This document shows, in pieces, positions 1-64,000 of a stretch of 64,000 nt of DNA. Both the position numbers and the translations under genes were made by a program. Under the pieces are notes generated by a model. That model was not told where the DNA came from. It worked only from the letters and a program-made list of their open reading frames with translations, and searched no databases. Source of the stretch: Pseudobdellovibrionaceae bacterium (lineage in GTDB: Bacteria; Bdellovibrionota; Bdellovibrionia; Bdellovibrionales; UBA1609); contig JABJQG010000019.1 of assembly GCA_018663505.1 (NCBI GenBank), positions 1 through 64,000 of the forward strand, in the 5' to 3' direction. Each line of letters begins with the position of its first letter. Position 1 is the first letter of the stretch.

Positions 1-30
1 ACGGCATAACTACCTCCAGTTATCCGTATA

Positions 31-84
31 AAGTGTAACCTATGTCGTGACTAGATAATGTTACCTATGTTCCTTTAGTAACAA
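31..84. mobile_element. Possible end of an insertion sequence
   Basis: Two direct repeats, TGTAACCTATGT (34-45) and TGTTACCTATGT (59-70), lie 25 bp apart. They stop just before the structured repeat that starts at about 85. Repeated short motifs near a terminus are usual for IS ends (for example the IS21 and IS481 groups). The neighbouring repeat is cut at this point: compared with the full copy near 33 kb it has lost its outer hairpin half and its left arm. That is what an insertion or a deletion beside an IS would leave. The transposase would lie upstream of the window, so this is inference from one boundary. Confidence 0.3.
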
Positions 85-247
85 AGGCGGCCCGAACCTG
101 CCAATTCCCCCACGTCGTGTGGGGGAATGTATAAGATAAAATCACAGAGACCTGAAGAAATTTAATTATTTATATATTCTTCAACACGATGTTGAAGAAT
201 TGCGGGTTTCAGGGGCGGCTAGCCCCTGATCTCCCATGGATGGAAAG
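85..247 (+). repeat. Structured repeat, truncated copy 1
   Basis: This stretch matches the reverse complement of 32966-33127 almost base for base in its stems. It holds a 10-bp hairpin (arms ATTCCCCCAC and GTGGGGGAAT, 103-127), an 11-bp hairpin (arms ATTCTTCAACA and TGTTGAAGAAT, 176-200) and an 8-bp hairpin (arms TCAGGGGC and GCCCCTGA, 209-229), and it ends in CCCATGGATGGAAAG. The spacer between the first two hairpins differs between copies while the stems are identical, so the stems appear constrained. The outer GGCCC stem is broken on the left. The 170 bases that follow, up to 420, show no gene or clear site. Confidence 0.85.
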
Positions 248-420
248 CAAATGACTTTGCACTAAAAGTTGCAAAACTCTTGCTCAAATAGTCATAGGAT
301 ACTGAACCTTTTCTCAGGATGTTGGTCCTGAATTACTGCTGTGGGTCTAGATTTAAGCATTCAAATCTTCTGACTCTGTTTGTGTTGAAGTAAAGTTTAA
401 TTATCCAAAGTTAATAAATA

Positions 421-630
421 ATGAGACTTAATATGACTGAAAATGAATTTTTACACGATATAGCAAATACTTTAGCCGTCGTTCACGGTAATGTGAGAAA
501 GATGAGTCGTCTATTAAAGACTGATTCTCCGGATATGGACGCTCTTAATATAGCCCTGGGTAAGGTCTCAAAGGCCGCTGACGAAACATTGGTTCTTATG
601 AATCAACGCAAAAAAAGCCTAGAAGAGTAA
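421..630 (+). CDS. Small H-box (histidine kinase DHp-like) protein
   Basis: A 69-residue protein, mostly helical. Its start, FLHDIANTLAVVHG (residues 11-24), resembles the H-box of histidine kinase dimerisation domains, where the His is phosphorylated and is followed by D-x-x-N. A second predicted helix (about 38-62) would complete a two-helix DHp hairpin. There is no ATP-binding domain, receiver or membrane segment, so if real it would be a stand-alone phosphotransfer or dimerisation module. Met1 and Met5 are both possible starts, and no strong ribosome binding site is visible. No kinase partner lies nearby. The family assignment is inference from the motif alone. Confidence 0.5.
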   Translation: MRLNMTENEFLHDIANTLAVVHGNVRKMSRLLKTDSPDMDALNIALGKVSKAADETLVLMNQRKKSLEE

Positions 631-888
631 GTGGGGAAGGAACCCTCTTTTGTTAGTATGGCTCTTGCTGCCAAATAATAGCTAGGCTTCAATTAATTAG
701 TCCCATATACTTCAATTAAATTAATATCTTAACATTATATTTCTTTAATAAATTGAAAAAAATATACAATCCATAGAATCATTTCGCCGCTAAACATAGG
801 TTGTGCTAGATCTAATAGTCTGTGGATAACTGTTCTAGGATTTCTCCAAAGGCAATATTTTACACTAAACTAATAAACGGGGTCATTA

Positions 889-2472
889 GTGCGATTTAAT
901 CAACTTATTTTTTTTGCGATCATTTTATTCATAAATATTTATGTTTCTGTTGAGGCCTCGCCTCGTGGATATGGAAAACTACCACAAGATATTCAGTGTG
1001 ATAAGGAAGATAGAATATGTGAATATACTTTTCAAAACCCTGTAACGGTACAGACCATAATTTCTAATGTTGAAGAGCTTATGGACGTTGATGCTCTTGA
1101 GGTCGCACCAATTATTTTAGTGCAAAATCAAAGAACAGTGATTTTTAGTCATAAAGACTCGGATGTGAAAGACGGAATGTTAAGGCTATTTAAACGCTTC
1201 GATAGATCGGAGCCAAATACTCACAATACAGAAGTGAACCTTGTGGTGGATATTTTTACTGTTAAGCAACAGAATGCAAAAGCCTTTGAATTTGGTTTTA
1301 ATAATTTTCAAAAAAACTTAAGTTCAACTTCTGACAGTTCTAGTATCATCGGGAACCTTTCTGCTAGGAATACAGGCTCAGAGGACTCGGCATCTGGTCT
1401 CATAGGTTTAACCTTCAAAAACTTTATTTGGCAATTCCAACTTGATAATTCAACAATTAATGGCTGGTCAAAACATCATACACGACTACAGGTGCCCACT
1501 GTAGATCAGGGACACCTGTGGTTCGACCCAGACAAAACTAAAGCATATTATGTACCAGTTGGAGGTCTTGATCCTGTGGAATATTTCTCAGGTGTATATA
1601 TAGCTGGTCGCGTGAATGTAGATACTAATAACGGTTTAGAAGAAGTACAAATTAGAGGTTTTAAATTAGATTATACTGTAGACGAATCCTCAGATGAAAT
1701 AGCTGGAATTAGTAATAAGCTATCAAACACAAAAAGTACGGGCACAAAAAATTTGATATTAAATCATGGGGAAACAGAAATAGTTCACACATATATGGAG
1801 ACCTCTGAATCTCAGCTCAATGGGAAGAGTTATTATGGTACATCCAAAAGTTCGAACTCAGAATCATATTCTGTGTATATTACAGTGACAGCGATGCTAG
1901 TTAAAAAAGATATTTATAACCAAGCTGAATTACAAGTGGATAAGAATGTTTCCGTTGCATCCAACACATTGGATGTACAAGAACAGTTAGTTGATCTGTT
2001 CTCATCTGATGTTGAAGGTGGTTTGGAAAATGGAAATTATACAGATCTTTTTGGCCTTAAGCCCTTTCTAACTATTGATGCGGATGAGGAGAGGTTTGAT
2101 CTGATAAGCGATATACAGATTATTGTTGAATACAAAAGTGATTACTTAAGTGAATCTTCACTCAGAAAAAAAACGAGCTTAAGTAACTTTTTAAATAAAA
2201 AATTCTATATTCCTCAAGCTGATATTCTAAAAATAAGAGGTAAGGAAGTGTTGCCTTATGAGGTGAAAATTACATTAGACCCAGACTATCTCCCCAAGGA
2301 TTATAGTGGGGTAATGGGAGCCACTTACAATTATTTATATAAAATGTCCATTGGCAATAGGCACTTTCATTTGATGGATAGTAAAATCATAGAATCAAAC
2401 TCTTGGAGTTATGACTCGGCAGGGGATGAAGATGATTATTACTTTATGAATAGTGTTGGTTCAAATCAGTAG
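889..2472 (+). CDS. Secreted protein, first gene of a three-gene cluster
   Basis: A 527-residue protein starting at GTG, with a purine-rich AACGGGG just upstream. Residues 1-23 are a hydrophobic signal peptide ending VEA-SP. The mature part is rich in Ser, Asp and Asn. Residues about 110-140 (TEVNLVVDIFTVKQQNAKAF) and a later strand pair around 300-345 (LILNHGETEIV, YSVYITVTAMLV) faintly recall secretin-type beta modules (a V-x-V-x-I-x-E strand, then a ...TPRIV-like strand). The match is too weak for a call. It is followed after 13 bases by two more secreted-protein genes, so the three are probably one operon. Function unknown. Confidence 0.75.
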   Translation: MRFNQLIFFAIILFINIYVSVEASPRGYGKLPQDIQCDKEDRICEYTFQNPVTVQTIISNVEELMDVDALEVAPIILVQNQRTVIFSHKDSDVKDGMLRLFKRFDRSEPNTHNTEVNLVVDIFTVKQQNAKAFEFGFNNFQKNLSSTSDSSSIIGNLSARNTGSEDSASGLIGLTFKNFIWQFQLDNSTINGWSKHHTRLQVPTVDQGHLWFDPDKTKAYYVPVGGLDPVEYFSGVYIAGRVNVDTNNGLEEVQIRGFKLDYTVDESSDEIAGISNKLSNTKSTGTKNLILNHGETEIVHTYMETSESQLNGKSYYGTSKSSNSESYSVYITVTAMLVKKDIYNQAELQVDKNVSVASNTLDVQEQLVDLFSSDVEGGLENGNYTDLFGLKPFLTIDADEERFDLISDIQIIVEYKSDYLSESSLRKKTSLSNFLNKKFYIPQADILKIRGKEVLPYEVKITLDPDYLPKDYSGVMGATYNYLYKMSIGNRHFHLMDSKIIESNSWSYDSAGDEDDYYFMNSVGSNQ

Positions 2473-2485
2473 GTAGGGTTTGTTA

Positions 2486-3550
2486 ATGAAGCTTTTTTCC
2501 ATACTCTTAATATTCTTAGCTTGTATGGATGTGACAGCAACAACATTAGACTGTCCAGATCCTTCACGTCCATATGAGTACTATGGAAATCATAACTGTG
2601 TAGTCAACGACCTTGGTGAGGTATTTTATGATCAAATGCGTGCGAAATTAAAAGAATTTGATTTTAATTTTGTACCTGCACAAAAGGAAAATAGAAGGAA
2701 AGATCTGGTTAAGAAATCTTACAGTATCTCTGGAGGTGACTCCTGCAGGAAAGACATGCCAGAAGGTGTTCTGACAAATGTATCTGAAATTAAAATTAAA
2801 ACACGTAAAATTAAAAAGGGTTATAAACAAACAGTTTCTTATATGGGCTGTGATGAGGATAAACCGCTTTTTGTTGAGGTTCATAAAATACATGGTGATA
2901 ATGTTAAAGCCCATCCAATCAATGATTTGCTCAAGGGTAAAAAAAGATGGCATTTGCAGCTTGGTGAAGAACTTATTGAGTATAAACTCACTCATGCTAA
3001 AAAGGGACAACTCATTAAAATTACCAGTACTTATAAACGTAGTAAGCAGATCACAAAATTCTATTTAAGACACAATCTATTGTTGAAATTAATCACTCCT
3101 AATACAATTAGCAGAACTAGAGCTGTATTTGCAAAGTACGCATATGAGTTCTCCGCTCATATTGACAAATCCATGTTTTCTTCCTCAGACAATGCTTTTA
3201 AAAAAATATCTTTGTTAAAAGACGGTGAGATCAGCTATTTCAAAGAGAGTGCCTCTACCCAACCACTTTCACCGAGTCAATTTGAGGAAATATATAATCA
3301 AAACTATAGAGAGGCCTTAAGAAATACATATGGATCCATTATGAAGGCCCTTATTTCAGAGTTTCCTAAGACAAAAAGTGAATCGGTTGGTAATGTTAAA
3401 ACAAGATTTGAAAGAAAATTTGATGAAGCCCGGAAGCTTGTACTATCTGGTAAATCAGATGATAGAAAAGTATTAAATTTTTTTCGTAACACTAGAAAAG
3501 CAATGGATGAAGAGCTTTTAACCATAGAAGATAAAAGACCAGATGATTAA
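2486..3550 (+). CDS. Secreted protein, second gene of the cluster
   Basis: A 354-residue protein. I chose ATG at 2486 because TAGGTAGGG lies 8 bases upstream; an in-frame TTG at 2480 is too close to that site. A signal peptide covers about residues 1-18 (LLIFLACMDVTAT). The mature part holds several Cys (GGDSC and YMGC about 40 residues apart), is Lys-rich, and ends in a charged helical tail. Near residue 255, LSPSQFEEIYNQNY matches LTPSQFDSEYQQLA in the next gene, and both have a paired-Cys region, so the two look like diverged paralogues. Function unknown. Confidence 0.75.
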   Translation: MKLFSILLIFLACMDVTATTLDCPDPSRPYEYYGNHNCVVNDLGEVFYDQMRAKLKEFDFNFVPAQKENRRKDLVKKSYSISGGDSCRKDMPEGVLTNVSEIKIKTRKIKKGYKQTVSYMGCDEDKPLFVEVHKIHGDNVKAHPINDLLKGKKRWHLQLGEELIEYKLTHAKKGQLIKITSTYKRSKQITKFYLRHNLLLKLITPNTISRTRAVFAKYAYEFSAHIDKSMFSSSDNAFKKISLLKDGEISYFKESASTQPLSPSQFEEIYNQNYREALRNTYGSIMKALISEFPKTKSESVGNVKTRFERKFDEARKLVLSGKSDDRKVLNFFRNTRKAMDEELLTIEDKRPDD

Positions 3551-4337
3551 GCTTATTATTGTATTTAATATGCTCTTATTTTATCACTTCATAAATGCTG
3601 AAGACCTTGAGTTTCCTAAATTTGTGGAATCCACTGAAAGTATTTATTCTACTTTTAATGATCCTATTCGAAGATATATAAAAAAAATAAGATTTGAAAT
3701 AGGGATTCCTTCAAATACAGGTAAGTATAACTTCCAGTACCCTAGAGGGCATCATTCTGGCTGTGGTGGGAAAAATTTTAAAATAAATATTTTGCAAAAA
3801 GTTTTTAAAAAAGATGTGGTTCACAGTACTATGGATAAAATTATATTTTCATCTTGTAAGTCAAAATTAGGTGAAATTTCCATTGAACGTAAAGGTATTG
3901 ATTTAAAAAAAATGTCTAAAGATGATCTTCTCAGCTTTAGCTTTGATTTGGGTGGAGTTAGAGTTGTTAATGTTACATATTCTTGGATGAACCTTTCTTT
4001 TAAGCACATTATCAAGAAAGACAGAGAAAGCATTAAAATTACTTACATGGGAAAAATTGATAAAGGGCCTATCTTAGTTTGGTACAAGTTTGTAAATACG
4101 GTGAAAACAACATATAGAAAAAGAACCTTCAGCATTTATACGGATGAAAACCCCGTGGGAGATACTTTTAGTGACGTATCTGTAAAAATTAAAAAAAATA
4201 AAACAATTTACTCTCACTCTAAAGATAGAAATATACTGACTCCATCTCAGTTTGACTCTGAATATCAACAGTTGGCCAACGTACTTCAGTTTCAGTCTTA
4301 CCTGCTTCAAAAGCAAAAATCTAATATGTGGCTCTAA
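3543..4337 (+). CDS. Secreted protein, third gene of the cluster
   Basis: A 264-residue protein whose ATG overlaps the previous gene by 8 bases, which implies translational coupling. A signal peptide covers residues 1-19 (FYHFINA-ED). Cys residues at HHSGCGG and SSC (about 35 residues apart) and the C-terminal LTPSQFDSEYQQ segment parallel the gene upstream, so it is probably a shorter paralogue. Predicted strands such as GVRVVNVTYSWMNLSF suggest a beta-rich domain. No catalytic motif is visible. A terminator follows at 4416. Confidence 0.7.
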   Translation: MIKLIIVFNMLLFYHFINAEDLEFPKFVESTESIYSTFNDPIRRYIKKIRFEIGIPSNTGKYNFQYPRGHHSGCGGKNFKINILQKVFKKDVVHSTMDKIIFSSCKSKLGEISIERKGIDLKKMSKDDLLSFSFDLGGVRVVNVTYSWMNLSFKHIIKKDRESIKITYMGKIDKGPILVWYKFVNTVKTTYRKRTFSIYTDENPVGDTFSDVSVKIKKNKTIYSHSKDRNILTPSQFDSEYQQLANVLQFQSYLLQKQKSNMWL

Positions 4338-4415
4338 ACGATCTCGAATCTGTTACCGATGTTCTCGTATAGTACAATTTGATCAAAAATTTTTCACTGA
4401 TCAACACTTTTTCAC

Positions 4416-4443
4416 TGTCTAAAATTTATTAGACACTTTTTTT
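4416..4443 (+). terminator. Rho-independent terminator of the secreted-protein cluster
   Basis: TGTCTAA (4416-4422) pairs with TTAGACA (4429-4435) across a 6-base loop and is followed by C and seven T. It lies 79 bases after the third gene. Confidence 0.7.
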
Positions 4444-4562
4444 GAAAAGCCTCTAGCTTTGATTTCACTGTTTCAATATGGAACGAATATCTAGCACGTC
4501 AATTGCAATTTAGTTAATGAGTTTAATATGTCTCATAATGAAACCATAGACCAAGGTCTTAA

Positions 4563-4582
4563 GGTTCTTAAGCTTAAGAACC
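4563..4582. promoter_or_regulatory. Perfect 20-bp palindrome upstream of the VWA lipoprotein gene
   Basis: GGTTCTTAAGCTTAAGAACC is a perfect palindrome with no loop, 60 bases before the chosen start codon. No T-run follows and the centre has no loop, so it fits an operator for a dimeric regulator better than a terminator. The regulator is unknown. Confidence 0.45.
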
Positions 4583-4642
4583 GAAAGGTACAGAGACAGA
4601 ATATATATAGAAGAGTTAGCAGTGACTCAGAAGGCGGATGAC

Positions 4643-7600
4643 ATGGTAACATTTATTAAATCCCACATAACAGCTTTGATAGCTCTATCTCTGACGTTAT
4701 ACGTTACCATAACGTACAACGCATGCTCTGATGTTCAGTTTTCTGAATTAAAAAATGTAGATCCAGGAGTTTCAGGGTCCACTGGTAATAAAGATTCTCA
4801 GTATGGTATACAACTTAATAATGGTGATCAATACACCAACCAATCTCTTGTGAATGTTACGCTCACAAAAGGAGAAGCAACAGAAATGAGAATTGGATTT
4901 GATGATACCTGTTCCTCTTTAGAGTGGGAAAGTGCGAAATCGAATATTTCAATGCAATTGAAGGATTTAAATCAAGGAAATTCTGTATATGTACAGTTTA
5001 GGTCTGATGGAGATCTGCTTTCCTCATGTATAAGTGATGGTATTGTTCACGATGACTTAAAACCTTCTGTTCAGTTTCTTCAAGCAAATAATGTGGCTAT
5101 TAATCAGTCTATTTTTTCTGTTGCTTATAGTATTAATGATGCGCTATCAGGGGTGAAAGAAGCACTCTGCACCAATAGTTTAGATGCTCCTTTTGAAAAA
5201 TGCGATATAAATAAGCAGTCCTTTAGCGAATTGGCGGAAGGGCATAAATATCTTTATATAAAAGCTATGGATATGGCTGGCAACTTGTCAGATGATCATA
5301 CCTACCATTTTCTTGTGGATCAAACAGCACCCACTTTGATGATTAATTCCCAGCCAAGTGCGAACACTAGTGAATCTGATGCGCAAATACTTTTTACTGG
5401 ATCTGATGCTCTTAGTGGGATTGCCAGATATGAATGCAAAATGGGTAGTGAAGGTGCATGGAGCAATTGTAGTTCCCCATATAATCAAAGTGGCCTCGCT
5501 GATGGAGCTCACTCTTATTATATAAGAGCTTTTGATTTTGCTGGAAATATGTCTCCAATTCTTAACCCTGCATGGAACTTGGATTCTACCTTACCAACTT
5601 GTATGATTTCGTCATCTCCCATGGCACTGAATAATTTATCAACGGTAAATTTTGAGTTTTCAGCTTCTGATGTATCTGGAATCAGTTTAATGTATAGTTG
5701 TGGGGTAGATGTTGATGTTAATGCTTCGGGTTCTATGAGCTCATGTAGCTCTCCTTACTCATTATCCTCAATTGCTGATGGGGAACATCGATTTTCATTT
5801 AGGTCTGTAGATGCCTCTGGAAATGCTTGTATGGCAACTTATAGCTGGATTAAAGATAGTGTGGCACCAGTTCTAACATTTACGCAGATGCCACTACCTT
5901 ATGATGGGTCTAATACAGCTACTTTTACTTTTGAAATTACTGATGCGCAATCCATGATTAGCGTTGATATGGTGATGTGTAAATTGGATGGAACTGCTGA
6001 ATTTTCCAAATGCGAGTTTCCTATGACAGATCTTTCTGATGGTTCTCATACATTGTTGGCACAAGTGTCGGATGGAGCAGGTAATTTGTCTGAAATCATC
6101 AGTTATACATGGATCGTAGATACGGTGATGCCTAATTTAAATATTTCATCAGGTCCGACCCAACCTTATACCAATGAGGTTACTGCAGAATTTGGTTTTT
6201 CTGCCATGGATGATAACGCCGGTGTAATGTTTGAATGTTCTTTAGATCAATCATTTGCTCAAAATTTTGGATCTGTGGCAGAACAATCTTGTATAACAGG
6301 AAAAAATTATGCCCAACTTACAGAGGGTGAACATGTGTTTTATTTGCGTTCACAAGATTCGGCTGGAAATGTTTCAAATATCGAAACTTATACTTGGGGC
6401 ATTGACTTATCTGGTCCGTTAATCACGATTACTAAAAGTCCAATGGATGTCTATAGCGGAGCTGATGTGACTTTAGCTTTTGATGTAACAGATGACCTGA
6501 GTGGTGTGGCTGAATATCTTTGTTCTGTAGACGATATTGCTACATCGTGTGCTACGGTAGAGTTACAAACTCTTTCTGACTTAACAGTAGGAATTCACAC
6601 GTACCAAATTTCTGCTACAGATAATGTGGGAAACACTACTGTGTTACTTGTGGAACTAAATGTAGTGAATCAGGCGATTGCACATACCTATAATTTTGAA
6701 ATTACTTCACCTGAAGTTAAGCCGGTAGATATTCTATTTGTTGTTGATAATTCAGGTTCTATGCTTGAAGAACAGGCTAATATGGATCAAAGAATTGCTA
6801 ATTTTTTAAGTAATTTACAAGGTGTAAGCAACTGGCAGATTGCCGTGGTCACAACAGATCCAAGTGTTGACCCTGCTTGTGACTCCTGTGACGGAAAGTT
6901 TTTGAAATTAAACTCAATGGATCACAGCAATCAAAATAATAGTCGGTTGGATCAACAAGGGAATATAATCCCTCTCACTGATGCGCAAAAATACATCCTG
7001 ACTTCAAATTCTGTTATAGACCGGTCAGTGTTAGATAGCACGAAACAGTCGGATTTTTCTAATAACACTGACGATGAGATATTAAGTACAGTTTTAGGCG
7101 CCACAATAAAAACTGGTACTAACGGGTCAGGTTCTGAGCAAGGTATGCAAACCAGTCGCCGAGCCATAGAGCATATTCAACGAGCAAATGTTGCAGGTAG
7201 CACTATGGACAATGTTTATGCACAGTTTTTTAGACCAAACTCTAATTTAGCAATTGTAATGCTCTCAGATGAGGAAGAAGTTGCATTCAATATGAATTTG
7301 GATGGGACGGATGTGACTAAAGCTCAACTATTGTTAGGTGCAGTTCAAAATATTGCACCCACTGGAGAAAACAAAGGTTTTGTATTTCACTCCATAGTTT
7401 GTTTAGAATCAGATGTTACAAATAATGTAAACGGTTGTCATGCAAACTTCAATGACATTGGTTATCACTATATGGACTTATCTAGTCTTACAGGTGGTAT
7501 AATAGGTTCTGTTACAGCCCCAGACTACGCCCCTATGTTATCAAGCATAGCTACAGCTATTGTGAGCCAGCAAAACTCGGTCTCTCTAGAGTGTGAGCCC

Positions 7601-7768
7601 ATTGATAATAATGAGGATGGAGAAGTGGATTTACAAGTAAGTCTACTGAATATAGATACTCAAGCTTACGAACCATTTGCTGGCTTATTTTCTGTAAATG
7701 GAATGAACTTAGAATTTGCCGAAGCTATACCTGTTGGTCAGTTTCAGGTTGATTTTTATTGTCATTAA
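4643..7768 (+). CDS. Ig-repeat and VWA-domain lipoprotein
   Basis: About 1041 residues. ATG 4643 was chosen over GTG 4622 because AGAAGG lies 8 bases upstream and the resulting signal peptide has normal length. It ends in TYNAC, a plausible though atypical lipobox with Cys at about 28. Residues about 150-690 hold five or six repeats of an Ig-like module with the pattern C..SP..L.DG.H.F..R..D.AGN.S, each with a Cys pair. A von Willebrand A domain follows with the MIDAS motif DNSGS near residue 702 and an LSDEEE stretch. Such proteins are exported adhesion or cargo-binding lipoproteins; the ligand here is unknown. It stands alone with a palindrome upstream. Confidence 0.85.
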   Translation: MVTFIKSHITALIALSLTLYVTITYNACSDVQFSELKNVDPGVSGSTGNKDSQYGIQLNNGDQYTNQSLVNVTLTKGEATEMRIGFDDTCSSLEWESAKSNISMQLKDLNQGNSVYVQFRSDGDLLSSCISDGIVHDDLKPSVQFLQANNVAINQSIFSVAYSINDALSGVKEALCTNSLDAPFEKCDINKQSFSELAEGHKYLYIKAMDMAGNLSDDHTYHFLVDQTAPTLMINSQPSANTSESDAQILFTGSDALSGIARYECKMGSEGAWSNCSSPYNQSGLADGAHSYYIRAFDFAGNMSPILNPAWNLDSTLPTCMISSSPMALNNLSTVNFEFSASDVSGISLMYSCGVDVDVNASGSMSSCSSPYSLSSIADGEHRFSFRSVDASGNACMATYSWIKDSVAPVLTFTQMPLPYDGSNTATFTFEITDAQSMISVDMVMCKLDGTAEFSKCEFPMTDLSDGSHTLLAQVSDGAGNLSEIISYTWIVDTVMPNLNISSGPTQPYTNEVTAEFGFSAMDDNAGVMFECSLDQSFAQNFGSVAEQSCITGKNYAQLTEGEHVFYLRSQDSAGNVSNIETYTWGIDLSGPLITITKSPMDVYSGADVTLAFDVTDDLSGVAEYLCSVDDIATSCATVELQTLSDLTVGIHTYQISATDNVGNTTVLLVELNVVNQAIAHTYNFEITSPEVKPVDILFVVDNSGSMLEEQANMDQRIANFLSNLQGVSNWQIAVVTTDPSVDPACDSCDGKFLKLNSMDHSNQNNSRLDQQGNIIPLTDAQKYILTSNSVIDRSVLDSTKQSDFSNNTDDEILSTVLGATIKTGTNGSGSEQGMQTSRRAIEHIQRANVAGSTMDNVYAQFFRPNSNLAIVMLSDEEEVAFNMNLDGTDVTKAQLLLGAVQNIAPTGENKGFVFHSIVCLESDVTNNVNGCHANFNDIGYHYMDLSSLTGGIIGSVTAPDYAPMLSSIATAIVSQQNSVSLECEPIDNNEDGEVDLQVSLLNIDTQAYEPFAGLFSVNGMNLEFAEAIPVGQFQVDFYCH

Positions 7769-7776
7769 AATGAATT

Positions 7777-7811
7777 ATCACCTTATGAATTTCAGAAAGT
7801 CATAAGGTGAT
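7777..7811. terminator. Shared hairpin between convergent genes
   Basis: A 12-bp perfect stem, ATCACCTTATGA with TCATAAGGTGAT, and an 11-base loop lie between the 3' ends of the VWA lipoprotein gene and the acyl-CoA dehydrogenase gene. The T-run is weak on both sides, so termination is likely but not certain. Confidence 0.6.
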
Positions 7812-7855
7812 TGATCTTGTTTGGGCTTATAGATAGCAAAGTAAATTTAAACTAA

Positions 7856-9004
7856 TTAACTCAGTTCCATTTTAGCAATGGTTTGCAACTGCATATTGGA
7901 AGTACCTTCGTAAATACCACCAATTTTTGCATCACGATAAAACTTTTCAACTGGGTATTCTTTAGAGAAGCCATTGCCGCCGTATAGATCCACAGCTGTT
8001 GAAGAGACTTTTTCTGCAACTTGGGAAGCGTATAGTTTGGCCATGGCTGCTTCTTTTATAAAATCTTGCCCGTTATCTTTTAAGCGAGCAGCATTGTAAA
8101 CCATTAAGCGAGCGGCTTCGATACTTGTTCGCATTTCTGCCAATTGAAATTGAACGCCTTGGTTGGTGCAAATGGCCTTACCGAACTGTTCACGAGTTTT
8201 GGTATAACCTAAAGCAGCTTCATAGGCTCCCTGTGCTATTCCTAACATTTGAGCTCCAATTCCTATACGTCCTTCGTTTAATGTTTCAATGGCAATTTTA
8301 TAGCCTTTACCGACCTCACCAATAACATTTTCTTTTGGGATTTCACAATTTTCAAAAATTAGTTCACAGGTAGAACTTGCACGTATTCCGAGTTTATCTT
8401 CTTTGTTACCCACAGAAAATCCCTTGTGCTCACGTTCAACAATAAAAGCAGTAATACCTTTATAGCCTTTTTCTGGAGCAATGTTTGCGAAGACTAAAAA
8501 TATATCAGCTTCGTTGCCATTAGTGATCCATAGTTTGTGGCCATTTAATACGTATTTGTCGCCCTTGTCTTCCGCTTTCAGTTGTAGGGCAAAGGCATCG
8601 GAGCCACTGACACTTTCACTAAGAGCATAAGCACCCACTTTTTCTGTGGCCATAAGGCTTAAGTATTTTTTCTTTTGATCTTCTGTTCCCCATCTTAAAA
8701 AGGCATTTGTAACTAATGTGTTTTGAACATCTACTAGAACTGATACGGAGGCGTCCACACGAGCCAACTCCTCTACAACAAGGCATGCTACAGTAAAACT
8801 ACTACCTGTGCCGCCATATTCTTCGGGAGTTTCTATCCCCATAATCCCCATTTCAAAAAGCTGCTTAAGCATGCCTTTATCCATTTGAGCATTTTTATCC
8901 ATTTCCTGCACCAGAGGTTTGATTTGATTTTCGGCAAAATCTCTGATGGCTTCTTGGAAAGCTTGTTCGTCTTCGCTTAATGTGGTGAGCGCTTGATGCG
9001 ACAT
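7856..9004 (-). CDS. Acyl-CoA dehydrogenase (short/branched-chain type)
   Basis: 382 residues, the full length for this FAD flavoprotein family, which forms the alpha-beta double bond of acyl-CoA and passes electrons to electron-transfer flavoprotein. The N-terminal helical domain, the central strand region (YALSESVSGSDAF; LWITNGNEADIFLVFA) and the C-terminal helices are all present. Glu366 in IYEGTS sits where the catalytic base of the short-chain and butyryl-CoA enzymes lies. AGGAG lies 7 bases before the ATG. The divergent neighbour is a B12-binding mutase subunit, which suggests branched-chain or propionyl-CoA breakdown. The exact acyl substrate cannot be read from sequence. Confidence 0.9.
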   Translation of the reverse strand: MSHQALTTLSEDEQAFQEAIRDFAENQIKPLVQEMDKNAQMDKGMLKQLFEMGIMGIETPEEYGGTGSSFTVACLVVEELARVDASVSVLVDVQNTLVTNAFLRWGTEDQKKKYLSLMATEKVGAYALSESVSGSDAFALQLKAEDKGDKYVLNGHKLWITNGNEADIFLVFANIAPEKGYKGITAFIVEREHKGFSVGNKEDKLGIRASSTCELIFENCEIPKENVIGEVGKGYKIAIETLNEGRIGIGAQMLGIAQGAYEAALGYTKTREQFGKAICTNQGVQFQLAEMRTSIEAARLMVYNAARLKDNGQDFIKEAAMAKLYASQVAEKVSSTAVDLYGGNGFSKEYPVEKFYRDAKIGGIYEGTSNMQLQTIAKMELS

Positions 9005-9080
9005 AGGTGACTCCTTTTTAATTACATAAAATGTATGAGAAATGTTTACTAAGTGGTAGGACTCGTATAGGCTCTAGTCA

Positions 9081-9473
9081 ATGGAAAAAATCATAAGAGT
9101 GCTTATTGCTAAACCAGGGTTAGATGGTCACGACAGAGGGGCTAAGGTTGTTGCCCGTGGATTACGTGATGCTGGTTTTGAAGTAATATACACAGGCCTG
9201 CACCAGACACCAGATATGATTATCTCTGCAGCCATTCAAGAAGATGTTGATGTTGTAGGCATCTCTATTTTATCGGGGGCTCATATGGCCTTAGTCACAG
9301 CGATTCAAAATGGATTTAAGGAGCAGGGAGTCGAAAAGCCAATATTTATTGGAGGCATTATTCCACCAGATGATGCTCATGATCTTCAGGTTCAAGGTGT
9401 GTCTAAGGTATTTGGCCCAGGAGCTACAATTTCTGAAATTGTAGAGTCTGTCAGGAATATGGCCAACCAATGA
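9081..9473 (+). CDS. B12-binding subunit of methylmalonyl-CoA mutase type
   Basis: 130 residues containing the whole cobalamin-binding Rossmann domain and nothing else. The signature D15-x-H17-x-x-G20 (His17 ligates cobalt from below), S62-x-L64 and GG at 91-92 are all present. It aligns with the C-terminal domain of methylmalonyl-CoA mutase, found as a separate small subunit in archaea and some bacteria. The catalytic large subunit is not in this window. The gene is divergent from the acyl-CoA dehydrogenase, and its stop overlaps the next start. The role in propionate or branched-chain carbon flow is inferred from family and context. Confidence 0.88.
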   Translation: MEKIIRVLIAKPGLDGHDRGAKVVARGLRDAGFEVIYTGLHQTPDMIISAAIQEDVDVVGISILSGAHMALVTAIQNGFKEQGVEKPIFIGGIIPPDDAHDLQVQGVSKVFGPGATISEIVESVRNMANQ

Positions 9474-9877
9474 GCTACAGAGCTTATATTTTAATATTTC
9501 TGCTCATAGCTTCATTAGTCTCTTGCACTTCAAAAAAAGAAAAGCCTAAAATAACAGTTGTTGAATACAAAAAACAAAGTGTTATTTTAGTGGGTGTTGC
9601 ATCTAAGTTATTGAGTGAGAGGTCTGTGGATACAATGCATAAGATGGCAGTGTCCATTCAGCAGTCACGTGCTATAGCCTGTATTCAAGTTGGGGAAGAG
9701 TGTAAGGTCTATGGACAAATGATGTCCAAGATGATCCAGTATACCAAAGATAATCAACTCACTGCTAAGGAAAAAATTGAGTTAAGAGCTGATTTTAAAG
9801 AGTTTGTGAGGCAACTTAAAGTGGAGTCTGAGGTTTTAGAAAAGCAGTGGGCAGAGTTTACAAAAACTGACCTGTAA
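9470..9877 (+). CDS. Small lipoprotein
   Basis: 135 residues. The ATG overlaps the previous stop by 4 bases (ATGA), so it is translationally coupled to the B12-binding subunit. The signal peptide ends in SLVSC, a good lipobox with Cys19. The mature part is helical and Lys-rich, with one Cys pair (IACIQVGEEC). The last 20 bases overlap the 3' end of uvrA on the other strand. No recognised domain; the link to B12 metabolism may only be positional. Confidence 0.75.
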   Translation: MSYRAYILIFLLIASLVSCTSKKEKPKITVVEYKKQSVILVGVASKLLSERSVDTMHKMAVSIQQSRAIACIQVGEECKVYGQMMSKMIQYTKDNQLTAKEKIELRADFKEFVRQLKVESEVLEKQWAEFTKTDL

Positions 9878-12356
9878 GAGATTTTTTATTTTTCTTTATT
9901 TCTTCAGGAGTCCCCATAGCCATAATTTGTCCCCCTTTACTTCCTCCTTCTGGCCCAAGATCAATGAGGTGGTCACAGTTATTTAATACATCCACATTAT
10001 GTTCAATAACTAAAACACTGTTTCCTTGATCCACAAGTTCATGCAGCAGTTGCATGAGTTTGTCTATGTCTGCAAAATGTAAACCTGTAGTGGGCTCATC
10101 CAAAATATAAAGAGTATCACCAGTGGCTTTCTTAGACAGTTCTTTAGAGAGTTTGATTCTCTGTGCTTCGCCGCCAGATAGGGTCACTGAAGACTGTCCT
10201 AGAGTTAAGTAGTCTAGACCCACACGCATTAAGGTTTCCAATTTTGTGGCAATGAGTTTGTGGTTTTTAAAAAATGCAAAAGCCTCTTCCACAGTCATAG
10301 ATAATATCTCAAAAATATTTTTTTCTTTAAATTTTATATTAAGGATTTCTGGGGAGTATCTTTGTCCATGACAGTGGTCGCAATCCACATAGACATTGTT
10401 CATAAAATGCATTTCCATCTTAATTTGACCAGCACCTTGGCAGTGTTCACATCGTCCAGCTTTCATATTAAAACTGAAGTGTGATGTTTTAAAGCCTCGA
10501 ATTTTTGATTCGGTAAGGCTGGCCATTAAGTTTCTAATATGAGTGAGCAAACCAATGTATGTGGCCGGTATTGACCTTGGTGTTCGACCTATGGGCCTTT
10601 GGTTAATTTCGATGACTTTGTTTAGGTAATCAAGACCTGAGATGGAGTGATGGGGCTCGGGCTCAGCCCCAAGTAGTCCCAATTTTTTTTGCACACTGCG
10701 AAATAATGTCTGGTGGATTAATGTGCTTTTTCCACTACCAGAGACACCACTTATACCCACTAGCAGTTTAAGTGGGATTTTTACTGAAATATTTTTTAAG
10801 TTATGGCCTTGTGCCTTTTTGACTTCAATAAATTGATCATTTGCTTTTCTCCGTTGCGGAGGTTTGTAAACGTTTATGGTTTTATTTAGGTAAGGGGCGG
10901 TAATACTTTTTTTACTATTAAGAAGATCATTAAGACGGCCCTTTACTAAAATCTCTCCACCCAGCTTTCCTGCGCCAGGCCCCATATCAATGAGATAGTC
11001 GGCCTTCAAGATGGTTTCTTCATCATGTTCCACCACCACCACAGTGTTTCCTCGATCACGCATTTGACGAATAACTGAAAGCAACTTGCGATGATCTTTT
11101 GGATGCAAGCCTATACTAGGCTCGTCTAATACATATAAAACTCCGATCATTTCGGAACCCAGCTGAGTGGCTAAGCGAATTCTTTGAGCCTCTCCACCTG
11201 AAAGAGTTTTGGTAGGGCGCGATAACTGAAGGTAGCCACAGCCCACATCGTTCATGTAGTGCAGTCTTTGAAATAGAGGAGCTAATATTTTTTCAGCAAT
11301 TATGGCATCACGGTTTTTTAAATGAATTTTGTTGAGCTGAGACTCAAGGTCACTCACTGGCAATTGAGACCATTGAAAAATATTCTTATTATCTAGAAAA
11401 ATGTTTAAAGAAGATTTTTTGAGTCGTGCCCCATGACATTGCGGACAGGGTTCCCATAGAAATTCCTTTTCTTCAGTACCTTCTTCAATTTCATACTCAT
11501 ATTCGATAGCTCCAATGCCGTTACACTCAGCACAGGCCCCTTGAGGGTTGTTGAAACTAAAAATTCGAGGTTCAAGTGCAGGGAAGCTAAAGTTACATTT
11601 AGGGCAGGCATTTTTAGTGGAGAACGTGATGAGTTCACCACTTATTAACTCAATATTTACATAGCCACCAGTGAGGTCTAGGCTTGATAAAACGCTTTCT
11701 GTTATACGTGTTTTATACTTCTCTTCCACGATTAATCGATCAATGAGCAAGTCTATACTGTGGGGTTTTGTTTTAGCTAGTTTCTTTATTTTATGAAGTT
11801 CTTTCCACTCCCCATCAACGTGAGCCTTAATATACCCCTTTTTTATCCAGTTTTGGATTTCCTTAGTAAACTCACCCTTTTTTGATCTAGCCATGGGTGC
11901 TAGTATATAAAACTTTTCTTTAGGCTTCATTTTTAAGATTGAGGTGACAATTTCTTCATAACTTTGCCCGGAGACTTTAATTTTATGTGTGGGACACATG
12001 GGGGTGCCCACTCTTGCCATTAATAATCTTAAAAAATCATAAGCTTCGGTTAGAGTGCCCACTGTGGAACGAGGATTAGCTGTAATTGTTTTTTGATCAA
12101 TGGCAATGGCAGGGGAGAGCCCTTCTATTTTGTCCACATTTGGCTTTTTATATCCACCCATAAATTGCTTAGCATATGTGGAAAGACTCTCTACATAACG
12201 GCGCTGGCCTTCGGCATATATTGTGTCAAAGGCTAAGGAGGATTTTCCACTGCCGCTTAATCCGGTAATTACGGTGATTTTATTTCTAGGAATCTCTACA
12301 TATAGATTCTTTAAATTATTCTCAACGGCATTATGGATAGAGATTTTATCATTCAT
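9858..12356 (-). CDS. uvrA: Excinuclease ABC subunit A, short form
   Basis: 832 residues against about 940 for typical UvrA, the damage-scanning ATPase of nucleotide excision repair. Two ATPase modules are clear: GLSGSGKSS near residue 33 with signature LSGGEAQRIRLA and DEPSIGLH, then GVSGSGKST with LSGGEAQRIKL and DEPTTGLH. The UvrB-binding region (about 115-230) is present, so it is not a UvrA2. Zinc module one (CPKC, CAEC) and module two (CEHC, CDHC) are intact. The missing residues all fall between CNGIG and CPQCHG, where only about 20 residues replace roughly 110 in the E. coli protein. No strong ribosome binding site precedes the ATG. Confidence 0.93.
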   Translation of the reverse strand: MNDKISIHNAVENNLKNLYVEIPRNKITVITGLSGSGKSSLAFDTIYAEGQRRYVESLSTYAKQFMGGYKKPNVDKIEGLSPAIAIDQKTITANPRSTVGTLTEAYDFLRLLMARVGTPMCPTHKIKVSGQSYEEIVTSILKMKPKEKFYILAPMARSKKGEFTKEIQNWIKKGYIKAHVDGEWKELHKIKKLAKTKPHSIDLLIDRLIVEEKYKTRITESVLSSLDLTGGYVNIELISGELITFSTKNACPKCNFSFPALEPRIFSFNNPQGACAECNGIGAIEYEYEIEEGTEEKEFLWEPCPQCHGARLKKSSLNIFLDNKNIFQWSQLPVSDLESQLNKIHLKNRDAIIAEKILAPLFQRLHYMNDVGCGYLQLSRPTKTLSGGEAQRIRLATQLGSEMIGVLYVLDEPSIGLHPKDHRKLLSVIRQMRDRGNTVVVVEHDEETILKADYLIDMGPGAGKLGGEILVKGRLNDLLNSKKSITAPYLNKTINVYKPPQRRKANDQFIEVKKAQGHNLKNISVKIPLKLLVGISGVSGSGKSTLIHQTLFRSVQKKLGLLGAEPEPHHSISGLDYLNKVIEINQRPIGRTPRSIPATYIGLLTHIRNLMASLTESKIRGFKTSHFSFNMKAGRCEHCQGAGQIKMEMHFMNNVYVDCDHCHGQRYSPEILNIKFKEKNIFEILSMTVEEAFAFFKNHKLIATKLETLMRVGLDYLTLGQSSVTLSGGEAQRIKLSKELSKKATGDTLYILDEPTTGLHFADIDKLMQLLHELVDQGNSVLVIEHNVDVLNNCDHLIDLGPEGGSKGGQIMAMGTPEEIKKNKKSLTGQFL

Positions 12357-12518
12357 TTGGATAGATTAACAATTTTGTAAGGGCAAAGGTAACTCTTTGC
12401 TTTATGGAATGCGTAGAGTTATGCATTTTAATGAATTTTTGAGGTAAAGCTGTTCTAAACGGGTTATGCTTTTTACGTAATTATGAATTTAAGAGTTAAT
12501 GAAAGTTAAGGCGATTAA

Positions 12519-12932
12519 ATGGGACTGTCAGAACATCAAATTGGGTTGATTAAGGGTGAGTGTGAAATAAGCTTTTCTTTAAGCTCAGGCCCTGGTGGAC
12601 AAAATGTAAATAAAAATAGTACAAAGGCCACTCTTCGCTGGTCCTTATTGAAGAGCAAGTTGCCAGAAGCTTTGAAAAATGTGCTTTATAAAAAGTTGTC
12701 AAATAAACTCACTGTTAAACATGAACTTGTGATATCTAATCAGACCTCACGCGTACAATCTGATAATGTAAAGAGTGTTTATGAAAAATTTATTGATCTG
12801 ATCATAGCGGCACTGATAGTACCGAAACGTCGAGTGCCTACACGACCAAGTAAAAATTCGAAAACACGACGTTTAGATTCCAAAACAAAAGATGCCTTAA
12901 CAAAAAAAAATAGAAAAAAAGTAGATTACTGA
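12519..12932 (+). CDS. arfB: Alternative ribosome-rescue factor B
   Basis: 137 residues, the normal length for ArfB (YaeJ/ICT1 family), which hydrolyses peptidyl-tRNA on ribosomes stalled without a stop codon. GGQ is at residues 26-28 within SSGPGGQNVNKNST. The C-terminal tail (about 95-137) is very Lys/Arg-rich, as needed to enter the empty mRNA channel. It is a single gene divergent from uvrA. Confidence 0.92.
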   Translation: MGLSEHQIGLIKGECEISFSLSSGPGGQNVNKNSTKATLRWSLLKSKLPEALKNVLYKKLSNKLTVKHELVISNQTSRVQSDNVKSVYEKFIDLIIAALIVPKRRVPTRPSKNSKTRRLDSKTKDALTKKNRKKVDY

Positions 12933-13041
12933 GTCCCTTTTTCTTTAAGCCATAACAACACCAGTCTTCAGAAACAGAGTCAAAATAGCACCACTATTTG
13001 CAGTTTTTGCTTATGTTTAATGCAAAACTAAAGGTTTTGTT

Positions 13042-13058
13042 TTGGCATGACCTATGCA
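13042..13058 (+). promoter_or_regulatory. Candidate sigma-54 promoter
   Basis: TTGGCATGACCTATGCA matches the -24/-12 pattern TTGGCAC-N5-TTGCA at most positions. The invariant GG (13044-13045) and GC (13056-13057) are exactly 12 bases apart. It lies about 50 bases before the start of the secreted-protein gene at 13109. No enhancer-binding regulator is encoded beside it. Confidence 0.5.
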
Positions 13059-13108
13059 CAATGAGTTTTCAGTAGGGGACATTTTGTCGTTTAAAAACAG
13101 GGGGAATT

Positions 13109-13882
13109 ATGAAAACAGTGAAATTAATTTTTATAGTATGGGCTACATTATTGGTGAGTGTTTTTGCACAGGCTAATGAACGAATACAGATTGAATTAGA
13201 TGAACACTTTCGGCGCGGTGGAGTTATAAAGCTTAAGCAAGAAATTAAAAATATATATCCTAATATACGGTTAAATCGGATGGAAATTCTAAAAGTAAGA
13301 TTAGTTGCTAAAAGTAAACATGGCGGAGGTTTTGCTGAGTTAATGGTAAACAACCGGCCTCAAGAATCTAGCGGAATTGATGGCAGCCCACGAGAATTTA
13401 GATCCAATTTGCCAAGAACATTTCATAGAATTGTATTACAGCATCTTGGCCGCAGATCTACTGGTAACTGGCAGTTACATATTGACGGAAACGTTAAGGT
13501 TAAAAAAGTTGTTGTGGTTATTTCTGAAAAAAATGGTAATGGACGTCAGCCTCCTCGAGGGCGTGTTTTCACTAAAGTATTAGGTGGTGACAAAGCTACT
13601 AAGGTTGGGAACTCTGCTAAGACTTTTCACATTAGAGAAAAAACACAGTCTATTATATTAAAGGGCACAAAACGTAGACTTACAATTCTCTCTGCAGTTG
13701 TTGAGTACAGAAATGGGCGAACAGAATCTTTACCTGAGCTTGAGGGACAACTTAAAAGCGGAAGAACTAAAAGTGCATCTTTAGGTGGACGTAACATCGA
13801 CAGTATAAGAATAGTTTCTAAAACTCTGAATCCTTTTGGAAGTCGAGGAAAATACGAAATTTCAGCAAAAGTTTATAGATAG
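13109..13882 (+). CDS. Secreted basic beta-rich protein
   Basis: 257 residues with a signal peptide ending VFAQA-NE (about residue 22) and AGGGGG upstream of the ATG. The mature protein is strongly basic and Gly/Arg-rich, with two strand-rich halves separated near residue 150 by a NGRQPPRG linker. The halves share the theme of short strands followed by R-L-x-I-L or L-x-R-M-E-I-L, so an internal duplication is possible. No known domain is evident. A sigma-54-like promoter precedes it and a strong terminator follows, so it is probably transcribed alone under dedicated control. Confidence 0.75.
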   Translation: MKTVKLIFIVWATLLVSVFAQANERIQIELDEHFRRGGVIKLKQEIKNIYPNIRLNRMEILKVRLVAKSKHGGGFAELMVNNRPQESSGIDGSPREFRSNLPRTFHRIVLQHLGRRSTGNWQLHIDGNVKVKKVVVVISEKNGNGRQPPRGRVFTKVLGGDKATKVGNSAKTFHIREKTQSIILKGTKRRLTILSAVVEYRNGRTESLPELEGQLKSGRTKSASLGGRNIDSIRIVSKTLNPFGSRGKYEISAKVYR

Positions 13883-13907
13883 TTTTAAACAAACCTTAAC
13901 TTAAAAA

Positions 13908-13935
13908 ACGCCACAGAGATGTGGCGTTTTTTTTT
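13908..13935 (+). terminator. Rho-independent terminator
   Basis: ACGCCACA (13908-13915), loop GAGA, TGTGGCGT (13920-13927), then eight T. The A-run before the stem makes it work in both directions. Confidence 0.9.
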
Positions 13936-13996
13936 GCTTTAAGTGGATGACAATCAAAGTTACATTGAAACGGTGTTGCCCTATTAACATCCATTA

Positions 13997-14114
13997 ATTC
14001 TCATTAAAATGAGAATATTGGACGAAAAGCCTGATATTAGTGTTAATTCTCATTTTAATGAGAATATATGGAAAAATAGGTGGAAACTCTACTAATTCTC
14101 AGTATAATGAGAAC
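13997..14114. promoter_or_regulatory. Three operators upstream of hipB
   Basis: Three inverted repeats of the form ATTCTCATTAAAATGAGAAT lie at 13997-14016, 14046-14065 and 14095-14114. The first two are perfect palindromes apart from the central A/T bases; the third is a slightly decayed copy. Their starts are exactly 49 bases apart each time. HipB-type antitoxins bind such palindromes and repress their own operon, so these are the likely autoregulatory sites. The regular spacing suggests cooperative binding or DNA bending. Confidence 0.8.
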
Positions 14115-14127
14115 TAATGGAGCTGAA

Positions 14128-14358
14128 ATGGAAGAAAACAAAGATATAACTATTAAAGATACTCAGTTTATTGGTCGTCTCATTAAAAAGCGCCGTAAGG
14201 AGCTTGGTATTACTCAGAGGCAATTAGCAGATATGTCAGGGCTTTCTTTTAATGGGATAAGCCAAGTAGAGCTAGGTCGCATGGAAATACGCATCTCAAG
14301 CTTGATTAAGATTGGTCAGCTTTTAGGCCTCAAACTAAAAATTGAAGTGGAAAACTAA
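14128..14358 (+). CDS. hipB: HipB-like antitoxin, Xre-type repressor
   Basis: 76 residues from ATG 14128, chosen because GGAG lies 7 bases upstream and because starts at 14080 or 14107 would put the third operator or its edge inside the coding sequence. The helix-turn-helix covers about residues 18-70: IKKRRKELGITQRQLADMSG, then the recognition helix around SFNGISQVELGR. HipB proteins neutralise the HipA kinase and repress the operon. The gene ends 3 bases before hipA. The long evenly spaced operator array upstream fits this role. Confidence 0.85.
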   Translation: MEENKDITIKDTQFIGRLIKKRRKELGITQRQLADMSGLSFNGISQVELGRMEIRISSLIKIGQLLGLKLKIEVEN

Positions 14359-14361
14359 ATT

Positions 14362-15624
14362 GTGAAAAAGCTCTATGTTCACTATGAAGGTCAAATTGTT
14401 GGGCAACTCACCCAAGATGACGATCTTATTTACTCTTATCAATATAATGATAACTGGCTGAACAATAAAAATAGTTTTCCTATCAGTCTTAGTTTGCCAT
14501 TGCAAAAAGAAGCTTTTGGCAACCGTCTGTCTCTTTCGTTTTTTGAAAACCTACTTCCCGAGGGAGATGTTAAGAAAGAAATTGAAGAAGCTCAGGCACT
14601 AAAGGGAGTTTTTAGTTTTTTAGAACAATTTGGTAAGGACTGTGCTGGGGCAATCACCGTGAGCCGCTCATTTGAGATTCCCCCAAACACTGGGAAAAAT
14701 AAAATAGAAATCGATCTTCAAAAAATCTATAGCGCAATGGAAGAAAAAAGAGCGATTGCTAATGTTATTGCAGAGGAAAATCCTGGTTATTTGTCTTTAG
14801 CTGGGGCACAAGATAAGTTTCCTGGCATTTATCACAACAGTCGTCTTTATCTGCCCATAGAAGGGCAACCCACGACACATATTATCAAGGCGCCCATTTG
14901 GCGTCACAATATTAAAGAGTCCGTTTATAATGAGCTATATATTATGCAACTTGCAAAGAGTGTGGGCTTCCAAATTCCCAACTGTTTTATTTTAAAGGGA
15001 CCACACCCATTGTTTATCATTGAAAGGTATGATCGTTATTTTAAAAAAAATAAGGATGTTCGTCGAATACACCAACAAGATTTTTGCCAAGCACAAGGGA
15101 TTGTTTCTGATAAAAAATATGAAAAAGAGGGTGGGCCAAGTATTAGAGCAAATTATGATCTGATTTTAAAACACGTATCTCCAAAAAAACGACTAGAATC
15201 TGTAGAAACTTTTCTCAAGTGGATATGTTTTAACCTCATTGTGGGAAATAACGATTGCCATTCTAAAAATATTTCCTTCCTCTATAATGAAGGTAAGGTT
15301 GAGTTAACACCATTTTACGATTTACTGTCGACCACAGTCTACCCCAAGCTTATACGTGCATTTGCCTATAAAATTGGTCAAACAACCGAGTATCATAAAA
15401 TGTCCACAAAGGAGTTCCATCTTACGGAACGCCTTATTGGAGTTAAGGAAGGGAAACTAATAACAATCTTTAACTTGGTTTTGCAAAAAATCTTAAAAGA
15501 ACGAAAAGCCATAACCCAAAAACTTATGGTTGAATATCCAGAGGTAAAAATTTTCAGCACTATCAATGAGGATATAGATCTTAGGGTAAAAACTTTTAAG
15601 AATCAGAATATTATTAATGAATGA
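14362..15624 (+). CDS. hipA: HipA-like serine/threonine kinase toxin
   Basis: 420 residues, full length, from GTG 14362. HipA toxins phosphorylate glutamyl-tRNA synthetase (or a related target) and stop translation, giving persistence. Seen here: the N-terminal domain with FFENLLPEGD, the LSLAGAQDKFPG loop (ATP/autophosphorylation region), the catalytic GNNDCHSKN motif and the metal-binding YDLLST. All key residues look intact, so the toxin is probably active. It overlaps nothing and ends just before the 3' end of a tRNA-Arg gene on the other strand. The target in this organism is unknown. Confidence 0.9.
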   Translation: MKKLYVHYEGQIVGQLTQDDDLIYSYQYNDNWLNNKNSFPISLSLPLQKEAFGNRLSLSFFENLLPEGDVKKEIEEAQALKGVFSFLEQFGKDCAGAITVSRSFEIPPNTGKNKIEIDLQKIYSAMEEKRAIANVIAEENPGYLSLAGAQDKFPGIYHNSRLYLPIEGQPTTHIIKAPIWRHNIKESVYNELYIMQLAKSVGFQIPNCFILKGPHPLFIIERYDRYFKKNKDVRRIHQQDFCQAQGIVSDKKYEKEGGPSIRANYDLILKHVSPKKRLESVETFLKWICFNLIVGNNDCHSKNISFLYNEGKVELTPFYDLLSTTVYPKLIRAFAYKIGQTTEYHKMSTKEFHLTERLIGVKEGKLITIFNLVLQKILKERKAITQKLMVEYPEVKIFSTINEDIDLRVKTFKNQNIINE

Positions 15625-15671
15625 GTCAATTTGTATAAAGTTAAGTGAGGCAGTTTGAATTGCATGATAAT

Positions 15672-15748
15672 TGGTGCGCCCGAGAGGATTCGAACCTCCA
15701 ACCACTGGATTCGAAATCCAGTACTCTATCCAGTTGAGCCACGGGCAC
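15672..15748 (-). tRNA. tRNA-Arg(UCG)
   Basis: 77 bases with encoded CCA. Acceptor arm GTGCCCG pairs with CGGGCGC (one G-U), the anticodon stem CTGGA/TCCAG encloses loop TTTCGAA giving anticodon UCG, and the T loop is TTCGAAT. It reads Arg CGN codons. Its 3' end faces hipA. Confidence 0.95.
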
Positions 15749-15985
15749 ATACTTTAGTCTTATACTACTCCTATATATTCTTAAAAAGGGCAGTTGAAAA
15801 GCAATTTCTTGTATTTGAGCTTTTGCAGGGCAAAATTGTGATAAAATTAATTTCTGTACTTAAAATGGGGAGTGTTGAGCCGATAAGATATTGAAATGAT
15901 ATGGGCAAGTGTGTGAACAGCTATTAAGACATGTTTATCATTAATTGGCTTTATCAATATTAGAGGATCAACAAAGGAAGACAAC

Positions 15986-17224
15986 TTGGATCAAGCTCCA
16001 GCGGAACACTTTTTAGACTTAAATTTTTCAGGGATCATTGACGATGCCCCTCGTGCAGCAGATTATATTTTGTATTTGGCATTAAAAAAGGAAGCTTCAG
16101 ATATTCATGTTGAAGTAAATAAGGAGGCGGCTCATCTGAATAGTCAGTTTCTTGTACGGTTGCGTATAAATGGAGTTTTGTATAATGAGCCCATGGATAG
16201 ATGTCGATCTGTGGAATATCGTGAACTCATATCTAGATTTAAATTTTTAGCTAAGATGGACCCTACGCAGACGCGTACTCCTGATGATGGCAGTATCTTT
16301 ATTAAAGCAAAATCTGGGGATTTTAAACTGAGGGTTTCCACAGTTCCTGGTTTACATTTGGAAGATATTGTTATGCGTATCCAAGCCAGTGGGCAGCAAG
16401 TAAGAAGTATGGATCAAATCCTAATGACAAGGTCCATGAAGAAGCAACTGGAGCTTGTGCTTTCACAAAGCTCAGGATTGATAGTTATAACTGGCCCAAC
16501 GGGGTCTGGTAAAACAACAACACTCTATGCAATGCTTTCAGTCCTTGCCGCTCAAGATAAAAAAGTAATCACCGCGGAAGACCCGGTTGAGGTAGAAATA
16601 AGAGGGGTTAATCATTACCAGGTTTCTCAACATACAAACTTTGCAAAAATGGCTAAGGCATTTATGCGTCAAGACGCTGATATAATACTGATTGGTGAGG
16701 TGCGTGACGAAGAGACCGCTGAAGTTGTAATGCAGTTGGCACAAACAGGTCATTTAGTGTTAACCACTTTGCATACAAGAAATGCTATTGAAACTCTTAC
16801 AAGATTAGATAGCTTAGGAGTATCAAGAGACCTAGTGGCCTCGAGTTTAAACTGCTCCATAGCTCAGCGTCTGGTGAAAGGCTTATGTCAATACTGCAAG
16901 GTAGAGGAAGAGCCCGATGAAGATGATTTAGAAAATATTTACGGCACCGCGGGACCACCAGAAGGGGCCAACTTTTTTGGTCCTGGAGATGGTTGTGAAC
17001 AATGCACGCATGGTTATAGTGGCAGGGTGCCTTTGTTTGAAACTTTTGTGGTGGATAACGATATCTCTGAGCAAATTATGCGTGGAAAAAGCACGGATGA
17101 AATCACCAAATTTGCCGTACAAAAAGGTATGATGACATTAAAAGAAGACGCACTTTTAAGGGTGTATCGTGGGCTAACTGATTTAGATTCAGTGTTACCA
17201 TATGTCATCGATCTTACATATTAG
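15986..17224 (+). CDS. GspE/PilB-type secretion or pilus ATPase
   Basis: 412 residues from TTG 15986, with AAAGGAAG 5-6 bases upstream. The hexameric ATPase family powers type II secretion or type IV pilus assembly. Seen: Walker A GPTGSGKTTTL (170-180), aspartate box around ITAEDPVEVE (195-204), Walker B ILIGEVRDEE (234-243), His box TGHLVLTTLHT (254-264), and a tetracysteine zinc site (CQYC near 300, CEQC near 338). It lacks the long N-terminal MshEN/T2SSE_N domain, and no secretin, pilin or inner-membrane partner is adjacent, so it is an orphan paralogue. PilT is less likely because of the zinc module. Confidence 0.85.
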   Translation: MDQAPAEHFLDLNFSGIIDDAPRAADYILYLALKKEASDIHVEVNKEAAHLNSQFLVRLRINGVLYNEPMDRCRSVEYRELISRFKFLAKMDPTQTRTPDDGSIFIKAKSGDFKLRVSTVPGLHLEDIVMRIQASGQQVRSMDQILMTRSMKKQLELVLSQSSGLIVITGPTGSGKTTTLYAMLSVLAAQDKKVITAEDPVEVEIRGVNHYQVSQHTNFAKMAKAFMRQDADIILIGEVRDEETAEVVMQLAQTGHLVLTTLHTRNAIETLTRLDSLGVSRDLVASSLNCSIAQRLVKGLCQYCKVEEEPDEDDLENIYGTAGPPEGANFFGPGDGCEQCTHGYSGRVPLFETFVVDNDISEQIMRGKSTDEITKFAVQKGMMTLKEDALLRVYRGLTDLDSVLPYVIDLTY

Positions 17225-17502
17225 ATAATCATAATTTCATTTATACCGCATTTAAAGAGCTTCTTAGCTTTGTAACCGTCCATATTTTAGACGATTTATA
17301 GGTTTTTTTTACTTATTTTCAAAACAGTGTATTTATCACAAAAAAATATTTTTTAGTGATATTCTTGCCACATGACTAAACAAGTTCGGTACTTAAATGG
17401 AGAATGATCTTCGAGGGGTTTCGGACGTTACCAATAGATAAACCAAGTATGTAACTGGAGAATTACCTCCTTAACATTTGGATTATGCGCTAGGAGCTTG
17501 CC

Positions 17503-18090
17503 ATGAAAACTATGATTTCAATTTTACTCATAAATTTATTTACTGTGGTCTCACACGCAGATAATCTTAATGACTTGGTTATTAGTGATATACTTCATGA
17601 AATTAAAAACCATAAAGAGCAAAAAAATCTATTTATTAAATCGGTTTTATCTAGTCAGTCGGGTGATCAAGGTTACTATACCTTGAAGTTATGTTGGGCA
17701 GATAAGGATGGCAGCTCTAGCCTGAGTCAAAGTGTTGGGAGCTCAGAGTGTGCATCTAATAAGCTAGGTGGGCGAGAAATCTCTCAACCTGAATTAGTAA
17801 ATTTGATGAGTAGTCTTTTGACAATTTCTGAAGAGTTAAATGAGGAGCGGTTTCTGGGTCACTATATTAGTGATCCTATGAGTTCTTTAGCGTTTGGTTC
17901 TGGCTGCGTTATTGGAATTGGAATAGCTGGTTGGGGTACCAAATTATCTTGGCCAAGCGGGGTTATCAGCTGTGCTCTCGTAGGTGGTATGTTTACGATA
18001 GCTAAATACAACTCCGATTTTAATGACTTTATTGCTGAAAATATTTTGTATCCTGATTCTGAGTCAGTAGTATTAAATAACTCACATTAA
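17503..18090 (+). CDS. Exported protein with glycine-rich hydrophobic segment
   Basis: 195 residues with a signal peptide ending SHA-DN (about 20) and AGGAG 6 bases before the ATG. The middle is polar, Ser-rich, with Cys at KLCWADKDG and SSEC. Residues about 125-165 form one or two Gly-rich hydrophobic stretches (FGSGCVIGIGIAGWG; VISCALVGGMF), which could sit in a membrane. No known family recognised. The 278-base leader upstream has small GC-rich dyads but no riboswitch class I can name. The transposon-like element begins 27 bases after its stop. Confidence 0.65.
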   Translation: MKTMISILLINLFTVVSHADNLNDLVISDILHEIKNHKEQKNLFIKSVLSSQSGDQGYYTLKLCWADKDGSSSLSQSVGSSECASNKLGGREISQPELVNLMSSLLTISEELNEERFLGHYISDPMSSLAFGSGCVIGIGIAGWGTKLSWPSGVISCALVGGMFTIAKYNSDFNDFIAENILYPDSESVVLNNSH

Positions 18091-18116
18091 AGTTAGCTTT
18101 CATGAGTAAGGTAGAG

Positions 18117-18154
18117 TAAGGTACGCCGTACCTTTTGGTTTAGCTAAGCGTCAT
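18117..18154. repeat. Left 38-bp inverted repeat of the Y1 transposase element
   Basis: Matches the reverse complement of 18941-18978 at 36 of 38 positions (mismatches only at 18146-18147). It contains its own hairpin: arms AAGGTAC and GTACCTT around a GCC loop. A 10-base direct repeat GAGTAAGGTA (18105-18114 and 18115-18124) overlaps its outer edge. Confidence 0.9.
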
Positions 18155-18291
18155 TGAAGAAAGTAGAGAAAGTAGATGGCGTAGAACAAAAATTGAACTG
18201 TCCGGATTATTAATTCTTAAATTGAATATTCGGACACTAAATAGATTGTATTGCTTAATCAATTGTCATGAATTTTGCTACTAGGCAGTGT

Positions 18292-18936
18292 ATGCCTAGA
18301 AAAAAACCAAATTATAATCCGGAACATCCTATTCACATCACTGCTCGTTGTATTAACCAAATGTGGTTTGACTTACCCTTAGAAGAGGTCTGGATAATTT
18401 TTTCCAATTATTTATATTTTATATCACATGCTTTTAATATTGAAATCATTTCTTTTGTTTTGATGAATAATCATTTTCACTTGTTGGTGCACGATAGTAA
18501 TTTTAATATTTCAAAAGCAATGTGTTATTTTATGAGGGAAGTAAGTAAATCAATCACCATTGATACTAAAAGAGTAAATCAAACATTTGGTGGGCCTTTT
18601 CACCCTACAGTGATTGGCTCAACAGAGCATCTATTGAATGTTTATAAGTATATCTATCAAAATCCTTTAAGAGCCAAAATAGTTAGTCGAGCGGAGGAGT
18701 ATAAGTTCTCGACCTTACATGGGATACTTGGGTTAAGCCAAGCAACTATTCCGGTGACCTCCAGGTATGACAATCTTTTTCCTTTAGTGCAAGACACTAG
18801 CCATACCTTAAGTTGGCTTAATCATCATTATGACGACATTGAAATTGATCTTATTCGCAAAGGATTAAGAAGCCACCATTTTAAAATTGGAAAAAAAAGA
18901 AGTTGTCGTACCAAAATTGATTTGCCTAGCATTTGA
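18292..18936 (+). CDS. Y1 (HUH) transposase, RAYT family
   Basis: 214 residues from ATG 18292, chosen because family members start with M-P-R-K-K; ATG 18268 would add eight residues. The HUH metal-binding motif is NNHFHLLVH (about 58-66), and the catalytic Tyr lies in NVYKYIYQNPLRA (about 122-134). HITARC near the N terminus and MREVSKSI are typical of the family. Such enzymes nick single-stranded hairpins and move REP sequences, or are domesticated. The gene is intact with no frameshift and sits centrally between 38-bp inverted repeats. Confidence 0.92.
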   Translation: MPRKKPNYNPEHPIHITARCINQMWFDLPLEEVWIIFSNYLYFISHAFNIEIISFVLMNNHFHLLVHDSNFNISKAMCYFMREVSKSITIDTKRVNQTFGGPFHPTVIGSTEHLLNVYKYIYQNPLRAKIVSRAEEYKFSTLHGILGLSQATIPVTSRYDNLFPLVQDTSHTLSWLNHHYDDIEIDLIRKGLRSHHFKIGKKRSCRTKIDLPSI

Positions 18937-18940
18937 GTAA

Positions 18941-18978
18941 ATGACGCAAAGCTAAACCAAAAGGTACGGCGTACCTTA
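18941..18978. repeat. Right 38-bp inverted repeat of the Y1 transposase element
   Basis: Reverse complement of 18117-18154 with two mismatches, and with the same AAGGTAC/GTACCTT hairpin. Its last three bases form the TAA stop of the minus-strand gene at 18976-19512, so the element abuts or truncates that gene. Confidence 0.9.
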
Positions 18979-19512
18979 GAGGATGTCGCCGCAGTTTAGG
19001 ATTCTGTAGTTTTTTCTAAATAGGGGGCCTGTGTACATCTGAGAATCATTTTCTGATTGTGAGTTTTCATAGACGCTGATGCGGTAGTCTAAGGGGTGCT
19101 TCTTGATAATGGTATCACAATTTCTTCTGTCACATTTTTTATCTATATATTCATTTTTGAACTCTACATGTACTTTTTTTGTTTTCCATGCCAAGGCAGT
19201 ATGGTCATCGGCCCAGGGGTTTTCATAAAATTTGACTTTTTCAATAGAGTTAAAATAGTTTTCTTTATCGATGCAGAGGTTTGTTATAGGTACATTTATG
19301 CTGCGTCCATATTCCTTAATATGGTATTTAATTTTTGGAACTTGAGGTGAGAGATCCCAGTTGCTGAGAATGGCAGACCAGGACTGATTAGCGCCCCCAC
19401 CTATGCTGCCTGTACCGGCAAAAGTATATGCTGAAGTGAGTAAGATAGAGAAGATGATTAATGAATTTATCAAGGCTGGCAATTTTAGTTTTTGAAAAAA
19501 TAGAGTCATCAC
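18976..19512 (-). CDS. Exported protein paired with a regulator
   Basis: 178 residues with a signal peptide ending YTFA-GT (about 32), then a Gly-rich stretch GTGSIGGGANQS. The mature domain has Cys residues in LCID, KKCDRRNCD and LNCGDIL, possibly disulphide bonded. It starts 2 bases after the gene at 19515-20342 and is probably co-transcribed with it. The stop codon lies inside the inverted repeat of the transposase element, so the original C terminus may have been cut short. Function unknown. Confidence 0.65.
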   Translation of the reverse strand: MMTLFFQKLKLPALINSLIIFSILLTSAYTFAGTGSIGGGANQSWSAILSNWDLSPQVPKIKYHIKEYGRSINVPITNLCIDKENYFNSIEKVKFYENPWADDHTALAWKTKKVHVEFKNEYIDKKCDRRNCDTIIKKHPLDYRISVYENSQSENDSQMYTGPLFRKNYRILNCGDIL

Positions 19513-19514
19513 TT

Positions 19515-20342
19515 TTAGTGGTCCTTTTTATTTTGGTTGGAACCCATGGTGTCGGTAACAACAAAAGTGAAAGCTTTAATGTTTCCTAGAGCATTTGGTT
19601 TTTTTGCAAGTTCAACTTTTTTATAATAAGCTTCTTCATCAATTTTCAGCCATTGATTATAGGCTTCTGGGGATAGCCCCTCGGCATACGTGGCAATAAT
19701 GTTCTCACCCTTGAGCTCGCAAGCTTCTGGTCTGGCGTAACGTTCAGTAAGGTGAAGTCCTATTTTTTTTGTGGTGTTGGAGTCATAGTTTAACTGGATA
19801 GCACCAAGCTCATACAACCCCATGTTGTTGAATTTTAAGAATTGTGAGCTACGCATCTTTTCCGCTATTTCAAATCCGTAGCTGCCAAAGCGTTGCATCA
19901 GACTACTTTTGCTCACTCCGCCACTGGCAGCTAGAAAATAAATTTCACCATACAGAGGGTTCTTTTTTATCTCTTTTTCCAAATCAAGATTATATTCAAC
20001 GTGCTCCTTGTAACCATTTGGGTTACATCTTAGGAGCTCTTTTTTTATAAGCTCAGGCGCAAGCTGTAGAACTTGGTTGTCACTGGGCACACTGAGTATG
20101 AAACGATAAATTTTAAATAATGTGAGATAACCGGGCTTGTTTGATTTTTCGAGAAGTCTTTTAATGGTTTTTTCGTGAATAACAATTTGTTTAGCTAAAT
20201 ATTTGATGCCTTTTTTTCTATCATTAAAATTTTTAAGAGCTAGCTCTATGTCTTGGCAGACCTGCTCGGCAACAGTGGAACACTTTGGAGGCACAATAGG
20301 CGAACCTGGATTCACATGCAAGTGATCACCTGAAAGCGACAT
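19515..20342 (-). CDS. Probable helix-turn-helix regulator
   Basis: 275 residues, no signal peptide or membrane segment. Residues about 25-75 look like an HTH: ...GIKYLAKQIVIHEKTIKRLLE followed by KPGYLTLFKIYRFIL. A second helical unit with GGVSKSSLMQRFG (about 140-152) resembles another winged or HTH element. The C-terminal half is strand/helix mixed. A regulator upstream of a small secreted protein, as here, is a recurring arrangement in Bdellovibrio-like genomes (recollection, not checked). What it controls is unknown. Confidence 0.5.
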   Translation of the reverse strand: MSLSGDHLHVNPGSPIVPPKCSTVAEQVCQDIELALKNFNDRKKGIKYLAKQIVIHEKTIKRLLEKSNKPGYLTLFKIYRFILSVPSDNQVLQLAPELIKKELLRCNPNGYKEHVEYNLDLEKEIKKNPLYGEIYFLAASGGVSKSSLMQRFGSYGFEIAEKMRSSQFLKFNNMGLYELGAIQLNYDSNTTKKIGLHLTERYARPEACELKGENIIATYAEGLSPEAYNQWLKIDEEAYYKKVELAKKPNALGNIKAFTFVVTDTMGSNQNKKDH

Positions 20343-20546
20343 AATACAGACCCCCCTTCTGTGTTACTGCTCAAGAACTTAAAGGAATAAAATCTATGTG
20401 TCGAGAGTCTTGGATATTTTGTGTAAACTAATGCTTTGCTTAATAAATAAGATAAAGCCATAAATAGTCAAAAATACAGAGGTTTCTTAGGTCTGGGATT
20501 TATTTTAGGGCTTTCCAAAATTATTGAAGTTATTCATAATAGTTTT

Positions 20547-21260
20547 ATGGGGCTGAAAAAATTACGCATACTCGTTGTTGATGACGAGAAAGATATTAGG
20601 GAACTGATTCAGGATCAGTTTGAAATATTTGGTTTTGATGTGGATGTTGCTGAGGGTGGTGACGATGCGTGGGCCATGTTCGAAAAAGATCCATATGATG
20701 TTGTTATTACTGATGTTCGAATGCCCAAGGGCTCTGGACCTGAGTTATTAGAAAAAATTAAAAAGTATGATGTTCATTCTCCAAAAGTTTATTTCATTTC
20801 TGGATATTATGATTTCCCAAAAGAAGATATATTTCATGTGGGAGCGGATGGGCTTTTTCCGAAACCTTTTAGTGCAACCATATTAAGGGAAAGCATACGT
20901 AAAGCGAGTATGCCTAACCTGCAGCGCTGGGGCCAAAAAAAGTTTCATAATGTGCAACATAAGTTTAAGCTTGTAACAGGGCCTAGTCAGGTGGTTTCTG
21001 TGGGCAGGGGTGGTTTATTTATACAGTGCAAGGAAAATATTCCTAAAGAGGATGAGGAAGTAGAGTTTGAAATTGGTTTTGATAACTCTTTAGGATTAAT
21101 TAAAGGAGAGGGACGCGTGCTTTGGTCTCGCAGTCAAGATTCTGAAGGATGCTTGTCAGGTGTGGGTGTGGAAATCCAGTGGCTGTCCAAAGAATGTATT
21201 AATGAGTTTGTCTCTTTTGTGGCAGAAAGTTCTATTCTACCTTATATTCCTAAAACTTGA
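20547..21260 (+). CDS. Response regulator with degenerate PilZ domain
   Basis: 237 residues. The N-terminal receiver (1-120) is complete: DDE at 11-13, phospho-acceptor Asp in VVITDVRMP (near 56), the switch residue in YFISGYY and Lys in FPKPFS. The C-terminal 100 residues match a PilZ-type beta barrel: VVSVGRGGLFIQC corresponds to the D/N-x-S-x-x-G strand, and SGVGVEIQWLS is the closing strand. The RxxxR c-di-GMP loop is not evident, so ligand binding is doubtful. No kinase is adjacent. Its 3' end overlaps the convergent membrane-protein gene by 24 bases. Confidence 0.82.
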   Translation: MGLKKLRILVVDDEKDIRELIQDQFEIFGFDVDVAEGGDDAWAMFEKDPYDVVITDVRMPKGSGPELLEKIKKYDVHSPKVYFISGYYDFPKEDIFHVGADGLFPKPFSATILRESIRKASMPNLQRWGQKKFHNVQHKFKLVTGPSQVVSVGRGGLFIQCKENIPKEDEEVEFEIGFDNSLGLIKGEGRVLWSRSQDSEGCLSGVGVEIQWLSKECINEFVSFVAESSILPYIPKT

Positions 21261-22127
21261 TTTGGACGATGTTTCAGTATCGGCAGAATTATCATTATCT
21301 GAATCTTGGTTGTTTCCAGGGGCGTTCTTGGAAGTTCCTGTGGAGTTATTTGTTTTCCCGGTGGGGTCAGAATTATCTGCAGAGGCTTTAGCTTCTTTAC
21401 GGATTTCTTGACGAACGAGCTCAGCGATTTCTGCCAGCCATAAAGCAAACACATTTTTTGACATAGGCAGTAGCTTCTCACTGCTTATAAGGACAATCTC
21501 TAGCCAAAACTCTATGTGCTTGAAGGGTTTGTCATACTGATTGTAAGTGGTGTTCCATTGCTGCACAGAGCTTTTTATTTCTTTATAAACCATTTTTTGC
21601 CCCTTATTAGCTAAGCGGCCCATAAGTACAAAAATCACAAAGGGAAAGATAAAGCCAAAAAATAAAGTTGCGATTCCAGTATAAATTAACCAGTGATCCA
21701 AATCTAAAAGTTTTAGACTCTCTGTTTTAGCAATTGAAATTTGCGTTTCTTTAAAGTCATGCAAAACCTGCATTTGATGATTAAGGTTGATGCTTTTTAT
21801 ACTCTCATAGTTAAGAGGGGTAAGAGGGAGTGAAGACTGAGCTAGTCCTTCATTAAAAGTGAGAACTGTATTCCAAAGTAAGAAACGTTGTTTCTCTGTT
21901 TTAGGTTTATTTTGTATTTGCTCTACAAGTTGAAAATACTTTTCTGATAAGAACCGGGCTTCATCCATTGATTTGTAACTTTTATATATTTTTGAGCGGA
22001 TTTCATTTTTGGCAAATATTTGTATTGTAAAATACGTCAGACCTATGAAGGTTGATGCTGTGGATAAAAGCATAAAAATAATAAATATATTTTTATATAG
22101 CTTTAATTTTTTTAATAATGCCCACAT
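21237..22127 (-). CDS. Two-helix membrane protein, third gene of its operon
   Basis: 296 residues. Transmembrane segments lie at about 12-36 and 150-176, enclosing a helical periplasmic region of about 110 residues, the layout of four-helix-bundle sensor domains. The cytoplasmic tail ends in a long low-complexity Asn/Ser/Asp/Thr stretch (about 255-292) that is probably disordered. There is no HAMP, kinase or MCP signalling domain. It follows the AI-2E transporter gene by 9 bases and is probably co-transcribed. Function unknown. Confidence 0.6.
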   Translation of the reverse strand: MWALLKKLKLYKNIFIIFMLLSTASTFIGLTYFTIQIFAKNEIRSKIYKSYKSMDEARFLSEKYFQLVEQIQNKPKTEKQRFLLWNTVLTFNEGLAQSSLPLTPLNYESIKSINLNHQMQVLHDFKETQISIAKTESLKLLDLDHWLIYTGIATLFFGFIFPFVIFVLMGRLANKGQKMVYKEIKSSVQQWNTTYNQYDKPFKHIEFWLEIVLISSEKLLPMSKNVFALWLAEIAELVRQEIRKEAKASADNSDPTGKTNNSTGTSKNAPGNNQDSDNDNSADTETSSKSSFRNIR

Positions 22128-22136
22128 ATGTAGTTC

Positions 22137-23441
22137 CTATATTAGTTTATATGCCTTTAGTTCGTGAAATACGGTTTCAATGATTACTTTTATAATTACA
22201 ATAGAAGGTATAGCTAATAACATTCCTGAAAAACCAAAAATAATGGACCCACCCATGACGCCCAAAATAACAACTAGAGGATGCAGGTTCACTGCTGATC
22301 CCAAAACAATAGGTTGGAAGATGCTATTATCTAATAATTGAGCCACAGCCACCACAGCAAAGACTGCTAGCATTAAATTATCTGTGGTAATGAAGGGGAG
22401 ATAAGGGGAGATACTTTCTGTAATCAGAGCATAACAAAGCCCAACAATTAAACCAATGGCTGGGCCGAGAAAAGGAATGGCATTGGTGATGCCAGCAATA
22501 CTGCCAATAACTATGGCCACATTGATTTCTAGTCCAATAACAATTAACCCCACACTGAGGGTGAGACCCACCAGGAAACACTCAAGAAGCGTACCTCGCA
22601 AATATTTACCTATGGCTGTATCCACTTCGTTCAGTACAGTTAAGGAGAGCTCAAAGTACTTGTTTGGTACCAGTCGAATAAAAAATTTATTAATTTCACC
22701 AGTATCAAATAACAAGAAGATAAAGACAAAAGGCATAATGAACCAAGTGGATAATGTATTTAATATTTTAACAATAAAATGAGAGTTTTGAGCTTTACTG
22801 CTACCGTCAGCATTTTTTAAAGCTTCAGTTTCTTTTTTATTATTTTTTTGAAGTGTTTCTTCTAAGATCACACCTGCTGTGGGTAGAAGCTTCTGGTTTT
22901 CCTCAAAATAATTATAATATTTGGGGTTAAACGTTTGGCCTTTGTACCCTTCTTTATATTTTAGTAATATTTTTTTTTGATCTTCGTTAAGTGAGAGCAT
23001 CTCAAAGGCTTGAGTTTTAAAAGGCGCAATATCATCTTTTAAAAGTTCATAAATAAAGTTGCCTTTATCTGGATTTTCTTTGAGACCCATGACGCTAATA
23101 TATTTTTCATTCAGTTTGTACTTAATACGAACAATTAATTCTAATTGATCTTTCTCATTTGGCAGAGAACTCTTAATCTGACGTGTGCCCATAACAAGTC
23201 CGGCAACGATAAAGCAAAATAATATAAGAACTTTGGGGCCATGGGGAAGCCATGAGACTCTAACTATATTTATAACTGGACGAAATAGGTAGGCAAGAAC
23301 TCCACCAATAATTGAAGGTAAGATTAAAGACCTTAGAGACCAGAATAAAAATAGAAATACAGAGATAGCAATAACTGAGAATGCAGCATAAACAATGACA
23401 TTACGTCTTTTTTGTTCCAATTTTTGTTGTTTATCAGCCAC
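22137..23441 (-). CDS. AI-2E family (PerM/UPF0118) transporter
   Basis: 434 residues with eight predicted membrane segments in the family layout: two pairs before a polar loop (about 95-225), then a helical C-terminal block with VIGSIAGITNAIPFLGPAIGL and VAQLLDNSIFQPIVLGSAVNLHPL, both family hallmarks. Members export autoinducer-2 or exchange sodium and protons; the substrate here is not readable. Starts with GTG that shares a base with the upstream stop (TAGTG), so translation is coupled to the cyclic-nucleotide-binding gene. Confidence 0.85.
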   Translation of the reverse strand: MADKQQKLEQKRRNVIVYAAFSVIAISVFLFLFWSLRSLILPSIIGGVLAYLFRPVINIVRVSWLPHGPKVLILFCFIVAGLVMGTRQIKSSLPNEKDQLELIVRIKYKLNEKYISVMGLKENPDKGNFIYELLKDDIAPFKTQAFEMLSLNEDQKKILLKYKEGYKGQTFNPKYYNYFEENQKLLPTAGVILEETLQKNNKKETEALKNADGSSKAQNSHFIVKILNTLSTWFIMPFVFIFLLFDTGEINKFFIRLVPNKYFELSLTVLNEVDTAIGKYLRGTLLECFLVGLTLSVGLIVIGLEINVAIVIGSIAGITNAIPFLGPAIGLIVGLCYALITESISPYLPFITTDNLMLAVFAVVAVAQLLDNSIFQPIVLGSAVNLHPLVVILGVMGGSIIFGFSGMLLAIPSIVIIKVIIETVFHELKAYKLI

Positions 23442-23956
23442 TACTTCTCCCTACAATTTTTTAGAAGTTGTGTTGTTTTCTTTAAGCGTTCACCAACAAA
23501 TAAGGAAAGTGATTGAAATATTAATGATGAGATTTCTGGTTCCACCTCTATAAACTGTTGCAGATCACTTCTGAATAAAGAAAATGCCATTGTTGGCTCT
23601 AGGGCCCTAGCGGTGGCAGATCGAGGAGAGTTATCTAGTAAAGCCAGCTCTCCAAGGAAGTCTCCCGTATTGAGTTCAGCTACAAGTATTGGCGGGCCCT
23701 CGGTGTTAGGTATCTCAATACCCACTTTTCCACTTTCAACAATAAAAAGTGCCGCTCCAGGTTGGTTAAGCTCAAAAAAGCATTCTCCTTCGGAGTAAAA
23801 TCGCTTATGGAGTATTTGCTCCACTTGGATCACTTGTTTTTTACTTAGGTTGCTAAAAAAGGGGATGTCCCTGAGAAATTCGATTTCAGTTTTTTTCTTT
23901 TGACGGTCTTTATTGTTAAATATATTGCCCCAAAATACTTCTAAGTCGCTAAACAT
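23441..23956 (-). CDS. Cyclic nucleotide-binding domain protein
   Basis: 171 residues, a single CNMP domain (about 25-145) with no HTH or kinase. The phosphate-binding cassette is clear: GDFLGELALLDNSPRSATA (about 103-121), with the Glu and Arg that hold cNMP. The last 30 residues are helical and basic. First gene of an operon with the AI-2E transporter and a membrane protein, so it may gate or regulate transport, but that is inference from position. Confidence 0.85.
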   Translation of the reverse strand: MFSDLEVFWGNIFNNKDRQKKKTEIEFLRDIPFFSNLSKKQVIQVEQILHKRFYSEGECFFELNQPGAALFIVESGKVGIEIPNTEGPPILVAELNTGDFLGELALLDNSPRSATARALEPTMAFSLFRSDLQQFIEVEPEISSLIFQSLSLFVGERLKKTTQLLKNCREK

Positions 23957-24110
23957 ATTTGTTGCCTTCTTCTGCTGTTGTTAATCTGCTGTGTATACAG
24001 AACTATCGGAAATAAGTGGGGAAATATAAAAAAATCTATTTATTCTCGTACTTTGGGCTGGCATGTGATTTATTGTTATGTTGTCAAAAACCTGACTAAT
24101 GTCACTAAAC

Positions 24111-24129
24111 GATAGTGATTCTCACTTAG
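24111..24129 (+). promoter_or_regulatory. Possible Fur box upstream of feoA
   Basis: GATAGTGATTCTCACTTAG agrees with the 19-bp Fur consensus at 12 positions and lies 56 bases before feoA. The match is moderate; the gene context (iron uptake) supports it. Confidence 0.45.
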
Positions 24130-24184
24130 ATTTCAAGAGTGTTTTTGTATTGTAAATAGATTTAAGCAGCAGCATTATCGCCTG

Positions 24185-24397
24185 ATGGATTTAGAAATGT
24201 ACAAAAATTATGAAGTGGAGTCCTTTGAGGGCGAAGAGTTTATCTTGGAACGCCTTGCAGAGTTTGGCTTTTCAAGGGGACAGAGCTTTCAATTGGTGGG
24301 GAGGTCTTTGTTTGGTCAGCCTTATATAGCGAAAATTGGAAATTTAAAGGTAGCTCTAAGAGCAGTTGAGTTAGAAAGTATTAAGGTCAAAGTTTAA
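24185..24397 (+). CDS. feoA: FeoA domain protein
   Basis: 70 residues, one SH3-like FeoA domain: LAEFGFSRGQSFQLV and the closing GNLKVALRAVELESIKV are the family strands. FeoA assists the FeoB ferrous iron permease at the cytoplasmic face. It ends 2 bases before feoB. The start is ATG 24185; a second Met at residue 5 is possible. Confidence 0.88.
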   Translation: MDLEMYKNYEVESFEGEEFILERLAEFGFSRGQSFQLVGRSLFGQPYIAKIGNLKVALRAVELESIKVKV

Positions 24398-24399
24398 TT

Positions 24400-26289
24400 A
24401 TGAAAAAAGTCGCTTTAGTGGGTCCACCGAATGCTGGGAAAACAAGTTTATTTAACTGGTTAACAGGGTCAAATTTTAAAACTGTAAATTACCCTGGAGC
24501 CACTGTAAATTTTTTCAGGGGTGATGCTCTTGAGCAGTATGGTTTTGCATGTGAATTTATAGATACGCCCGGCGTGTACAGCTTGTTTCCCAAGTCTCAA
24601 GATGAGGAGATTACGCAAAAAATCCTTATTGGAGAGAACTCGGAGGTTTCTCCAGATCAGGTGATTGTGGTTATAGATGCTACTCAGTTTGAACGACACC
24701 TAAATATATTCCACCAAGTATCCGCTTTGAATATTCCAACAATTGTGGCTGTGACCATGCTTGATATATTGAAAGAAAGTGGTCAGAGTATTGATTTAAA
24801 TATTTTATCCAAAGAATTAGGCGTTCCCGTTGTGGGTATTGACGGTCTTTTGGGTGGTGGTGTTCAAGAACTTATGGACTCTGTAGCTGGACGTGAGTCA
24901 GAGAAATCTTCGCAAATAGAGCCCGAAGCATTGCAGAAATGGACACAAGAAATTTTTACGGAATTTGGTTTAGAGAACAATAGACTACACAAGTTAAGTT
25001 TTATTGATTGTAAAAGTAAAAGAAATTGGCATCACTTAAAAGTGACAGATAAGTTGGACAAGTTTTTATTACACCCTATTTTTGGTTTAGTATTTTTTGT
25101 TGTTGTGATGTCCCTGCTATTTACTTCCATATATTCTTTTTCCGTTCCACTTATGGATTTTGTGGATGCTGGATTTTCTAGCCTGAGCCAGTATATCTTA
25201 GTGGCAGGTGAGCAGAGTCTGTGGGCTCAATTTTTGGCCGACGGAGTTGTCACTGGCTTTGGGGCGTTTTTTATTTTTGTACCTCAGGTGGCCATCTTAT
25301 TTTTTGGTTTAATTCTATTGGAGGACACTGGGTACTTAGCTCGAGCAACAACATTAGTAGATAGACCTCTCTCGCTTTTAGGTATGAATGGAAGGTCTTT
25401 TGTACCTTTATTGTCAGGATATGCCTGTGCTGTTCCTGCAGCCATGGCCGCTAGGACGATTACTAATAAGAAGGAGAGGCTGTTAACCTTATTTGTTTTG
25501 CCATTAATGAATTGCTCGGCGAGGCTTCCCGTTTATGCATTGCTATTGACCTTCTTTTTCACAGGAAAACCCATGTGGTATGGAGGCGTTGCCCTAGCCG
25601 CTATTTATTTTTTGAGCATAATAGTTGGAGCACTGGCAGCATTGATTTTAAGACGTTTTATTAAGGATAGCGGACAAAGTCTATTTATGATGGAACTGCC
25701 TCTTTATAGGAGGCCTCGAATTATGCCTGTATTATCCCAAGTATTGGCCAAAACTAAGTTTTTTGTGAGAAAAGCAGGTCCTATTATCTTTGCCCTTTCC
25801 TTAGTGATTTGGGTGACCAGTGTGTTTCCAAATTATGAAATGACGGATGATGTACAAAGGTTGCAGTCAAGTTATATTGCTCAGGCAGGACACCTTATGG
25901 AGCCAGTGTTTGAGCCTATGGGAGTGGACTGGCGAGTGGGAGTTGGCATAATTTCAGCTTTCGCGGCTCGCGAAGTTTTTGTTTCCGCTCTTGCCCTTGT
26001 GTTTAACGTCACAGAAGAGAACGCCATAGGTGGCGACGGTTCGGAAGAAAGCGTCGCAGCCACATTGTTAGAAAAGATGAAAACAGCAAAACTGGCAAAT
26101 GGTGGTTTGATATTTACCCCAGCTACAATCATAGGTTTAATTATATTTTTTATGATTGCCCTCCAGTGCTTAGCTACAGTGGGTGTAATTTACCAAGAAA
26201 CTAATAGTGTTAGATTTACAGTGTTTCAGCTGGTGAGTTTTAATGTGGTGGCTTACTTACTGGCTGTGGGTGTACAGATTTTTGCATAA
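24400..26289 (+). CDS. feoB: Ferrous iron transporter FeoB
   Basis: 629 residues, shorter than the E. coli protein (773). The N-terminal G domain has G1 GPPNAGKTS (8-16), G3 DTPG (55-58) and a T-M-L-D G4 motif near 119. The membrane domain starts near residue 225 and has the two Gate motifs, with SGYACAVPAAMAARTI and LMNCSARLPVYALLL, including the conserved Cys of each. FAAREVF is also typical. The C-terminal cytoplasmic extension is absent. Transports Fe(II), with FeoA encoded upstream. Confidence 0.95.
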   Translation: MKKVALVGPPNAGKTSLFNWLTGSNFKTVNYPGATVNFFRGDALEQYGFACEFIDTPGVYSLFPKSQDEEITQKILIGENSEVSPDQVIVVIDATQFERHLNIFHQVSALNIPTIVAVTMLDILKESGQSIDLNILSKELGVPVVGIDGLLGGGVQELMDSVAGRESEKSSQIEPEALQKWTQEIFTEFGLENNRLHKLSFIDCKSKRNWHHLKVTDKLDKFLLHPIFGLVFFVVVMSLLFTSIYSFSVPLMDFVDAGFSSLSQYILVAGEQSLWAQFLADGVVTGFGAFFIFVPQVAILFFGLILLEDTGYLARATTLVDRPLSLLGMNGRSFVPLLSGYACAVPAAMAARTITNKKERLLTLFVLPLMNCSARLPVYALLLTFFFTGKPMWYGGVALAAIYFLSIIVGALAALILRRFIKDSGQSLFMMELPLYRRPRIMPVLSQVLAKTKFFVRKAGPIIFALSLVIWVTSVFPNYEMTDDVQRLQSSYIAQAGHLMEPVFEPMGVDWRVGVGIISAFAAREVFVSALALVFNVTEENAIGGDGSEESVAATLLEKMKTAKLANGGLIFTPATIIGLIIFFMIALQCLATVGVIYQETNSVRFTVFQLVSFNVVAYLLAVGVQIFA

Positions 26290-26331
26290 GAATTTCTACC
26301 TTTTTCAACAGAGTTGAGTTAAAGTTTTTGT

Positions 26332-27606
26332 ATGGCACTTTCAAATAAGCCCTATAAGGGCACTCGAGATTTTTTTCCTCCAGATATGCGTATTCATAAC
26401 GCTATTTTTTCCAGTTTATCTAAGGTAGTGGAAAATTATGGTTATGAACAATATAATGGCCCAATGCTAGAGTCCTTCGATCTTTATGCTGCTAAGACAG
26501 GTGAAGAAATTGTAAACGCTCAGCTTTATCACTTTGAAGATCGTGGAAAAAGAAGGGTGGCTGTGCGCCCAGAAATGACGCCTACATTAGCTCGAATGGT
26601 TTCTCAGCAGGTACAAGAATTACCTAAACCCATACGCTGGTTCAGCCTCCCTAATTTATGGCGCTATGAGCGGCCTCAGAGGGGTCGATTAAGAGAACAT
26701 TGGCAATTGAATGTGGATTTACTGGGGGGCGACACTCGCTTGGCTGATAGTGAAATTTTATCTCTAGCTTTTAACTTGATTAGTGAGTTTAAAGGTCAAG
26801 AGCACATTCAAATTCATATAAACCATCGTGGATTGGTAAATTTTGTTTTTCAAGACCAATTGGGTTTAAGTGCTGAACAGGCTCTACAGGTTTCCAAAGC
26901 TGTGGATGCACGACCAAAAATTGGCGAGGCAGCTTATGAAAAGTGGTTATCTGATCAAGGTGTAAATAGTGATCAAGCTATAAAGCTAGAAGCATTTTTT
27001 AAATCTGATTTTACAAGTTTATGTGAGAATTACCCCTGTGAAGCCATAGATGATCTTAAGGCTATTTTTAAAAACTTAGAATGCTCGGAGGCTCATAAAG
27101 TTTTAATTTTTGACCCAATGATTATGCGAGGCCTTGATTATTATACGGGCTTGGTTTTTGAGATCTTTGATACTTCTCCAGAGAACAACAGAGCTATGTT
27201 TGGTGGGGGACGATACGATAATTTGATTGGTCTTTTTGGAAAGCATCAGCTCTCTGGGGTGGGTTTTGGAATGGGCGATGTTACTTTGAGAAATTTTTTA
27301 GAAACTCATAAACTTATGCCCGCCATTCAGGCTCCTATCGATTATTTTGTGGCGTTAACAAATAAGGACTATTGGTCTTATTCCCAGCAAATATGTAAGG
27401 TTTTACGAGTTAAAGGCCATAGTGTATATGAGGCTTTAAGTGATGTTAAGCTTGCCAATCAATTTAAGCAGGCCCATAAACTGAATTCTAAATTTGTTAT
27501 TATTGTTGGTGAAGACGAGGTGGCTCAAAAACAGTTTCAGCTGAAAGAGTTGGCCACTGGAGAGCAAAAAACATACGCCTTGAGCGAGCTCGAGGCCTTG
27601 GACTAA
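26332..27606 (+). CDS. hisS: Histidyl-tRNA synthetase
   Basis: 424 residues, normal length for a class II HisRS. Motif 1 (YEQYNGPMLESFDLY), motif 2 (RWFSLPNLWRYERPQRGRLREHWQ) and the histidine signatures GLDYYTGLVFE and the motif 3 region MFGGGRYDNLIGLFG are present, followed by the anticodon-binding domain (about 325-424). Charges tRNA-His. The last 14 bases, including the stop, are the outer edge of a 341-bp nested palindrome, and an inverted copy of those 14 bases lies at 27920-27933. The gene itself looks complete. Confidence 0.95.
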   Translation: MALSNKPYKGTRDFFPPDMRIHNAIFSSLSKVVENYGYEQYNGPMLESFDLYAAKTGEEIVNAQLYHFEDRGKRRVAVRPEMTPTLARMVSQQVQELPKPIRWFSLPNLWRYERPQRGRLREHWQLNVDLLGGDTRLADSEILSLAFNLISEFKGQEHIQIHINHRGLVNFVFQDQLGLSAEQALQVSKAVDARPKIGEAAYEKWLSDQGVNSDQAIKLEAFFKSDFTSLCENYPCEAIDDLKAIFKNLECSEAHKVLIFDPMIMRGLDYYTGLVFEIFDTSPENNRAMFGGGRYDNLIGLFGKHQLSGVGFGMGDVTLRNFLETHKLMPAIQAPIDYFVALTNKDYWSYSQQICKVLRVKGHSVYEALSDVKLANQFKQAHKLNSKFVIIVGEDEVAQKQFQLKELATGEQKTYALSELEALD

Positions 27607-27933
27607 CTCACAATTTCTAAATTACGGAGCATTCTTGTTTTTTCAGTTAACAGGTGAACACAAAAATGCTCAAACATGCGGTGCTCATTAAAAATTAAGC
27701 AATAAGCCTCCATTTCTATTTTTTTAACAGCCACACTCAAAGGCTCAAACATGCGGTTCTCGCCCTTCGGGCTGCGATCCGAACTCGCTTTGCGCGCGGC
27801 TGTTAAAAAAATAGAAATGGAGGCTTATTGCTTAATTTTGAACTCCGCTCCGAACTCGCTTTTTGCGCTCACCTGTTAACTGAAAAAACAAGAATGCTCC
27901 GTAATTTAGAAATTGTGAGTTAGTCCAAGGCCT
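27593..27933. repeat. Nested long inverted repeat starting inside hisS
   Basis: The outer arms (27593-27657 and 27869-27933) are a perfect 65-bp inverted repeat. Inside, 27691-27732 and 27798-27839 are a second perfect 42-bp inverted repeat. Two 14-base motifs occur twice as direct repeats: GCTCAAACATGCGG (27668-27681 and 27743-27756) and TCCGAACTCGCTTT (27778-27791 and 27849-27862). So the same core appears once broken between outer and inner arms and once in the central loop, as if one element with its arms had entered another. In RNA it would fold into a very long hairpin that ends hisS transcription. Confidence 0.92.
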
Positions 27934-27985
27934 TTGTCTGGTTGCTAGAGTTGTTATGCCTGTGCTTGTATTTTAGTATAAGTGT

Positions 27986-29893
27986 ATGAAAACTTTTCTT
28001 ATTTTAGAAAATAGCCAGCATGATTATGGAGTTTTAGAGAGAACAATTCTTAAAATTGATTCTGAAATTAAAATTGAGCATTTTACTCATGCCTCAGAGT
28101 TGTATAAGTGGATCAAGTTACAGGTAGAGGAAAAACGTAACAATGAAGGCTTTGTTAGTCCTCAGGTTTTATGTGTTATTTCTGATTACCAGTTGTTGGA
28201 AAATATTAGTTTAGGTTTACTTGATAAAATTCAAAAAATGTTTATTCATGAAGGGTTTACTGATGAGAAGAAGCCATGTGGCTTTGTGATTACAGCATTT
28301 GAAAACGTTGATTTTAATTTAAATGATTTTATTCATCCTAATATCTATAATATTCTATACAAACCTTTTGATGCTCTTCTAACTGAAATTTCGTTGAAGA
28401 TTGCTATTAAGGGTAGAGGCAGGATTGAGCATGATCTGTTTACTTACCAGACGAAAGCTGAAATAGAAATTTTAAAAGATATTAAAACCACTGCAATCAC
28501 AGAGCTTGGGTTTCGTACGGAAAGTGCTCGTGAAATAGCCCTGGGAAAGAAAGCTAGGTATTATAGTTCTATATTGGATTCAGAAAATTTAAGTTACTTT
28601 TTTGCCTATTGTACAAAAAATAAATCAGTGAAGAATGAAGAGAATAAGTTTATAAGTTCATTTAGTTATTTTGGAACATCTAAGAGACATTTGAGTGCGA
28701 TACGTAGGTTTGTGCGATCGCATGATGACCATAAAGAGCTACCGTTAGAAAATAATGAAGCTAAGGTGTCGCCTCGGCAATTTATTTTTATTTCTGCTGA
28801 AGTGGATAATTACAGCACATTTAAAGGTCACATTGACGAGAATTACTTGGACGTGGAGATTAAGTACTATAGTCAACCTTTTGGTTTTTACGAATCATTG
28901 GATAAGAGTTTATTAGATGGCTCTGATCATACAGGCTACGTGGATATGCTTCCCGTGAGAAATGAAATTGTGTTGGAGTTGAATAAAACAAAAACTAGAA
29001 TTTTAAATATTTATGAAGGTGACAAGCCTTTTTCTGATAGTGACCAATTTTTTAATAAATCTTTAAAAGAAATTAAAGAAGATGATAATTTTGTTAAATT
29101 TCTTTTTAACAAAAAAGATGGAGTAAAGGTCATCCAGTTTATGCACACCCCTGTAAAGAATACTATAATACTAAGTATTTCAGACATGGAGAAAACACAA
29201 GTTGATTTGGTAGATTGTTCTGAATCTATAAATGCAGACGGAGACACAGTTTTTGAATTTAAAATAAAACAGCATGTTGCTGATGCTTCTGAGGGGAGAA
29301 TGACAACTAACTTCTCTCGAGTGGATGCTATTTTTGTTGATAAATCATATATTTCAGAGCAGGGGTTTTCCACCTTTAGAAATATGATGAAAACTTTAAA
29401 AACACAATTTGAGCATTTAAGGTTTATTGTTGTATCGGAAACTCCTATCAAGTCTTATGAGCATTTACAGAAGCATATTGAATTTGATGACTATATAGCC
29501 TTACCTTTTGATTCCTTTTATCTTGTGCGTACCTTAAAACAAATGATTCCTCATTTGGTTCAAAAAGGAAAAAATTATTTATCTAGGGAAGGTATTGAGT
29601 ATGAGGTAGTCATTCAGACGGCCTTACCGGTAAGTATTAGTCAAATCTCAGAGTGTCATGTGAGCTTGTCTTATACACGGGCCTTGAAGGTAGGTGATGT
29701 GCGACGCTTTGCTTTGTTTGATGCTAATATTGAAAATTTGCCAGAAATTTGGGGTATGTGTAATCATACAGACAAGGTTTCTGATGGTGAGTACCGTAAT
29801 GATTTTATTTTCTTTGCTCTTAAAGATGTGCATCTTAGCTTTATTCGTCAGTGGATTAAAAAGAACTACATAGAGGCTAAAAACAAAAGCTAA
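27986..29893 (+). CDS. Protein with two receiver-like and two PilZ-like regions
   Basis: 635 residues, soluble. Residues 1-140 resemble a receiver: LILENSQHD, an Asp in VISDYQLL (near 63), Thr in VITAFE and Lys in LYKPFD. Residues about 160-245 look like a PilZ-type barrel. The second half repeats the theme: AIFVDKSYIS, VVSET and ALPFD (about 448-510) mark a degenerate receiver whose KPF Lys is lost, followed by a second barrel (about 530-625). The acidic pocket is incomplete in both, so phosphorylation is uncertain. It may be a signalling scaffold. It stands alone between the hisS palindrome and a terminator. Confidence 0.5.
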   Translation: MKTFLILENSQHDYGVLERTILKIDSEIKIEHFTHASELYKWIKLQVEEKRNNEGFVSPQVLCVISDYQLLENISLGLLDKIQKMFIHEGFTDEKKPCGFVITAFENVDFNLNDFIHPNIYNILYKPFDALLTEISLKIAIKGRGRIEHDLFTYQTKAEIEILKDIKTTAITELGFRTESAREIALGKKARYYSSILDSENLSYFFAYCTKNKSVKNEENKFISSFSYFGTSKRHLSAIRRFVRSHDDHKELPLENNEAKVSPRQFIFISAEVDNYSTFKGHIDENYLDVEIKYYSQPFGFYESLDKSLLDGSDHTGYVDMLPVRNEIVLELNKTKTRILNIYEGDKPFSDSDQFFNKSLKEIKEDDNFVKFLFNKKDGVKVIQFMHTPVKNTIILSISDMEKTQVDLVDCSESINADGDTVFEFKIKQHVADASEGRMTTNFSRVDAIFVDKSYISEQGFSTFRNMMKTLKTQFEHLRFIVVSETPIKSYEHLQKHIEFDDYIALPFDSFYLVRTLKQMIPHLVQKGKNYLSREGIEYEVVIQTALPVSISQISECHVSLSYTRALKVGDVRRFALFDANIENLPEIWGMCNHTDKVSDGEYRNDFIFFALKDVHLSFIRQWIKKNYIEAKNKS

Positions 29894-29910
29894 CAAATGG
29901 ATAAAGGAAA

Positions 29911-29939
29911 AAAAGGCACACAGGAGCTGTGTACCTTTT
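29911..29939. terminator. Bidirectional terminator
   Basis: A 13-bp stem with one mismatch and a GAG loop, flanked by an A-run on the left and a T-run on the right, between convergent genes. Read on the minus strand it begins AAAAGGTACACAG, similar to the GGTAC hairpin in the inverted repeats of the Y1 transposase element. Confidence 0.8.
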
Positions 29940-29979
29940 CATCATTGATCAGATAACATTTGATTCTACTAATATAAAA

Positions 29980-30678
29980 CTAATTTATTTTTACAGTTAC
30001 AGCATGGAATTTACGATTGTGATAATAAAGATCTAGGGTGACCACACCGTCTCTTGAGAGTTTATTTTGTCTAACTTCAATGACAAACTTATTTATGTTT
30101 TGATTTTGTCCATAGCCAAAATTCTGATAGCATTCCTGGGGGTAGTTATATGAGTTACGTCCACCTTGTTGATTATTGATATCTTGATATCTGAGGGCTA
30201 AAATACCTTCGGGGCCATCTGGTCTGAATTTACCACAGATCACAAGTGGTCTGTTTATTGAATTCTTTAGATTGTCTTTAAAATCAATTTTAAGAACAGC
30301 AGGTGTTGCATTGAATACACCCTCAGTATTCAATTCAATTGTGAAGTACTCATCGATTCTAGTGCAATCGCCGCCAAGCCCTGTACTGAAGCATACGCCT
30401 ATGTCTCTCAAGAAGTTTTGATAATAATCCTGATTGATCAATGAACCAATGCGAGAATCTGCTGCTGACCAAGAAGCATGGCCTCTTTCACTTTCGCTCA
30501 CATCACAATCTGAATAATAATCCCTATTTGGACCGTTATAAGAATTTTCATCATCACAGTATGTGTTAACATTGCTTGAATCTGAACGTGGAGAAGAATC
30601 TTTATCACAAGAGATCATTAGAGCTGAAACAGCGATCATAGCTATAAAGATAAATAATCGAGTAAGGTTAGATTTCAT
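29980..30678 (-). CDS. Lipoprotein of unknown function
   Basis: 232 residues. The signal peptide ends in LMISC (lipobox, Cys24), followed by a Ser/Asp/Asn-rich linker with many Tyr and Cys (YCDDENSYNG, YYSDCDVSE). The rest is a beta-rich domain with Cys at GVCFSTGLGGDC, LVICGKF and QECYQ, giving probable disulphides. AAGGA lies 9 bases upstream of the ATG. It faces the receiver/PilZ-like gene across a shared terminator. No known domain recognised. Confidence 0.75.
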   Translation of the reverse strand: MKSNLTRLFIFIAMIAVSALMISCDKDSSPRSDSSNVNTYCDDENSYNGPNRDYYSDCDVSESERGHASWSAADSRIGSLINQDYYQNFLRDIGVCFSTGLGGDCTRIDEYFTIELNTEGVFNATPAVLKIDFKDNLKNSINRPLVICGKFRPDGPEGILALRYQDINNQQGGRNSYNYPQECYQNFGYGQNQNINKFVIEVRQNKLSRDGVVTLDLYYHNRKFHAVTVKIN

Positions 30679-31119
30679 TTTTTACGTCCTTCTTTAGTTT
30701 TATACACCTCCTTATTACAAGAACGAGGCCACATGCGGTAAGTATCTGTAATTACTAAAACTGGCTGATTTTTTTTGGGGTAAAAACTATGTTGAACTCA
30801 GTTTTTGAAAAAATTATATGTCGTTTTTGTAGACGAGAGAGACAAGGAGGGGCTAAGAAGCCTGAAGTTAACTAGCGAAACATCTAGCTTCTCTAATGAG
30901 CGTGATGGTTAAAACTAAATTTAAATTATTGAGATCTTCTAATTAGTCAAGACAAATGATGGATAGAAGATAGGGGTAGAGATTACCTGTGGGGAAGTGC
31001 AGGGGGATTTTGAGAGTTGTAAATACAAATGACTATCTGAACTTAATTCAGATATGTAAAATAAATACGGACTCTTAGAAAAGATAGACAGTTATGATCC
31101 CTTGAACTAAACCTCTACT
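30679..31119. other. 441-bp intergenic region, nothing recognised
   Basis: Lies between two divergent genes, so it must hold their promoters. I see T-rich and A-rich tracts and a short GGGGCTAAGAAGCC dyad near 30850, but no ORF with a ribosome binding site, no tRNA and no riboswitch class I can name. Confidence 0.4.
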
Positions 31120-32913
31120 ATGCCATCAAAAAATCATTCAGATTTTCGCTCCATCACTAGAGAAGCTATTCGACAGATTCCTAAAACGTGGCAACGTTTT
31201 GGGGGGGGCTACATTCAACAGGTCTCAAAGCAGGAGCTGATTTTAGTAAATGTGCTGGCAGTTTTAGTAGGTATTGCCACGGGCTATGCCGCTATTTTGT
31301 TTCGGAAATTGATAGGTTTTTTACAAAATATAATCATGTATCAGAAAATTGGATTTGATTTAGCAGATCCTATTCAGCACACTTTGGGGTTTTGGATTTT
31401 AGCTGTGGTGCCATTGGGGCTTGTTGTATCCACCCTCATTACAAGGTGGTTTGCTGCTGAAGCCAAAGGGCATGGTATTCCAGAGGTTATTGAGGCTGTT
31501 CGTACCCGTGGGGGGCGTATACGAAAACGTATTCTAGCAATTAAGGCACTGTCCTCTAGTGTGACTATTGCCACAGGCGGATCGGTAGGGCGAGAGGGCC
31601 CCATTGTATTGATTGGTTCAACAATAGGTTCGGCATTTGGTCAGTTATCTCATTTGAGCCCCCGTTTAATTAAAACACTTGTTGGTTGTGGTGCCGCAGG
31701 AGCCATTTCTGCCACTTTTAATACCCCCATTGCTGGAGTTATTTTTGCTGTGGAAGTTATTATTTTAGAGTTGAAGACCAAGTCTTTTGTTCCATTGGTA
31801 ACGGCATCCGTTTTTGCAGCTGTGGTTTCTCGATATTATCAGGGAAATGCACCGGCCTTTTTTGTTCCTGAGTACTCACTCAAGGGACCTTCTGAGCTGG
31901 TATTTTATTTTGTTTTAGGATTACTTTCGGGGATAGTTGGCGCTTGGATCATTCGTATTGTTTATGGAATGGAAGACCTGGTGTTGAAATTAAAGATTCA
32001 CTTTTTGTTAAAGCCAGTTTTAGGTGGGTTGATTGTAGCAAGTATAGGGTTGTATTACCCGCAAATTTTTGGTGTAGGGTACGATACTATGACCCAGGTT
32101 TTGCAACAGAATCTCAGCTTATCGCTGATTTTAACTTTGTTAATTTTGAAACCATTAGTTATGAGTATCACTCTGGCAGTGGGTGGTTCGGGTGGGGTAT
32201 TTGCACCATTGCTTTTTATTGGTGCTATGCTGGGAGGGGCTTATGGAACAGTGGTACACTCTCTTTTTCCCGAGCTCACCTCAAGTCATGGGGCTTATGC
32301 ATTAGTAGCAATGGCGGCCTTATACTCTGCCACAAGTCGGGCCACATTTACAGCCATTGTGGTTTTGTTTGAAATGACTTTAGATTATTCTATCATATTA
32401 CCGTTAATGTTAGTTTGTGTGATTGCCGATCAATTTGCTTGGGTGATTCAAAAGGAATCCATTTATTCTTTAAAACTACTTCGAAAAGGTCTTAAGTTTA
32501 TCAATGATATTGGTGTTAACATTATGGGGATCACTTTGGTTAAAGATATTATGACCACAAAAATACAAACAGCCCATGTTAATATGTCCATTGCTGATGC
32601 GGGAAAGGACTTGCTGCCCAGTCATCATTCTGTTTACCCGGTGATAGATGATGAACAAAAACTGTGTGGTATTGTTCATCATGATGAAATTCAAGAATTG
32701 GCAGCCACAGGGGATGTTGACAAAAAGTTGAGTGAGCTTATGGAGGATGCTAAGGCTATAGTTTATGCCAATGATACTGTCCTGCAGGCTGTAAAAAAAA
32801 TTGAAAGTATAAGGGACCCAAGAATACTTGTTGTGGATCGGCGCTATGGGAGATTGCAGGGGATAGTGAGTCCTATTGATTTTGTTCGTTTAAGTGTGGC
32901 TGAAGAAAGCTAA
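31120..32913 (+). CDS. ClC-family chloride channel/transporter with CBS domains
   Basis: 597 residues: about ten or more membrane helices, then a CBS pair from about 470 to the end. The anion-path motifs are GHGIPEV (117-123; Ser of the classic GSGIP is replaced by His), GGSVGREGP (153-161, with the gating Glu159 kept) and GGSGGVFAPLLF (about 350). The gating Glu suggests exchange of Cl- for H+ or gated conduction, but the altered selectivity loop may change the anion preference. The CBS pair probably senses adenine nucleotides. It is transcribed alone; a structured repeat begins 14 bases after the stop. Confidence 0.9.
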   Translation: MPSKNHSDFRSITREAIRQIPKTWQRFGGGYIQQVSKQELILVNVLAVLVGIATGYAAILFRKLIGFLQNIIMYQKIGFDLADPIQHTLGFWILAVVPLGLVVSTLITRWFAAEAKGHGIPEVIEAVRTRGGRIRKRILAIKALSSSVTIATGGSVGREGPIVLIGSTIGSAFGQLSHLSPRLIKTLVGCGAAGAISATFNTPIAGVIFAVEVIILELKTKSFVPLVTASVFAAVVSRYYQGNAPAFFVPEYSLKGPSELVFYFVLGLLSGIVGAWIIRIVYGMEDLVLKLKIHFLLKPVLGGLIVASIGLYYPQIFGVGYDTMTQVLQQNLSLSLILTLLILKPLVMSITLAVGGSGGVFAPLLFIGAMLGGAYGTVVHSLFPELTSSHGAYALVAMAALYSATSRATFTAIVVLFEMTLDYSIILPLMLVCVIADQFAWVIQKESIYSLKLLRKGLKFINDIGVNIMGITLVKDIMTTKIQTAHVNMSIADAGKDLLPSHHSVYPVIDDEQKLCGIVHHDEIQELAATGDVDKKLSELMEDAKAIVYANDTVLQAVKKIESIRDPRILVVDRRYGRLQGIVSPIDFVRLSVAEES

Positions 32914-32926
32914 TGCTGTAGGGTTA

Positions 32927-33194
32927 TGGGTGGGTAGTTTTGAGCTACGGATTTTCGATTGGAACCTTTCCATCCATGGGAAATCAGGGGCTAGCCGCCC
33001 CTGAAACCCGCAATTCTTCAACATCGTGTTGAAGAATTTACAGTAAATTAAATATTTTCTGGTCACTAGAAGTTTATTTTATAGATTCCCCCACACGACG
33101 TGGGGGAATTGGTAGGCTCGGGCCGCCATAGGCCCGATCTCCCATGGATGGAAAGGTTCCAATTGGAAATCCGTAGCTCAAAACTACCTACCCA
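32927..33194. repeat. Structured cloverleaf-like repeat, complete copy 2
   Basis: A closing inverted repeat (32927-32981 with 33140-33194, 52 of 55 pairs) encloses four hairpins in a row: 32984-33004 (8-bp stem), 33013-33037 (11 bp), 33085-33109 (10 bp) and 33118-33137 (7 bp, TCGGGCC/GGCCCGA). The stretch 32966-33127 is the reverse complement of the copy at 85-247. The outer 39 bases of each arm are not in that copy, so they look specific to this locus. Either DNA strand, or its RNA, could fold into a four-armed cross. It fills the gap between the ClC gene and the DUF493 gene. Confidence 0.93.
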
Positions 33195-33234
33195 CTCAAA
33201 TTATCCGAGGACTTTTTGACGTTACTTGAAACTT

Positions 33235-33501
33235 TTAAAGAGAAAGCAGGCCCTTTATAGTGGACGCTTTTTGGTATATGGCAATTACGTGATCAGCGCT
33301 ATCTAATACAATGGAAATTGTGAGACTTGTATATTTGCCTTTTTGTGAATTTTTTTTCTGGCAGTCTATGTTTGGAAAGAGGGCCTCCACCTGAGGAACA
33401 CTTTCAGAAGGAACAATGAATTTAAAATGATACTCTGATGGCCACTGGTGCTCGGACTCCAGAAGGCTTTTTAATTTTATAAAGTCGTCATCTTTTAGCA
33501 T
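33235..33501 (-). CDS. DUF493 (YbeD-like) protein
   Basis: 88 residues, the usual length. The fold is ferredoxin-like: YHFKFIVPSE (strand 1), helix VPQVEALF, GKYTSLTISIVLDSADHVIAIYQK (strand, strand, helix) and a closing KGLLSL. Related to the lipoate regulatory protein YbeD of E. coli, whose role is unclear. Downstream of the RCC1 lipoprotein gene by 79 bases with no terminator seen between them. Confidence 0.8.
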   Translation of the reverse strand: MLKDDDFIKLKSLLESEHQWPSEYHFKFIVPSESVPQVEALFPNIDCQKKNSQKGKYTSLTISIVLDSADHVIAIYQKASTIKGLLSL

Positions 33502-33580
33502 GGAATCAGTCTAGCATTTCCAGCCTCATAAATCTAGTTGCACGTGATTTATTTTCAATTCGAAACTATAAAAGGTAGGG

Positions 33581-36316
33581 TTAGAAATCTGCATGTAACG
33601 GTAGGTCACTCATCATGATGTACTCCGTACCCACTTGGCTAGACAAATTATTTCCCCAACAATAGATTTCTTCGGCACTATTAGAGTAGCATACGCTATC
33701 TTCGGCCAGGGAGAGTTCTGATAAGTCGCTAGGAAGAGTAGTGTTAGAAAGTGGAGTGCTGATAATGTTAGTGCCTCCTTCAAAAAAATTAGTTTGGTAC
33801 TGTGTATTTTGACCCCAGGAAAAAATATCACCTAGATCTGTGCGCACATATATATTATTAGGACCAGCTTTTAGGGATTGACTTGTAAGTGTGCCAAAGT
33901 TGGGTAGGGAGGTTGCGTATTTTGAATAATTAAATAATGCAGTGACGTACCCTAACTGGCTGAATGAATTTCCGCCCCAAGAATGGAGTTTGCCAACGCT
34001 ACTCACGGCATAAACTGAGGTTGCCCCGGCATCAATGTCAATAATGGATGTGAGTGAGATGTCAGCTCCTCCCCCTGGGTTCTCTATGTTGACAGGTGCG
34101 GGGGTGTAATTGTTAGCATTGTTTATGGTTCCATTACCTAGTTGAGCCTGTGAGTTTTCTCCCCAGCAATAAACCTTGTCATCCACTGATTTTAAAATAC
34201 AGTTAAAATTTAATCCAGATACAATTTTTTGAGCATTTCCCCCACTATTTACAATTGTGGGGGTGTAAAATGGGCCAGCGCTCATTTGTCCTGCTTGTTG
34301 CGAGGAATTACCTCCCCAGCAATAGGTAATATTATCTGTAGAAATGCCACAACTATGGTTCTCGCCAAGGGCAAGAGTTTTGAACTCCTCGCCGGTACCT
34401 AATAGGTTGTCTTCAACAACTTGAACAGGATGATAAACTTCAGTTGGAGAGTTTCTGTCATCGTTACCTAGTTGGCCTTGATTATTGTTGCCCCAACAGA
34501 ACACACCTCTGTATGAGCCATCGACAAGTGAGTCAATGACACACGCATGATGACTCCCTAATTTCAGTTTTGAGGGATTGATTAAGTTTGGAATGGTCAA
34601 GGCTAAATGACTGTGGTAAACGGCCCCAGTATTAATACCTGAGACCCCCAATTTTCCCCATGAGTTACTGCCCCAACATTGTACTTCGTTAATAGCTGGA
34701 TTGGCAGATTTTACTAGAGCACATTTAAAATCTGTACCACTTTCAATTCTTAAAATTTCACGACCAGAAGTAAAAGACTCTAACTTAACTGGAGAGCCAA
34801 AAAAATCACCCTTGTATTTAATGAGTTGATTTTGCATATTGTTGCCCCAGCATTGAACATCATTTGATAGACTGAATCCACATGTAAAATCATTTCCCAT
34901 GGCCAAGTGGCTAAATTCCAAACCGTTGTCATTGATGAGAGTCAGGGATGTTAAGTTAGTCATGCTTCCGTTGCCCAATTCACCCATAGAGTTTGTTCCT
35001 AGACAGTACCTGCCTACTATTCCAGAAGATTTATTTAATAAACAGACTTCACTTCCGCCATTCATATAAATGGACTGAAGTTGGCCAGTAGTGGGTTGAC
35101 CTGGGACTACAGAAAATGCAGCGGCACCGTCGTAACAATAAAGCTGATCAGAATTTGCTGCATCAGTATAGCAGAAAGCACTGATGCCCTTTCCAAGAGC
35201 CACTAGGCCGATGTTCACTGTATCGTTGATATCAGGGTGACTTATGGGAACATAACTTTGCGTAGCATCTATACTACCCCAACAACGAGTGACTTTTTTA
35301 TTCACTTTGGACATATCAGTAAGTAAGGCGCAGCTAATATTTTGACCTAAAACAAGGTGATCCACGCTTAGGTTTTCAGTACTGAAATCAAATTCAAGCA
35401 GCGTGGGAGTGGCATAACTACTAGTAGTAAAATCTTGCCCAATCTGTCCATCTGAATTATTACCCCAGCAGTAAATACTTCCAGAAAACTCAAGGGCACA
35501 GGCGTGATCTAGCCCAGCTGAAATGTCCACTATGTTGCTGAGTTGATCCAGCTTTTGAGGATTGGTATACATAGTAACACTTGGGGATGAGTTAGAGTCG
35601 GTGCCTTGGCCAATTTGACCGGAGTTATTATCTCCCCAGCAATAAACCTCTCCTCCCTCTGTGAGAGCACAAGAAAAGCTATCTCCTGTGGCCACATCTT
35701 TAAATTTTTCGGGAAATCCAAAGTCAGGTATCTGAGGTTCATTACGCATATACATATCGCCAGTGCCCATCTGTCCCATAGCGTTGTCTCCCCAGCAATA
35801 AACACTGCCGCTAGAAAGCATACAACCATGGCTTCTGCCAGCCTCCATAATGTTTTGGCCCGAGTGAATTTTGTCTTTGTAGTGAATGTTAACTACTAGA
35901 GCGTCAGAGAGGAAACCATCAAAATACTCGGACTTAACATAGACGCTACGTTGACCAAAAGCTCCTTCTGAAAAACCTAGTTGAGACCCATCTGTTTCTA
36001 ATGCGAGCTTGAAACTTCCCTTGTAGCCACATTCATTGATCTGTTGGGTAAATTCATTAAAATTTAAGTTCTTAGGAAGGTTAGACCAGTTAACGCCATC
36101 AGTGGAAAGATGAATGTCTTTAACATTGTTGGAGCAAGCGCCTTCCACATAAACTTTTGAAGCTACTTGGAAAATTGAAATATTGGTGTCACTGATGTTA
36201 GGAGGCTCGTTGCCACCGTAATCACCACTAGGTACAAGTTGGCTCATTTCAGGAACCACACTGCCACATGCAGTGAGTATAATGATTGAGAAACTCAATA
36301 AAGCTATTTTAAACAT
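33581..36316 (-). CDS. RCC1-repeat lipoprotein
   Basis: 911 residues. The signal peptide ends in LTACGS (lipobox, Cys17), then a linker and an Ig-like domain (about 40-135). From about 155 to the end there are some 12-14 repeats of about 50 residues with the core CWG-x-N-x-x-GQ-x-G and a preceding G-x-x-H-x-C-A, the RCC1/BLIP-II pattern that builds one or two seven-bladed propellers. Bacterial members usually bind proteins on the cell surface or in the periplasm. GAGG precedes the ATG. Ligand unknown. Confidence 0.9.
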   Translation of the reverse strand: MFKIALLSFSIIILTACGSVVPEMSQLVPSGDYGGNEPPNISDTNISIFQVASKVYVEGACSNNVKDIHLSTDGVNWSNLPKNLNFNEFTQQINECGYKGSFKLALETDGSQLGFSEGAFGQRSVYVKSEYFDGFLSDALVVNIHYKDKIHSGQNIMEAGRSHGCMLSSGSVYCWGDNAMGQMGTGDMYMRNEPQIPDFGFPEKFKDVATGDSFSCALTEGGEVYCWGDNNSGQIGQGTDSNSSPSVTMYTNPQKLDQLSNIVDISAGLDHACALEFSGSIYCWGNNSDGQIGQDFTTSSYATPTLLEFDFSTENLSVDHLVLGQNISCALLTDMSKVNKKVTRCWGSIDATQSYVPISHPDINDTVNIGLVALGKGISAFCYTDAANSDQLYCYDGAAAFSVVPGQPTTGQLQSIYMNGGSEVCLLNKSSGIVGRYCLGTNSMGELGNGSMTNLTSLTLINDNGLEFSHLAMGNDFTCGFSLSNDVQCWGNNMQNQLIKYKGDFFGSPVKLESFTSGREILRIESGTDFKCALVKSANPAINEVQCWGSNSWGKLGVSGINTGAVYHSHLALTIPNLINPSKLKLGSHHACVIDSLVDGSYRGVFCWGNNNQGQLGNDDRNSPTEVYHPVQVVEDNLLGTGEEFKTLALGENHSCGISTDNITYCWGGNSSQQAGQMSAGPFYTPTIVNSGGNAQKIVSGLNFNCILKSVDDKVYCWGENSQAQLGNGTINNANNYTPAPVNIENPGGGADISLTSIIDIDAGATSVYAVSSVGKLHSWGGNSFSQLGYVTALFNYSKYATSLPNFGTLTSQSLKAGPNNIYVRTDLGDIFSWGQNTQYQTNFFEGGTNIISTPLSNTTLPSDLSELSLAEDSVCYSNSAEEIYCWGNNLSSQVGTEYIMMSDLPLHADF

Positions 36317-36490
36317 ACGTACCTCGGTTAAAGTCTAACTAGACTATCGGCTGGCAAGAGTTTAGTCTGAACAAATCATTGAATTAAAAAGTGTAATTCT
36401 TAATTTGAAGCAGCACTAATGGTATTAGTGCTGGCTAAAATGTTTTAATTTGATAATTTGTGAGAAACCCCTTGGGAAGGACTTTTTGCC

Positions 36491-37438
36491 GTGTTTTTAA
36501 ATTTAGAACACCAACTTTTGAAACAAATTAAAGCTTATGATTTTCAAACAAAGGAATTTTTTTTAGCCGTATCTGGAGGTATGGATTCCATAGTTTTGCT
36601 ACATTTGTTTTTGAGTCTAAGAAAAATTTTACCTGTGTCAGCTAAAGTAATGCATGTGCACCATGGTGGTAGTGAGAATAATGAACAACTTGCTTTCAGA
36701 AACCAGGCTTTAAGTTTTGTAAAAAGTACATGTGCCCAGGCGGATATTGAATTTATTAGCAATGAGAATTGGCCAGAGGTCATGCTGAAGTCTGAGGAAC
36801 AGTTTAGGGATTTGAGGTATGATTTTTTTTCTAAATATTTATTGAGTGAGCGACAAGTTCTAGTTCTAGCACATCACCATGAAGACCTTTTGGAGACTCG
36901 ACTGTTACGTTTGATCAGGGGCACCTCTTTGCTGGGGCTATGCGCCATGAAGGAGCTGGAGGGACAGGTCTACCGCCCATTGTTATCCCACTCAAAGGAT
37001 GAATTGAAAAAATATGCAGAGGCTAAGAAAATTCAATGGAAAGATGATCCCAGTAATGACAGTGAAGACCCCTTCAGGAACTGGTTGCGTCACAACTGGT
37101 TGCCACAACTAGAGGCTTTTCAAGGTGGTGCAAAAAAATCCTTATCAGGATCTTTACAGAAGTTGGTTGATGAAGGGGCCATGCTGCACGAGGACTTAAA
37201 ATTGTCAGACTATTCTACTGAAAACCAACTGAATATCTCTCGTTTTTTGACCTTAAATTCCTCTCGGCGTTTGACCATTTTAGCTAGATTTTTACGACAG
37301 CATAAACTTTACAAGTATAACCAAAATCATCTTAGAGAACTGGATAAACGGATTTCGGATTTTAAGTCCAATTGCGAATTTTCATTGCTAAAAAACAACT
37401 GGATCTTAGACGGCGAGTTTTTAATTCTTAAAAATTAA
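36491..37438 (+). CDS. tilS: tRNA(Ile)-lysidine synthase
   Basis: 315 residues from GTG 36491, with GGGAAGGA upstream. TilS turns C34 of tRNA-Ile(CAU) into lysidine so that AUA is read as Ile. The PP-loop SGGMDS (28-33) binds ATP, and AHHHEDLLETRLLRLIRG (about 131-148) is the family motif. The C-terminal substrate domain is short. The tilS-ftsH order is common in bacteria and supports the call. Confidence 0.9.
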   Translation: MFLNLEHQLLKQIKAYDFQTKEFFLAVSGGMDSIVLLHLFLSLRKILPVSAKVMHVHHGGSENNEQLAFRNQALSFVKSTCAQADIEFISNENWPEVMLKSEEQFRDLRYDFFSKYLLSERQVLVLAHHHEDLLETRLLRLIRGTSLLGLCAMKELEGQVYRPLLSHSKDELKKYAEAKKIQWKDDPSNDSEDPFRNWLRHNWLPQLEAFQGGAKKSLSGSLQKLVDEGAMLHEDLKLSDYSTENQLNISRFLTLNSSRRLTILARFLRQHKLYKYNQNHLRELDKRISDFKSNCEFSLLKNNWILDGEFLILKN

Positions 37439-37593
37439 TCTAGGCAAACTTTGCCCAGGGCCCAAAAGGCTGAAGCACCTTAGGCCATAGCTATTGTGAG
37501 TCATAGAGAATACCTTGAGGCTGAGGCAAAGACTTGATAATCTTAAAGCTTAAATTAAGGTGAACTTATGATTTTCACTAGGAAAGGGAATTT

Positions 37594-39582
37594 ATGAAGT
37601 CGGCTCAAAAAACAATGGCATTATGGGCAATATTAATTGTTGTGGCTATTTTAATGTTTCAGGTTTACGAAAAAGAACGTCAACTAATGATTCGCAATTT
37701 TGATTATCCAAAATTTGTAACTGCATTAGAAAAAGGTGAAGTGGAGAGTGTTACTTTTTACCGTACAGAAGGCAAAATTGAAGGACAGCTTAAAGAAGAA
37801 TTTGATGAGGTTTATAAAGGACGTCAGTTTCAAATTTTTGGTAATGTGAGTGACGAGGGTTTAAAGCTTTTGTTAAAGCATGGCATTACTCCTAAGTATG
37901 TGAGTAATGAAAATTCTATGATGGTGTCCTTATTTTTAAATTGGTTACCTTTAATTTTTATTATTGGTTTATTCATGTTTTTTATGAAGCAAGTACAGAT
38001 GGGTGGCGGCAAGGCCATGAGCTTTGGTAAGTCTCGAGCTAAAATGCTTACAGAGAATAAAAATAAAGTTACATTTAAAGATGTTGCCGGAGTGGAAGAA
38101 GCTAAACAAGACTTAGAAGAAGTTGTTGATTTTTTAAAAGAACCTAAAAAATATACTCGCCTTGGTGGTCGTATTCCTAAGGGAGTTCTTTTAGTGGGTT
38201 CACCAGGAACAGGTAAAACATTGCTTGCACGTGCTGTGGCTGGAGAGGCGGACGCTCCATTTTTTACTATATCTGGTTCTGATTTTGTAGAAATGTTTGT
38301 GGGTGTTGGAGCGTCTCGTGTTCGTGATCTTTTTGAGCAAGGAAAAAAGAATGCTCCATGTATTATTTTTATTGATGAAATAGATGCTGTAGGACGCCAC
38401 AGAGGAGCTGGAATGGGGGGTGGTCATGATGAACGTGAGCAAACTCTAAATCAACTTTTAGTGGAGATGGATGGCTTTGAAGGTTCTGAGGGTGTGATAT
38501 TAATTGCAGCCACAAATAGGCCTGATGTTTTAGATCCGGCTTTGTTAAGACCGGGTCGTTTTGATAGACAGGTTGTTGTGAATAAGCCAGATGTTAAAGG
38601 ACGTGAGCAAATTTTATCCGTTCATACTCGCAAAACTCCATTAGCTTCGGATGTAAATATACCTGTAATTGCAAAAGCCACACCGGGTTTTTCTGGTGCG
38701 GACTTAGCTAACTTAGTGAATGAAGCGGCTTTACAAGCAGCTAGAAAAAATAAACACAAAGTGGACATGAATGATTTTGAAATGGCTAAGGACAAAGTCC
38801 TTATGGGAGCAGAAAGAAAATCCATGGTGATTAGTGAGCATGATAAAAAAGTAACGGCTTATCACGAAGCCGGGCACGCAATTGTTGGCATGGTGTTACC
38901 TAAGTTAGACCCAGTTCACAAGGTGACAATTATACCTAGGGGAATGGCTCTTGGATTGACCCAAATGTTGCCAGAAGAAGATGCTGTGAGTTTATCTAAA
39001 AATAAAGCCACAAATATGATACCCTATATGTTTGGGGGGCGTGCTGCTGAGGAGTTGATCTTTAAAGATTATACTACCGGCGCTGCAAATGATATTGAAC
39101 GAGCCACAAAATTGGCACGTTCAATGGTTTGTGAGTGGGGGATGAGTGAACTCATCGGTCCTATATCTCTAGAGGAAAAAGAGGGTCCTGTGTTTTTAGG
39201 AATGCAAAACGGTCAATCTAAGCATCATTCCGAGGACAAGGCCCGCCAAATTGATCAAGAAATCGATCGATTTTTAAAAGAAGGTTATGAAATTTCGAAA
39301 AAAGTATTAACTGATAAAAATACTGAACTCGTAAATATGTCTGAAGCCTTATTAGAACTTGAGACCCTAGAGGCTGATGAATTAAAAATGATTATGAACG
39401 GTAAGGTAACAGCAGATATAGTTGCCAAACGTGAAGAAGGGAAAAAGATTTTAGACGCTGAGAATAAAAAAGCGGCAGAAGAAAATCGAAAAAAAGAAGC
39501 TGAAGAAAAACTTAAAAACGCATCAAAGGACGATAATGGTGGGTCTGACCCAATGGGTTCACCTGGTCCAGTGACGGCATAA
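37594..39582 (+). CDS. ftsH: ATP-dependent zinc metalloprotease FtsH
   Basis: 662 residues. Two membrane helices (about 8-24 and 110-132) enclose a periplasmic domain. The AAA module has Walker A GSPGTGKT (202-209), Walker B IIFIDEID (257-264) and second region of homology RPGRFDR (319-325); the protease has HEAGH (424-428). It removes damaged or regulated membrane proteins. The C terminus carries a charged Lys/Glu-rich tail. AGGAAAGGG precedes the ATG. It is the second gene of the housekeeping run. Confidence 0.97.
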
Positions 39583-39614
39583 AGTAAAATAGAGGTAGCA
39601 AGATTCAAGGATTG

Positions 39615-40406
39615 ATGGATAACCTTTTGTTAACGATTCAGCAGTTTCGGCTGCAGGATTTATTTGATATTTTACTGGTGTGGGCACTTGTATATAGAGT
39701 ACTCATTCTTGCTAAACGATCGGGGGCTGTTCAAATTCTTTCGGGCATTGGGTTCTTGGCCATTGCTTATTTAGGTAGTATTTGGTTTGAACTCATTACC
39801 TTTAATTGGATCCTAGATAAATTCTTCTCCAATCTATTCTTAATTACAGTAATTTTATTTCAAGCAGAGATCCGAAGAGCTTTGGCACAAATTGGTTCTA
39901 ATCCATTTTTCACGGGTGTGTCTGTGGCTGAAGAAGCACACATTATTGATGAGCTATCTAAGGGTGTGATTCAAATCGCCCAAAAAGGCTATGGTGGCCT
40001 TATTGTTGTGGAACGAGATATTGGTTTGGATTATTTTTTAGAAATGGGGCTAGAGTTTGACTCCTCTGTAAGAGCTGAGGTTTTGGTATCAATATTTATA
40101 CCTGATTCTCCTATACATGACGGAGCTGTACTCATTAAATCTGGACGTATTATGGCTGCTGGTTGTTTTTTACCATTAAGCAAAAATTCGGCCTTGGATA
40201 AAAATTTGGGTACACGTCACAGAGCAGCCATTGGCTTGGCCGAGGAAACGGATGCTTTTATTATAGTAATCAGTGAGGAAAATAATTCGGTGGGTTTTGT
40301 ACAAGGGGGACTATTAACTCCTGATATTAGTCACAAGGAACTGCGGCAAAAATTAAGTGATATTTTTGGTGTGAAGCAGAGAAATCTTGAGAGGAAACAT
40401 ATATGA
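39615..40406 (+). CDS. cdaA: Diadenylate cyclase CdaA
   Basis: 263 residues from ATG 39615; TTG 39612 is also in frame. Three N-terminal membrane helices (about 1-80) are followed by the DAC domain with IHDGAVLI (about 175) and GTRHRAAIGL (about 209), the two motifs that bind ATP and metal. It makes c-di-AMP from two ATP. The downstream order cdaR-glmM is the one known from Firmicutes, where CdaR and GlmM tune cyclase activity and c-di-AMP controls potassium and osmotic balance. The next gene overlaps by 4 bases. Confidence 0.93.
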   Translation: MDNLLLTIQQFRLQDLFDILLVWALVYRVLILAKRSGAVQILSGIGFLAIAYLGSIWFELITFNWILDKFFSNLFLITVILFQAEIRRALAQIGSNPFFTGVSVAEEAHIIDELSKGVIQIAQKGYGGLIVVERDIGLDYFLEMGLEFDSSVRAEVLVSIFIPDSPIHDGAVLIKSGRIMAAGCFLPLSKNSALDKNLGTRHRAAIGLAEETDAFIIVISEENNSVGFVQGGLLTPDISHKELRQKLSDIFGVKQRNLERKHI

Positions 40407-40816
40407 CCTCCTATCAGAAAAAATTCATCAAAAATATGGTTCAAGAAAATCGCAATTATAAAATTGTTGCTTTACTTGTAAGCTTAGTACTGTGGGTAAC
40501 CATACTTGGTCGTAAGGATTTAGTTTTTTCCAAGGAAGTAGATTTACAGTTGCTCCTGGCTCCCAATCTTTCTGTAGTGAATCGGGTGAAAGATAAAGTG
40601 ACAGTTAAGGTAAAAGGCTCTAGAACAAGTTTAAAGAAGTTTATGCAAAATAGTGAAGCATTGACACTAGATTTAGCCGATATTAATGTGGGCTGGTCTG
40701 ATGTGAAAATTAGTAAAAATGACATGAGTTTACCCATTGGTGTTCAGATAATAGAAATACGGCCAAAGAGTATAAAAGTGAGAATTAAAAAAGTAATAAT
40801 TAAAGAAACAGAATAG
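40403..40816 (+). CDS. cdaR: YbbR-domain protein CdaR
   Basis: 137 residues: one N-terminal membrane helix (about 18-36), then a single YbbR domain (LLLAPNLSVVNRVKDKVTVKVKG and the closing IGVQIIEIRPKSIKVRIKK). Firmicute CdaR has four YbbR domains, so this is a reduced form. It overlaps cdaA by 4 bases and lies 7 bases before glmM. It probably modulates CdaA from outside the membrane. Confidence 0.85.
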   Translation: MTSYQKKFIKNMVQENRNYKIVALLVSLVLWVTILGRKDLVFSKEVDLQLLLAPNLSVVNRVKDKVTVKVKGSRTSLKKFMQNSEALTLDLADINVGWSDVKISKNDMSLPIGVQIIEIRPKSIKVRIKKVIIKETE

Positions 40817-40823
40817 GCTTGAG

Positions 40824-42197
40824 ATGAAGAAAAAATTATTTGGTACTGATGGTATTCGTGGAACTTCAAATAAATACCCAATGACCCCAGATCTCGCCCT
40901 AAAAGTTGGGCAAGCTATGGGCTATTTGTTACGACGTCAACCCACGCGCAGAGGTGGAAAAAGTGGTAAAAAAACAGTTCTCATAGGCAAAGACACACGC
41001 TTATCGGGCTATATGCTAGAGCAAGCCCTTTCCAGTGGATTAAACTCCATGGGGGTTCGGGTTCAGTTGGTGGGACCACTGCCTACACCAGGCATTGGGT
41101 TTTTAGCCCAAAATATGAGAGCCGATGCGGGTATTGTGCTCTCGGCATCACATAACGCTTTTTACGATAATGGAATTAAGATTTTTGGTTTTGATGGATT
41201 TAAAATTCCAGATGAAATGGAAAAAGAAATAGAACGATTGGTTTTTGAAGATAAATTAAATCAACATCTTGTGGAGCCTACTAAAATTGGCAGAACTCGC
41301 CGGATTGATGATGCTGAAGGACGCTATGTTGTTTATGCAAAAAATACTTTGCCTTTAGACCTAGGCTTAGATGGTTTACGAATTGTCTTAGATTGTGCAA
41401 ATGGAGCTTCTTATAAAGTGGCGCCGGCCATATTTCAGGAGCTTGGTGCTGAGGTGATAATACTTGGCAACCAGCCTAATGGATATAATATTAATGATAA
41501 AACAGGGGCTCTTTACCCTGGGAAGACCTGTGAAGCAGTTAAAAAATATCGTGCTGATGTGGGTATCACATTAGATGGTGATGCTGACCGGGTGATTATG
41601 GTTGATGATAATGGAGCCGTTGTAAACGGTGATCATATATTGGCAATCTGTGCGCTTCATTTAAAAAAGGAAAATCAATTAAAAAATAACACAGTTGTAG
41701 CCACTCAAATGAGTAATGTTGGTTTAGATAATGCTATGAAAAGCAATGGTATTAAAGTTGTACGCACCAATGTTGGAGATAAGCATGTGGTTGAGTGCAT
41801 GCGAAAAAATAATTACTCATTAGGCGGAGAGCAATCGGGTCATATTATTTTTATGAATCATTCTACTACTGGGGATGGCTGTGTGGCGGCCTTAAACGTG
41901 CTCGCCGTAATGTTGCGTGAGGGTAAAAAATTAAGCGAGTTAAGAGCTGACTTTAAAGATATGCCACAAGTGCTTATAAACACAAGAGTGAGTGAGCGAG
42001 CAGATCTTGAAACAGTAAAAGGTTATAAAGAACTCATAGCAAGTATTGAAAAAAAATTAGGAAATTCAGGAAGAATATTTGTTCGCTTTTCGGGGACGGA
42101 GCCCTTAGTGAGAGTTTTAGTGGAAGGTACAGATAAAAAGCTGATTTCCGAATATGCAGAGTCTGTGGCAGAGTTACTACAACGCGCACTGGGGTAA
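40824..42197 (+). CDS. glmM: Phosphoglucosamine mutase
   Basis: 457 residues. Converts glucosamine-6-phosphate to glucosamine-1-phosphate on the way to UDP-GlcNAc for peptidoglycan and LPS. Seen: GTDGIRG near the N terminus, the phosphoserine loop SASHNA (Ser109; the usual Pro after SHN is Ala), metal-binding DGDADRV (about 251-257), sugar-binding GGEQSGH and phosphate-binding RFSGTEPLVRV near the C terminus. In other bacteria GlmM also binds and inhibits CdaA, consistent with this operon. Confidence 0.95.
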   Translation: MKKKLFGTDGIRGTSNKYPMTPDLALKVGQAMGYLLRRQPTRRGGKSGKKTVLIGKDTRLSGYMLEQALSSGLNSMGVRVQLVGPLPTPGIGFLAQNMRADAGIVLSASHNAFYDNGIKIFGFDGFKIPDEMEKEIERLVFEDKLNQHLVEPTKIGRTRRIDDAEGRYVVYAKNTLPLDLGLDGLRIVLDCANGASYKVAPAIFQELGAEVIILGNQPNGYNINDKTGALYPGKTCEAVKKYRADVGITLDGDADRVIMVDDNGAVVNGDHILAICALHLKKENQLKNNTVVATQMSNVGLDNAMKSNGIKVVRTNVGDKHVVECMRKNNYSLGGEQSGHIIFMNHSTTGDGCVAALNVLAVMLREGKKLSELRADFKDMPQVLINTRVSERADLETVKGYKELIASIEKKLGNSGRIFVRFSGTEPLVRVLVEGTDKKLISEYAESVAELLQRALG

Positions 42198-42198
42198 A

Positions 42199-43707
42199 AT
42201 GAGACTAACAACTATTAAGCAAAGCCAAGAAATTGAGCGTCTGACACAGGAAGTTTATGGAATTTCAGGTGAGTTACTTATGGAGTCGGCGGGCACCTTA
42301 GCCTCAAGAGAGTTAATTCAATCTTACTTTCCAGAATTAAAAAAAGGCACCGCTTATATTATTTGTGGACCAGGTAATAATGGTGGTGATGGATTAGTTT
42401 TGGCCAGGCACCTTCACTCTGCTTCTTATCGAAATATTGTGGTGATGACCTTATCTCGACCTGAAAAATCATCAGAATTATTTAAAACCCAATTAAAGAG
42501 AGCGGAGCTAAGTAGAATAAAAATCATATCTTTACTGGAGCAACCAGAAAAAATGGAACAATTAAAAAGTGCATCAATTATTGTAGATGCACTTTTTGGA
42601 ATTGGTTTATCAGCAGGGTTAGAGGAAAGCTATTTAAAAGCTGTGGATATGATGAATTCGGTGAAAGTTCCTGTTGTGAGTTTAGATGTGCCATCAGGGC
42701 TTGATGCTGACCAAGGAGTTGCTCTTAACGCTACCGTAAAGGCCTCTATGACATTGAGCTTTGGTTTAGCAAAGCCAGGATTTTTTGTTGGTGATGGTCC
42801 CAGTGCAGTGGGTAAACTGAGGGTTCTGTCCATTGGCTTTCCTTACGAATGTTTGAGAAGAGTGGCTACTACTCATTTTGCTTTTACCGACAAGTTGGCC
42901 AGAAGATACTTGCCCAGTCGTGGTGAAAAGACCAACAAATCAGATCATGGTCATGTTTTAGTTTTAGCAGGAAGCCCTGATATGCGTGGTGCAGGAATTT
43001 TATCAGCACTCTCGGCTTACCGAATGGGAGCGGGTTATGTGACCTGGGCCAGTGAAGGCTTAAATATAAGTGAATTAGAATCTGCACCTGAACTTTTGTG
43101 TAAAAATATTAATGATAAAGACCTTCTAAGTAAAGAATATACAGCTATAGTCATTGGGCCTGGATTTGGGGTGAATGAAAACACGAAAGACTGGATTGAA
43201 AAATTAAAAACTTTGAAAACCCCGGTGGTGTTAGATGCTGATGCCATCACAACTTGTGTGGACTATAACCTTTTTCCTTTACCAGATAATTGGGTGGTGA
43301 CGCCTCATGCTGGGGAGTTATCTCGAATTACAGGAGAGGATGCTCACCATATCGAGAACAATCGCTATGAAGCCGCCTTAGAAGCTGTAAAGATCACTGG
43401 TGGGTTTGTATTATTTAAAGGTTTTAGAACATTGTTGGCAAATAAAAATAGAGTAATGGTTGTTTTATCTGGTAACTCTGCTTTGGCTAAGGCGGGTACA
43501 GGTGATGTGCTTTCGGGAATGATAGCTGCTCTTATGGCTCAAGATGTAGAACCACTTCAAGCTGCAGCTACGGCCTGTTATATTCATGGTCGTATGGCTG
43601 ATGAATGGATTCGAGTAGGTAATGATAAACAGAGTCTGTTAGCTTCTGATTTAACAAACCACCTGCCTCAGTTAATGTCTCGGCTTAGAGGCGGAGCTCT
43701 TGTCTAA
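42199..43707 (+). CDS. nnr: Bifunctional NAD(P)H-hydrate repair enzyme
   Basis: 502 residues from ATG 42199, with GGGG overlapping the glmM stop as ribosome binding site; an in-frame ATG at 42154 lies inside glmM. The N-terminal epimerase (YjeF_N) has CGPGNNGGDG (about 54-63) and DVPSGLDAD. The C-terminal dehydratase (carbohydrate kinase-like) has GHVLVLAGS, VTPHAGELSRI and KAGTGDVLSG. It restores damaged NADHX and NADPHX. The next gene starts within the stop codon (TAATG). Confidence 0.93.
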   Translation: MRLTTIKQSQEIERLTQEVYGISGELLMESAGTLASRELIQSYFPELKKGTAYIICGPGNNGGDGLVLARHLHSASYRNIVVMTLSRPEKSSELFKTQLKRAELSRIKIISLLEQPEKMEQLKSASIIVDALFGIGLSAGLEESYLKAVDMMNSVKVPVVSLDVPSGLDADQGVALNATVKASMTLSFGLAKPGFFVGDGPSAVGKLRVLSIGFPYECLRRVATTHFAFTDKLARRYLPSRGEKTNKSDHGHVLVLAGSPDMRGAGILSALSAYRMGAGYVTWASEGLNISELESAPELLCKNINDKDLLSKEYTAIVIGPGFGVNENTKDWIEKLKTLKTPVVLDADAITTCVDYNLFPLPDNWVVTPHAGELSRITGEDAHHIENNRYEAALEAVKITGGFVLFKGFRTLLANKNRVMVVLSGNSALAKAGTGDVLSGMIAALMAQDVEPLQAAATACYIHGRMADEWIRVGNDKQSLLASDLTNHLPQLMSRLRGGALV

Positions 43708-44135
43708 TGAGCATATCAACCTCTGATAAATTAGATTTAAATGCTTTTAAAGATTGGGTTGAGAACTTTCAAAGTAAATTAGGCCATAGAGACCTTGTTT
43801 TATTAAGTGGTAGTATGGGAGCTGGCAAAACTCAGTTTGTAAAGTTCTTGTTGCAAGCTTTAGGTGGAGAAGCTCCTAGCTCACCGAGTTATGCCATTCA
43901 CCAATCCTATGAAATAAAAAATTCAACTGTGGACCACATAGACCTTTATCGATTGGAAGATGATGATGACCTTGAGTCTACAGGCTTTTGGGATTTGTTT
44001 GAAAAAACAGAGGGACTCATTGTTGTTGAGTGGGCTGACCGTATTAGTTCTGAAGTATACCCACTTTATTGGAAGCAACATCATATTCAATTAGTTCGAG
44101 ATGATCGGGGTGTAGTAGTAACAGTGGGTTTATAA
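43707..44135 (+). CDS. tsaE: tRNA threonylcarbamoyladenosine protein TsaE
   Basis: 142 residues. A small P-loop ATPase needed for t6A37 tRNA modification together with TsaB, TsaC and TsaD. Walker A is GSMGAGKTQ (about 35-43); SSPSYAIHQSYE and HIDLYRL (about 78) are family motifs, and VVEWADRI is the third. It overlaps the nnr stop by one base. The nnr-tsaE pair is common. Its stop lies only 2 bases from the stop of the convergent gene. Confidence 0.93.
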   Translation: MSISTSDKLDLNAFKDWVENFQSKLGHRDLVLLSGSMGAGKTQFVKFLLQALGGEAPSSPSYAIHQSYEIKNSTVDHIDLYRLEDDDDLESTGFWDLFEKTEGLIVVEWADRISSEVYPLYWKQHHIQLVRDDRGVVVTVGL

Positions 44136-44137
44136 AG

Positions 44138-45856
44138 CTAAGCTACTTTTAGTTGAGCTTTTGCTAGATCTTCTGAGAGTTTATCTGTTTGTCGACACAC
44201 ATCTCGCAACTCTGCTTGGCCAAGATCGTTTTTAGCGCTTATGCAAAGTAAAATTGAAGTTACTTCTTGATTATGAATGATGGGTACAGCTGTTATCAAT
44301 GGAGGCAGGGCCTCATAACCCCATGATTTAAAAAATGATGTATTTGTATCACCATCCACCACATATCCGTGATAGGGCTTTCTTGTGTTTAAAACAATGG
44401 TAAATAGACTAGGTGTTTTTAAATCTATTGGGTTTGTTGCTACATCAGTGAGGGGCTTAACTTCTTGATTCCACTTCCAAGCTTTAAGTTCTCCATTTAA
44501 GTGACTTAATAAAATAAAATTTTCATAGTTTTGTTTCAATCTTCCAAAATGAAATGACATAATTTCATCTTTTGTATTGTTTTCGCCCACGCTTTGAAAG
44601 TTAACATCCGGTACCATACCAGTGTCATCAGAAGCTCCAACAGAGTTAGAATTGTTGATAGGGGTGTCTATTTGCTCATCTTCTTTAAAGGACTGATCTT
44701 TGATTTCAGGAAGAGCTGTGCCAACCATGGTGAGTTCAAAGTCTTGAGGCTCATCTTCATCATGGGTATGGTTGGTACTGGATAGTTGGCTCTCCATGGT
44801 TTGTGCAGTAACACTAGCTGGAGGTTCAAGAGAAAATTCTGCAGCTTGAGAAGAGAATTCCTCTTCTAGAGTATTTTGGATGGGTTCTGGAGCTGCTTGG
44901 GGTTCTGGAAAACTGAGTTCATCTGACTGCGGAGTCACTGCACTTAAATTTCCCATACCTTCGGGGACATCAGTAAGTACGGCCTGTGATTGAGTTGCTG
45001 CACTGGCGCCACCAAAACCATCTGGCATTTCTAGAACAGGTTCAGGGGTATCTACTGCCTGTTTCTCAGCTTGGTAAAAGATGTCTTCTGGAGACTCTAA
45101 TGTACTCGCCTCAGTTTGAATATTTAAATTTATACCCTCTGGTATATCTGAATTTACAGTTTGCAAATTAGGTGTAGGAGCTATTTCTGCAAAAGATGAT
45201 GCCAAATCATCAAGGCTTGTAGCTGGATGATCAGCACTTTGGGGTGAGGTATGTTCTGATGCTGAGTTTGGCTTAATGGGAGCAGGCTTAGGCTTTAGTT
45301 CCTCTAAGTGTTGTGGCTGAGCTAGTGGAGCCAGTTCTTCAATGGGTTGTAGTTCATCAACAGGCTCATGAGTAAAATTGGTTTGTTGTGATGTTGAAGC
45401 AACATTTTGATTTTCATTTAAAGGATCTATATGAGTGGCCGTTGAAGCTGGTGTGGCAAGAGCCTGTAGCCTTGACCAGTAGTTTTCTAAATCAGTAATT
45501 GAGGCCAAGAAGAACTGGTAAGGTTGACCTAAGCTGATTTGAAAATTGGGTTCAAGACAAGCTATAAATAAAACGCCTTCATCCTCGAAAACAGGAAGAA
45601 AATATGGGTTCCAGTGGGCGTCATTTATTTTTTTCAAATATACATGAGGGTTAGACATGGTTTGAAAAAAATCTGCATTAAGCGAGGCTAAGCTAAAATA
45701 GTTTCTGGCCCAGTTCATATAGGCGGAAGGGGAGACTCTTTGGTTTTGCATATAGGCTTTTAACACTTCAGAATGAGAAGAATATTGTGAGGCCGTATTT
45801 TTGACTTCACTTATCGGAATATTAAAAGCTTTCGCCCATGGGAAATTATGATTCAT
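44138..45856 (-). CDS. GAF-like protein with long acidic linker
   Basis: 572 residues from ATG 45856 (AGG 8 bases upstream; TTG 45862 also in frame). The N-terminal domain (about 1-140) has aromatic-rich strands (PYFLPVFEDEGVLFIACLEP). Residues about 140-410 are low-complexity Pro/Glu/Ser/Gln, probably disordered. The C-terminal domain (about 420-560) looks GAF-like: FHFGRLKQNYENFILL, AWKWN, PYHGYVVDGD, PLITAVPIIHNQEVTSILLCI. No output domain. Such proteins often act in regulation or polarity, but no function can be assigned. Confidence 0.65.
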   Translation of the reverse strand: MNHNFPWAKAFNIPISEVKNTASQYSSHSEVLKAYMQNQRVSPSAYMNWARNYFSLASLNADFFQTMSNPHVYLKKINDAHWNPYFLPVFEDEGVLFIACLEPNFQISLGQPYQFFLASITDLENYWSRLQALATPASTATHIDPLNENQNVASTSQQTNFTHEPVDELQPIEELAPLAQPQHLEELKPKPAPIKPNSASEHTSPQSADHPATSLDDLASSFAEIAPTPNLQTVNSDIPEGINLNIQTEASTLESPEDIFYQAEKQAVDTPEPVLEMPDGFGGASAATQSQAVLTDVPEGMGNLSAVTPQSDELSFPEPQAAPEPIQNTLEEEFSSQAAEFSLEPPASVTAQTMESQLSSTNHTHDEDEPQDFELTMVGTALPEIKDQSFKEDEQIDTPINNSNSVGASDDTGMVPDVNFQSVGENNTKDEIMSFHFGRLKQNYENFILLSHLNGELKAWKWNQEVKPLTDVATNPIDLKTPSLFTIVLNTRKPYHGYVVDGDTNTSFFKSWGYEALPPLITAVPIIHNQEVTSILLCISAKNDLGQAELRDVCRQTDKLSEDLAKAQLKVA

Positions 45857-45963
45857 ATACAAAGCCTATCGGTTTTTACACATTGCTTCTTAAAATGTTA
45901 CTGGAAATTTATGAAGCACTAGACTTAGGTGCTGCGTGAAGGCGTTGCCTTGAAACACAGGGT

Positions 45964-46518
45964 CTAGTTGGTGTAGAGGCTTACTAATTGGTGGCGAATG
46001 ATTCTGTTTAACTTTAACAAAATCACTCCTGAACTTACAGCTCCTATGAACCAAAATGAAGCTAAATTAAAATACACTTCAGCACCCATGAAAATAAAAA
46101 CAGTGACGGCTATTGAAGTAATGGAGAGGTAATATAAAAAACTAGAATTTTTAATTTTATTTAACTCATTTAAGCTTAAGATATATGAGGCTAGTGTTGC
46201 GCCGGAACCAATAAAGATAGTGCCACAAAAAAGCATGCAAATCCTTGCGCCAAAATTGTGGTGAAGAAAATGAAAAAGCTCATAGTTATTAGTTAAGCTA
46301 AAGTTAAATTGTGGGCAAAAAAGCATTGTAAGAAAGCCCACAAAGGCCTGTATGGAAAGGAGTTTGAAAAAAACTTTAACGTGACTTGGATTCAGTTCTT
46401 TTTGCAATTTAAAAAGAAGTTGTTCTTTAATGGCAGAGGGCGCAGGTACATTATTGTTTTTTTGGAAATCTAAAAAATCAGTGTTGGTATCATTGTTTTT
46501 ATTTAGAGAAGGTTTCAC
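45964..46518 (-). CDS. Four-helix membrane protein, probable anti-sigma factor
   Basis: 184 residues. The first 45 are polar and cytoplasmic; four membrane helices follow (about 50-70, 88-110, 125-145, 148-168). It overlaps the ECF sigma gene by 4 bases, so they are translated together. Membrane proteins in this position usually bind and hold the sigma factor. There is no zinc-binding anti-sigma HxxxCxxC motif, so the call rests on context. Confidence 0.6.
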   Translation of the reverse strand: MKPSLNKNNDTNTDFLDFQKNNNVPAPSAIKEQLLFKLQKELNPSHVKVFFKLLSIQAFVGFLTMLFCPQFNFSLTNNYELFHFLHHNFGARICMLFCGTIFIGSGATLASYILSLNELNKIKNSSFLYYLSITSIAVTVFIFMGAEVYFNLASFWFIGAVSSGVILLKLNRIIRHQLVSLYTN

Positions 46519-47048
46519 TTTGACCCTCCAGAATACTTTAGCCTTAATTTCCCTAAACCACGAGAAATTAATTTTCGCGCATTGGCCGGAGAAGTATTTA
46601 GCAGTTTAGATATTTCTGAGAAATCCTTGTCACTGTAGTAGCGTAGCTCTAGAGCTAGTTTTTCTGTTGAACTTAAGCTTTTCTCTTGAGCCAACTCTAT
46701 ATGAGACTCCGCAGAGGCATCAGGCTCAGTGGCGAGGTGAGTGGGGTTGATTTCTATATAGCTTACTTTTTTCTTTTTTAAATGGTCTAACAGCTCGCTA
46801 CGGCAAATGGTATACACCCATTTGAGTAAAGGGTATTTTGGATCATAGTTATCTTTGGATTTATGAAATTTAACAAATATATTTTGAAAGATATCATGAA
46901 TAATGTCTTTATCTGTCAGTCTTCGTTGGAGATAGGTATACACATGGGCTTGGTATTTCTCGTAGATAGCTTCGAACGCCAAAGACTCGCCCTTTTGGTA
47001 AAGCCCCATGAGTTTTTCATCTGATAAATTTGCAAATGGATTGCTCAT
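46515..47048 (-). CDS. ECF-type RNA polymerase sigma factor
   Basis: 177 residues from ATG 47048, with GGGGA 6 bases upstream (Met 47060 is also in frame but lacks a site). Region 2: FEAIYEKYQAHVYTYLQRRL...DIIHDIFQNIFVKFH and the DNA-reading PLLKWVYTICRSELLDHLKK. Region 4: LALELRYYSDKDFSEISKLLNTSPANARKLISRGLGKL, a full HTH. It should direct polymerase to a stress or envelope regulon. Its own promoter lies in the 350 bases toward tRNA-Pro. Confidence 0.9.
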   Translation of the reverse strand: MSNPFANLSDEKLMGLYQKGESLAFEAIYEKYQAHVYTYLQRRLTDKDIIHDIFQNIFVKFHKSKDNYDPKYPLLKWVYTICRSELLDHLKKKKVSYIEINPTHLATEPDASAESHIELAQEKSLSSTEKLALELRYYSDKDFSEISKLLNTSPANARKLISRGLGKLRLKYSGGSK

Positions 47049-47348
47049 GTTTTTCCCCATATTGTACGAGCTTAATTAGTACGCACACCTTTATAAGTGC
47101 TTGGATCTCTATTTATGAAACGCAAATGCTTAATCTCTATACTTATTTGTAACTCATTAATAATACAGTGTAAATCATTAATAAAATTGAAGCTCCCAGA
47201 GGTGAAGACTTTAAAATAACAGGGTTTGATGGAGCAGGGGATTCATAAGCTTACCACCGAGTCAGTGGTTTTAATATTAAAGATAGGGTTATCCCTTAGA
47301 GAGATAAGTTTAGGCAAACAAAATATCCAGGTGGAGATCAGTGAGGAT

Positions 47349-47377
47349 TTGATCTTCATAAAAATTAGAGGTATATC
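47349..47377 (+). promoter_or_regulatory. Promoter of tRNA-Pro
   Basis: TTGATC (47349-47354), a 17-base spacer and TATATC (47372-47377), four of six matches in each box, 25 bases before the tRNA. The region 47049-47348 further left holds direct repeats of CATTAATAA near 47157 and 47178 but no gene. Confidence 0.5.
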
Positions 47378-47401
47378 TATTAACTTTGAAATTGATTTCA
47401 T

Positions 47402-47478
47402 CGGACCGTGGCGCAGCCCGGTAGCGCGCCACCTTGGGGTGGTGGAGGTCGCTGGTTCAAATCCAGTCGGTCCGACCA
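47402..47478 (+). tRNA. tRNA-Pro(GGG)
   Basis: 77 bases with encoded CCA. Acceptor CGGACCG pairs with CGGTCCG, the anticodon stem CCACC/GGTGG encloses loop TTGGGGT giving anticodon GGG, and the T loop is TTCAAAT. Reads CCC and CCU. Confidence 0.95.
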
Positions 47479-47953
47479 ATTTTCTCACAGAAAACCCCAT
47501 ATTGTGTCCTCCTGCCCCCAGCAGTAATAAAAATTTTCTAATAATATTTTCTTTAACACTCTTTTTAAGCTCTCTAAGGGTGCCCTCGCAGGGTGCTCTT
47601 TGCATGCTCCCACTGAGGGCATGCAAATCTTTATAACTTGTTGTATTTATTGCGATTGTTTTTTAATTTTCAAGGGCAGTCTTAAAAAATTGACCTGGTA
47701 ATATAGAACTGTCACTCCAATAATTTTAAGTAGATTAAAAGTCAGGTCTACTGGCCAACTTTTCTGACACCGACGGGTTTACCCATCATTAGGCTATAAA
47801 GCGCCAGAAGAGTTTGAGAGTGAGGTTATGAAACTAAAACAGACAAGTCGACCTGTTCAGAAAATATGGGGCCGAGCTGTCTAGTATCAGGGGCGCACTC
47901 CAGGTTGAAATGTTAAAAACAAGTATCCCACCCTGAAAATGAAGCAATCAGGT
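47479..47953. other. 475-bp non-coding stretch with one hairpin
   Basis: A 9-bp perfect stem, TTTGCATGC (47599-47607) with GCATGCAAA (47619-47627), could terminate the tRNA transcript, though no good T-run follows. Beyond it the sequence has many stops in all frames. Pieces such as the ATG-led 19-codon reading frame at about 47828 look like decayed coding DNA, possibly an old transposase, but I cannot name a family. Confidence 0.35.
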
Positions 47954-48991
47954 TTACCCAGCTGAGCAAAATACTTCGTCCCCTTTCTCTCTTTTTATTA
48001 CTTTAGGCTCTTCATTTGGCCTAACAAGGGTAGTAACAACTTCGCAGCCATCTGCGGATGACTTTCTATCTATAACCTCAAACCCATTTTCGTTTATTTT
48101 AATGAAATCACCCTGATAATCAACTCTTGTTAACTCTACTTCGTTGAAAAAATAAGCGTCAGAAGGAAGCATGTCATCACCATTATGAACTAAAACCCCT
48201 CCTAAATAGTTGCCTTTAACACTTTTAAAGAATTTTACATCGAGAAACCCAGTGGCCAAAAAATTTATTGGAAGGGGTATTTTAAATTCTTTTTTTATGT
48301 TCAAAATTTTAATATTTTCATTTGTAACACTAATAAAGGGGGTGGGATAAAATTTTAGATTGTTTTTATGTGTCCAACCAATAGGTTCTAATTTTTGACT
48401 CACCGTACAGCTATAAGGATAATATAAATTTCCATCTGAAGAATTGACTAGCTTGCTAATTAAAAACCAGTCACCTGATTTACTCATCGTCTTTATCACT
48501 TCAAAATTGTTTACAGATTTAACAACTTCACCTTTTGGTTCTTTGCGTATATTGGCTGGTCCATCTATAACAAAACATCTTTCAATAATGTCATTTTTAT
48601 TTTGCTTAAGAATAACATCTGGCCAATTTTTAAATACTTCGCCTTTTAATTGCCCAATTGATTCAAGAAACATTTCCTTTCTACAATATTTTTCAAGCTC
48701 ACCTGTACTAGTAAGGGTTCGACTTACGTAAAAAAGACCTAGTTTTGAGCCATTAACCTTTACCACGTCTCCTTTCTTTAACCGTAAATCAAGAATAGAT
48801 TCATTGATTATAGAGCAATTTTTAATTTGATGTCTCCTTATAAAGTTCTCAAGTTTTAAATTCTGAGCAGAATCTCGGGAGACACTCTTATGTATAGAAG
48901 AATCTATTTTTATTTTACTATTAAACATATAATAGATGTATCCAGCCAAAAGAAGGTAAACAATTAATCTCAATTTCCCGCTGGCTTTCAT
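47954..48991 (-). CDS. Membrane-anchored protein with SH3-like domains
   Basis: 345 residues. A hydrophobic N terminus (about 8-24) lacks a clear cleavage site and is probably an anchor. Two bacterial SH3-like units are visible: about 55-105 (LKKGDVVKVNGSKLGLFYVS...YC) and about 140-215 (CFVIDGPANIRKEPKGEVVKSV...GDWFLISKL...IGWTHKNNL), the latter with the usual N-I-R-x-x-P and W-x-H/W features. SH3 domains of this kind bind cell-wall peptides. Cys residues pair up along the chain. Ligand and role unknown. Confidence 0.7.
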   Translation of the reverse strand: MKASGKLRLIVYLLLAGYIYYMFNSKIKIDSSIHKSVSRDSAQNLKLENFIRRHQIKNCSIINESILDLRLKKGDVVKVNGSKLGLFYVSRTLTSTGELEKYCRKEMFLESIGQLKGEVFKNWPDVILKQNKNDIIERCFVIDGPANIRKEPKGEVVKSVNNFEVIKTMSKSGDWFLISKLVNSSDGNLYYPYSCTVSQKLEPIGWTHKNNLKFYPTPFISVTNENIKILNIKKEFKIPLPINFLATGFLDVKFFKSVKGNYLGGVLVHNGDDMLPSDAYFFNEVELTRVDYQGDFIKINENGFEVIDRKSSADGCEVVTTLVRPNEEPKVIKREKGDEVFCSAG

Positions 48992-49308
48992 TTCTGCCGA
49001 AACTCCTTGTTTGATTTCCCTAAACTATAAAAAAACTAGTTCAATTTGTCACACAATATAGTTGAATTTTATAAAACCCAATGACTAATACCAAAATTTG
49101 AGCATCTGAATACAGGGATTCAACAATTTAGCTTTAGGATGGTATACTCGCTCACTGCGGAGGACAATTTCACTTCATAAAAACGAAGTTGAAAAAACTA
49201 AATAATTTCATGCACATAATCCATGGAGGACAACTTATGGGGTATTCTCTTGCATGGCCGACCAATTATCAGAGGGACCATGCCGGACACATAAGTTAAG
49301 AGGTTTAA
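48992..49308. repeat. Intergenic region with nested imperfect inverted repeat
   Basis: AACTTATG (49232-49239) pairs with CATAAGTT (49290-49297), and inside it GCATGG (49252-49257) pairs with CCATGC (49278-49283), giving an interrupted hairpin. A 20-codon ORF starts at ATG 49237 after GGAGGACAA, but it lies wholly in the repeat and is probably not a gene. A second GGAGGACAA occurs at 49159 beside a smaller TTTCA/TGAAA dyad. No family recognised. Confidence 0.5.
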
Positions 49309-49692
49309 TTATTTCAAATAATTGAGTTCTGGAGAATGAATCGAGAATGATATAATTTCGCATGTTTTTGGACTAATATTAACTGAACCTGTAACTGGGA
49401 GCTTTTTACGAACTACTATTATCCCAATTTTTATTGTTTCTTCGCCATAGAAGTTACCTTCTTCAGTTACATGAGGATTAAAATAGAGTGTCCCACCATA
49501 ATTAAGAGTCATCTCCCTTATGCTACCAGTAGGATCGTATTCTTCTATGAAATTCTTCAATGACTCTGGTGAATAAATAATGTTTGGGAGTTTATCTTTA
49601 TGACACTTAAATGAATCAGTATTTGCATGAGCCACAGCTGTTGAGAAAAGCAGGGCATACCCAATAAAAAATAAAGTGATTTTTTTTCTCAT
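49309..49692 (-). CDS. Small exported protein
   Basis: 127 residues with a signal peptide ending AHA-NT (about 24) and one Cys pair (FKCHKDK, KTCEI). The mature part is predicted all-beta (MTLNYGGTLYF, IGIIVVRKKLPVTGSVNI). A perfect 12-bp dyad lies 45 bases upstream of the start. No family recognised. Confidence 0.65.
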   Translation of the reverse strand: MRKKITLFFIGYALLFSTAVAHANTDSFKCHKDKLPNIIYSPESLKNFIEEYDPTGSIREMTLNYGGTLYFNPHVTEEGNFYGEETIKIGIIVVRKKLPVTGSVNISPKTCEIISFSIHSPELNYLK

Positions 49693-49736
49693 TTTTGCTC
49701 CTTTAAACTATACACATAATCCTAATGGTTTTTATT

Positions 49737-49766
49737 GTTCCATTAATGATTAACCATTAATGGAAC
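49737..49766. promoter_or_regulatory. 12-bp perfect dyad in a promoter region
   Basis: GTTCCATTAATG, loop ATTAAC, CATTAATGGAAC. On the minus strand no T-run follows, so it is more likely an operator for the gene at 49309-49692 than a terminator of the fragment at 49933. On the plus strand GTTTGTTTT follows, but no gene there needs termination. Confidence 0.45.
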
Positions 49767-49932
49767 GTTTGTTTTAATGAATTTGAATATACCATCACCC
49801 TAATGCTCAATGTTGAGATATTTTTTTTTGGAAAAAATGAAAATGAGTGTCAAAAAGTTCTACGATTTTAAAAATGACGAACTCTTATACGATGCTTGGT
49901 TTCCTATGAAGTCTAAGCTTGCTCTGAGAATA

Positions 49933-50280
49933 TTAGTTTATATTCGGAAGTGTCATATATACAATGCCCTCTTTCATTAGGTCTTTTATTGGGTAACTAG
50001 ATTCATCAAGATAATTAGGAAGACCGTCGTGATTTATATTTAAATAATTATCACCAAAATAAATACCGGTTGCGAAGCTTCTAAAATCATCTGAAGCAAA
50101 AATATTGACATTCGTTTGGGAGGCAAGCTGACTGATTATGCCTTGAGTGAAGTTTGGTGGGTGAGTCGTCCCCAAAGACCACATTCCATGACTTACGGTG
50201 CGGCCGGTACCAAATTGAGCTGAAACAATAATATTTTTTACACCCATTTTAATTTGTTTTTGGAGTTCACTGTTTCCCAA
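49933..50280 (-). pseudogene. Probable 5'-truncated or frameshifted gene
   Basis: The 115-codon frame (KNIIVSAQFGTGRTVSHGMW...DNYLNINHDGLPNYLDES) reads like the C-terminal part of an exported protein but has no signal peptide. Its only starts are a TTG without a ribosome binding site and an internal Met. A stop codon lies two codons upstream. The adjacent frame just upstream reads FAIGVSVPPDSWETVNS and then stops; it could be the missing continuation joined by a frameshift near 50265. That frame in turn has a stop after about 30 codons and no start. A relic is the best explanation. Confidence 0.45.
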
Positions 50281-50441
50281 GAGTCAGGTGGCACCGAGAC
50301 TCCAATGGCAAAGTTATTGCAAACATTTATAGATAAGTTGCTTATTCACTAAGTTGTTAGAAATTAAGCCAATTCTAGCATTCTTAAGTGACAATTTTTG
50401 TATTATGACGAAAATTTAACAGTTATTAATGAGGATAAATT

Positions 50442-51974
50442 ATGCCGCTGATTATAATTATAGTTTCACTAATGTTTTCTAGTAATTTATTTGCTGAAGA
50501 AGATGATCCAAGCTTTATCTTAGATGCCATAGATCAACCGGCCACTCAAAGAGAGAGTTCAACGCCTATGGATGATGATATTGATTCACTTATAAAGAAA
50601 GTTGAAGAGTTAAAGTTTAGTCTAGAAACAAGTAAGTTTGATAAACAGGATTACTTGGGTGAAAGACCACTGCCTATAATCAGTAGGGCTAATTTAGTTG
50701 ATTTAGGCGAAGAGTCTGAGAGGTATTTTAAACATGAATACAAAGACAAGGAAAAGCTATTTGGGTGTTACCTTGATTATATGGAAAACTTAGGGTGGAA
50801 TGTTGTTAAATCTGATGATATATCTGATCTTCAAATTGATTTAAATTTTAAAATTTTTCAAACTACACCTTTGACAAAAAATCAAAATAAAAGACAAATG
50901 AACTTGGTAGTGCCCCGATCTTGGAATAATGGCGAAATTTTTAAATATGCAGCCAACCTAAAGATGAACTATAGCGGGCACAGCCTTGTTTTGGGGGCAT
51001 ACAAGATGAAGTATGCAAAGGCTCTGAATAAAGTTTTAACCAAAATATTAAAAAAGACAAATTATACATTCCCTAAAAAAATAATAAATCCTGAAAGTGG
51101 AGAAGAAGAGATTGGGGATATGGTTAAGCTTCCATCCTCACACTGGAACTGTAATTATGATGTCAAATACAAGAACTCAATGGGATGCTTGGCAAAACCT
51201 AGTGTAACTTCTAGTGAAGCAATTGATGCTATTTATGATGCAGCGATTGAAACAGAGTGTTTTAACGCATCTTATTTATTGCCGATGTTAGTGGAGCGAG
51301 AGGTTTATGGTTCTGATATATATAATAAGATATACCAAAATGGAACATTGACCATTGGCTATGTGGATGGTGCTTCAAATCATTTTAATTTCTGGAATTA
51401 CGTTCTCGCCATTCCAGAGGCGATTGATACAATGTTAGATTCTTCTTATAAGCTCAGACACAAAGGTCCTCTTCTTGCCATCGGACTGCGGGGTGCGATA
51501 ATAAATGAGGGAAAATTTAGAAAAGACTTAAGTACTTTAGAAAATCCATCGGGTCATGAAGTATTATTAGATTCAAAACCTGACCGTAATGAAAACTTTG
51601 TAATTGTTCATATGAGTGAGAACTCTTATCGCTCTTTAGTGAGTTTGGGAACAGCAAATCTTTCAGATAAAATGTTAGAGGCATGGAAACAACTTGGTAA
51701 ACTAAAAAAATATAAAAATCTGAATTCAGATTTTAAAAATAAACAAAAACGGAATAATTGGATAAATAGGTTTCTTAACGACCCTTTTTTCACTGAAACG
51801 CAAGTGTATGTACATCCTTTAGGTGTGATGAGTATTAGAGACCATATAGTGAGGCTTTTTAAGAAAAACCCTAGAATGCCCTATAGGATTCGATTGTTAG
51901 ATACAGCAGGTGTAAATACGTGGTCATTTGATAAATATCAAAATTATTTTATCGGAATGTGTATGGATAACTAA
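50442..51974 (+). CDS. Large exported protein of unknown function
   Basis: 510 residues with a signal peptide ending LFA-EE (about 18) and GAGGA before the ATG. An acidic linker (about 18-60) precedes a globular part with several Cys (GCYLDY, WNCNYD, GCLAKP, ETECFNASY, MCMDN). The C-terminal half has a region around GYVDGASNHFNFWNYVLAIPEAID and LLAIGLRGAIINEG. A papain-like or transglutaminase fold crossed my mind because of the Cys...His...Asp content, but no motif is convincing. First of three consecutive exported-protein genes on this strand. Confidence 0.65.
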   Translation: MPLIIIIVSLMFSSNLFAEEDDPSFILDAIDQPATQRESSTPMDDDIDSLIKKVEELKFSLETSKFDKQDYLGERPLPIISRANLVDLGEESERYFKHEYKDKEKLFGCYLDYMENLGWNVVKSDDISDLQIDLNFKIFQTTPLTKNQNKRQMNLVVPRSWNNGEIFKYAANLKMNYSGHSLVLGAYKMKYAKALNKVLTKILKKTNYTFPKKIINPESGEEEIGDMVKLPSSHWNCNYDVKYKNSMGCLAKPSVTSSEAIDAIYDAAIETECFNASYLLPMLVEREVYGSDIYNKIYQNGTLTIGYVDGASNHFNFWNYVLAIPEAIDTMLDSSYKLRHKGPLLAIGLRGAIINEGKFRKDLSTLENPSGHEVLLDSKPDRNENFVIVHMSENSYRSLVSLGTANLSDKMLEAWKQLGKLKKYKNLNSDFKNKQKRNNWINRFLNDPFFTETQVYVHPLGVMSIRDHIVRLFKKNPRMPYRIRLLDTAGVNTWSFDKYQNYFIGMCMDN

Positions 51975-52113
51975 TGTTTAAAGCCAAAATATGTGTGCAT
52001 GAACACAGAAATTCAACAGATTTTATTTTGAGTGATATGCGCATACACCACTGAGAACAATTCTGTTACAAACTTCCTCAAAATATTTTTGATTACAAAT
52101 AAAAAAGGAACCT

Positions 52114-53346
52114 ATGAAGAATCAACATATTGATAATTTTTTAAACAAAGCAATTTTCTTGATCATAGTTTTTATGGCATCATATGGCTTTGCAGGAGAT
52201 GTGACAAATAAAGACTTTATCAGAACGGTTTCAACACATAAAGAACCAATGGGATTTTTTAATAAGTATCTAATCGAAAATAAAAATGGTGCTGAGTTTT
52301 TTGTTCCTGAGCAAAAGTGGAAGAGTCAATTAATAGATATTACTGTAAACGTTGATAATAAGATACCTGGTACCTTTCCAAGAGTCGGAAACCTCAATAT
52401 TGTTTATGCTCCCTCAACAATGAGTGCCGCTTATTTACCTATACTCACTTATACAAGTAGTTCAGAGTTTCCGAGGAAACTCAACAATACCATGATACTT
52501 GGGAAAAAATTGAATGAGCCTATTGTTGTTCACGAATATGGACATCTATTACTAGATAAGTTTTTAAATGTAGAGTCAGAACATTGGAAGTTTTATTCGG
52601 CATGGATGGTTGCTGACAGAGAAAAAATTGGACCTAAGCTGGCTCAACTAGAAAAGGGTTTACATAATTCAGAGAGAAAATATGCTGAAAAATTCACTGA
52701 CTTAAGCATAATAGAAAAATGCCAAATTGCCTACAATGATAAAGGATATTCTGAATTAGTTTTCGACTGCCGAATTATAATAAATTATATAAATAGAATT
52801 AGTGATTATAAACAAAAAATAGCCGCACTTAATCTAGCTCAAGAGATACAAAACAAATATGACTATAACTTAAGTGTTAAATCTGACTATAAAGGTAATG
52901 GAAAGGATGTATTTAAGGAGTTAACGCCATACTTTGAGTTGTTTTCTGATTACCTTGCCGCTGTAATTTTAAAGCAATGGGACTCAATAGGTAATGTTGC
53001 ATTATCTGAGTATCAAAGCTTTGCCAAGATGATTCTTACAGATAAAAACAATAAGCCTTTGGATGGGGCTACACTCCCAGAATATGCTTTTCATAGAAAC
53101 TTCCCAACAGATATGGAGTTCAATGAATATCAATTTGAAGGCTGGGAAGAAAAATCAAACTACACTCAATTTTTAAAAGTAAGACATTATCTCAGAAAAA
53201 ATACCAGTAATGAAAGTCATCTTTTGTTAGAACTCGCTAATGCCATCAAAAAAACTCTTGAAACCCGAATTTACCCTAGTTTTGAGGAGTATGGTATGGA
53301 AGAAAAAAATGACATGTTAATTCAATATATTGAAGAGCAACTGTAG
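52114..53346 (+). CDS. Exported zinc metalloprotease (gluzincin-like)
   Basis: 410 residues with an N-terminal signal (residues about 13-27, SYGFA-GD) and AAGGA before the ATG. The zinc motif HEYGH is at 140-144, preceded by IVV as in active proteases. The third ligand is probably Glu275 in FELFSDYLA, since gluzincins carry E-x-x-x-D at this place. About 130 residues separate the two, so a large helical insert lies between. The C-terminal part is helical. Probably cleaves proteins outside the cytoplasm; substrate unknown. Confident about the metal site, less about the family. Confidence 0.75.
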   Translation: MKNQHIDNFLNKAIFLIIVFMASYGFAGDVTNKDFIRTVSTHKEPMGFFNKYLIENKNGAEFFVPEQKWKSQLIDITVNVDNKIPGTFPRVGNLNIVYAPSTMSAAYLPILTYTSSSEFPRKLNNTMILGKKLNEPIVVHEYGHLLLDKFLNVESEHWKFYSAWMVADREKIGPKLAQLEKGLHNSERKYAEKFTDLSIIEKCQIAYNDKGYSELVFDCRIIINYINRISDYKQKIAALNLAQEIQNKYDYNLSVKSDYKGNGKDVFKELTPYFELFSDYLAAVILKQWDSIGNVALSEYQSFAKMILTDKNNKPLDGATLPEYAFHRNFPTDMEFNEYQFEGWEEKSNYTQFLKVRHYLRKNTSNESHLLLELANAIKKTLETRIYPSFEEYGMEEKNDMLIQYIEEQL

Positions 53347-53560
53347 TAGTGATCTTAATTTTTTGGCCGTTACCTTGGTGCATCTGACTCAATTCAGTCA
53401 TTAGTCTTGTGAACTCACTGCTTTAAGCCTCTACGTAGACGATCTAGCAGCTTTGCAAGAGCTGGTGGTGTATGTAGCTTTTATATGATGGGGCTATTTT
53501 AAGAATAAAGTTGGAGAGAACATGTTAGAAGTTTAGTATCAAAAATATAATGGAGGTATT

Positions 53561-55210
53561 ATGGGTTCTTGTTATTTAAAAGTTTGGTTGAATATAATAA
53601 TTACATTTATAGTTGTCGGATCAGCATACGGAGAAACTCTTCGAATTGGTATGGTAGGGGAGCCTGATCAGTTAAACCCCTTGTACACTTTCACGATGAG
53701 ATCTATTTACATAAACCGAATGACTTTAAGGCATTTTAATCATTTAGGGGAAGGCTCTAAGAATGTGGCTCAGATTTTTACAAAAATGCCAACATTTGAA
53801 AATGGACTTTCAAAGAAGAAGCTTATTAATAAGCAGTGGAAAGTTGTATCTAATTGGACAATTAAGAAAGATGTGTTTTGGGGGGATGGGCAACCTGTAA
53901 CATGTGATGACATTAAATTTTCAGTAGATTTTGCACAAAATAAAAATATGACGGTTGCATGGCCCGGGTATAAAAAAATTCAGAGCGTAAAATCTTTAGA
54001 TCAGAAAAAAAAATCATGTGAGATTGTCTTTAAAAGCTTAGAATGGAATTATAATAAACAAGGTTTTACTTGGCTTATACCTAAACACTTAGAAAATCCA
54101 GTATATTTAAAATATAACGAACAGGGGGCTAAGGCTTATATGGCTAACACTTTATACTCAGTGAATCCAACCCACCCTGGATTATACAATGGTCCTTATG
54201 TAGTGAGCGAATATAAAATTGGAAGCCATATTATCTTAACTCCTAATAAATTCAATAAAGATAAAAAGAAGCTTATTAATAAAATTATTTTTAAGTTTTA
54301 TAGCAGTAGTGACTCCTTGCAATTGAGTTTTAAGAACAAAGAAATTGATATGATTTCTATGTTAGGGATTAATGTTGAAGAAGCACAAAGGTTAAAAAAA
54401 TACATAAAAGATAATAAATTAGCAAGTATAATAAAATCTAACCCTTCTCCAAGATTTAAGGTTATAAGTATTAATTTAACGCATCCAATATTAAAGAATA
54501 AAGAAATAAGACAAGCATTATCATATGGGTTTGATAAGGCAAAAATGTTAAAAGGATTATCAAACGGAGTTATAAAACCCGTGGATCATTTGCTTACTAA
54601 AAATGACCCTTGGTTTACTGAAGATCCTAAATATGTAAAAAAATACAGATTTAACTTAGTTAAATCTAAGAAGCTCATAGCCTCTATAAAAAAGTCATTA
54701 AAAAAAGAGAAAATACACATAGAAATACTATATCCCTCTGGTAACCCTGAGTTTCGCTATATGTCCATGTTTCTAAAAGAGCAGTGGAAGAAGATAGGGA
54801 TAGATCTTGAGCCAGTAAGGTTGGATCGTCGAGCTATGTATGATCGAATTCGAAAGGGAAACTATGACTTAGCTTTTACACAAATGATGAGAGAGCCTGA
54901 GTATTTATCAAGAATGCGATTTCATAGTGAATCTATACCTAATAAACAAAGAAACTATATTGGTTCTAACTTTTCATTTTGGAAGAACCAAAAAGTAGAT
55001 AATATTTTAGATTCAATGCCCTCTGAATTGAGTCCACAAAAGAGAAAAAATCTAATCAAACAATTTCTTGTCCAACTCACCACTGATGTTCCACACATTC
55101 CAATTTCACATGGTTTAGAAATAGAAGTAATCCCTAATAATTTAAAGGGCCACAGATTATTCGGCACGGGCTATGCCTCCTCAAACGAAGTTGAAAAATG
55201 GCACTTCTAG
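53561..55210 (+). CDS. Peptide ABC transporter substrate-binding protein (SBP family 5)
   Basis: 549 residues with a signal peptide ending SAYG-ET (about 24) and GGAGG before the ATG. The order of features matches OppA/DppA-type proteins: LRIGMVGEPDQLNPLYT at the start, WTIKKDVFWGDGQPVTCDDIKFSVDFAQ (about 105-132), GPYVVSEYKIGSHIILTPN (about 210-228), NKEIRQALSYGFDKAKML (about 315-332), and a late LDRRAMYDRIRKGNYDLAF. It should bind peptides or a similar solute in the periplasm. No permease or ATPase gene lies nearby, so it is an orphan. Confidence 0.88.
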   Translation: MGSCYLKVWLNIIITFIVVGSAYGETLRIGMVGEPDQLNPLYTFTMRSIYINRMTLRHFNHLGEGSKNVAQIFTKMPTFENGLSKKKLINKQWKVVSNWTIKKDVFWGDGQPVTCDDIKFSVDFAQNKNMTVAWPGYKKIQSVKSLDQKKKSCEIVFKSLEWNYNKQGFTWLIPKHLENPVYLKYNEQGAKAYMANTLYSVNPTHPGLYNGPYVVSEYKIGSHIILTPNKFNKDKKKLINKIIFKFYSSSDSLQLSFKNKEIDMISMLGINVEEAQRLKKYIKDNKLASIIKSNPSPRFKVISINLTHPILKNKEIRQALSYGFDKAKMLKGLSNGVIKPVDHLLTKNDPWFTEDPKYVKKYRFNLVKSKKLIASIKKSLKKEKIHIEILYPSGNPEFRYMSMFLKEQWKKIGIDLEPVRLDRRAMYDRIRKGNYDLAFTQMMREPEYLSRMRFHSESIPNKQRNYIGSNFSFWKNQKVDNILDSMPSELSPQKRKNLIKQFLVQLTTDVPHIPISHGLEIEVIPNNLKGHRLFGTGYASSNEVEKWHF

Positions 55211-55236
55211 GGGGGTGACTGCCGCCTAATTCTGAG

Positions 55237-55253
55237 AGGGTGACTGTCACCCT
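55237..55253. terminator. Hairpin between convergent genes
   Basis: AGGGTGAC, one-base loop T, GTCACCCT: an 8-bp stem. A related GGGGGGTGACTGCCGCC stretch lies at 55210-55226. No T-run is present, so it may be a REP-like hairpin that also blocks read-through between the two convergent genes. Confidence 0.5.
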
Positions 55254-55264
55254 GGAGAGAGTAT

Positions 55265-56107
55265 TTAGTGGATGTGAGTTTTTAATTGATTCCATTTTTT
55301 TAGTTTGCCCAGCATTAGTCGTGATTTTAATGCACTTTGTTCATAGAGGATCATGTTATTGCCTCCTTCTGTAGGGCGCGCAAATGTTATTGTTACTCGT
55401 GAGTCGTCATTTAGGGTGAGCTCTAATGTTCCGGATAAATTATTGTTTATTTTTTTTTGTAGACTAAAAGATTGTTGCTCTTCATTTGAAAGTTTATTTA
55501 CTGATAGGTATTTGGTTACTGTAAATGACTTTAGGATTTCATTTATTTTTGTCGCATCTAGTTCATTAATTGCTTTTTCTTTAAGTTTAGTGCCATTACC
55601 ATTACTGTAGATTGCTTTTTTTATATTATAATTCTCAGTGTTGAAGGCTGAGCGAAAGGTGTCTTTGTTGATGTTAAAGCCTTTTTTAATGTAGCCAGCT
55701 TTTTTATCTAGTTTGAGGATGTTTTTTGGATCTAAGAATCGAATGAAATCTTGATTTACTCCTCTGTAAATTATAAACTGTAGTTTGGAGTTATTTTTTT
55801 TCAAACTATATATTTCTGGTTTAATTTTTGAGATGTTGAAGCTTTTGTAAGTGGTGGCCCAGGTGAGATTATCAAACAGGTTAAACCACTTTTTTATTTT
55901 AATTAGATCACAGTAGCCCACTTCATTTTTTAAAGTAAACTTACAGTTTTTCTGGTTATCTATTTCTATTTTGAGATGTAACTTTTCAGAATTTATGTTT
56001 ACTTGTGTCCAAGCAGTTGATTTACTTATTTCCTTGTTAAAGATCATCTTTTCGTTTCTGCATGAAATTAAAAATAATGAGATGAAGACTAATTGATATT
56101 TAATCAT
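55265..56107 (-). CDS. Small lipoprotein downstream of the LysM gene
   Basis: 280 residues. The signal peptide ends in FLISC (lipobox, Cys16), followed by a Lys/Asn-rich chain with alternating strands and a C-terminal strand pair (GTLELTLNDDSRVTITFARP). Its start overlaps the upstream gene by 4 bases, so it is translated with the LysM/OmpA-like protein and may act with it in the envelope. No domain recognised. Confidence 0.72.
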   Translation of the reverse strand: MIKYQLVFISLFLISCRNEKMIFNKEISKSTAWTQVNINSEKLHLKIEIDNQKNCKFTLKNEVGYCDLIKIKKWFNLFDNLTWATTYKSFNISKIKPEIYSLKKNNSKLQFIIYRGVNQDFIRFLDPKNILKLDKKAGYIKKGFNINKDTFRSAFNTENYNIKKAIYSNGNGTKLKEKAINELDATKINEILKSFTVTKYLSVNKLSNEEQQSFSLQKKINNNLSGTLELTLNDDSRVTITFARPTEGGNNMILYEQSALKSRLMLGKLKKWNQLKTHIH

Positions 56108-58026
56108 TGCATTCTGCCGAAATTCCTAATGGTTACAGAATTTGGAACCAGTTTAAAAACAATTCTGTCATTGTATTTAAAGGCTTTTTCTTTGTATTTT
56201 TCTACTAATTTATTATGGTGAGGAAGATAAGATATGACAATGGATTTTTTGGATATGGCTAAATCATCAATTAAATATTTTTTTAATTCGCTTAATTGTT
56301 TTAAAGCCAAAGTTCGGTTTTTTTCATTACTCTTTGGTTTTAAACCAGGCACCCAATAGAGACGAACATGTGAGTCATCTGCTTTAGAAAGGATTTCGAA
56401 AATTTTTGATATTTTTTCTTTACCATCCATTTTTAATTTATCTGAGCTCGTCTTCCAAAAATAATGTCTACCCAAATGAATTTCTAGACCACCTTTACTG
56501 AGTTTCACAGATGAGTACTTTGGCTCACCCAAATATTCTAAAAGTTCTGACCCTAAGTTTTTCAGCACTGGATCTTTTTTAACAGAGGCTAGCTCACGTT
56601 TTGGTTGATTTTGAGGTTTGAACTTTAAAGTGACTTCAAAACGCTTTTGATAACCTTTGGCATTTCTAAAAGCATTTTTGTTTTCGCCAAATGAATTTAC
56701 CTCAAATAGCATAGGGGAGAGTGCATGTTCTTGCTCAAGATAATCTTTTAAACTTAAAAGCTGGTTTAAAACAAAGACGGAGCCATCATATTTTTTACCT
56801 GTTTTTACAGAGGTGACTTGTTTGTATGAAGTATGACCAGTGAGCTCAATTTTATCCACATTATATTGTCTAGAGAAATCAGATATTTTTGTGAAGGCTT
56901 TTAAAAACTTAGAGCTTACTTTTGGCTCATCAACACCGTATATAGTATTTTTAGGAAACTGAAACATTACTTTATTAGCACCAGGTTCCACAAAAACATG
57001 TTTCGGTCCTAATATTTCTGTAATCTGTTCTATAAATTCATTAAATTCTTTAATTTTGTAACTTTCTTTAGGAGCAAATGATAGTTTACATTGTTCCGGC
57101 ATAGAGTTTTTAATTAACCAATAGCGTTGAGATAGTATTCTGTGCTTTTCTTTAAGTATTTGAGATTGTGAGTTGGCTATAGAAGCATAAGTTTGAATCT
57201 GCTCTAAAGAGAGGTCATTTGCTTTTGCCTGACATTGTGCAAGCTTAGATTTTGCCATTTTTAAACTTGATTTAAATTTATTTTTTAAACTAGTAACTTC
57301 TTTATTAGAGATAAGCTCTTCTTTTAACTCTTGATTTTCAGCCTGTAACTTTAAATATAATTTCTCCAGATTTAAATATTTATCAGCACTGCTTTTGTAA
57401 GATTTAGCTTGGGATAACTCTTTTTCTAATTTATTTACTTTTAGTAATAAAGTCTTGGTTTGTTTGTTTTCTGCTTCATTCTTCTTATTAAGCTCTTTTA
57501 TTCTTTTATCTTTAATCTTTTGAATGTATATTTTTTTTCGGCTTAATTTCTTTTCAGCTTCCAGTAATTCTTTGTTTAGCCGTTCTTTTTCAGCAATTAA
57601 TTTTTTTGATGCCTTTATTAGTTTTTCATTTTCAATATTTTTATTAGAGAGCTTTTTAACTTCTTTTAATGAATGTTTTTTCTTGTTTACAACAGAGTCG
57701 ATCACCTTTTTATTAGTCTTTGTTGAAGTGCTAGGTGATTTTTTATTATTTCTTGCAACAATACCAGGAGCCTTACTATTAATAAAAGGTACAACTTCAG
57801 GAATAGTTAGAGTAGTTCCTTCTTCAATTTTATTGGGATCAATCTTGGGGTTAGCTTTTGTTATTAACCGCCATTTTTGGTGTGTACCATAATAGATGTT
57901 TGAAATAGTCATTAGGCTCTCACCTTTTTTAATGACGTGAGTTTTACTTGAGGCAAAAATTTGGCCTGCAAATAGTATGATAAATATATATAAAATCAAA
58001 ATAAAACTCTTCATAGTGTCTTTCAT
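56104..58026 (-). CDS. LysM, coiled-coil and OmpA-like envelope protein
   Basis: 640 residues. A signal peptide (about 1-26, QIFA-SS) leads into a LysM domain (about 30-76: HVIKKGESLMTISNIYYG, then TLTIPEV), which binds peptidoglycan glycan. A long coiled coil covers about 100-300, rich in Lys, Glu and Leu. Two OmpA-like regions follow: about 345-470 (FPKNTIYG...KIELTGHTS) and about 510-630. The typical D and R ligands for diaminopimelate are not obvious in the second. Likely an envelope spacer or anchor. Met1 or Met5 could be the start. Confidence 0.75.
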   Translation of the reverse strand: MKDTMKSFILILYIFIILFAGQIFASSKTHVIKKGESLMTISNIYYGTHQKWRLITKANPKIDPNKIEEGTTLTIPEVVPFINSKAPGIVARNNKKSPSTSTKTNKKVIDSVVNKKKHSLKEVKKLSNKNIENEKLIKASKKLIAEKERLNKELLEAEKKLSRKKIYIQKIKDKRIKELNKKNEAENKQTKTLLLKVNKLEKELSQAKSYKSSADKYLNLEKLYLKLQAENQELKEELISNKEVTSLKNKFKSSLKMAKSKLAQCQAKANDLSLEQIQTYASIANSQSQILKEKHRILSQRYWLIKNSMPEQCKLSFAPKESYKIKEFNEFIEQITEILGPKHVFVEPGANKVMFQFPKNTIYGVDEPKVSSKFLKAFTKISDFSRQYNVDKIELTGHTSYKQVTSVKTGKKYDGSVFVLNQLLSLKDYLEQEHALSPMLFEVNSFGENKNAFRNAKGYQKRFEVTLKFKPQNQPKRELASVKKDPVLKNLGSELLEYLGEPKYSSVKLSKGGLEIHLGRHYFWKTSSDKLKMDGKEKISKIFEILSKADDSHVRLYWVPGLKPKSNEKNRTLALKQLSELKKYLIDDLAISKKSIVISYLPHHNKLVEKYKEKAFKYNDRIVFKLVPNSVTIRNFGRMQ

Positions 58027-58091
58027 CGTGAAACTATTAAGTAATATTTAATTTAACATGGTTTTTCTAGACTATGGGCGAGCGCAAGGAC

Positions 58092-60074
58092 CTAAAAAAG
58101 TGTAAAATCAAGACCAAAGTTTACCCCTAGAATAAGATCTGAAGTTACAGAAGCTGAAATCCCCTCTGTCTTTATATTGGAGTATTGGGCATAAAAATCT
58201 AATAAAAAATATGTGTTATGGAGATAATTATACCTTTCATAAAAATTATAATGGTGATTTGTACCAAATAATGCACCTAGTTTATTAAGCCAAAATAAAA
58301 AGGAATGGCTTACAAATAATACTTGTCCATTTGCAGGGTTTAAGTCGACCCCTATAGCAAATCGAGTTTTCATATCTAAAAATTGAGGACTCACTTCCCT
58401 AAAATGAAACTCTCCAAGAATATGTGGCCCAAGTAGGTCCATACCATAGTTTACAACAGATGTGCCACCAGGATTAAATGATTTTTTAAACAAACCAAAT
58501 TTTAAATATATTAAAGTGGCATCATAACTATTTACTTGGCTAGAAAATCCACGAATAAGATGAACATACATATCTTCGTGTTTTACAAAGACTTTGTCCT
58601 GAGTAAAAGTAGGTATAGCTGTTTTACCTAAATCAGATTTATACTTTATGCTACCGCCCCATTTGTCATTAAACATATGACTGATGGAAAAACTATATTG
58701 TGTAAAAGGAGAGAGTGTATAAGAGGAGTTGAACCCTGTAGACTTAGAGCTCTTTTGTGAATAGCTTTCTGAAAATAATATGTTCCATTTTGGTTTTGGA
58801 AAAATATAAAATGTTTTTGATAAATTTTCTTTTTCACCACCTATTTGCTGTCCGGTAAAGTTGAGTGTATTTTTTCCAGACTTAGCTTTATAAACTAGAC
58901 TAAATGTTTTAGCGTTAGTTATTTTTTCACTAGACCCAAGTAAAGCAAGATCTTTAAAATCACTTTTTCCTTTAAAAAAAAGGTTTAAATCTCTTGATTC
59001 TTCAAGATATAAAGAATGGGTGAGGCGAATTGAGCTTTTTCCTGGATTTAGTTCCTTTGACTTTTTTACTATAGTTTCAGCAACATTATTTTTTTGAATT
59101 AAAGGGGCTGTAAATACCCCCTTGTGACCAAAACAATGGATTTCCCCGGATTCTTGTTTGTTTTCATAGTCAAAACTTAAGTATTTTCCATTATCTAAAC
59201 TTTGCTTTTTATCTCGAAAATTAATTAAACATTTTTCAGAAGTGGACTGGAAAGATAACTTAACTTTTAGCAATGGGTCGCCTGTAACTATTTTTGAATC
59301 AATAAGGGTGATATCAAAACTTTCCTTTAGAAACCTTAGCTTGATTTCTGTTAATACACTTTTAGCTTTAATCTTTGAGATTTCATCTGATGTTTCGCTA
59401 TCATTTTTTATAGAAAGAATAACGTCTATTTTTTTTAAAGGAGCCTTGTACACATTTAGATACTCTATAATATTTTGAAAATGATCTTCATTAATGGAAA
59501 CGGGGAGTATTTTAAAATCTAATATAAATTCTTTTTCTACAGTAGGGGCCGAAACTCGCTCATTGTAATTTTGCCAAATTTCTTCATTGATATAGACAAT
59601 TTCTCCATCTCGTCGAATGATAAATTGCTGTTTCTCTTTAGTCTCAACAATTGGCTTATCTAGCGTGAGTTTTTTTTCTAAAATACTTTCTTTAATAGGA
59701 TAGTGTAAGCCAAAAACAAAACTTCTTACTGACCCTGTTTTTTGTGAAACAAAATATTCTTTTGGTGATGTAAATATAGCACCTGGAGGAACTGAGTTTT
59801 TATCCACTTGGATTTGACTGACTTCTTTTGTTGAAACGAATACACCTTTATAGTATCCATTTCTATCAGAAACTATAATTTGTCCATCAGGTAAATAAAT
59901 ACGTACTCCACCTATGCCAAAATCATAGCCTTCACGAAATCCATTTAAATTCTCGTCAAAATAGACAAAGCCATCTACTGTGTATTCAAAAGAGTTGGGT
60001 TTAGACACTTGGGCCCAGCATACAAAACTATTTAGACAAAAAATGACAAGTGTTAGGTTTTTTAATAATCTCAC
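58092..60074 (-). CDS. Exported protein with SdrD-B-like domain and outer-membrane-like C terminus
   Basis: 660 residues from GTG 60074. The signal peptide ends VCWA-QV (about 21). Residues about 30-120 form an SdrD-B/transthyretin-like domain: DGFVYFDENLNGFREGYDFG (calcium-type D-x-N-x-G loop), then GVRIYLPDGQIIVSDRNGYY. The middle is polar. From about 380 the chain alternates amphipathic strands rich in Tyr, Phe and Ser and ends in DFTLF with a terminal Phe, as in outer-membrane barrels. Upstream of the LysM gene by 65 bases in the same direction. Function unknown, perhaps surface display. Confidence 0.7.
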   Translation of the reverse strand: MRLLKNLTLVIFCLNSFVCWAQVSKPNSFEYTVDGFVYFDENLNGFREGYDFGIGGVRIYLPDGQIIVSDRNGYYKGVFVSTKEVSQIQVDKNSVPPGAIFTSPKEYFVSQKTGSVRSFVFGLHYPIKESILEKKLTLDKPIVETKEKQQFIIRRDGEIVYINEEIWQNYNERVSAPTVEKEFILDFKILPVSINEDHFQNIIEYLNVYKAPLKKIDVILSIKNDSETSDEISKIKAKSVLTEIKLRFLKESFDITLIDSKIVTGDPLLKVKLSFQSTSEKCLINFRDKKQSLDNGKYLSFDYENKQESGEIHCFGHKGVFTAPLIQKNNVAETIVKKSKELNPGKSSIRLTHSLYLEESRDLNLFFKGKSDFKDLALLGSSEKITNAKTFSLVYKAKSGKNTLNFTGQQIGGEKENLSKTFYIFPKPKWNILFSESYSQKSSKSTGFNSSYTLSPFTQYSFSISHMFNDKWGGSIKYKSDLGKTAIPTFTQDKVFVKHEDMYVHLIRGFSSQVNSYDATLIYLKFGLFKKSFNPGGTSVVNYGMDLLGPHILGEFHFREVSPQFLDMKTRFAIGVDLNPANGQVLFVSHSFLFWLNKLGALFGTNHHYNFYERYNYLHNTYFLLDFYAQYSNIKTEGISASVTSDLILGVNFGLDFTLF

Positions 60075-60441
60075 TGTTTCAGACTACCATAAGGCTTGTT
60101 TTATTAATAACTAGAGTTTCTAAAAGGCCAGCCCAAAGACTAACTTGAGTAGTGTTCAATTTCTTTTTTAAGCATATTTGTAATATTTTATGAAAATTTC
60201 TTAACATTTTGTGTGATATTCGGTGTTGGATACATGTAGTTTAGTTATAAACCAGTAATTTTTTTATATTGCCTCAATATGAATCAAATCCATTAGACCT
60301 TTGTCTTTTCTCACTATTGTTAATCTAAAATATACCGATAAGTCATATAGAGAATCGTTAGTTATTCTTTACTCTTAACTCGCTTCAGCATTTGATTTTT
60401 TAAGATTAAAAATTGAGTTTTGAAAAAAGGAGAGCAGATAA
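60075..60441. other. 367-bp divergent promoter region
   Basis: Separates the minus-strand outer-membrane-like gene from the plus-strand giant lipoprotein gene, so it must hold both promoters. AT-rich throughout. I see no ORF, tRNA or convincing long dyad. Confidence 0.4.
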
Positions 60442-63400
60442 GTGGTACGTGCTTGGGCACACATTCTATATTTTTACTTTAGATTTTTTATTAAAAATCT
60501 AAAGGCATCATTTTACCTAATTGTGTTATTAAGTTTAATTTCATGTAACCCAGAAGTTGAAATTGGCTCAAGTGATTTTGATTCTATGAATATTAGTATC
60601 ACTGGTGGGGATGCCCAATTTGCCTCTGTAAATGCTAATTTTACCACTCCACTAACAGTTAAGATTTCCAATTCAAAACAACTTAAAGACATTGCTATTT
60701 ATTGGAGTCTTGCACCTGGAAGCGCAAAGGCAAGTTTAGATAGCAGCGTTGTAAAAACAGATGAAAACGGTGAGTCCACAGTGAATGTAACCTCCTCTGA
60801 AGAATCTGGTACTATTACAGTTTATGCTCGAATCGCTAATGCCAAATCCGAAATTAAAGCAGTTTTTAATTTGTTTGTAAATGGAAATGCAGTGAATTGG
60901 GCTATTAACGTAGTTGAAGGTAGCACTGTCACCTCGGGCACAGCTTTTAATTTACATATAGAAGCTTTGTTAAATACAGGTCTTCCTGATACTGATTTTA
61001 ATGGATCAAAGTATCTCAGCTTTAGTACAAATGCAATTAGTGCTCCCAATGGGCAAAGCATTTCCATGCCAAGTGATGGTAACTATGATTTTAATAATGG
61101 GGTTATTGCAACCAACATACCTGTAACTTTTTATAATTCCTCTGATAGTGGCGCTGAGGTTTATACCATAAGCGTTGTTGGTTCCAGTTTGTTAGGAGAC
61201 TCAACCAGTGACCTTACGGTGCTCGATGCAGGAACTGACTCCATTAAAATATTAACTGCAGATAATTGTGCTGCCGTAGAAATTCCTGACATAAACTACA
61301 TCGTCACAATTTCAGAAACAGTATATGCATATTACTTTGATGCTTATGACAACTGTATTGAAGGAACTGTTGCTTCTGGAAATTGGACGAAAACTTTTTT
61401 AGATCCTCAAGCTACATTTACAGGATCTGTTACCGGAACTCACTCTATTCAATTTGATCCAATTATTGCTGACGTTACTGGAACTATCACTGTAGATGAC
61501 GGAACCCATAGTGACTCAACAGGAACCATCACCTTAAAAGATGGTACGGCTGATCATTTTTTAGTTTTAGGTTTGGATTCTGAAAGTAATTTTACTACAA
61601 CAGCTGGTACAGCAGCCACAGTCTTAGTTGAAGCTCGTGACTCTGTGGGAAATACAGCTCAAACTTATAATGGAGTAAAAAACTTAGTTTGGGAAACCAC
61701 GGCAACAGATTTAGTGCCTCCCACAGCTTTAGCTCTTGGTACACAGTCATTAATAGTACCTGCTGATGCCGGCTACACTTTTGTAAATGGTATTTTAGTT
61801 TCCCCCACACCACAGTATAACTTCAAGTCCTCTGCCCAAACACCAACCATCACTGTATATGATGGAGTATCTTGTGTGGCTTCTTTATGTGCGACGACGG
61901 GGACTGTAACTGTAAATAGTTTGGCCTCCACACATGCACTTGTAAGATCTCAAAGTGGTGGAGCTGGTGGTAATGCAGCTAGTTTTAATGCTGCTGCTAT
62001 TTCACCCACAGCTGATGATAGTTATAGTTTGTACTGCGCCAATTATGATAGTTTAGGAAATTATTTAACAGATAACAGCTTAGCTGACTGGGGTGTCTCT
62101 GGGGTCATTCTATCTGGAGATATTACTCCAGACTTGGTTGATGAAGCTAATATTACTTATAATGCTCGTGTGGCCGGAACTGGAGCTATTTACTGCGATA
62201 CTGATGGTAGTGTAGACGGTGCCGGTATAGCTGATAGCACAGGTACTTTCACGATTCTTCCTGGGAGTCCAAATTATTTTACAATAGACGGGGGAAGTGG
62301 TGAAAACGCAGCTTTTAGCGTTGCTTCAGGTTCGGCTTTTTCAACCACTATTCGTGCCTATGATAGTGATGATAATTTAACCACTAACTTCACTAATGCA
62401 GCTTATGCTACAACTGTAAACTATGTGGGATCAACAAATGTTTTCCCAAGTTTTCCTTCCGAAATTAGTCCAACAAACACAGCTGCAAAAATTGAAAATA
62501 CTAATGGTAATTCTAAATCAGTAAATTTAAATATTAGTGCTGGTCTTGCCACAGTTAATAACTTTTTATTAGTAAATGATACTGAAGATTCTGATGAACC
62601 ACGCATTACTGTTGTAGATGATAGTGCCAGTATTTCCACGGCTACTTCTGGACTTATCACTGTAAATCAAAATGTTTTGGCTCATATATCCATAAGAGAT
62701 GCAGCTTCTAATGCCGGATCTGTTGTCAATGCACCTGCTACAACCACTGATACGAATTTAACATTTTATGCTGCTGGTTATGACGATAGTGGTAATTATA
62801 TTGGTGATCAAACTGTGGACTGGGATGATACTTCGCCTACAGGAAACTGTGACAATGCAGATCTTGCTGGAAACCCAGGTTCAATTAATTCCACTGTGAG
62901 TGTGATATATAACCCTGATACTATAGGAAATTGTGTTATTACTGCTTTTCATGCTTCAGCATCTGATACTACAGGAAGCATTACTATTAATAATGGTGCT
63001 CTTGACCACTTTGACTTATCTGTAACTAGTGGAACTCCTGTGACTGCAGGTACTGGGTTCAATATCAAAGTCACAGGCTTTGATGCTGATAATAATCGAG
63101 CTTTTAATTATTCTCCAGATTCCTCTTTTAGCTTAACCACCACTGCTGGAAACTCACCTGAAGGTACAGCCCCCACGGGCCTCGCCTTAGTCACTGGTGA
63201 CTTTAGTTTTGGTGAAGCAGTGGTCAATGGGCTAACTATATTTGATGCATCTAGTAGTTTTACTTTAACAGCTACAGAGACAGGTACGGGGACTATGACT
63301 GGAACCTCTGCTGCTATAAGTATTAACCCAAATACATTACATCATTATGCAATTACAGCATCAGCCGGTGCATATGTTGCTGATAAAACCACAAACTTTG

Positions 63401-64000
63401 ACGCCACAGTGGAAGCTCGTGATGAGTGGGGTAATGCCACAACAACAGGTATTGGAGCTTTAATCGATTTAACTATGGTGCAACAATCTGATGAAGCCTT
63501 AGTGGGTCCCATTGGTTCCAGTACAGGACTTGATCTTGCTGGAAGTGCTTCTGCAGTTTTTAGCGGTCTCACATATGGAGTTTCTCATCAAGCTCAAATT
63601 GTGGCTACGGATTCAAATGCTGTGACTACACCTATAGCATTAAGACAATCTTTAACTTTTAGCTCAGCTTCAGGCAATGTTGATGATTACGTGCTCTCTA
63701 ATTTTTCTACCACAACACCCTCTGCTGGAGATGCCTTTACCTGTACGATAACCGCCAGAGACGAAGCTGGTAATACTATTACAGGACTTGATGCCACATT
63801 AGGTGGTTTTAGTTTCACACAATCTTCTGGTTCTAGTACTTCTCCTTATTTGGATGCAGCAACACATCACACCGGTGTGATCCCTTTTACTAATGGTGTG
63901 TCAGATCCCATTAGTTCTACATTTTTTACTGAAGAAGCTGTTCTTGGAAGCTCTATCAGTATTAACGATGGCTTGGCTAGGACCGGTGATGCCACGGGTA
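60442..64000 (+). CDS. Giant Ig-like repeat lipoprotein, incomplete at window edge
   Basis: At least 1186 residues; the frame is open from GTG 60442 to the last base. AAAGGAGAG lies 7 bases upstream. The long signal peptide ends in SLISC (lipobox, Cys35). The mature chain is a string of roughly 90-120-residue beta-sandwich repeats with recurring T-A-G-x-x-F, x-x-E/A-x-D-x-x-G-N and D-G-x-x-T-x-x-T-x-T-I-T-V patterns, like bacterial Ig-like (Big/invasin) domains. Low in Lys and Cys, rich in Thr, Ser, Ala, Asp and Gly. Probably a surface adhesin. The C terminus is not seen. Confidence 0.85.
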   Translation, partial: MVRAWAHILYFYFRFFIKNLKASFYLIVLLSLISCNPEVEIGSSDFDSMNISITGGDAQFASVNANFTTPLTVKISNSKQLKDIAIYWSLAPGSAKASLDSSVVKTDENGESTVNVTSSEESGTITVYARIANAKSEIKAVFNLFVNGNAVNWAINVVEGSTVTSGTAFNLHIEALLNTGLPDTDFNGSKYLSFSTNAISAPNGQSISMPSDGNYDFNNGVIATNIPVTFYNSSDSGAEVYTISVVGSSLLGDSTSDLTVLDAGTDSIKILTADNCAAVEIPDINYIVTISETVYAYYFDAYDNCIEGTVASGNWTKTFLDPQATFTGSVTGTHSIQFDPIIADVTGTITVDDGTHSDSTGTITLKDGTADHFLVLGLDSESNFTTTAGTAATVLVEARDSVGNTAQTYNGVKNLVWETTATDLVPPTALALGTQSLIVPADAGYTFVNGILVSPTPQYNFKSSAQTPTITVYDGVSCVASLCATTGTVTVNSLASTHALVRSQSGGAGGNAASFNAAAISPTADDSYSLYCANYDSLGNYLTDNSLADWGVSGVILSGDITPDLVDEANITYNARVAGTGAIYCDTDGSVDGAGIADSTGTFTILPGSPNYFTIDGGSGENAAFSVASGSAFSTTIRAYDSDDNLTTNFTNAAYATTVNYVGSTNVFPSFPSEISPTNTAAKIENTNGNSKSVNLNISAGLATVNNFLLVNDTEDSDEPRITVVDDSASISTATSGLITVNQNVLAHISIRDAASNAGSVVNAPATTTDTNLTFYAAGYDDSGNYIGDQTVDWDDTSPTGNCDNADLAGNPGSINSTVSVIYNPDTIGNCVITAFHASASDTTGSITINNGALDHFDLSVTSGTPVTAGTGFNIKVTGFDADNNRAFNYSPDSSFSLTTTAGNSPEGTAPTGLALVTGDFSFGEAVVNGLTIFDASSSFTLTATETGTGTMTGTSAAISINPNTLHHYAITASAGAYVADKTTNFDATVEARDEWGNATTTGIGALIDLTMVQQSDEALVGPIGSSTGLDLAGSASAVFSGLTYGVSHQAQIVATDSNAVTTPIALRQSLTFSSASGNVDDYVLSNFSTTTPSAGDAFTCTITARDEAGNTITGLDATLGGFSFTQSSGSSTSPYLDAATHHTGVIPFTNGVSDPISSTFFTEEAVLGSSISINDGLARTGDATG

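Follow-up and report, generated by a model that had tools for sequence, protein, structure and literature searches.

Does the palindrome downstream of hisS carry an inverted copy of the end of that gene, and if so, how might such a structure arise and persist? The locus lies at positions 27593-27933 of a 64,000-nt stretch of DNA (hereafter the window) from the 3.78-Mb genome of a Bdellovibrionales relative, a draft of 72 contigs. A preliminary description had reported here two nested perfect inverted repeats, together with a pair of 14-base motifs shared by an outer and an inner core, and had read them as one core-plus-arms element sitting within another, with insertion creating an inverted duplication of the flanking DNA.

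Anatomy of the palindrome downstream of hisS

The reported anatomy was recovered in every particular. The outer arms form an inverted repeat that is perfect over 65 bp (74 nt at 97%), the inner arms one that is perfect over 42 bp (55 nt at 93%), and the motifs GCTCAAACATGCGG (starting at 27668 and 27743) and TCCGAACTCGCTTT (starting at 27778 and 27849) have no further exact matches in the window. When positions 27580-27950 were folded as single-stranded DNA, the energy was -140.7 kcal/mol, far below the average of -42.8 for shuffled sequences (z = -23.8), and none of 100 shuffles equalled it. The assignment of the upstream gene to HisS, made in the preliminary description, fits the pattern of matches, with homologues found in 55 of 59 related genomes. 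The parts of the locus are as follows:

26332-27606, + strand: hisS (histidyl-tRNA synthetase, 424 aa), an open reading frame whose final 14 nt, stop codon included, lie within the outer left arm
27593-27657, + strand: outer left arm, perfect over 65 bp and reaching 27666 if two mismatches are allowed
27593-27610, + strand: outermost 18 bp of the outer left arm, made up of the hisS end (..A L D stop) and 4 nt; probably host DNA
27658-27690, + strand: outer core, left half, containing GCTCAAACATGCGG (27668-27681) and a partial core match at 27658-27686
27691-27732, + strand: inner left arm, perfect over 42 bp
27733-27797, + strand: inner core of 65 bp, multi-copy in the genome, with GCTCAAACATGCGG at 27743-27756, TCCGAACTCGCTTT at 27778-27791 and the small apical hairpin CGCCCTTCGGGCTGCG
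27798-27839, + strand: inner right arm, complementary to the inner left arm without a mismatch
27840-27868, + strand: outer core, right half, containing TCCGAACTCGCTTT (27849-27862)
27869-27933, + strand: outer right arm, perfect over 65 bp
27916-27933, - strand: inverted copy of 27593-27610, on the other side of the core

A dispersed family with conserved cores and private arms

The genome contains at least 42 copies of the core. A 66-bp core query gave 44 matches, which correspond to about 40 cores (including the degenerate copy L081) and four partial matches to the outer cores of nested copies; a looser core pattern added two further places, and an exact 14-mer occurs nine times genome-wide. 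The whole element measures roughly 150-165 bp, with a 65-bp core that carries the two conserved motifs and a small apical hairpin, and arms of about 50 bp on either side. Across the family nearly every copy has near-perfect arms, of 25-71 bp; in the 39 copies examined, L081 excepted, they are 31-71 bp long and nearly perfectly complementary. Subfamilies of the core are distinguished by the apical loop, and an identical 44-nt core is present in 10 copies.

Cores change slowly and arms fast: pairs of copies from one subfamily differ on average by 2.9% in the core and by 54% in the adjoining arm stretch, the latter figure being ungapped and thus inflated by indels. When 31 arms from both core families (the second is described below) were searched against the genome, each was found exactly twice, flanking its own core, and none had a third copy anywhere, so that capture of arms from other genomic loci was rejected. 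The arms are thus unique to each site, as the preliminary description had anticipated; copies sharing the same arms, as a fixed-length element would have, did not turn up among the 31, a weak family consensus notwithstanding. This consensus is suggested by the mean pairwise score of family 1 arms, which at 8.27 exceeds the 7.24 (sd 0.06) of shuffles that preserve base composition only. The similarity is seen within ~46 nt of the core anchor (7.51 versus 6.48, sd 0.07), with a weaker excess beyond it (4.54 versus 4.21, sd 0.09; 17 arms), and family 2 arms score above all 200 shuffles. The outer arm ends differ between copies, showing no conservation, and by eye no consistent direct repeats of the kind left by target-site duplication flank them, with element ends that can be placed only approximately.

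The nested arrangement recurs at four genomic places, one on contig C26, two on C27 and one on C54. The three copies on C26 and C27 have the same insertion point in the outer core and the C54 copy is more diverged; with at least three of the four inserted at one point, the composite is a repeated arrangement rather than a single accident. The inner arms of these three copies have both ends in common (AAAATTAAGCAAT .. AGCAGCC) and differ in the middle, their flank being the shared outer core. Between two nested copies the inner arms differ by nine substitutions and an indel, every one of them mirrored, whereas their 65-nt cores are one change apart (p = 0.0009 by Fisher's test; the remaining two pairs gave p = 0.014 and 0.38). 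Two nested copies lie 2.7 kb apart beside genes reading like gap, pgk and tpiA (L091; G000:C27:84500-91500).

Other repeats of this genome behave in the same way. A second core (ACAGCTCCTGCTTTGCTGGCATCACCC..), unrelated to the first and found adjoining one of its copies, occurs at eight places with 90-100% identity, six of them at 98-100%; in the six copies analysed the arms measure 53-64 bp and differ from copy to copy, and in three of the six they pair without a mismatch. A third, larger repeat, at 32927-33194 of the window, has arms of 55 bp with 3 mismatches around a 158-nt spacer with several small hairpins. Its interior is common to C27:7721-8004 (L239) and the outermost arms are unlike, and, with two copies only, it may show the private-arm pattern too. 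At and around 212-226 of the window, on the - strand, lies a truncated third copy of this interior, apparently armless. Elsewhere in the window, repeats of ATTCTCATTNNAATGAGAA at 13997-14110 precede a gene starting near 14130 and are perhaps the operators of a regulator.

Are the arms inserted with the core or copied from the host?

Since the 31 arms show no parent-child similarity despite identical cores, the arms must either evolve very rapidly or be made afresh when a copy inserts. In the latter case, snap-back synthesis primed at the hairpin of a mobile core, which would arrive with some donor arm, would copy the neighbouring host DNA across, and each new copy would start out with perfect arms of its own. 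This would explain why near-identical cores with private arms are found in unrelated repeats, why third copies of arms are absent and why arm length is greater where the core has changed less (rho = -0.40, p = 0.047); moreover, the ends of hisS and slt lie within arms. Nevertheless, we consider arm-making at insertion rather unlikely, as the arms share a family consensus, albeit a weak one, and the inner arms of nested copies are related to each other.

The position of the elements relative to genes speaks against it as well. They are placed mainly just 3' of stop codons, with one of the 46 examined lying inside a gene (hypF) and the remainder being intergenic. Of 44 gene-3'-end contexts, nine have an arm that extends over the stop codon or into the coding sequence, by at most 14 nt, and a single core lies less than 30 bp from a stop codon, although the copying of gene ends into arms would be harmless. 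With core-only insertion and cores spread evenly up to the 90th percentile (118 bp), the probability of finding none within 30 bp would be 2.5e-6, or roughly 4e-5 if the one case observed is allowed for. Core-only insertion is therefore unlikely.

The copy in hypF (L013), whose reading frame is open through the palindrome, offers evidence on both sides. The core and one arm together make 114 bp, which preserves the frame (38 codons), and the right arm has a coding signal, with a likelihood ratio of 87 and first place among all open arm frames of 46 elements; both observations would favour an arm made from host sequence. However, in a control over all arms, intergenic arms were also coding-like in some frame, which weakens the hypF signal, and hypF homologues are shorter at this place by about 54-60 residues, roughly the whole palindrome with both arms, and have no extra loop that could represent a native arm. 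Given that the control weakens the signal and the loop length of homologues points the opposite way, the right arm was dropped as proof of host copying. The end of the hypF arm does not significantly resemble the family arm end (p = 0.37). The palindrome is 163 bp long, which is not divisible by three, so that insertion of the whole would require its ends to be off by about a base. With this proviso, the homologue comparison leans towards insertion of the whole palindrome in hypF. We also considered whether lysA is truncated beside L253 and rejected this, as the LysA frames of relatives are also about 400 aa.

Taken together, these comparisons suggest that most of each arm belongs to what is inserted, and that at hisS and slt only about the outermost 14-18 bp look like an inverted copy of host DNA. 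HisS ends in ..LSELEALD* here and in ..LTKALN* in the nearest relative, a comparison which suggests that the gene has kept its native end and that the far arm contains the inverted copy, in line with the preliminary description. In a by-eye comparison of arm sequences, positions 27593-27610 are not part of the stretch with a likeness to other family arms; on the core side of these last 18 bp, the outer hisS arm does resemble them by eye (CAATTTC-TAAAT..CATTC, compare L083, L026 and L029). At L083, the outermost 17 bp of the arm contain the end of a convergent gene (..PES*), which from its sequence we take to be slt, encoding a lytic transglycosylase; the alignments of relatives end a few residues before the C-terminus, and its native end is putative. 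At L249, L253, L033 and L018, too, arms extend up to a stop codon or a little way over it. Of the proposals that the right arm copies the end of hisS and that insertion duplicates flanking DNA in inverted orientation, what survives is the outermost base pairs at hisS (14-18 bp, probably, from the HisS ends compared) and at slt, and what does not is the whole arm as a flanking copy, in view of the consensus, the nested arms, hypF and the distances to stop codons. That a short core spreads by making a private inverted repeat at each site through snap-back copying of local DNA, with inverted duplication of the target as part of insertion, seems unlikely to us; if true, the elements would represent mobile DNA of an unusual kind.

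Proposed maintenance of the arms by template switching

The account that fits best, and towards which we incline, is a dispersed palindromic repeat with arms maintained by DNA template switching. The stem would fold, and replication or repair would copy one arm onto the other (quasipalindrome correction), such that the arms would change in concert through template switching and pairing would stay near-perfect. The stem could also lengthen by a few bases into flanking DNA, for instance into the end of hisS. The single-stranded core would escape correction, and would be conserved because it is needed for spread or is useful to the host. Template switching in hairpins creates and maintains perfect stems (PMC8794818), and the concerted arms of Nematomorpha mitochondria have been ascribed to conversion (PMC6649704). 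These papers back the process in general, and its operation at the present elements is what we infer.

Three points sit uneasily with this account. Outward extension predicts longer arms with age, yet arm length drops with core changes; in hypF the right arm has the look of native coding DNA; and the slowly changing core needs a separate explanation. The central puzzle is the combination of identical cores with unlike arms, which implies either that the core is strongly constrained at old sites or that the arms are rewritten on moving, and the weak negative correlation favours, by a little, arms rewritten when a copy moves.

Could the pairing instead be kept by selection on RNA, with the element serving as an mRNA 3'-end hairpin and compensatory changes preserving the pairing of the transcript? 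The location of most copies just after stop codons would suit such a role, 17 of the 22 one-sided cases have a core that points the same way as the upstream gene (binomial p = 0.017), and the apical stems vary between subfamilies and genera yet still pair. However, distal of the core tip 18 of 1753 paired arm positions are mismatched (~1%); G.T accounts for 4 of these on the core strand, and another 6 would read as G.U in a transcript of the opposite strand, where a stem held together by RNA selection would be expected to have far more. With so few mismatches and G.U nearly missing, pairing appears to be maintained at the DNA level; stems of 50 bp with ~1% mismatch are also beyond what an RNA would need, and arms that enter the coding end of hisS are left unexplained. 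We thus regard selection on RNA as quite improbable as the cause of arm perfection, and it may act on the core instead. Membership of a known RNA family was rejected, since Rfam 15 gave no match at the gathering score and only sub-threshold generic hairpins.

Finally, inverted chimeras from assembly or amplification, conceivable in a draft genome, are highly improbable, given that the same core sits at the apex in dozens of sites, that hypF stays in frame through its palindrome, that the same core motifs lie in inverted repeats of separately assembled related genomes, and that an arbitrary 385-kb sample of other sequence has only 8 inverted repeats with arms of at least 22 bp, so that palindromes of this kind are not background.

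Distribution among relatives and candidate enzymes

In a strict-pattern search of 141 genomes of the order, the core motif pair was confined to the window's own family, and a scan of 84,980 species with a strict pattern, from which records near the window's genome may be excluded, found one marine Bdellovibrionales assembly. The core had no match in plasmids or phages, and a literature search with the motif strings gave only primers and other chance matches among the records listed. Several genera have amplified core relatives with a different apical loop. In two of these genomes (G131 and G013) arm length is about 20-30 bp, and the arms are recognisably common between copies, often with one or two mismatches, which indicates that strongly private arms are a trait of the present genome, and possibly also of individual copies in G133 and G132. 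In G131, core relatives also form a tandem array with a period of ~130 bp (L174; G131:C34:4550-5032). An empty-site comparison in congeneric species of related genera was abandoned, as these are too diverged (~67-69% DNA identity).

As for enzymes that might be involved, PF01797 (Y1 transposase) has 10 matches in this genome and none in G013, G028, G137, G131, G132 or G001. All six have amplified core relatives, and a Y1/RAYT transposase was for that reason rejected as the mobiliser. In the window, a Y1_Tnp (PF01797) match at 18400-18654 (+ strand) falls in a 225-aa frame that is possibly a RAYT-like gene. In E. coli, losing the hairpin nuclease SbcCD helps long palindromes survive. Using one profile on draft genomes, SbcD was matched above the cut-off in 0 of 47 family genomes compared to 13 of 14 controls. 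As this lack would be family-wide, it cannot explain what sets this genome apart, and SbcCD loss was rejected as the reason for its peculiarity.

Comparison with known systems

By form rather than by sequence relation, the repeat is comparable to the Rickettsia palindromic elements (RPE), palindromic repeats described in PMC10969869. Both are non-coding palindromic repeats of ~150 bp that are present in dozens per genome and can reside in frame within a gene (here hypF), and the hisS-type element has the size and copy number of an RPE (about 100-160 bp, many copies). Frequent in-frame insertion into genes, a trait of RPE, is not seen here, where hypF is the one case among 46, and RPE families have a conserved sequence along the element (PMC10969869), whereas here the arms are private to each copy.

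REP/BIME elements and MITEs are likewise short dispersed intergenic palindromes, often 3' of genes, but their stems or terminal repeats are conserved, whereas in hisS-type elements the stems are the variable part; MITEs have conserved terminal inverted repeats that match those of a transposase-bearing element, and here the outer arm ends vary between copies. REP elements with a RAYT (TnpA-REP) are, according to PMC3733652, palindromes of 20-40 bp with a GTAG or CGTC tag, which differ from the present elements of about 150-165 bp with unrelated ends, and the Y1 transposase expected in genomes with amplified copies is missing from six relatives. The coding palindromes of Nematomorpha mitochondria are alike in their perfect inverted repeats, concerted arms and few imperfect copies (PMC6649704), but they lie in eukaryotic mitochondrial genes, have no shared core and are not a dispersed repeat.

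With about 50 natural replicates and no fewer than two unrelated cores within a single genome, the present elements offer a changing stem that stays perfectly paired, and so would allow one to measure in bacteria whether DNA template switching or RNA selection is the source of concerted stem evolution. To our knowledge, template switching has been described for single sites and RNA genes, and not as shaping a dispersed repeat with a fixed core. Quasipalindrome correction and template switching are expected to leave perfect stems, mirrored changes and extended stems as their footprints (PMC8794818, PMC7202029), and the near-perfect arms and mirrored differences between related copies found here are those of a template-switched quasipalindrome.

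Follow-up and report, generated by a model that had tools for sequence, protein, structure and literature searches.

IS200/IS605 elements and their MITE derivatives carry hairpin ends which are unlike on the left and on the right, and they include gene-less copies. Among dispersed bacterial palindromes, the closest described systems are REPs, which have been described as lying behind genes and as forming inverted dimers, often of unlike partners and sometimes as part of a longer palindrome (PMC3733652). The same account reports REPs at gene ends without a proven RNA role, and CGTC REP families without a dedicated transposase (PMC3733652). RAYTs usually occur as a single full-length gene per REP type, according to part of a review of HUH transposases which also covers the Y1 enzymes of the IS200/IS605 type (PMC6006769).

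Here, we analyse a four-hairpin element from a Pseudobdellovibrionaceae bacterium. The window, i.e., the whole stretch of DNA that was analysed, comprises 64,000 nucleotides (contig JABJQG010000019.1, positions 1 to 64,000, assembly GCA_018663505.1); the genome to which it belongs is designated G000.

Anatomy and fold of the element

A preliminary description of the window, made from the sequence, had reported four perfect hairpins enclosed by long arms at 32927-33194, together with a second copy near the start of the window. Both components of the element were confirmed: hp1a, hp2a, hp2b and hp1b are all present, and of the 55 positions of the arms, 52 are complementary and three form G-T pairs. 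The features are as follows.

32927..32981: left outer arm, 55 nt, pairs with 33140-33194; its inner end TTTCCATCCATGGGA is common to most copies
32985..33003, plus strand: hp1 of module A (hp1a), stem CAGGGGC/GCCCCTG, loop of 5 nt
33004..33011, plus strand: linker of module A, AAACCCGC
33012..33038, plus strand: hp2 of module A (hp2a), stem ATTCTTCAAC, loop ATCGT
33039..33084, unstranded: spacer separating the two inverted modules, variable as judged by its sequence and by the hp2-centre distances in 47 copies
33085..33109, minus strand: hp2 of module B (hp2b), stem ATTCCCCCAC, loop GTCGT (minus strand)
33110..33118, minus strand: linker of module B
33119..33136, minus strand: hp1 of module B (hp1b), stem CGGGCC/GGCCCG
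33140..33194, unstranded: right outer arm, pairs with 32927-32981
86..247, minus strand: second copy, in the opposite orientation, broken inside hp1 of module B
1..83, minus strand: end of an IS481-family insertion sequence which interrupts the second copy (IS end pattern at C26:59-83)

Each element is built of two inverted copies of one module of ~70 nt. In this module, the outer arm ends in TTTCCRTCCRTGGGAGATC, or in a variant such as CGTCCTGACAATC. Next to it stands hp1, a short hairpin rich in G+C, from which a linker of ~7 nt leads to hp2, the longer hairpin, with a (A/G/T)TCGT loop closed by a C-G pair. The RNA fold of the element reached -174.6 kcal/mol (z -19.9) and its DNA fold a z of -18.1, each better than 200 out of 200 dinucleotide shuffles, and both the hairpins and the arm pairing at 32927-33194 are genuine, far beyond chance.

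The element lies between an ORF ending at 32913 and, on its right, an opposite-strand frame of 88 aa ending at 33235, followed by the next long ORF on the same strand, which ends at 33581. No intrinsic terminator (a G+C-rich stem, then a T run) was found in 32700-33500. In line with the initial statement that the element matches no known riboswitch, no Rfam family was reached at its gathering score, the best match scoring 27.5 bits for a gathering score of 144; identity with an Rfam structured RNA or riboswitch was rejected, as the matches were sub-threshold and due to chance.

Copies in the genome and insertion of an IS481-family element

Two copies had been noticed initially; the genome of 3.78 Mb contains about 70 loci of this repeat. 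By blastn, the element gave 74 matches in its own genome, both orientations counted, while a 19-nt word of the arm gave 97 matches at up to 3 mismatches and its reversed control none. A covariance model of the half-element, with 150 of 790 candidates scored, retrieved 118 module matches, of which 115 had E <= 1.4e-5, and 65 stretches around copies, then four more, were taken for study. Two inverted modules were present at 47 of the 56 hairpin sites. Arm sequence and length proved variable, several copies having no matching arms, and inspection by eye showed no target duplication. In three copies (G000:C72:47066-47118, C44:12891 and C41:163221) the middle has been lost by deletion, and the deletion ends fall within the inverted repeats, which is what stem formation in single-stranded DNA would predict. 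Another copy (L057; G000:C43, near 14640-14690) contains a GAAA tetranucleotide run inside its spacer.

The second copy of the window had been described as keeping all its stems, with a change in the spacer between two of them. The altered spacer, from hp2a to hp2b, was found as stated; the stems were not, as only three hairpins and one arm survive. Since window positions 1-83 belong to the end of an insertion sequence, this copy begins at 86 within its fourth hairpin. The transposase of the same IS481-family element is located on contig C56 and matches NF033577 (E 3e-54, 184.5 bits, below the model cut-off of 224). Eight right and ten left ends of this element were found in the genome; all 17 with a visible flank lie inside hp1 of a module, one left end being a contig start. 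Apart from window positions 1-83, the sites are at the ends of G000 contigs C3, C6, C14, C24, C26, C31, C34, C36, C38, C53, C56, C58, C64, C66, C69 and C70. The IS481-family element seems to insert only into hp1 of the four-hairpin element. REPs are known targets of insertion sequences, namely IS3, IS110, IS4, IS256 and IS5 (PMC1525189); IS481 is absent from the text of that paper.

Compensated stems and two different ends

Comparison of 85 distinct modules revealed standard pairs in 98.7% of 1444 stem cells (77.3% in shuffles) and 332 double-changed cells (101 in shuffles), although these cells are non-independent, a few stem types being shared among the copies. The non-standard cells comprised 19 unpaired and 2 G-U. 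There are eight distinct, perfectly complementary hp2 stems and six such hp1 stems, and a change of stem amounts to a complete Watson-Crick replacement. These values give good support to the selection on structure that had been postulated from two copies. Uncompensated variation of stems, which the preliminary description had named as contrary evidence, was not seen, further copies varying with compensation. The scarcity of G-U pairs favours a structure at the level of DNA.

The 3' strand of hp1 forms, together with the linker (columns 28-41 of alignment A3), a mirror repeat which co-varies with the stem and for which the variants GAGG/CTCC, GGGG/CCCC and GAGAG/CTCTC were observed. It was satisfied at 146 of 176 positions (shuffled mean 109, maximum 129 in 5000), in a test which ignores relatedness and in which one of 44 rows (L164, second) is a chance hairpin, and for these reasons the mirror repeat remains a suggestion. 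Sequences such as GCCTC GAG CTCCG and GTCCTC GAG CTCCTG might adopt an intramolecular triplex fold and contribute to a recognition code.

The two modules of one element always differ. The same hp2 stem occurred twice in none of the 47 elements in which both modules could be read, while 11.2 such elements were expected from random pairing, and none of 10,000 trials of random pairing gave zero. In 45 of the 47, a CCAC-type stem (or a mutated form of it) is combined with one of the TTCAAC or TAATGGC type, and the remaining two elements contain two CCAC-type stems that are one base pair apart. Likewise, in G095, a genome of another family from the same order, hp1 of the GAGG type is paired with hp1 of the GGGG type in the seven elements in which both are readable (L160, L161, L172, L173, L175, L177 and L179), some with AGGG on the 5' side. 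Such pairing points either to avoidance of long perfect palindromes or to a difference in function between the two ends, as exists between left and right in IS200/IS605 elements. Arm similarity is also higher within a copy than between copies, to a degree reached in 0 of 5000 permutations (26 pairs), a result compatible with selection for pairing or with correction by template switching.

Placement relative to genes

In the genome of the window, the context could be resolved for 46 of the 56 sites, the other ten being at contig edges. Copies were located between convergent genes in 23 cases, tandem genes in 18 and divergent genes in five, whereas the 46 gene pairs of the window taken for comparison were convergent in nine cases, tandem in 28 and divergent in nine. 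The convergent excess (23/46 against 9/46 window gene pairs) corresponds to a Fisher p of 0.004. Between tandem genes, the copy was nearer to the end of the upstream gene in 17 of 18 cases, and none of the 46 context-resolved sites lay inside an ORF of at least 100 aa. Among the 30 elements of G095 (14 tandem, eight convergent, two divergent, five within long frames and one at an edge), the convergent excess was absent. Copies were also observed between rpsG and fusA in two genomes (L132 in G130 and L133 in G123) and beside fusA and rpsJ in a third (L155 in G052), these genes being named by eye from the sequence.

Relatives in other genomes

With blastn, no convincing match to the element was obtained in 97 relatives, the only one being a 23-bp word in G017. 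The preliminary description had proposed a covariance search of related genomes, and searches of this kind showed that other families of the order share the architecture. A first model (R1) retrieved 11 modules in G095 and one in G052; its match in G012 was rejected by eye. The second model (R2), built from the modules of the window's genome and those found with R1, retrieved at least 36 modules in G095, four in G052, two in G130, one in G123 and one in G106, plus weaker matches. At E <= 0.001, R2 reached 14 other genomes, of which these five were accepted, G108 and G124 were accepted for the long hairpin only, and the remaining seven were rejected, their matches having a chance look by eye. 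The inverted pair of modules around a spacer is retained in relatives wherever both modules survive. In G108, GGCCATCCTGAGCGGCC is repeated together with the hairpin TCAAGCGC-ATCGT-GCGCTTGA in at least three copies (L135, L148 and L152), and this repeat looks like a reduced relative of the four-hairpin element.

A first exact-pattern scan of a collection of genome contigs gave no match. A second pattern gave none in viral contigs and 70 stretches (L192-L261) in the genome contigs, mostly from Desulfovibrio and Solidesulfovibrio. The core AATCGGGGC-loop-GCCCCGAACCCCGC, with a second hairpin behind it, was observed as a repeat in these two genera, in Clostridia, in Magnetococcales and in others. 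The Desulfovibrio-type stretches share the core of short hairpin plus linker, their second-hairpin loops being different and often ATGAT. We do not claim homology for them, in view of these other hp2 loops and of the absence of any relative of the Y1 proteins among the 70 stretches.

Linkage to Y1 transposases

In G095, which contains 18 Y1_Tnp matches, the modules are borne by two multi-copy Y1 families, Y-I (five full-length copies, 171-197 aa) and Y-II (nine copies, 191-217 aa among those measured), and a module or half-module adjoins 13 of these 14 genes. Two Y-I genes (L302 and L303) are enclosed by two inward-facing modules, with module matches of E 7.6e-14 and 3e-9. A third (L297) has a complete gene-less element just 3' of it, a fourth (L299) is followed at the same place by the left part of such an element, with the spacer seen at L297, and the fifth (L298) retains only a degenerate arm. 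A half-module with its arm facing the gene is located upstream of every Y-II gene, the one at L300 being cut by the contig end. Beside the four G095 Y1 genes of other types (L263, L268, L273 and L277), the only module match is a weak one at L263 (E 0.25).

The gene-less element at L297 matches both ends of the gene-bearing element at L302, with 85% identity over 138 nt and over 75 nt, and the one at L299 does so with 79% over 76 nt and 83% over 75 nt. The ORF of L302 occupies positions 1526-2041 on the minus strand of a 3601-nt locus and ends at oriented position 2076; as the right match begins at oriented position 2053, the spacer holds the last 24 nt of this ORF. Judging by these alignments, the gene-less copies beside L297 and L299 look like internal deletions of a gene-bearing element.

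Proteins of this Y1 lineage score above the Pfam Y1_Tnp cut-off (PF01797, 25.5 bits against 23) and contain an HUH motif in the form HIH or HLH, while their matches to the NCBIfam IS200 and RAYT protein models, NF033573 among them, are below the cut-offs. For P0002, no solved relative was found at E <= 1. The Y-I protein has matches at E <= 1e-10 in 77 of 140 genomes of the order. The flanks of the nine best Y1 relatives outside G095 were mostly uninformative, G034 excepted. This genome, from the window's own family, holds at least 25 relatives of the Y-I protein, and arm motifs or related hairpins were present within 500 nt upstream of 13 of 14 examined Y1 genes, as matched by eye and by short motifs rather than by a covariance model. 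In four other genomes of the family, isolated arm-like words occurred at one of six Y1 genes and the architecture at none. In G052, a hairpin with an ATCGT loop lies beside both Y1 genes of the lineage (E 5e-4 and 0.055, the second being weak).

The Y-I protein itself gave no match in the genome of the window, a draft of 72 contigs which is 97% complete; since no such transposase was found, the copies look orphaned. It is possible that a transposase copy was missed in this draft assembly, in which many contigs end in these repeats. Nine other Y1/RAYT-like loci are present and show no module match at E <= 1. The repeats that flank them, where visible, are unrelated to the module and mostly AAAAGGTACG- or AAAAGGTGCC-like, and the RAYTs of this genome were rejected as mobilisers because their flanking repeats differ and no module adjoins them. 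One RAYT-like gene is located in the window at 18268-18936 (REP-associated tyrosine transposase model NF047646, 53.6 bits, below the cut-off of 80), with inverted repeats (AAGGTACGSCGTACCTTTTGGTTTAGC) near 18118-18155 and 18940-18978 which are unrelated to the four-hairpin element.

Origin and possible function

The element is probably non-autonomous, REPIN/MITE-like mobile DNA, moved in single-stranded form by Y1 (HUH) transposases. Its modules would be the recognition ends of a Y1 lineage related to IS200/IS605 TnpA and to RAYTs. In single-stranded DNA, the difference in stems would make each module fold into its own hairpins, and the arms would pair together; the transposase would probably bind and cut at the modules and move the segment, gene-less copies being moved in trans. 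From the relatives, on which the Y1 link rests, we infer that Y1 enzymes bound the hairpins, cut single strands and moved copies in this genome also, whose about 70 copies would be an orphaned population. Against transposition by Y1 enzymes stand the absence of any match to the transposase in the window's genome, where nine other Y1/RAYT-like loci have no adjoining module, the lack of arms and hairpins at most Y1 genes sampled in four other genomes of the family, the lack of a target duplication to the eye and the sub-cut-off scores with the NCBIfam IS200 and RAYT models.

The structure recognised in the preliminary description is maintained, but the evidence favours dispersed mobile DNA over an isolated structural RNA. 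Transcripts acting at gene ends, through termination, mRNA stabilisation or the entry or blocking of an RNase, would be in keeping with the very stable RNA fold, the enrichment between convergent genes, the position of 17 of 18 tandem copies and the copy found between rpsG and fusA in both G130 and G123. We consider such a role unlikely, as RNA stems usually drift via G-U pairs, which occupy 2 of the 1444 cells, no terminator-like T run follows the stems, blastn found nothing but a 23-bp word in 97 relatives and the modules are linked to Y1 genes; moreover, REPs show the same gene-end placement without a proven RNA role, as reported in part of PMC3733652. Convergent placement, strictly maintained palindromes and two fixed, different ends could also be expected of a DNA element with a cellular role, for instance one bound between convergent genes by a nucleoid protein or by gyrase, which would have spread and been kept by selection. 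Its distribution is, however, patchy, its stems differ in every lineage, none of the 97 relatives gave a convincing blastn match and modules are elsewhere linked to Y1 genes, all of which makes this explanation improbable. Least probable of all, and by our estimate very improbable, is a MITE of an ordinary DDE transposase with the long arms as terminal inverted repeats: these arms are more alike on the left and right of one copy than between copies, but neither their sequence nor their length is constant, matching arms are missing from several copies, inspection by eye showed no target duplication and the Y1 type is the sole kind of transposase gene found with the modules.

Returning to single-strand transposition by Y1 enzymes, we tentatively put forward a broader proposal, which is possible rather than probable: these elements may represent a clade of single-strand transposons whose two-hairpin ends must differ, as a left/right code, and which co-evolve with multi-copy Y1 transposases and leave orphans after loss of the gene. 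Partnerless REP-like repeats such as the CGTC families may have had a transposase that died out, or may be moved by others. Here, gene-bearing copies, deletion derivatives and gene-less copies coexist in one lineage and gene-less copies alone occur in a related one, so that the loss hypothesis becomes directly testable. Ends that always differ, and stems that change without G-U intermediates, provide concrete predictions on single-strand DNA recognition.

Comparison with known systems

No description of the element was found in the literature within the scope of the search, which left out most subscription journals, and the linker string CCCCGAACCCC retrieved unrelated papers only. The GTAG tag occurs at neither stem foot in the alignment, the sequences 5' of hp1 and hp2 being GGGAGA(TC) and CCGC/CACC, respectively. 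Taking CGTC REPs as a tag beside a stem of 8-9 bp with a short CCA-type tail, the CGTC/TGTC/CCTC tag lies beside neither stem, CGTCC being confined to the outer arm, in some modules.

Like IS200/IS605 elements, the present system combines a Y1_Tnp domain with an HUH motif, unlike hairpin ends and gene-less copies. It differs from them by its ends of two hairpins each, by its long arms, which pair, by a gene placed inside the pair or just outside it, and by a score of only 20.6 bits with the NCBIfam IS200 model, for a cut-off of 55. With RAYT/TIRYT systems it shares Y1 transposases of similar size with flanking inverted repeats. About nine loci of that type are present in the window's genome, one of them in the window, and none has a module; a RAYT gene flanked by the same repeat is absent from this genome and found in G095 (13/14). 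Since Y-I and Y-II are multi-copy while RAYTs are usually single, they are nearer to insertion sequences.

As far as the cited sections characterise REPs and REPINs, the element resembles REPINs and REP heterodimers, which are also interspersed intergenic palindromes in inverted pairs, often with different stems and mostly behind genes. In the broad sense, the element is a REP/REPIN, being a repeated intergenic palindrome arranged as inverted dimers behind genes. As in some REP dimers, its modules sit inside a longer palindrome and, like CGTC REPs in that account, its copies here have no partner transposase. In contrast to REPs, described there as one hairpin of 20-40 bp, the unit is two tandem hairpins and a linker in ~70 nt; unlike in REPINs, as presented there, same-stem pairs are absent (0/47) and the transposases of relatives are multi-copy. 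Collectively, the shared REP organisation, the two-hairpin unit and the absence of GTAG and CGTC tags make the element REPIN-like while placing it outside the named REP families, and we conclude that it is a new variant of REPIN-like non-autonomous elements.
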